Source of the DNA: an uncultured Lachnospiraceae bacterium
GTDB taxonomy: Bacteria > Bacillota > Clostridia > Lachnospirales > Lachnospiraceae
Length of the DNA: 17,929 nt
Direction: 5' to 3'
Assembly (NCBI GenBank): GCA_902783735.1
Contig: CACZSE010000082.1
Coordinates: 1-17,929, forward strand
Position numbers and translations under genes: made by a program. Under the pieces are notes generated by a model that worked only from the letters and a program-made list of their open reading frames with translations, was not told the origin of the DNA and ran no database searches. Below, piece after piece: positions 1-17,929 of the stretch (position 1 is its first letter; each line of letters begins with the position of its first letter).

Positions 1-1911
1 AAGGTTAGCATTCACAGCAATATAGGACAGCTGGGATGGGGAAATATGCACCCCAGAATAGAGGGAGATATAGGCATAAACATATTTGATGTAAGCAGAT
101 CCACACTTTCGACCGAACTGGACTATATGGTAAGTGTCAGAAATGAGTCTGTTGTAAATTACTATCACATAAAGGAATTCTACAGAGTAAGACAGGGAAA
201 CGACAGGTTTTATCTTCTTTCATTTGACAGGACCATGGATGAGATATTTACTGCGGAAAAAGAATCCCTGGCCAACAACAAGATCGTCCTGGGTATTCAG
301 AGTGATAAGCTTAACATAGAGGAGAGTGATGACGGAAACATCATAGTAATTGAAAACTGCGGAAGATTGTTCAGCTACGATGTTTCGGCAAACAAAATGG
401 CAACCCTCTATGCCTATTATGAAGCCGGTGATACCGATCCTAGAAACACCTATGACAAATCGGATGTTAAGATACTGTCTGTGGAAGAAAACGGAAATGT
501 GGCATTCATGATATACGGTTATATAAACAGAGGTGTTCATGAAGGCAGTGTTGGAATACTTGTAGAATACTTTAACAGCTTGTTAAATACTGTTGAAGAG
601 CAGATATTTATAGAATATGACAAATCCGCCGAGATACTTATGGCAGATGTTGAAAAGCTGAGTTATCTTGATAATAATCATAAAAACCTTTATGTACTTA
701 TGGATGGAAACATCATTAAGGCTGACATGGATACTCTTGAAACTGAGATAATATCAGATACGGTTTCAGAGAGCAGTCTGTATGTCTCACAAAGCGGAAG
801 GCTGGCAGTTTGGAAGGAAAGTGAGCTCCCGCAGGCTCAGTTATTGACAATAGACATGGGAGACGGATTCACAAGCATGTTGGAAAAGGATGAATCCGAA
901 TGTATAAAGCCCATTGGATTCATGAATGATGATCTTATCTATGGCGTCAGCAGAAATAACGATATCGTCACAAATGTTCTGGGTGACATTACATTCCTCA
1001 TGGATAAGCTTATCATCAGATCCGAATACGGAGGTATCCTTAAGGAATACAGTTTCGACGATATTTATGTTGTTGAAGGTACCATAATAGATAATCAGAT
1101 AAGCCTAAAGAGAGTGGAACGACGCACAGATGGTTCTTTTGTTTCAATCCATGACGATCAGATAACAAATAATGAGAGCCGGGAGAACGGCAAAAACAGA
1201 ATAGTATATGCAGTAACCGATATGTTTGAAAAGATAGCCCAGATAGAGTTAAAGGGTAATATAGATGCGAAAACGCTCAAGTTCCTGACACCCAAAGAGG
1301 TTTTGTTTGAATTTGGAAGGAATGCAAAAACAGAGCTGACAGAAAACAAAGACCGGTATTATCTTTACGATCGCGGACATATCATACTTGCGACAGACGA
1401 TCCCAATCTTGCGATAAAGCCGGCCTTTGACAGCAGGAGCATGGTTGTCGATAATAAGGGTAATGAAGTATATAAAAGAGGTGAGACTCATGCCAGAAAC
1501 CAGATCATGTCCATAAAAGAAGATAGCATGACTGAAGACATGGATTCACTTTCCGTATGTCTGGACGTAATGCTGAAACAGAGAGGAATATCCAGAAACA
1601 CGGAATATCTTCTTGCACAGGGCAAAAATCCTTACGAGATACTAAATGACAATCTTGACGGAGTACATATCCTGAATCTGACAGGCTGTACAATGGATGT
1701 GGCGTTATACTATCTGAGCATGGATATACCGGTGCTTGGTATAGCTGAGGACGGAAGAGCCGTTCTACTTGTAGGATATAATGAGCAGAATATGGTATGG
1801 TACGACCCTGACGGTAAGACAATATACAAGAAGGGCATGAGCGATTCGAGGGATGCTTTTGAATCGGCGGGTAACCGCTTCCTTACATATAGCCTTATGG
1901 CAGAGGAATAA
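1..1911 (+). CDS. Large beta-rich protein with degenerate C-terminal C39-like domain (5' partial)
   Basis: The reading frame is open from base 1, so the gene almost certainly starts upstream; 636 codons are visible. The first ATG (46) has no clear Shine-Dalgarno site and no signal peptide follows it, so I do not take it as the start. Visible residues 1 to about 430 are short beta-strand-like stretches with repeated Gly/Asn-Gly turns (such as DGNIIVIE, NLYVLMDGN and SGRLAVWK), suggesting a beta-propeller or similar all-beta fold. The last 120 residues resemble a peptidase C39-like domain: a Cys-Leu-x-x-Met-Leu helix near codon 520, then LNLTGCTMDVALYYL, then AVLLVGYNEQNMVWYDP. In active C39 enzymes a His precedes the strand leading to GY; here the local residues are Gly-Arg-Ala, so the domain may be non-catalytic. 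I do not recognise a named family. The gene ends at a bidirectional terminator facing aqpZ. The function is unknown; a secreted or cell-surface role is only a guess. Confidence 0.75.
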   Translation, partial: KVSIHSNIGQLGWGNMHPRIEGDIGINIFDVSRSTLSTELDYMVSVRNESVVNYYHIKEFYRVRQGNDRFYLLSFDRTMDEIFTAEKESLANNKIVLGIQSDKLNIEESDDGNIIVIENCGRLFSYDVSANKMATLYAYYEAGDTDPRNTYDKSDVKILSVEENGNVAFMIYGYINRGVHEGSVGILVEYFNSLLNTVEEQIFIEYDKSAEILMADVEKLSYLDNNHKNLYVLMDGNIIKADMDTLETEIISDTVSESSLYVSQSGRLAVWKESELPQAQLLTIDMGDGFTSMLEKDESECIKPIGFMNDDLIYGVSRNNDIVTNVLGDITFLMDKLIIRSEYGGILKEYSFDDIYVVEGTIIDNQISLKRVERRTDGSFVSIHDDQITNNESRENGKNRIVYAVTDMFEKIAQIELKGNIDAKTLKFLTPKEVLFEFGRNAKTELTENKDRYYLYDRGHIILATDDPNLAIKPAFDSRSMVVDNKGNEVYKRGETHARNQIMSIKEDSMTEDMDSLSVCLDVMLKQRGISRNTEYLLAQGKNPYEILNDNLDGVHILNLTGCTMDVALYYLSMDIPVLGIAEDGRAVLLVGYNEQNMVWYDPDGKTIYKKGMSDSRDAFESAGNRFLTYSLMAEE

Positions 1912-1941
1912 AAAAAGAAGTCGTTTACACGCCTTCTTTTT
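1912..1941. terminator. Bidirectional intrinsic terminator between convergent genes
   Basis: AAAAAGAAG (1912-1920) pairs with CTTCTTTTT (1933-1941). An inner CGT/ACG pairing (1922-1924 with 1929-1931) closes a TTAC loop. The right arm gives a T run on the plus strand and the left arm gives one on the minus strand. It sits directly after the stop of the plus-strand gene and just beyond the aqpZ stop at 1955, so it can serve both. Confidence 0.8.
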
Positions 1942-1954
1942 GTTAAAGATAAAT

Positions 1955-2686
1955 TTAATTTTCCTGAGCCTTCTTTGCTTTTGCATTTGCTTTTTTCTCG
2001 GGAGATTCCAGGAATCTGTAAACGCAGGCAGCAAGAGCAGCTCCTGCCAGAGGGCCTACGATGAATACCCAGAGACATGAAAGAGGCTCGCCGTTTCCGA
2101 AGAATGCTGAAACAACAGCAGGACCTATGCTTCTTGCGGGATTTACACTGGTTCCGGTAAGACCGATACCGAGTATATGTACAACAACAAGAGTGAAGCC
2201 TATAACCACACCGCCGAAAGAACCGTGTCCGGCTTTCTTGCTTGTAACTCCCAGTATTGCTGTTACAAATATATAAGTAAGAACGATCTCAACCAAAAGT
2301 CCGGCCAGAGCATTGTTGTTAAGGCTTCCTATTCCGTTTGAACCAAAACCGCCTGTCATGTCGGTGATATCGGCAAGTCCGAAGATTGCTGCCAAAACAA
2401 GTGAACCTGCGAAAGCACCGAGGATCTGAGATATAACATAGCCAATAAAATCGCTTATGCTCATACCACCGGTCATAAGAACACCCAATGAAACCGCAGG
2501 GTTGATGTGACATCCGGAGATATTGCCGATGGAATATGCCATTGCGATGATGGTAAGACCGAAAGCGAAGGCGGTAAGAATGTAACCGGTGCTTCCGATG
2601 TAATCACATCCCACGGTCATTGCCGTACCGCATCCCAGGATGACAAGAGTCATTGTTCCGATAAATTCTGCTACATACTTTTTCAT
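1955..2686 (-). CDS. aqpZ: AqpZ-type water channel (MIP family)
   Basis: A 243-residue integral membrane protein of the major intrinsic protein family, predicted to conduct water across the cytoplasmic membrane. Both pore motifs are present: NPA at 62-64 (INPAVSLG) and NPA at 182-184 (SVNPARSIGPA). The four selectivity-filter residues of E. coli AqpZ appear conserved: Phe42 (AFAFGL), His170 (VVVHILGIG), Thr179 and Arg185. This points to a water channel rather than a glycerol facilitator, where the His position is usually Gly. The C-terminus is a short Lys/Ala-rich tail (231-243). I chose the ATG at 2686 because GAAGGGG lies 7 bases upstream; an in-frame ATG at 2704 would start before that site. 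It begins 42 bases after the PRPP synthetase stop with no terminator between, so it is probably the last gene of the dnaD operon. Confidence 0.92.
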   Translation of the reverse strand: MKKYVAEFIGTMTLVILGCGTAMTVGCDYIGSTGYILTAFAFGLTIIAMAYSIGNISGCHINPAVSLGVLMTGGMSISDFIGYVISQILGAFAGSLVLAAIFGLADITDMTGGFGSNGIGSLNNNALAGLLVEIVLTYIFVTAILGVTSKKAGHGSFGGVVIGFTLVVVHILGIGLTGTSVNPARSIGPAVVSAFFGNGEPLSCLWVFIVGPLAGAALAACVYRFLESPEKKANAKAKKAQEN

Positions 2687-2728
2687 ATTTTTTCCCCTTC
2701 TCATTTTGTGTTATTTTCTTTCCACAGT

Positions 2729-3922
2729 TTACTGACTGAGATCCTCTCCGGATTTATATCTGGCTACGATATTATTTATCCTTTCGCTTGGTACCAGCAG
2801 ATCGCTTATGGAAGAATCATGATTAAGAGTATCTATTATATATGCTATGTACTTGCTTAAGTCACAGCTTATATACCATTCCTTTTCGAGGAGTTCCGGC
2901 GGCTGATAGATCAGATTGGTTGTCAGCACCTTTGTGAACAGACCCGATTCATATGCACGATCGAATTTTTCGAAACCGTTGGTGAACAGTCCGAAGGTAG
3001 AAAACAGGAATATCCTGTTGGCTTCACGTTTTTTCAGTTCGGATGCAACATCAAGCATGCTGTCGCCTGAAGAGATCATGTCATCAAGAATGATAACATC
3101 CTTTCCCGCAACATTTGATCCGAGGAATTCATGTGCTATTATGGGATTTCTTCCGTCAACAACTCTTGTATAGTCACGTCGTTTATAGAACATACCCATA
3201 TCAAGACCCAAAACGTTTGCAATATAGATAGCACGGCTCATGCCGCCTTCGTCAGGGCTTATTACCATCATGTGATCGGAATCTATCTGAAGATCCTTTA
3301 CATGTGTAAGCAGACCTTTAATAAACTGATATGATGCCTGAACCGTTTCAAAACCATGAAGCGGGATCGCATTTTGAACACGCGGGTCGTGAGCATCAAA
3401 GGTGATGATATTGTCTACACCCATGCTTATAAGTTCCTGAAGGGCAATGGCGCAGTCAAGAGATTCTCTTGCCGTACGTTTGTGCTGACGACTTTCATAG
3501 AGGAAAGGCATAATGACCGTTATTCTTCTTGCTTTGCCACCGACAGCCGCGATTATACGCTTAAGATCCTGATAATGGTCATCGGGCGACATATGATTTT
3601 TCTGTCCCGCCAGGGTATAGGTCAGGGAGTAGTTGCAGACATCTACAAGTATGTACAGGTCTGTGCCTCTGACCGATTCAAGTATCTCACCTTTTCCTTC
3701 GCCCGAACCAAATCTTGATACTTTGCTCTTAAGGATGTATGAGTCTCTCATATATCCGGCGAATGCAAGACTGTTTTTATGTTCATTTTCACGCTCGGTT
3801 CTCCAATCTACCAGATAGGAGTCAACCTTCTCTCCGAGAAGCTTGCATCCGCTGAGGGGGATGATACCGAGGCTGCCGACAGGAATACTGTCGAGTTTTC
3901 TTTTTTCTTCGCGTCTAGCCAT
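2729..3922 (-). CDS. prs: Ribose-phosphate pyrophosphokinase (PRPP synthetase), long divergent form
   Basis: Predicted to make 5-phosphoribosyl-1-pyrophosphate from ribose 5-phosphate and ATP for purine, pyrimidine, NAD, His and Trp synthesis in the cytosol. At 397 residues it is clearly longer than the usual form of about 315, with an N-terminal extension and inserts. Family landmarks are visible: PFLYESRQHKRTARES (139-154, equivalent to the PY.YARQDRK region), FDAHDPRVQ with the conserved catalytic-region His at 178, SPDEGG (222-227), the Lys-Arg-Arg of FYKRRDY (247-249), and the PRPP loop DDMISSGDSM (280-289). That loop differs from the common DDMIDTAGT form. The gene lies 26 bases after the dnaC/I-like gene in the same direction. 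A GTGAGG stretch about 13 bases upstream is only a weak Shine-Dalgarno. A standard-length paralogue probably exists elsewhere. A divergent phosphoribosyltransferase-fold protein with another role cannot be excluded. Confidence 0.85.
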   Translation of the reverse strand: MARREEKRKLDSIPVGSLGIIPLSGCKLLGEKVDSYLVDWRTERENEHKNSLAFAGYMRDSYILKSKVSRFGSGEGKGEILESVRGTDLYILVDVCNYSLTYTLAGQKNHMSPDDHYQDLKRIIAAVGGKARRITVIMPFLYESRQHKRTARESLDCAIALQELISMGVDNIITFDAHDPRVQNAIPLHGFETVQASYQFIKGLLTHVKDLQIDSDHMMVISPDEGGMSRAIYIANVLGLDMGMFYKRRDYTRVVDGRNPIIAHEFLGSNVAGKDVIILDDMISSGDSMLDVASELKKREANRIFLFSTFGLFTNGFEKFDRAYESGLFTKVLTTNLIYQPPELLEKEWYISCDLSKYIAYIIDTLNHDSSISDLLVPSERINNIVARYKSGEDLSQ

Positions 3923-3948
3923 GTGTTGAAGAAAACCTCACTTTCTCT

Positions 3949-4920
3949 TTATGCATTTGACCGGTCAAACTTGGTTTTGAACCGGATGTCCGGACCGTAA
4001 AGCTTGCAAAATGTATAGCCGCCGACAAGTCTTGAGTAGATTCTTTCGGTATATGTTTCTGCAATGGCTTTAGGGGACAGATTGGTTGATATTATAGTAG
4101 ATCTCTTGTTTAAAAAACGTTCATTTAAGCAGGTGAACAGTGTAGAGATCGTAAAACTGTTAACCTGTTCCGTTCCAAGATCGTCTATTATGAGCAGATC
4201 ACTTTCAAATATGTCTGAGTGGCTTGAATAAAGATCCTCTCTTTTCTTATAGTCAAATGAATACCTTGAAAAGAGATCCATCAGAGCAGAAGCGCTGAAA
4301 TAGAGCACGGTATGCTCTTTTTCTATCAATGACCTTGCGATGCAGGCACTTATCAGTGATTTGCCGCTACCCACTGTACCATAAATCACAAGGTTTTTAA
4401 AGTCGTTATCAAAGTTTTTTACAAAATTGACTGCATTGTTATAGGTATCTTTGAAAGAAGTGAGTTCATCGCCGGTATAGTATTTGTCAGATACCATTGA
4501 AAAGTCAACGGATTTAAGATAATCGTTGATATTTGAATTATTGTAGAGCATTGAGACTGCCATCTTTTTGAGACAATGGCATCTTTGACCGTCTATATAT
4601 CCCGTGTCCATACAGTCCTTGCAGGTATAGATCGGGGAAAGATAATCTTCCGGGAGGGAAGCGTTTTTTAATAATTCCTTTTTCTTATCGGAAAGTTCTG
4701 AGAATTCCTTTTTGTATTCATCTGAAGAAGATACATTTCCGGCAAGGAGCTGTTTGGCATGTTCCATGCTGAGAGAGACCATCTTGTCCGACAGTTCTTT
4801 AAAACCGGGTATGTTTTCTTCAACATAGACCCTTCGTCTGTCCGATTCCGCCTGGTTTAGCATTCTTCTTTCGTCGTATACTCTTTTAATGGATTCGAAT
4901 TGTATATTTGTAAATGCCAC
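3949..4920 (-). CDS. DnaC/DnaI-like replicative helicase loader (AAA+ ATPase)
   Basis: A 323-residue AAA+ protein expected to load the replicative DnaB-type helicase at origins or restart sites. The N-terminal 90 residues are charged and helical. A zinc-binding motif follows: Cys100, Cys103, Cys114 and Cys116 (CKDCMDTGYIDGQRCHC). The ATPase core has Walker A GTVGSGKS (181-188), Walker B LLIIDDLG (242-249), a sensor-I-like ISTN (277-280) and an arginine-finger-like RIYSR (293-297). The Zn cluster plus AAA+ arrangement matches Bacillus DnaI and its clostridial relatives; DnaC-like transposition ATPases (IstB) are a more distant alternative. The start is GTG at 4920, with CGGAG 6 bases upstream. 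It lies 40 bases downstream of the DnaD-like gene, the usual partner in helicase loading. Confidence 0.9.
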   Translation of the reverse strand: MAFTNIQFESIKRVYDERRMLNQAESDRRRVYVEENIPGFKELSDKMVSLSMEHAKQLLAGNVSSSDEYKKEFSELSDKKKELLKNASLPEDYLSPIYTCKDCMDTGYIDGQRCHCLKKMAVSMLYNNSNINDYLKSVDFSMVSDKYYTGDELTSFKDTYNNAVNFVKNFDNDFKNLVIYGTVGSGKSLISACIARSLIEKEHTVLYFSASALMDLFSRYSFDYKKREDLYSSHSDIFESDLLIIDDLGTEQVNSFTISTLFTCLNERFLNKRSTIISTNLSPKAIAETYTERIYSRLVGGYTFCKLYGPDIRFKTKFDRSNA

Positions 4921-4960
4921 GTTTAACTCCGGATCTTGATCTGCGATAAGTCACCACGCA

Positions 4961-6046
4961 CTATTCGCGTGACAGCAGAGCTTTTTCCATTTCATCATAA
5001 TCGTAGTCATGCTTCATGTCAAATTGATGGAATGAAGTATTGGCTGTCTTTTTGGGACGATGATACTTTGCATCTATCTCGTCTATATCTGTCTTATTTA
5101 CTACTCCTGCCTGACTCCAGCTCTTTAAAATGGAATCTGCATATGCAAAACGGTTTTTGTCGGTCGACATGACGCTTCTCTCGCAGGCTTCTAAGATAAT
5201 GTCGGAGCTGAAGCCGAAATCATTTGTCCAGCGTCTGACATAATCGGCCTCCTTGTCGGTCGGAGAAGAACTCTTTCCAAGTGCTCTCATGACAGAATAT
5301 ACCGATTTATCGTATCGACCCGAGGTTGCTTTTGCTTCTTCGGGAGTGGTAATGCCTTCCTGTGCCCAGTTAATGGCAACAGATTCTATATATCTGAAAC
5401 TCTTTTTATCTTTATTAACACAATAAGCTAACAGATAATCGATCAGGTCTGTCGAAAAATGCAAAACATCCGTAATAAACAACAAAGATTTGATGTCTGA
5501 CGGACTTAAAGTCTTTCCCAGATACTGCTCGGCAATGAATATGATCTGAGCGGTATCCTCCTGATCCTTAAATGCCTTAAGATCATCCAATGAGTATGCG
5601 GGTTTGACAAAACCGTTCATGGGATGTTCTTCCGTTACCGGATTCTGTACTTCCCGGGCAGTTTTGTGCGTTGCAGAAACGTGATCTGCACCCGAAACGT
5701 AAGGAAGCGCTACCGGAATAAACGGCTTTGAAGATACCTCGGATATCGCTGCAGTCTTAAAAGGTGGGTTAAGCTTTACACCGACAACAGCGCCGTCAAG
5801 ATCGTAATTCAGTGAGAGGAGACCAAACTTCTCCCAGTATTTTAAAGCTCTGCAAATATCCTTTTCCGTATAATTGAATTTATCTGCCATATCGGAAATA
5901 CTTGTAGTACTTCCCGTCATTCGCATTAGATAAAGATAGACTTTGATCTGCGCTGCATTTGCATCCGCAAGATAATCATCGATAAACTGATTTGATACAT
6001 ATGTATAGCCGTTGTCGGCCTCGCGGTAAACTGAAAACTTACTCAT
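4961..6046 (-). CDS. DnaD-like replication initiation protein with tandem DnaD domains
   Basis: A 361-residue protein with the organisation of the DnaD/DnaB primosomal family of Firmicutes. Residues 1-95 look like a winged-helix domain (QIKVYLYLMRMTG, then ADKFNYTEKDICRALKYWEKFGLL). A variable linker follows (about 96-160). Two DnaD C-terminal-type domains come next, at about 165-235 and 250-325. Each ends in a version of the YxxxIxxxW signature: YIESVAINW (219-227) and YADSILKSW (302-310). Such proteins remodel DNA and recruit the helicase loader, which is encoded just downstream. I chose the ATG at 6046, preceded by GGGTGG; an upstream in-frame TTG at 6067 lacks support. The gene lies downstream of an extended -10 promoter and, further up, a DnaA-box cluster. 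Confidence 0.88.
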   Translation of the reverse strand: MSKFSVYREADNGYTYVSNQFIDDYLADANAAQIKVYLYLMRMTGSTTSISDMADKFNYTEKDICRALKYWEKFGLLSLNYDLDGAVVGVKLNPPFKTAAISEVSSKPFIPVALPYVSGADHVSATHKTAREVQNPVTEEHPMNGFVKPAYSLDDLKAFKDQEDTAQIIFIAEQYLGKTLSPSDIKSLLFITDVLHFSTDLIDYLLAYCVNKDKKSFRYIESVAINWAQEGITTPEEAKATSGRYDKSVYSVMRALGKSSSPTDKEADYVRRWTNDFGFSSDIILEACERSVMSTDKNRFAYADSILKSWSQAGVVNKTDIDEIDAKYHRPKKTANTSFHQFDMKHDYDYDEMEKALLSRE

Positions 6047-6073
6047 CGTTCCACCCGTTATTCCCAATACTGT

Positions 6074-6093
6074 CCGGAAAGATCCGTTTTCCG
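6074..6093. repeat. Short inverted repeat in the dnaD-like leader
   Basis: CGGAAA (6075-6080) and TTTCCG (6088-6093) form 6-bp arms around a 7-base spacer. The element lies in the untranslated leader between the predicted start of transcription (about 6099) and the ATG at 6046, so it could form a small RNA hairpin. No T run follows, so it is not a terminator. It may be chance. Confidence 0.3.
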
Positions 6094-6105
6094 AATGTAA
6101 GGTGA

Positions 6106-6114
6106 ATTATAGCA
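6106..6114 (-). promoter_or_regulatory. Extended -10 promoter for the dnaD-dnaC/I-prs-aqpZ operon
   Basis: On the minus strand the sequence reads TGCTATAAT, a perfect -10 hexamer with the TG of an extended -10. The -35 region at 17-bp spacing is weak and T-rich, which suits an extended -10 promoter. Transcription would start near 6099, leaving a leader of about 50 bases. The triple DnaA-box array lies roughly 70-100 bases upstream of this -10. Confidence 0.6.
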
Positions 6115-6181
6115 CAGCATCTGAAAAAATAAAACAGTCCAAAGTACCACGAAGCCTTGATTTTACTGGGGATTTTGGGAT

Positions 6182-6208
6182 TGTGGATAATGTGGATATT
6201 GTGGATAT
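6182..6208. promoter_or_regulatory. Three fused DnaA-box-like 9-mers
   Basis: TGTGGATAA (6182-6190), TGTGGATAT (6191-6199) and TGTGGATAT (6200-6208) follow one another with no spacer. The first is the exact reverse complement of the DnaA box TTATCCACA; the other two differ only in the last base. Looser relatives (TGGGGATTT at 6167) extend the pattern to the left. The array lies upstream of the dnaD-like promoter, where bound DnaA could regulate the operon or be titrated. DnaA binding is inferred from sequence only. Confidence 0.7.
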
Positions 6209-6257
6209 CAAAACAGCATCTGCCGAAAAATATCGAAAAAGTCAAAGCTTGTTTTAT

Positions 6258-6311
6258 AAAAATTATCCACCGGATCTCTATGTTTCAAAACATTGAAATT
6301 CGGTGGATAAT
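6258..6311 (-). terminator. Probable murC terminator built from inverted DnaA-box-like sequences
   Basis: Read on the minus strand, an 11-bp arm ATTATCCACCG (6311-6301) lies about 10 bases after the murC stop and pairs perfectly with CGGTGGATAAT (6272-6262). The 28-base loop holds a second small hairpin (ATGTTT/AAACAT). The distal arm runs straight into TTTT (6261-6258). This is the layout of an intrinsic terminator, though the stem is only moderately GC-rich and the loop is long. Confidence 0.5.
6263..6271 (+). promoter_or_regulatory. DnaA-box-like site, opposite orientation
   Basis: TTATCCACC matches the DnaA box TTATCCACA at eight of nine positions and points opposite to the other boxes in this gap. 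It also forms the distal arm of the murC terminator hairpin. Confidence 0.5.
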
Positions 6312-6319
6312 GTGGATAA
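6302..6319. promoter_or_regulatory. Two fused DnaA-box-like 9-mers beside the murC stop
   Basis: GGTGGATAA (6302-6310) is directly followed by TGTGGATAA (6311-6319), an exact reverse-complement DnaA box. The 9-bp period with no spacer matches the triple array at 6182-6208. The pair ends one base before the murC stop codon. Confidence 0.65.
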
Positions 6320-6320
6320 T

Positions 6321-7697
6321 TTATTTTCCAAGAAGGCTTTCGCCGACTTTTACTATATCTCCGGCCCCCATGGTTATCAACAAATCGGATTGTGAACAAT
6401 TTTCCAAAAGAAAATTTTCAATTTCGTCGAAGGTGGGGAAGTAGTAGCATTCTTTGCCCTCTTTTTCAATCTCTTTTTTAAGATCCAGAGATGAGATGCC
6501 GATGGTATTTTTTTCTCTTGCGGCATATATATCGGCCAGAACTATCTTGTCTGCAAGCGACAGGGCTTTCGCAAAATCCGTAAGGAAGGCTTTGGTCCTG
6601 GTATATGTATGTGGCTGAAAAACACACCACAGAGTCTTGTGCGGATAGTTTTGTGCAGCTGTGAGTGTAGCTTTTATCTCAGTAGGATGGTGAGCGTAGT
6701 CATCTATGATCGTCACGCCTCCGATCTCTCCTTTTTTCTCAAACCTTCTGTCGGTTCCCGTAAAGCCTTCGAGAGCAGAAACCGCTGTATCACTGTCAAT
6801 GCCTGCTATATCGGTAAATGCGATCGCTGCCATGGAATTGTATACATTGTGTATTCCCGGGACTTTCAGATCTATTCGGCGTTCACCGTTCTTACCGTGC
6901 AGTGTATATGAGGGATGCGCAAATTCATCATATGAGATATCCGTAGCATAATAGTCGAATGAATCATTCATGCCGTAGGTGACATATTTGCAGGAAAGAC
7001 CGGATACCATTTCATCCAATCTGTCGATCTCACCGTTTATGATGAGTGTTCCGTCTTCGGGAAGGAGTCCGGCAAATCTCTTAAATGAAGAACGGATATC
7101 TTCTATATCCTTGAAAAAGTCCATATGATCTTCTTCTATATTAAGGATAATGGCTATCTTGGGGAAAAAGCTTAAGAAACTGTTCGTATATTCACAGGCT
7201 TCCGTTAAGAAATAATCCGAATGACCGATCCTTAGGTTTCCTCCGATGCTCTTTAGCATTCCGCCTACGGATACTGTGGGGTCGGTATCGGCATGCACGA
7301 GTATCTCGGTTATCATGGAAGTGGTAGTGGTCTTTCCGTGAGTTCCGCTGACAGCGATGGGAAGTTTGAAGTTTTTCATGATCTGTCCCAAAAGCTCTGC
7401 GCGTGAAAGACTTGAAAGGTTTAAGTCCTCTTTGGCGATCCACTCGGGGTTATCTTTTCCTATGGCAGCGGTATAAACGAATAAGTCTGTGTCGGAGGTA
7501 ACATTTTCTGCCCTCTGGCCGATGTGTATTTCAGCTCCTTTTTCGGCGAGGATCTTTGTAAGCTCGCTCTCTTTCATGTCAGACCCCGAAACCTTAAATC
7601 CGCGGGATAAGAGTATCTCGGCCAGACCGCTCATGCTTATGCCGCCTATGCCGCAAAAATATACGTGACAGGGTTTGTTAAAATCCAACTGATACAT
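6321..7697 (-). CDS. murC: UDP-N-acetylmuramate--L-alanine ligase
   Basis: Cytosolic ATP-dependent ligase that adds L-Ala to UDP-N-acetylmuramic acid, the first amino-acid addition in peptidoglycan precursor synthesis. The length of 458 residues is normal. The N-terminal UDP-binding loop is CGIGGISMSGLA (15-26). The Mur ligase P-loop is GTHGKTTTT (118-126). NIEEDHMDF (186-194) supplies the conserved metal-binding region, and DDYAHHPTE (332-340) with FQPHTYTRT (360-368) are the MurC-specific C-terminal signatures. The start ATG at 7697 is preceded by AGGAAGG at 7-base spacing. It is transcribed away from glgC and appears to be monocistronic, ending at a hairpin built from DnaA-box-like repeats ahead of the dnaD-like operon. 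Confidence 0.97.
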   Translation of the reverse strand: MYQLDFNKPCHVYFCGIGGISMSGLAEILLSRGFKVSGSDMKESELTKILAEKGAEIHIGQRAENVTSDTDLFVYTAAIGKDNPEWIAKEDLNLSSLSRAELLGQIMKNFKLPIAVSGTHGKTTTTSMITEILVHADTDPTVSVGGMLKSIGGNLRIGHSDYFLTEACEYTNSFLSFFPKIAIILNIEEDHMDFFKDIEDIRSSFKRFAGLLPEDGTLIINGEIDRLDEMVSGLSCKYVTYGMNDSFDYYATDISYDEFAHPSYTLHGKNGERRIDLKVPGIHNVYNSMAAIAFTDIAGIDSDTAVSALEGFTGTDRRFEKKGEIGGVTIIDDYAHHPTEIKATLTAAQNYPHKTLWCVFQPHTYTRTKAFLTDFAKALSLADKIVLADIYAAREKNTIGISSLDLKKEIEKEGKECYYFPTFDEIENFLLENCSQSDLLITMGAGDIVKVGESLLGK

Positions 7698-7736
7698 ACG
7701 AAAACCTTCCTTTTCGTTACTTTTTTCTAATCTATA

Positions 7737-7765
7737 ATTTTATTCCTATTTTATACAAAATACAA
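7737..7765 (-). promoter_or_regulatory. Candidate murC promoter
   Basis: Minus strand TTGTAT (7765-7760), a 17-bp spacer and TAAAAT (7742-7737). The -10 has one mismatch to TATAAT, while the -35 keeps only TTG. Transcription would begin near 7730, giving a short leader containing the murC ribosome binding site. Other AT-rich hexamers nearby could serve instead. Confidence 0.45.
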
Positions 7766-7781
7766 TGGTTTAAGGCATTGG

Positions 7782-7795
7782 CACTATATATAGTG
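7782..7795. repeat. 14-bp perfect palindrome between murC and glgC
   Basis: CACTATATATAGTG is identical to its reverse complement. It lies just upstream of the candidate murC promoter and well upstream of the glgC promoter, a position suited to a dimeric regulator. The alternating TA core could also arise by chance in AT-rich DNA. Confidence 0.5.
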
Positions 7796-7908
7796 GTCAT
7801 TTTAACGTGATAATACCATTTAAAATCATTATCATTCAAAATAATGTTACTCAATTTGTTGAAAATTCACAAAAAATCATAAAATAGCACCCAATAATTC
7901 TAAAAAAC

Positions 7909-7937
7909 TTCACAATATTTACTAAACATGCTATAAT
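7909..7937 (+). promoter_or_regulatory. glgC promoter
   Basis: TTCACA (7909-7914, one mismatch to TTGACA), a 17-bp spacer and TATAAT (7932-7937) preceded by TG to give TGCTATAAT. This resembles a strong vegetative sigma-A-type promoter. Transcription should start near 7944, leaving a leader of about 60 bases before the glgC ATG. Confidence 0.75.
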
Positions 7938-8003
7938 CTACATACATTTTATTGTACCTTTTGACAGCAAACTGACAAATACTAGAACAGAAGAGGTGAT
8001 GAC

Positions 8004-9278
8004 ATGATCAAAAAAGAAATGATCGCCATGCTGTTAGCCGGAGGACAGGGCAGCAGGCTTGGGGTTCTGACGTCTAAGGTGGCAAAGCCGGCGGTATCTT
8101 TCGGAGGAAAATACCGCATCATTGATTTCCCGTTAAGCAATTGTATCAATTCAGGAGTAGATACGGTAGGTGTTCTTACACAGTATCAGCCCTTAAGATT
8201 GAATACTCATATCGGTATCGGCATACCGTGGGATCTTGACAGGAACATAGGAGGTGTTACGGTATTGCCTCCCTATGAAAAGAGTACCAACAGTGAGTGG
8301 TATACCGGTACGGCAAATGCTATCTATCAGAATATAGACTATATGGAAAGCTTCAATCCGGATTATATACTGATCCTTTCCGGCGATCATATATATAAAA
8401 TGGACTATGAGGTCATGCTCGACTTCCATAAACAGAACAGATCGGAATGTACCATTGCAGTCATGCCTGTTCCTATGGAGGAAGCAAAGCGATTTGGTAT
8501 CATGATCACCGATGAGAACAGAAAGATAACTGATTTCGAGGAAAAGCCGGCCAATCCAAGAAGTAACCTCGCTTCCATGGGTATATATATCTTTAACTGG
8601 AAGACACTTAAGGAAGCACTCATCGCAATGGCAGAGCAGCCCGGACTCGATTTCGGAAAGCATATCATTCCTTATTGTCATGACAAGGGTTGTCCTTTAT
8701 ATGCTTATGAGTTCAACGGTTACTGGAAGGATGTAGGAACTCTGCACTCATACTGGGAAGCAAATATGGAACTTATAGACATAGTTCCGGAGTTTAACCT
8801 CTATGAAGAGTACTGGAAGATCTATACGAAGTCGGACATTCTCCCGCCTCAGTATTTCGCAAGAGACAGTGAGGTTGAAAAGAGTATTGTAGGAGAAGGT
8901 TCGGAGATATACGGAAAGGTTTACAATTCCGTTATAGGCTGCGGGGTTACCATAGGAAAGAATACCGTAGTAAGAGATTCGATCATCATGAACAATACCG
9001 TGATCGGTGACAACTGTGAGGTATATAAAGCTATAATAGCCGAAAATGCCGAGATCAAAAACGGCTGCAGATTCGGTATCGGTGATGAAGTTGAAAACGA
9101 GACCGATCCGCATATCTATAACAGCGGTCTGGTATGCATAGGTGAGAAGAGTATCATTCCGGATAATATAACCGTAGGAAAGAATACATGTATCTTCGGT
9201 GAGACCACATACGAGGATTATCAGAATAATACACTTGAAAGTGGAAGGACATTGGTTAAGGCAGGTGATGGTGTATGA
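8004..9278 (+). CDS. glgC: Glucose-1-phosphate adenylyltransferase, catalytic subunit
   Basis: Makes ADP-glucose from glucose 1-phosphate and ATP, the committed step of bacterial glycogen synthesis. The 424 residues fit the family. The N-terminal nucleotidyltransferase motif is GGQGSRLG (13-20), followed by [32 protein letters not shown] (98-110) and [10 protein letters not shown] (126-135) include the catalytic Asp128, and [10 protein letters not shown] contains the sugar-phosphate-binding Lys181. The C-terminal third is a hexapeptide-repeat left-handed beta-helix (for example [24 protein letters not shown]), the usual allosteric and assembly domain. The start ATG at 8004 has AGAGGTGA upstream. 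The stop overlaps glgD by four bases (ATGA), indicating translational coupling and a GlgC-GlgD complex. Confidence 0.97.
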
Positions 9279-10393
9279 GAGCGATAGGAATTATACTGGC
9301 AGGTGGAAATAACCACCGCATGATGGAATTGTCACAGAAAAGAGCCATAGGTGCAATGCCTATAGCGGGAAGCTACAGAGCTATCGATTTTGCTCTCAGC
9401 AACATGTCCAACTCACACATTCAGAAGGTAGCAGTATTTACTCAGTACAATGCAAGAAGCCTTAATGAACACTTAAGTTCTTCAAAATGGTGGGATTTCG
9501 GACGTAAACAGGGTGGACTTTTCGTATTTACGCCGGCTATTACCGCTGACAATGGTTTCTGGTACAGAGGAACCGCCGATGCGATCTATCAGAATCTGTC
9601 TTTCTTAAAGGCCAGTCATGAGCCCTATGTGGTAATAGCTTCCGCAGATTGTGTATACAAGCTGGACTTCAATAAAGTCTTGGAGTATCACATAGAGAAA
9701 AAAGCAGATATCACGGTCGTATGTAAAGAGATGGCACCGGATGTCAATGTGGACCGATACGGAACCATAAAGATGAATGCCGATAACAGGATCGAGGAAT
9801 TTGAAGAGAAGGCCGTAGTTGCAAGCTCAAATACCATTTCCTGCGGAATCTATATCATCAGAAGAAGACTTCTGGTAGAAATGATCGAGAAGTGTGCTGA
9901 AGAAGACAGATATGATTTCGTTCGCGACATACTCATAAGATATAAGGGTCAGAAGAGGATATACGGATATCTGATCAATGAATATTGGAAGAACATAGCA
10001 TCCGTAACCGATTATTTCTCTGCCAACATGGATTTCTTAAAGCCTGAAGTAAGAAATTATTTCTTCAAGACCTACCCGGATATCTATTCGAAGGTAGATG
10101 ACCTGCCTCCGGCAAAATATAATGTGGGTGCAAAGATAATCAACAGTCTTGTTGCCAGCGGGACCATTGTAAACGGAACCGTTGAGGATTCGGTCATCTT
10201 CAGACAGACATTTATAGGAAACAATTGTACCATTAAAAACTCGATAATCTTAAATGATGTATATATCGGTGACAATTCGTATATCGAAAACTGCATTGTT
10301 GAGAGCCATGGAACCATAAGAGCCAATTCTTATCACAAGGGTGAAAATGGTATCGAAGTAGTAGTGGAACATACTGACAGGTATGTTATGTAG
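9275..10393 (+). CDS. glgD: GlgD, regulatory subunit of ADP-glucose pyrophosphorylase
   Basis: A 372-residue GlgC paralogue found in Firmicutes, where GlgD assembles with GlgC and modifies its activity. The fold signatures remain: ILAGG (7-11), [11 protein letters not shown] (33-43), [13 protein letters not shown] (95-107), FEEKA and a C-terminal beta-helix ([25 protein letters not shown]). Catalytic motifs are eroded. GGQGSRL of GlgC is replaced by GGNNHRM (10-16), the Lys-Pro after it is lost, and GDHIY becomes ADCVY, although the Asp itself is kept. Low or no intrinsic activity is therefore expected. The ATG at 9275 overlaps the glgC stop. A small stem-loop and spoVG follow. Confidence 0.95.
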
Positions 10394-10400
10394 CATGAAC

Positions 10401-10421
10401 GCACCGGGGTATAGCCCGTGC
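10401..10421 (+). other. Stem-loop in the glgD-spoVG gap
   Basis: GCAC-c-GGG (10401-10408) pairs with CCCGTGC (10415-10421): seven base pairs with one bulged C and a six-base loop. No T run follows, so it should not terminate. It ends nine bases before the spoVG Shine-Dalgarno and might affect processing or translation of spoVG in the read-through transcript. Confidence 0.45.
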
Positions 10422-10443
10422 CTTAAGACAGGAGGAAGGCTCA

Positions 10444-10719
10444 GTGAAGATTACAGATGTAAGGGTACGTAAGATTTCAAAAGAGAGTAAGATGAGAGCT
10501 ATCGTTTCGATCACGATAGATGATGAGTTTGTGGTACATGATATAAAGGTGATCGAGGGTGAAAAGGGGTTATTCATCGCGATGCCCAGTAAAAAGGCCA
10601 CTGACGGAGAGTACAGAGATATTGCTCATCCGATCAATTCGTCAACGCGTGACAGTATACAGAGGATCATCCTCGAGGCATACGAGAAAGCTAAAGATGA
10701 GCCGGATGATTTTGTCTGA
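10444..10719 (+). CDS. spoVG: SpoVG family nucleic-acid-binding regulator
   Basis: A 91-residue protein of the SpoVG family, small conserved proteins that bind DNA and RNA and regulate sporulation, division and envelope genes in various Firmicutes. Recognisable stretches are KITDVRVRK near the N-terminus, [31 protein letters not shown] (family core) and YRDIAHPIN. The start is GTG at 10444, supported by AGGAGG eight bases upstream. It lies 50 bases after glgD in the same direction with no obvious separate promoter, so read-through from glgCD is likely. It ends just before a strong terminator. SpoVG is also kept in non-sporulating species, so its presence does not prove sporulation. Confidence 0.96.
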
Positions 10720-10744
10720 TATGCTTTTCAGAGAAGATTGGGGT

Positions 10745-10781
10745 AAGAAAAGCCGCAGGATTGACCTGTGGCTTTTCTTTT
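10745..10781 (+). terminator. Strong intrinsic terminator after spoVG
   Basis: AAGAAAAGCCGCAGG (10745-10759) pairs along 15 positions (one G-T) with CCTGTGGCTTTTCTT (10765-10779) around the loop ATTGA. A T run follows. It closes the glgC-glgD-spoVG transcript. Confidence 0.92.
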
Positions 10782-10797
10782 GGTTTAATTGTAAGTG

Positions 10798-10826
10798 TTG
10801 TAAAAATATGCATTATGCGATATAAC
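10798..10826 (+). promoter_or_regulatory. Candidate promoter for the mfd operon
   Basis: TTGTAA (10798-10803), a 17-bp spacer and TATAAC (10821-10826). It lies just after the spoVG terminator, so the mfd operon needs its own promoter here. The predicted start of transcription is about 20 bases before the mfd ATG. Confidence 0.6.
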
Positions 10827-10851
10827 GGATCGATCGCAGGAAAATCGGATC

Positions 10852-13800
10852 ATGAACATATTAACGGAACCGATCAAAGAATTATCGGACTACAACGGAA
10901 TAAGAGACTGCCTGAAAAAAAGGGGGGCGGCCCTGGTGTCGGGATGCGCGGATTCCCAGAAGATTCATCTTCTCGAAGGATTGAGCGAAGGCTACAGATA
11001 TAAGATCATAGCAACCTACAGTGATATCAGGGTTAAGGAAATAGTACAGGATCTGAGGCTGTATGAGGATAATGTGCTTACATACCCTGCCAAGGATCTT
11101 ATATTCTATCAGGCCGATATTCATGGTAATAAGCTTGTTACGGAGAGGTTGAAGGTATTAAGAAATCTTGTTGAAGGAAATTCCTTTACGGTAGTTACAA
11201 CCTTTGATGCGCTCATGGGACCCGTTTTGCCCATAGAGCATTTCGTACTGGGTTGTATAAAGATCGATAAAAAAAGTGTTATTGATATAAAGAAACTTTC
11301 ACAGAAACTGGTTGATATAGGCTATATAAGAAATTATCAGGTAGAAGAGCCGGGGCAGTTTTCGGTCAGAGGAGATATCATAGATATCTTTGATACGACC
11401 GTAAATAACCCATACAGGATCGAATTATGGGGTGATGATGTCGATTCTGTACGAAGTTTTGATATTGACAGCCAGCGTTCCATAGAGGAACTGGACGAGA
11501 TCATAGTTTTCCCTGCTGCCGAAATGATCCTTTCACAGGATGATCTCAATGACGGGCTTAAAAAGATAGAAAAAGACAGGGACAAAGTATACAAAACCTT
11601 CCGTGATGAGTTTAAAACGCAGGAGGCTCACAGGATAGATACTCAGATAAAAACATTGAGAGAAGATCTTCTTGAACTGGGCAGAATGGTGAGTTTGGAT
11701 GCATATGCATCGTATTTTTACGATGATATGTATCATTTTACGGATATGTTCGATAAGGACGGATCCATACTCATAATGGATGAACCCATACACATTTTGG
11801 AGCATGCATCGGCTGTTTTAACCGAATTTGAAGAGAGCATGAAGAGCAGGGCAATGAAGGGGTATATCCTGCCGGGCCAGATGAAACTCTTATATCCCAT
11901 GGGGGAGGTACAGTCGGTCATTGGAAAGCTCTCATCACTTCAATTGTGTGCCTTAGAGAGTAAAAATGTTGTTACCGAACCCGATTACAGGTGTAATGTA
12001 ACGGCAAAATCCATATCCTCTTACAAGAATCAGTTTGAATATCTTATAAAGGATCTGGAGCTGTACAAAAAAAGAGGGTACAGGATCATACTGATCTCAC
12101 CGTCAAGGACAAGAGCCGGCAGACTTGCCGATGATCTCAGACAAAGAGACATCACGGCTGTATACAGTGAAAACTTTGAAAGAGATGCGATCGCCGGAGA
12201 AGTGGTTGTCATGTACGGAAATGTCCTTCGCGGCTTCGAATACCCGCTTCTTAAATTTGTTGTAATAAGTGAAAGCGACATATTCGGCGCACCGAAAAAG
12301 AAAAAGAAACATAAAAAATACGAAGGCACCGTCATACACGACTTCAACGAGCTTAAGGTGGGAGATTTTGTTGTTCACGAAAGTCACGGCCTGGGGATAT
12401 ATCAGGGTATTGAAAAGATAGAATCCGAACATGTTACAAGAGATTACATGAAGATCTCCTATCGAGACGGAGGAAACCTTTATGTGCTTGCGACCGGCTT
12501 TGGTGTCATTCAGAAATATGCATCTTCGGATGCGGCTAAAAAACCGAAGTTAAATAAGCTTGGCAGTAAAGAGTGGACCAATACCAAGACAAAGGTTAGA
12601 AGTGCAGTCGATGAGGTCGCACAGGATCTTGTCGCATTGTATGCGGCAAGACAGCAGAAAAACGGATACATCTTCGGACCGGATACCGTTTGGCAGAGAG
12701 AATTTGAAGAGACATTTCCGTTTGAGGAGACCGAAGATCAGCTTAAAGCCATAGCAGAGACAAAGGCAGACATGGAGTCCGATAAGATCATGGACAGGCT
12801 CATCTGCGGAGATGTAGGTTACGGTAAGACGGAAATAGCCATAAGGGCGGCATTTAAGGCAGTAACGGAGAGCAAGCAGGTTGCTATACTTGTTCCTACC
12901 ACTATACTTGCGCAACAGCATTATAATACCTTCACGCAGCGCATGAAGGACTATCCGATCCGCATACAGATGCTCTCCAGGTTCAGAAGTGCCAAAGAAC
13001 AAAAACAGACCATAGAAGATCTCAAGAAAGGACTTGTTGATATTGTTATCGGTACACACAGGCTTTTGTCGGACGATGTGTCATATAAAAATCTTGGTCT
13101 TCTGGTGGTGGATGAGGAACAGCGATTTGGTGTGACTCATAAGGAAAAGATAAAGAAACTAAAGGAAAATGTTGATGTTCTTACTCTTTCGGCAACACCG
13201 ATACCGCGAACCCTTCATATGTCTCTTGTCGGCATAAAAGACATGTCTGTTCTGGAAGAAGCACCCGGCGACAGGGTTCCGATACAGACGTTTGTTATGG
13301 AATACAATGAGGAACTTGTCCGTGAGGCTATCGTTCGCGAGCTTGCCAGGGGCGGACAGGTTTACTATGTCTATAACAGGATAAATGACATAGCCGATAT
13401 TACCGCAAAGATACAGGCTCTTGTTCCCGAGGCCAATGTGGCATACGGTCACGGAAGGATGAAAGAAAATGAGCTTGAAAAACTCATGTATGACTTTATT
13501 GACGGTGATATCGATGTCCTTGTAGCTACTACCATAGTGGAAACGGGACTTGATATATCCAATGTAAATACCATCATAATACATGATTCTGACAGAATGG
13601 GACTGTCCCAGCTGTATCAGCTGCGTGGCCGTGTGGGACGATCCAACAGAACTGCCTATGCGTTTCTCATGTATAAGAGAGACAAGATGTTAAAGGAACA
13701 GGCAGAAAAGCGTTTGGAGGCCATCAGGGAATATACGGATCTTGGAAGCGGATTCAAGATCGCCATGCGTGATCTTGAGATCAGAGGTGCGGGCAACATC

Positions 13801-14400
13801 CTGGGAAAAACACAGCACGGTCACATGGAAGCGGTAGGCTATGATCTTTATTGCAAAATGTTAAATGACGCCGTTAAAAAGATAAAAGGCATAGCCGATG
13901 TGGCAGATGATTTCGATACACAGATAGATCTTGAAGCAGATGCCTTTATTCCGGCAGATTATATCTTAAACGAAGTTCAAAAGCTGGATATATATAAGCG
14001 TATAGCGGCCATAGAAAGTATTTCGGAGGCAGATGAACTTAAGGATGAATTACGTGACAGATTCGGAGTATTACCGCGTTCTGCACAAAATCTCATCCGG
14101 ATATCACTGTTCAGGGTAAGAGCCCATGAGTGTTATGCGACCGAGGTTAAGAGCGGCGGCTCTAAGATAAAGGTGACGATGCATACGGCAGCTAAAGTAG
14201 ATGTATCAAAGATACCGGATCTTTTGGCAATGTATAAAGGGAAGCTTAAGTTTACGGCAAATAAAGCTCCATTCTTCTCATTGTCCTATGAAAAAGTGAA
14301 CGTATCCGAACTGGATGAGGAAAAGCTGCTTGAAACTGTAGACGAATTGCTGGAAAATATGCATAACACACTTGTAGCAAGCGGACCGGCACATATATAG
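10852..14400 (+). CDS. mfd: Transcription-repair coupling factor
   Basis: DNA translocase that displaces RNA polymerase stalled at lesions and recruits the UvrAB excision-repair system. Its 1182 residues match the usual Mfd length. Residues 1 to about 330 correspond to the UvrB-like module. A Lys-rich stretch (near 482-488) precedes the RNA-polymerase-interaction domain at about 500-560 (KVGDFVVHESHGLGIYQG). The RecG-like motor follows: Walker A GDVGYGKT (653-660), DEEQ box (754-757) with RFG after it, LSATPIPRTLHMSL, TTIVETGLDISN (893-904) and QLRGRVGRSNR ending at 933. The TRCF C-terminal domain occupies the rest. The ATG at 10852 has only a weak AGGA about 10-12 bases upstream, so initiation may be modest. 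pth begins 13 bases after the stop. Confidence 0.97.
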   Translation: MNILTEPIKELSDYNGIRDCLKKRGAALVSGCADSQKIHLLEGLSEGYRYKIIATYSDIRVKEIVQDLRLYEDNVLTYPAKDLIFYQADIHGNKLVTERLKVLRNLVEGNSFTVVTTFDALMGPVLPIEHFVLGCIKIDKKSVIDIKKLSQKLVDIGYIRNYQVEEPGQFSVRGDIIDIFDTTVNNPYRIELWGDDVDSVRSFDIDSQRSIEELDEIIVFPAAEMILSQDDLNDGLKKIEKDRDKVYKTFRDEFKTQEAHRIDTQIKTLREDLLELGRMVSLDAYASYFYDDMYHFTDMFDKDGSILIMDEPIHILEHASAVLTEFEESMKSRAMKGYILPGQMKLLYPMGEVQSVIGKLSSLQLCALESKNVVTEPDYRCNVTAKSISSYKNQFEYLIKDLELYKKRGYRIILISPSRTRAGRLADDLRQRDITAVYSENFERDAIAGEVVVMYGNVLRGFEYPLLKFVVISESDIFGAPKKKKKHKKYEGTVIHDFNELKVGDFVVHESHGLGIYQGIEKIESEHVTRDYMKISYRDGGNLYVLATGFGVIQKYASSDAAKKPKLNKLGSKEWTNTKTKVRSAVDEVAQDLVALYAARQQKNGYIFGPDTVWQREFEETFPFEETEDQLKAIAETKADMESDKIMDRLICGDVGYGKTEIAIRAAFKAVTESKQVAILVPTTILAQQHYNTFTQRMKDYPIRIQMLSRFRSAKEQKQTIEDLKKGLVDIVIGTHRLLSDDVSYKNLGLLVVDEEQRFGVTHKEKIKKLKENVDVLTLSATPIPRTLHMSLVGIKDMSVLEEAPGDRVPIQTFVMEYNEELVREAIVRELARGGQVYYVYNRINDIADITAKIQALVPEANVAYGHGRMKENELEKLMYDFIDGDIDVLVATTIVETGLDISNVNTIIIHDSDRMGLSQLYQLRGRVGRSNRTAYAFLMYKRDKMLKEQAEKRLEAIREYTDLGSGFKIAMRDLEIRGAGNILGKTQHGHMEAVGYDLYCKMLNDAVKKIKGIADVADDFDTQIDLEADAFIPADYILNEVQKLDIYKRIAAIESISEADELKDELRDRFGVLPRSAQNLIRISLFRVRAHECYATEVKSGGSKIKVTMHTAAKVDVSKIPDLLAMYKGKLKFTANKAPFFSLSYEKVNVSELDEEKLLETVDELLENMHNTLVASGPAHI

Positions 14401-14413
14401 AGAAGGAAAAAAC

Positions 14414-14977
14414 ATGTACATTATAGTAGGGCTGGGAAACCCGGAAAGAAAATATGATAATACAAGACACAATGCCGGATTTATCGCCATTGACAGGATA
14501 GCTGACAAATATGGTATAGACATACTTGAGAACAGGTTTAAGTCTCTCATAGGAAAAGGCGTGATCGATGGTGAGAAAGTAGTACTCATGAAACCTCTCA
14601 CATACATGAATTTAAGCGGTGAGGCGATACGAGCCGCTGTGGATTATTTTAAAGTAGACCCCGAAACGCAGGTTTGTGTGATCTATGATGATACTTCCAT
14701 GGATGTGGGAAGGCTGCGCATACGAAAAAAAGGAAGTGCGGGAGGACACAACGGCATAAAGAGCATAATAGCACATTTAAATACCGATGTATTTGTCAGA
14801 GTAAAGGTTGGTATAGGTGAAAAACCGCCCAAATACGATCTTGCCGATTACGTACTTGGCCATTTTACGGATGATGAGAGAAAGAAGATAGATGAGACAA
14901 GCGACAAGGTTGCCGAGGCGATCCTTCCGCTCATTCATGGTGAACCCGATGAGGCAATGAATCTGTTTAACAGTTGA
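14414..14977 (+). CDS. pth: Peptidyl-tRNA hydrolase
   Basis: Cleaves peptidyl-tRNA released from ribosomes so that the tRNA can be reused. The 187 residues are typical of bacterial Pth. Catalytic positions are visible: Asn9 in GLGNP, His19 in NTRHNAGF, Asp92 in IYDD and Asn113 in GSAGGHNGIKSI, with the substrate-groove segment MKPLTYMNLSG (59-69). The ATG at 14414 is preceded by AGAAGGA at normal spacing. It is 13 bases from mfd and 30 bases from the next gene, indicating one transcript. pth and mfd are also neighbours, in the opposite order, in Bacillus. Confidence 0.97.
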   Translation: MYIIVGLGNPERKYDNTRHNAGFIAIDRIADKYGIDILENRFKSLIGKGVIDGEKVVLMKPLTYMNLSGEAIRAAVDYFKVDPETQVCVIYDDTSMDVGRLRIRKKGSAGGHNGIKSIIAHLNTDVFVRVKVGIGEKPPKYDLADYVLGHFTDDERKKIDETSDKVAEAILPLIHGEPDEAMNLFNS

Positions 14978-15007
14978 TAATGCGTCTACAGACCGATTGG
15001 AGAAATA

Positions 15008-15691
15008 ATGGAACAGACCGGATGGGAAAGATTCAAACATAAAGTTGCAAAGTGGATACCGACGCACATTTCCCCCAAAACGATTGTGTTGTTTTACGGT
15101 TTGTTTGACAGACTCAGTTTTATAGGGAGATCCGTAAGAAATAAGCACAGAGCCTATAACGAGACCGTACTGTCCGGGGAAGATTCCCCTCTGACAAACG
15201 GTTATATAGATAATCAGTCACAGTGGAAGGATGTATTGTTCGGCAAAAGGGATATGGCCTATTCTGGCTGTGAGATAATGGCTGTGTATAATGCATTATA
15301 TGCGCTCGGAAAGGGAAGCGGATATAAGCTTATAGCGGAACTGATCGAGGAATTTGAGAAGAGCGGAGCTGCCATGGGCGGTATCATCGGTTCATCTCCG
15401 ACATCGATAAAAAGACATTTAAAGAAGCACGGGATAAAAAGCCGTATCGTCTGGCAGGAGGATAAGCTCGATCCCGACACGGATTTAGCGATAGTAACGG
15501 TTTATAACGACAAGAACACCTTATATTCGCAGATACATACCATCACCTTTACAAGGGATGAAAACGGATTCAGCGCACATAATGCTTACAGCAGACAAAA
15601 ATACTATACGACTCTCAAGGATGCGATAGGAGGAGTCGGAACCGATCCCAAGATGATATGTGCTATAGAGATCGATAAGAAAAGTTTATAG
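15008..15691 (+). CDS. C39-like cysteine-peptidase-fold protein in the mfd-pth operon
   Basis: A 227-residue protein with no signal peptide or obvious membrane anchor, so probably cytosolic. Residues 1-65 are basic then mixed (one hydrophobic patch around 22-40). From about 66 on it resembles papain-like C39 domains: NQSQWKDVLFG (69-79) could supply the oxyanion Gln, AYSGCEIMAVYNAL (84-97) carries the likely nucleophile Cys88 at the start of a helix, and QIHTITF (175-181) places the likely catalytic His177 on a strand, followed by the turn FSAHNAYSRQKYY with Asn192 as possible third residue. No bacteriocin transporter is fused or adjacent, so the usual leader-peptidase role is not supported. 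It starts 30 bases after pth with GGAG five bases upstream of the ATG, within the same transcript. Substrate and function are unknown. Confidence 0.8.
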   Translation: MEQTGWERFKHKVAKWIPTHISPKTIVLFYGLFDRLSFIGRSVRNKHRAYNETVLSGEDSPLTNGYIDNQSQWKDVLFGKRDMAYSGCEIMAVYNALYALGKGSGYKLIAELIEEFEKSGAAMGGIIGSSPTSIKRHLKKHGIKSRIVWQEDKLDPDTDLAIVTVYNDKNTLYSQIHTITFTRDENGFSAHNAYSRQKYYTTLKDAIGGVGTDPKMICAIEIDKKSL

Positions 15692-15730
15692 ATATTTTAT
15701 TAAAATAACATAGTAAAAACACAGTTAATA

Positions 15731-15739
15731 TGGCATAAT
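15731..15739 (+). promoter_or_regulatory. Weak candidate promoter for the BI-1 family gene
   Basis: TGGCATAAT gives an extended -10 with one mismatch in the hexamer. The -35 region at 17-bp spacing (TAGTAA) matches poorly. The 79-bp gap has no clear terminator, so read-through from the mfd operon is also possible. Confidence 0.35.
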
Positions 15740-15770
15740 GCAAGCATAGGGACAAATAAGGAGGTTCACT

Positions 15771-16601
15771 ATGAGCGAATACAATTACAACAGTTCAAAC
15801 AATTATAATTATGATAACAACTCGGGAGACATGCCCGGCTTCGGATATGATTCATTCGGCCCTGAAGCAGGAAGCTATCAGGGTGACTTTGGTTCTGAGA
15901 ACTATCAGCAGCCGATAAACCTTGGACCTGTTGGACTTGACGGCCTTAAGACGTTAGTTACACAAAAGGTAGTGGCAAAATCATTCTTGTTCATGGTAGT
16001 TGCTCTTATCATAACGGCGTTTGCTTCCATGATAACAAGCCCTGCTACAGCCATTAATATGATGAAAGGCGGTTCATTCTTCATCCTTCTCATAGTTGAG
16101 ATTGCGATCGTTTTGATCTCGAACTCAGCTATCAAAAAGAATAATGCTGTTCTTGCGGGAGTGTTATATACGGCATATTCTTTCATAACAGGCATGACAT
16201 TTTCTGTACTGATATTTGCTTACACGGGATCAAGCATCGCAGCTACATTCTTTGTAGCAGCAGGTATGTTTGCTGTCATGGCCATAATAGGTCTTACAAC
16301 AGACAGAGATCTTTCAGGCATCGGTTCTATCTGCATGATGGGACTTATCGGCATTATATTGGCAGGAATAGTTAATATATTCATACTTAGAAATACAATA
16401 TTCGATCTTGTTCTTTCGGTTATAGGTATTGTGATCTTTGTAGGACTTACGGCATATGATACACAGAAGATCAAGCAGTTGTCACTTGGTTCTACTGCCA
16501 TGACGGAAAACAGCCTTGCACTTTTCGGCGCCTTCCAGCTGTATCTTGATTTCATCAACCTGTTCTTAAGACTTCTTCGTATCATGGGCAAAAGAAGATA
16601 A
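15771..16601 (+). CDS. Bax inhibitor-1 family membrane protein (YccA/YbhL/YetJ-like)
   Basis: A 276-residue multi-spanning protein of the BI-1/TMBIM family; the Bacillus relative YetJ is a pH-sensitive calcium-leak channel. Residues 1 to about 55 form a soluble tail very rich in Asn, Tyr, Gly and Ser with acidic residues. Seven hydrophobic segments follow at roughly 70-90, 102-118, 126-150, 155-175, 186-206, 209-228 and 248-268. Family signatures are TTDRDLSGIG (176-185), GLTAYDTQKIKQ (225-236) and LYLDFINLFLRLLRI (257-271). Asp230 is a candidate for the pH-sensing acidic residues of YetJ; Asp260 is also conserved-looking. AAGGAGG stands at ideal distance before the ATG, predicting high translation. 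Physiological substrate is not known. Confidence 0.9.
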   Translation: MSEYNYNSSNNYNYDNNSGDMPGFGYDSFGPEAGSYQGDFGSENYQQPINLGPVGLDGLKTLVTQKVVAKSFLFMVVALIITAFASMITSPATAINMMKGGSFFILLIVEIAIVLISNSAIKKNNAVLAGVLYTAYSFITGMTFSVLIFAYTGSSIAATFFVAAGMFAVMAIIGLTTDRDLSGIGSICMMGLIGIILAGIVNIFILRNTIFDLVLSVIGIVIFVGLTAYDTQKIKQLSLGSTAMTENSLALFGAFQLYLDFINLFLRLLRIMGKRR

Positions 16602-16607
16602 GGATCT

Positions 16608-16626
16608 GGTTCTGAAAAACAGGATC
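16608..16626 (+). other. Weak hairpin after the BI-1 family gene
   Basis: GGTTCTG (16608-16614) pairs, using two G-T pairs, with CAGGATC (16620-16626) around AAAAA. Only a short T-containing tract follows. It may protect the 3' end of the transcript; the stronger terminator lies about 25 bases downstream. Confidence 0.3.
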
Positions 16627-16651
16627 ATATTTGAGTAAAATCGCTTTACCG

Positions 16652-16710
16652 AGCCGCGCGGCACAATGTACAATATAAATGTACATGATAAACCGTGCGG
16701 CTTGTTTTTT
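16652..16710 (+). terminator. Long stem-loop terminator before the S66 peptidase gene
   Basis: AGCCGCGCGG (16652-16661) pairs over ten positions (one G-T) with CCGTGCGGCT (16693-16702), followed by a T run (16705-16710). The 31-base loop contains two copies of the palindrome TGTACA (16667-16672 and 16680-16685), which can form an inner stem. It should end BI-1 transcripts. The T run lies only 20 bases before the next ATG. Confidence 0.8.
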
Positions 16711-16729
16711 ATATCTTAAGGAGAATGAT

Positions 16730-17785
16730 ATGAGATACCCTGAATTTATAAAACCCGGAGACAGGATAGCATTTGTGGCCCCTGCTTTCGGATGCAATGA
16801 GGAACCATACAAAAGTGCTTTTAAGAATTTTACAGGTAAGCTTGAAAAAGAAGGATATAAGACTATACTAGGCCCGAATTGTTATAAAGATGACGGAATA
16901 GGCATCAGTACTTCACCAATAGATTGCGCCGAGGAATTGGAACAGTATTACATGTCTGAAGATAATGATGCCATCATATCCTGCGGCGGCGGTGAGCTCA
17001 TGTGTGAGACTATAAGTAATGTTGATTTTAAAAAGATAGCTTCTGCAAAATCAAAGTGGTACATGGGCTATTCCGATAACACTCACATGACCTTTCTTTT
17101 GACAACGATCTGTGATGTGGCATCTGTCTACGGCCCGAATGCTCCCAAGATGGGCATGGAACCGTGGCATGAATCCATAGAAGATGCATGGAAGCTTCTT
17201 TGCGGTAAGAGTCTTAGTGTTCATAATTATGAAAGCTGGGAGAAGGAGTCTCTTAAAGATGTGGAAAATCCTTTAGTTCCGTATAACTGTACAGAACCGA
17301 CAGTTTTAAAGGGATATGTGCCGGATAAAGAAAAAAACATGAAAGAGGTCAAAGGGGAAAACATTGAAATGTCCGGCAGGCTTATAGGCGGTTGCATGGA
17401 TTGTCTTGTTGGAATTACCGGAACACGTTTTGACAAGGTTGGCAGTTTCCTAGAAAAGTATAAAGAGGACGGATTTATTTGGTTCTTGGAAAGCTGCGAT
17501 CTGACTGTGTTTTCCATCAGACGTGCTATGTGGCAGATGTATGAAGCGGGATGGTTTAAATACTGTAAAGGTATGCTCATAGGACGCCCACTGCACTTTG
17601 ATGAGCCCATTTACGGGCTTGACCAATATGAGGCGGTCCTGCCGGTTGCAGGGAAGCTGGGGATACCCGTCATAATGGACTGTGACATAGGGCATCTTTC
17701 GCCTCAGATGCCTCTTATATGCGGCAGCATGGCAGATGTTTCATTTAAAGGTAACAGCTTAAATATAAGAATGCGTTTAGAGTAG
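16730..17785 (+). CDS. S66 family peptidase (LD-carboxypeptidase / MccF-like)
   Basis: A 351-residue serine peptidase of family S66. Members either remove the terminal D-Ala from L,D-linked murein tetrapeptides (LdcA) or inactivate microcin C-type aminoacyl-nucleotides (MccF). The catalytic triad is visible: Ser115 in MGYSDNTHM, Glu254 in WFLESCD and His322 in DIGHLSPQ. KPGDRIAFVAPA (8-19) is the typical N-terminus. No signal peptide is present, consistent with a cytosolic enzyme acting on recycled muropeptides or imported toxins. I chose the ATG at 16730, which has AAGGAG six bases upstream, over an in-frame ATG at 16679 that lies inside the terminator loop. Sequence alone does not settle LdcA versus MccF. 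Confidence 0.9.
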   Translation: MRYPEFIKPGDRIAFVAPAFGCNEEPYKSAFKNFTGKLEKEGYKTILGPNCYKDDGIGISTSPIDCAEELEQYYMSEDNDAIISCGGGELMCETISNVDFKKIASAKSKWYMGYSDNTHMTFLLTTICDVASVYGPNAPKMGMEPWHESIEDAWKLLCGKSLSVHNYESWEKESLKDVENPLVPYNCTEPTVLKGYVPDKEKNMKEVKGENIEMSGRLIGGCMDCLVGITGTRFDKVGSFLEKYKEDGFIWFLESCDLTVFSIRRAMWQMYEAGWFKYCKGMLIGRPLHFDEPIYGLDQYEAVLPVAGKLGIPVIMDCDIGHLSPQMPLICGSMADVSFKGNSLNIRMRLE

Positions 17786-17850
17786 GAAGTAAATGGTTAC
17801 ATATTCATTTGAAAAGGTCACACAACAAAAGGTGAGGTAACAGGCGGGGG

Positions 17851-17880
17851 TTGACATTGTCAGCCCAAAACGTCTATAAT
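17851..17880 (+). promoter_or_regulatory. Consensus promoter for the T-box transcript, with overlapping inverted repeat
   Basis: A perfect -35 TTGACA (17851-17856) and a perfect -10 TATAAT (17875-17880) are separated by 18 bp. TTGACATT (17851-17858) recurs as its reverse complement AATGTCAA (17878-17885), so the inverted repeat spans the whole promoter. Transcription should begin near 17887. Confidence 0.8.
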
Positions 17881-17885
17881 GTCAA

Positions 17886-17929
17886 TAATTATATAGAAAA
17901 AAGCTATGACGAAGACAGTAGGCTGTATC
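17886..17929 (+). promoter_or_regulatory. 5' end of a probable T-box leader (cut by the window edge)
   Basis: After the promoter the sequence AAAGCTATGACGAAGACAGTAGG matches the usual start of T-box Stem I, with its GA-rich internal loop and AGTA element. T-box leaders sense uncharged tRNA and control aminoacyl-tRNA synthetase, amino-acid biosynthesis or transport genes. Specifier loop, antiterminator and target gene lie outside the window, so the amino acid cannot be named. Confidence 0.65.

What the first reader, a model, noticed from the sequence alone, without database searches (positions are those of the whole stretch)
6167..6319. Cluster of six DnaA-box-like 9-mers between murC and the dnaD operon
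Two exact reverse-complement copies of TTATCCACA and four one-mismatch copies lie within about 140 bp, upstream of genes for DnaD-like and DnaC/I-like proteins. DnaA-box clusters away from oriC are known in Bacillus as regulators or titration sites. Here the cluster may couple DnaA level to expression of the helicase-loading machinery, or be part of a secondary initiation site. No dnaA or dnaN is in the window, so calling it oriC is not supported.
Basis: partly seen in the sequence, partly recalled or inferred. Interest (0 to 1): 0.7.

Follow-up and report, generated by a model that had tools for sequence, protein, structure and literature searches.

The report
Conserved DnaA-box array before dnaD
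Between a cell-wall gene and the genes thought to load the replicative helicase, this gut bacterium carries a chain of likely docking sites for the replication starter protein DnaA that relatives have kept in much the same layout, which suggests that DnaA controls its own helicase-loading partners there.

Summary
In detail: two exact and four one-mismatch DnaA boxes lie at 6182-6319. It is not oriC; dnaA and its box-rich upstream gap are on another contig. The array is strongly conserved: 77 of 80 named Lachnospiraceae dnaD loci have at least four boxes; in 71 genera the murC-dnaD gap holds 336 boxes against 33 in shuffles; it reaches other families of the order.

Three layers:
- a TTATCAACA box inside murC, held by synonymous codon choice (73 of 74);
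- a tandem pair at the murC stop, one box of which pairs with an inverted box in a terminator-like hairpin;
- 9-bp tandem boxes about 78/87/96 bp before an extended -10 of the presumed dnaD promoter.

Spacing differs from that upstream of dnaA. Best reading: a DnaA-bound regulatory and titration array linking free DnaA to expression of dnaD and its DnaC/DnaI-like partner. Where dnaD lies elsewhere, 0 of 10 genomes keep three boxes before dnaD, while 4 of 11 keep boxes at murC, so titration is probably part of its role. Binding and direction of regulation are untested.

The parts
6321..7697 (-). murC, upstream gene; its 3' end carries the first box of the array
   Evidence: Pfam Mur ligase domains
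6374..6382 (+). Box M, TTATCAACA, inside the murC coding sequence (codons Leu-Leu-Ile-Thr), inverted relative to boxes A, B, D-F
   Evidence: codons TTG-ATA-AC in 73 of 74 rows (window and named loci) against about 10% TTG and 20% ATA elsewhere in murC
6311..6319 (-). Box A, TTATCCACA, directly after the murC stop codon
   Evidence: in 77 rows it varies mainly at position 5 (C39 T35 G2 A1, which picked the best match ignoring position 5)
6302..6310 (-). Box B, TTATCCACC, 9 bp after box A; also 5' arm of the hairpin
   Evidence: A-B offset 9 in 73 of 77
6263..6271 (+). Box C, TTATCCACC, inverted; also 3' arm of the hairpin
6256..6311 (-). Terminator-like hairpin at the end of murC: arms 6301-6311 and 6262-6272, T-rich tail (TTTTAT) 6256-6261
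   Evidence: RNA fold -24.1 kcal/mol, z -6.6; coordinates; covariation 0.443 against 0.123 shuffled; T-rich tail in 67 of 77 rows. The mechanical terminator scan, limited to loops of 3-8, did not call it
6182..6208 (-). Boxes D, E, F: ATATCCACA ATATCCACA TTATCCACA, three in tandem without gap
   Evidence: 9-bp register to the promoter in the named rows, with more scatter in the genus sample
6106..6114 (-). Extended -10 (TGCTATAAT) of the presumed dnaD promoter; -35 poor
   Evidence: position; degenerate motif in 77 of 78 named rows and 61 of 76 of the genus sample; controls 11 of 234 stretches and 77 of 1560 shuffles
4961..6046 (-). dnaD-like gene (DnaB_2 domain)
   Evidence: Pfam PF07261, E 6e-42
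3949..4920 (-). DnaC/DnaI-like AAA+ gene, presumed helicase loader
   Evidence: Pfam Bac_DnaA 1.9e-10 and IstB_IS21 1e-9; name by position and resemblance

Best explanation
A conserved regulatory and titration array for DnaA at the murC-dnaD junction. Shown by sequence: an ordered set of DnaA boxes (M inside murC; A and B tandem at the murC stop; C inverted; D-E-F tandem), with the promoter-side boxes in 9-bp register to the presumed dnaD promoter, and B/C doubling as arms of a covarying, terminator-like hairpin. Inferred: DnaA assembles on the tandem boxes as a nucleoprotein filament and sets transcription of dnaD and the DnaC/DnaI-like gene, so that free DnaA is matched to helicase-loading capacity. 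The hairpin ends the murC transcript, keeps transcription from running through the array and makes dnaD depend on its own promoter. The array (100-520 kb from dnaA in nine genomes where this could be measured) also soaks up DnaA after initiation. Sign of regulation: activation slightly favoured, because the array lies well upstream of a promoter with a poor -35 and does not overlap it; repression is not excluded.
For: Excess and conservation: 77 of 80 named loci with 4 or more boxes; 336 observed against 32.75 shuffled in 71 genera, 60 of 71 with 3 or more against 1.4. Identity as DnaA boxes: box A is C39/T35/G2/A1 at position 5 (the N of TTATNCACA) and 70-77 of 77 identical at every other position; the genome's DnaA carries RKDHTTVMHG in its last domain (that this marks the DNA-binding domain is recalled). 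Promoter link: direct boxes peak at 75-80, 85-89 and 95-98 bp (and 53-54) before an extended -10 found in 77 of 78 named rows; the genus sample peaks at about the same places with more scatter. Hairpin. Coding box. Beyond the family: 21 of 25 genomes of other families whose fetched piece shows a murC end have 3 or more boxes; of the 19 best R1 hits in the order sample, 16 have a known dnaD position and all 16 lie at dnaD. Precedents: DnaA activates sda from a box array in B. subtilis (PMC4447404, section 8 read); Caulobacter dnaB is in the DnaA regulon (PMC8203912, passage).
Against: No binding or expression data. In 10 genomes where dnaD is not next to murC, 0 have 3 or more boxes before dnaD (one piece, G156, holds only 28 bases there), so control of dnaD is not universal in the order. 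In 4 of 11 unlinked genomes boxes stay at murC, which fits titration better. 11 of 71 genera with a gap of at least 60 bp have fewer than 3 boxes. Only 54 of 76 genera have a gapless direct pair in the gap and 37 of 76 any inverted box, so the full layout is not general in the family. The extended -10 was found in only 61 of 76 of the genus sample. For the hairpin, the number of pairs with two-sided change (7) is not above shuffles (6.4; 210 of 500), and the version slid by -1 scores 0.414. Distance to dnaA varies. The review PMC5295017 says both that deleting six B. subtilis clusters gives early initiation and that clusters with significant regulatory roles have not been identified there (passages).
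Confidence: 0.6

Rival explanations
1. Pure titration site: the boxes only sequester DnaA, like B. subtilis DnaA-box clusters, and the closeness to dnaD is incidental.
For: Boxes and the coding box stay at murC in 4 of 11 genomes where dnaD is elsewhere; dnaD lies 100-520 kb from dnaA in nine genomes; B. subtilis clusters are said to sequester DnaA, and deleting six gives early initiation (PMC11019786 and PMC5295017, passages).
Against: The 9-bp register of the promoter-side boxes to the dnaD -10 is not needed for titration.
Confidence: 0.23
2. Only a murC terminator: the TATCCACA repeats are stem sequence and have nothing to do with DnaA.
For: B and C form a covarying hairpin with a T-rich tail.
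Against: A, D, E, F and M are outside the stem yet conserved. The core pairs of the stem never change in 74 rows while inner pairs do, though the core was also the search anchor. In the genus sample 54 of 76 have a gapless direct pair but only 37 of 76 any inverted box.
Confidence: 0.04
3. A secondary or ancestral replication origin.
For: Dense DnaA boxes, moderately AT-rich gap (64% against 58% for the window), presumed helicase-loader genes next door.
Against: dnaA with its own box cluster is on C52. Box spacing upstream of dnaA in 20 chosen genomes is dominated by > then < at 12 and 23, not by 9-bp direct tandems. DnaA-trio, unwinding and GC skew were not tested.
Confidence: 0.03
4. A different DNA-binding protein with a TTATCCACA-like site uses the tandem repeats.
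For: Gapless 9-bp direct pairs are uncommon upstream of dnaA in the family: 4 pairs in 20 genomes against 97 in 76 at dnaD.
Against: Position-5 degeneracy of box A matches the DnaA consensus.
Confidence: 0.06

Closest known systems
B. subtilis DnaA-box clusters outside oriC (strong DnaA regions at ywcI/vpr, gcp/ydiF, trmE/jag, ywlC/ywlB, yqeG/sda, yydA; that these are the six clusters of Okumura 2012 is recalled)
   Same: Several boxes in an intergenic gap away from oriC; at sda they regulate the neighbour (PMC4447404 Table 1 and section 8); clusters sequester DnaA (PMC11019786, passage)
   Different: None of the top 20 regions of Table 1 is at dnaD, dnaB-dnaI or murC. Here boxes keep register to the dnaD promoter, two are arms of a terminator-like hairpin, one lies in coding sequence, and the site recurs across families
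E. coli datA
   Same: Box cluster downstream of a transcription unit whose terminator/attenuator limits read-through into the cluster (PMC10950094, abstract)
   Different: datA works with IHF and promotes ATP-DnaA hydrolysis (same abstract); neither was tested here
Caulobacter dnaB (helicase) in the DnaA regulon
   Same: Predicted DnaA boxes upstream of a helicase gene, expression tied to DnaA (PMC8203912, passage)
   Different: Helicase rather than loader; the passage read describes no conserved array
Gap upstream of dnaA (presumed oriC) in Lachnospiraceae
   Same: Same 9-mer
   Different: > then < at 12 and 23 bp there; direct spacings of 9, 12, 21 here

Membership tests
DnaA-box cluster outside oriC | Several TTATNCACA-like boxes in excess of chance | tested here: met
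DnaA-box cluster outside oriC | Conserved in relatives at the same place | tested here: met
   77 of 80 named loci with 4 or more; 70 of 76 genera with 3 or more, murC box included; 21 of 25 other-family genomes with a murC end in the fetched piece
DnaA-box cluster outside oriC | Bound by DnaA in vitro or in vivo | not testable with these tools
   needs footprint or ChIP
DnaA-regulated promoter | Boxes at a kept position to a promoter | tested here: met
   in sequence terms; the promoter itself is predicted
DnaA-regulated promoter | Transcription responds to DnaA | not testable with these tools
   needs expression data
oriC | Next to dnaA | tested here: not met
   dnaA is on contig C52, not C82
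oriC | At the GC-skew shift | not tested
   genome is in 349 contigs
oriC | Box spacing as upstream of dnaA in the family | tested here: not met
Intrinsic terminator | Stable hairpin followed by T-run, stem kept by paired change | tested here: met
   stem poor in G+C, loop region long, tail TTTTAT in the window; the consensus scan did not call it
Intrinsic terminator | Ends transcription | not testable with these tools
   needs term-seq or RNA-seq
datA / DARS | Bending-protein site and effect on DnaA nucleotide state | not tested
   no scan made; needs biochemistry
Rfam-described RNA element | Match above gathering score | tested here: not met
   four matches to three microRNA models, all far below their cut-offs (window 5900-6500)

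The most novel reading that the evidence does not exclude
An initiation rheostat kept across much of an order: one DnaA filament grows from the box inside murC, across the murC terminator and up to the dnaD promoter. By forming or dissolving, it sets both murC read-through and dnaD-dnaC output, so the cell meters helicase loaders, and perhaps cell-wall synthesis, against free DnaA. This would be a clostridial counterpart of datA/DARS with an array grammar (direct 9, 12, 21; inverted at 48) distinct from oriC.
Probability: 0.15. Interest if true: 0.85.

Novelty: new variant of a known kind. Interest (0 to 1): 0.66.

Why it matters
Control of replication initiation in clostridia is poorly known; a paper seen in passages says it is unknown how C. 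difficile regulates DnaA activity (PMC7561715). A DnaA-box array kept in register to the presumed promoter of the helicase-loader genes across families is a concrete candidate for a feedback loop from initiator to loader, and can be tested with a short promoter fragment. The box held inside murC by codon choice would be a clean case of a binding site selected within coding sequence.

Tried and rejected
Secondary origin: rejected on dnaA location and spacing. Known RNA family: none. Chance cluster: rejected. Terminator only: does not explain A, D-F and M. A promoter inside murC (TTGATA, 17, TATAGT) as cause of the codon constraint: not favoured, because the second hexamer does not look kept in the consensus and the constraint also covers the Leu codon before and the Thr codon; but the strongly constrained Val codon nine further on is unexplained, so this is not excluded. 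A fixed distance to dnaA as sign of a datA-like position: distances vary from 100 to 520 kb. The first codon script found nothing because of a wrong pattern; corrected. Model R1 matched 6 of 17 genomes and 40 of 147; it models A-B-C with the hairpin and so probably misses loci without the inverted box. Of its 45 places only the 19 best were held against dnaD; of the other 26 some clearly lie elsewhere (such as G147, G201, G203).

Literature: searches showed, by titles and starts of abstracts, no paper on DnaA boxes between murC and dnaD. Some lists were capped (20 of 556, 15 of 49), the library lacks most subscription papers, and Okumura 2012 was not held.

Rows dropped: the upstream set has 78 rows, the window and 77 of 80 loci (L021, L035, L080 have under 380 bases upstream). 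Hairpin counts use 77 (L017 has no core). The RNA alignment has 74 of 76 distinct rows (L077, L081 left out as doubtful; L083 duplicates L082). Of 79 genomes with DnaD, 76 pieces were fetched (own genome, G034 at a contig start and G064 weak hit left out). From, 40 genomes were chosen by hand to cover 19 other families; the 20 dnaA gaps were also chosen by hand. Gaps over 560 bp were cut to 560.

Full report
What was checked. A seventh, TTATCAACA at 6374(+), lies inside murC. Genes murC, dnaD-like and DnaC/DnaI-like were confirmed with Pfam. dnaA lies on contig C52 with its own boxes upstream (the gene on the far side looks like rpmH by eye). Of 20 exact boxes in the genome, only C52 and C82 have two within 500 bp. 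With TTATNCACA (65 hits; reversed control 57) the only groups within 150 bp are again those two.

Conservation. A scan with DnaD gave 80 named loci. In the 450 bases before dnaD 77 of 80 have at least four boxes at up to one mismatch; the others are L031 (3) and two cut off by contig ends, L021 and L035. Elsewhere in the same loci the rate is 0.00-0.55 per 450 bases. In 73 of the loci the densest 250 bp elsewhere equals or beats the dnaD gap in 2. A second, even sample of one genome per genus found DnaD in 79 of 80. Of 76 fetched upstream pieces, 70 have three or more boxes, the murC box included, and 72 show a murC end. Counting only the gap, 71 genera with at least 60 bp hold 336 boxes against 32.75 in shuffles; 60 of 71 have three or more (1.4 expected), 43 have two or more exact TTATNCACA (0 in shuffles). 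Within the gap 54 of 76 have a gapless 9-bp direct pair and 37 an inverted box. Loci with very short gaps (G010, G047, G056: 61, 32, 65 bp) have two or fewer boxes.

Beyond the family. In 40 genomes chosen to cover 19 other families, a murC end was found in 25 pieces, and 21 of these have three or more boxes. Of the 15 others five have three or more; for two of these (G126, G131) one search shows murC adjacent. In ten genomes where one search places murC on another contig or 24 kb away, none has three or more boxes before dnaD (the G156 piece holds only 28 bases there). Of 11 such unlinked genomes (these ten and G146), boxes sit at the murC end in four: G127, G145, G156 of one family and G196 of another. 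G130 has three scattered boxes, G146 and G148 one, the rest none. The 19 best hits of a covariance model of the A-B-C region in a sample of the order were held against dnaD: 16 have a known dnaD position and all 16 lie at dnaD on the same strand (start partly extrapolated, G158 overlaps it by 45 bases). The 26 weaker places were not checked in this way.

Are they DnaA boxes? Box A, outside the hairpin, is C in 39, T in 35, G in 2 and A in 1 of 77 rows at position 5, with 70-77 of 77 identical at each other position (the box was picked ignoring position 5 within a six-base range). This is the TTATNCACA consensus cited in PMC4447404 (section 9 read). The own DnaA carries RKDHTTVMHG in its last domain (meaning recalled).

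Hairpin. Box B and inverted box C are arms of a hairpin at the end of murC. In the window it folds at -24.1 kcal/mol, z -6.6. In 77 rows the spacing between cores is 31-32 in 73, and at least 6 of 10 bases after box C are T in 67. On 74 rows 94.3% of cells pair (74.4% shuffled) and the covariation score is 0.443 (0.123 shuffled; the version slid by -1 gives 0.414 but pairs 56.8%). The number of pairs with two-sided change, 7, is not above shuffles (6.4). Position 9 shows A-U in 67, C-G in 6, G-C in 1; the window and its five nearest loci (L005-L009) have the C-G form. Five core pairs never change, but the core was the search anchor. The same letters thus seem to serve as DnaA box and as RNA stem.

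Coding box. In murC the residues Leu-Ile-Thr before Met-Gly-Ala-Gly are encoded TTG-ATA-AC in 73 of 74 rows, although TTG makes up about 10% of Leu and ATA 20% of Ile codons elsewhere in these genes. Among 45 testable codons near the murC end the three strongest synonymous constraints are these three, with the Leu before them fourth and a Val nine further on fifth. The genus sample gives TTG in 55 of 64 Leu and ATA in 59 of 67 Ile, the other families TTG in 12 of 17 and ATA in 17 of 23. Among ten murC genes with the motif, the four that have boxes after the stop use TTG-ATA-ACT and the six that have at most one use other codons; three of the four are one family, so independent events are few. 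TTATCCACA itself would need a Trp codon there, so TTATCAACA is the nearest box that the protein allows (reasoning from the code).

Promoter register. An extended -10 (TGN and a TATAAT-like hexamer) lies before dnaD in 77 of 78 named rows and 61 of 76 of the genus sample, against 11 of 234 control stretches and 77 of 1560 shuffles. In the named rows direct boxes begin 75-80, 85-89 and 95-98 bp before it, with a further group at 53-54; the genus sample peaks at 76-79, 84-88 and 96-97 with scatter outside these. Many named loci are close relatives, so these are not independent. The -35 is poor (whose scoring favoured TG; one search is the fair count).

Spacing grammar. Same-strand pairs at dnaD peak at 9 (97), 12 (22) and 21 (20) in 76 genera, and at 9 (30), 12 (22), 21 (16) in the 40 genomes of other families. 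Upstream of dnaA in 20 genomes the peaks are > then < at 12 (18) and 23 (17), and same-strand 11 (16), with 9 seen 4 times. In G129, G136 and G204 the set 0>, 9>, 21>, 48< stands at the murC end and 0>, 9>, 21> again before dnaD; G149 has 0>, 9>, 21> at both, the second with 48<. The array is therefore not a plain copy of the dnaA-side cluster.

Other arrays. In 17 genomes the tandem pattern occurs 28 times against 1 for its reversed control. By position 14 are at the murC-dnaD element (for G085, G088 and G108 judged from R1 hits). The 14 others include five before hpf-like genes in G029, G088, G094 and G108 (Pfam for G029 and G094; the others by eye), five in a similar neighbourhood in G020, G060, G102, G003 and G109 (MecA and DUF1858 by Pfam in G020 only; a secreted-looking gene without Pfam match), and one before a parA-like gene in G088, by eye. 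This site is thus one of a small set of tandem arrays.

Mechanism. Shown: layout, conservation, covariation, codon constraint, promoter register. Inferred: DnaA binding; regulation of dnaD and the loader gene; termination; titration. dnaD lies 100-520 kb from dnaA in nine genomes with both on one contig (G048 start extrapolated, G071 contig taken as circular, dnaC-like hit for G094, R1 hit for G085). datA offers a precedent for a terminator limiting read-through into a DnaA cluster (PMC10950094, abstract). Box density near the origin has been tied to titration in E. coli (PMC12371093, abstract and section 6). In B. subtilis none of the 20 strongest DnaA regions is at dnaD, dnaB-dnaI or murC (Table 1 of PMC4447404). 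Reviews differ on how far such clusters regulate initiation there (PMC5295017, passages; PMC13220808, passages).

Verdict. The class (DnaA-box cluster) is known; this location, architecture and depth of conservation were not found in print in the searches named under Tried and rejected.

Noticed in passing
L207, L208, L209, L211: Tandem DnaA-box arrays upstream of hpf-like (ribosome hibernation) genes in four genomes that also carry an R1 hit.
   Followed up: partly
L199-L203, about position 1500 of each: Tandem DnaA boxes in a similar neighbourhood in five genomes, 35-85 kb from dnaA on the same contig; MecA and DUF1858 by Pfam in L199. In these genomes the exact tandem pattern was found nowhere else, so not at dnaD.
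   Followed up: partly
window 6351-6353 (murC codon nine after the Leu of Leu-Ile-Thr): A further strong synonymous constraint: Val GTA in 66 of 70 against 22% usage. No explanation.
   Followed up: no
L269-L288: The gap upstream of dnaA in this family shows a recurrent layout: forward box, then inverted boxes at 12 and 23 bp.
   Followed up: partly
window 15008-15691 and 46-1911: Two long open frames without a Pfam match.
   Followed up: no
window 2729-3922: PRPP-synthetase-like protein of 397 aa, same strand, 26 bases downstream of the loader gene.
   Followed up: no
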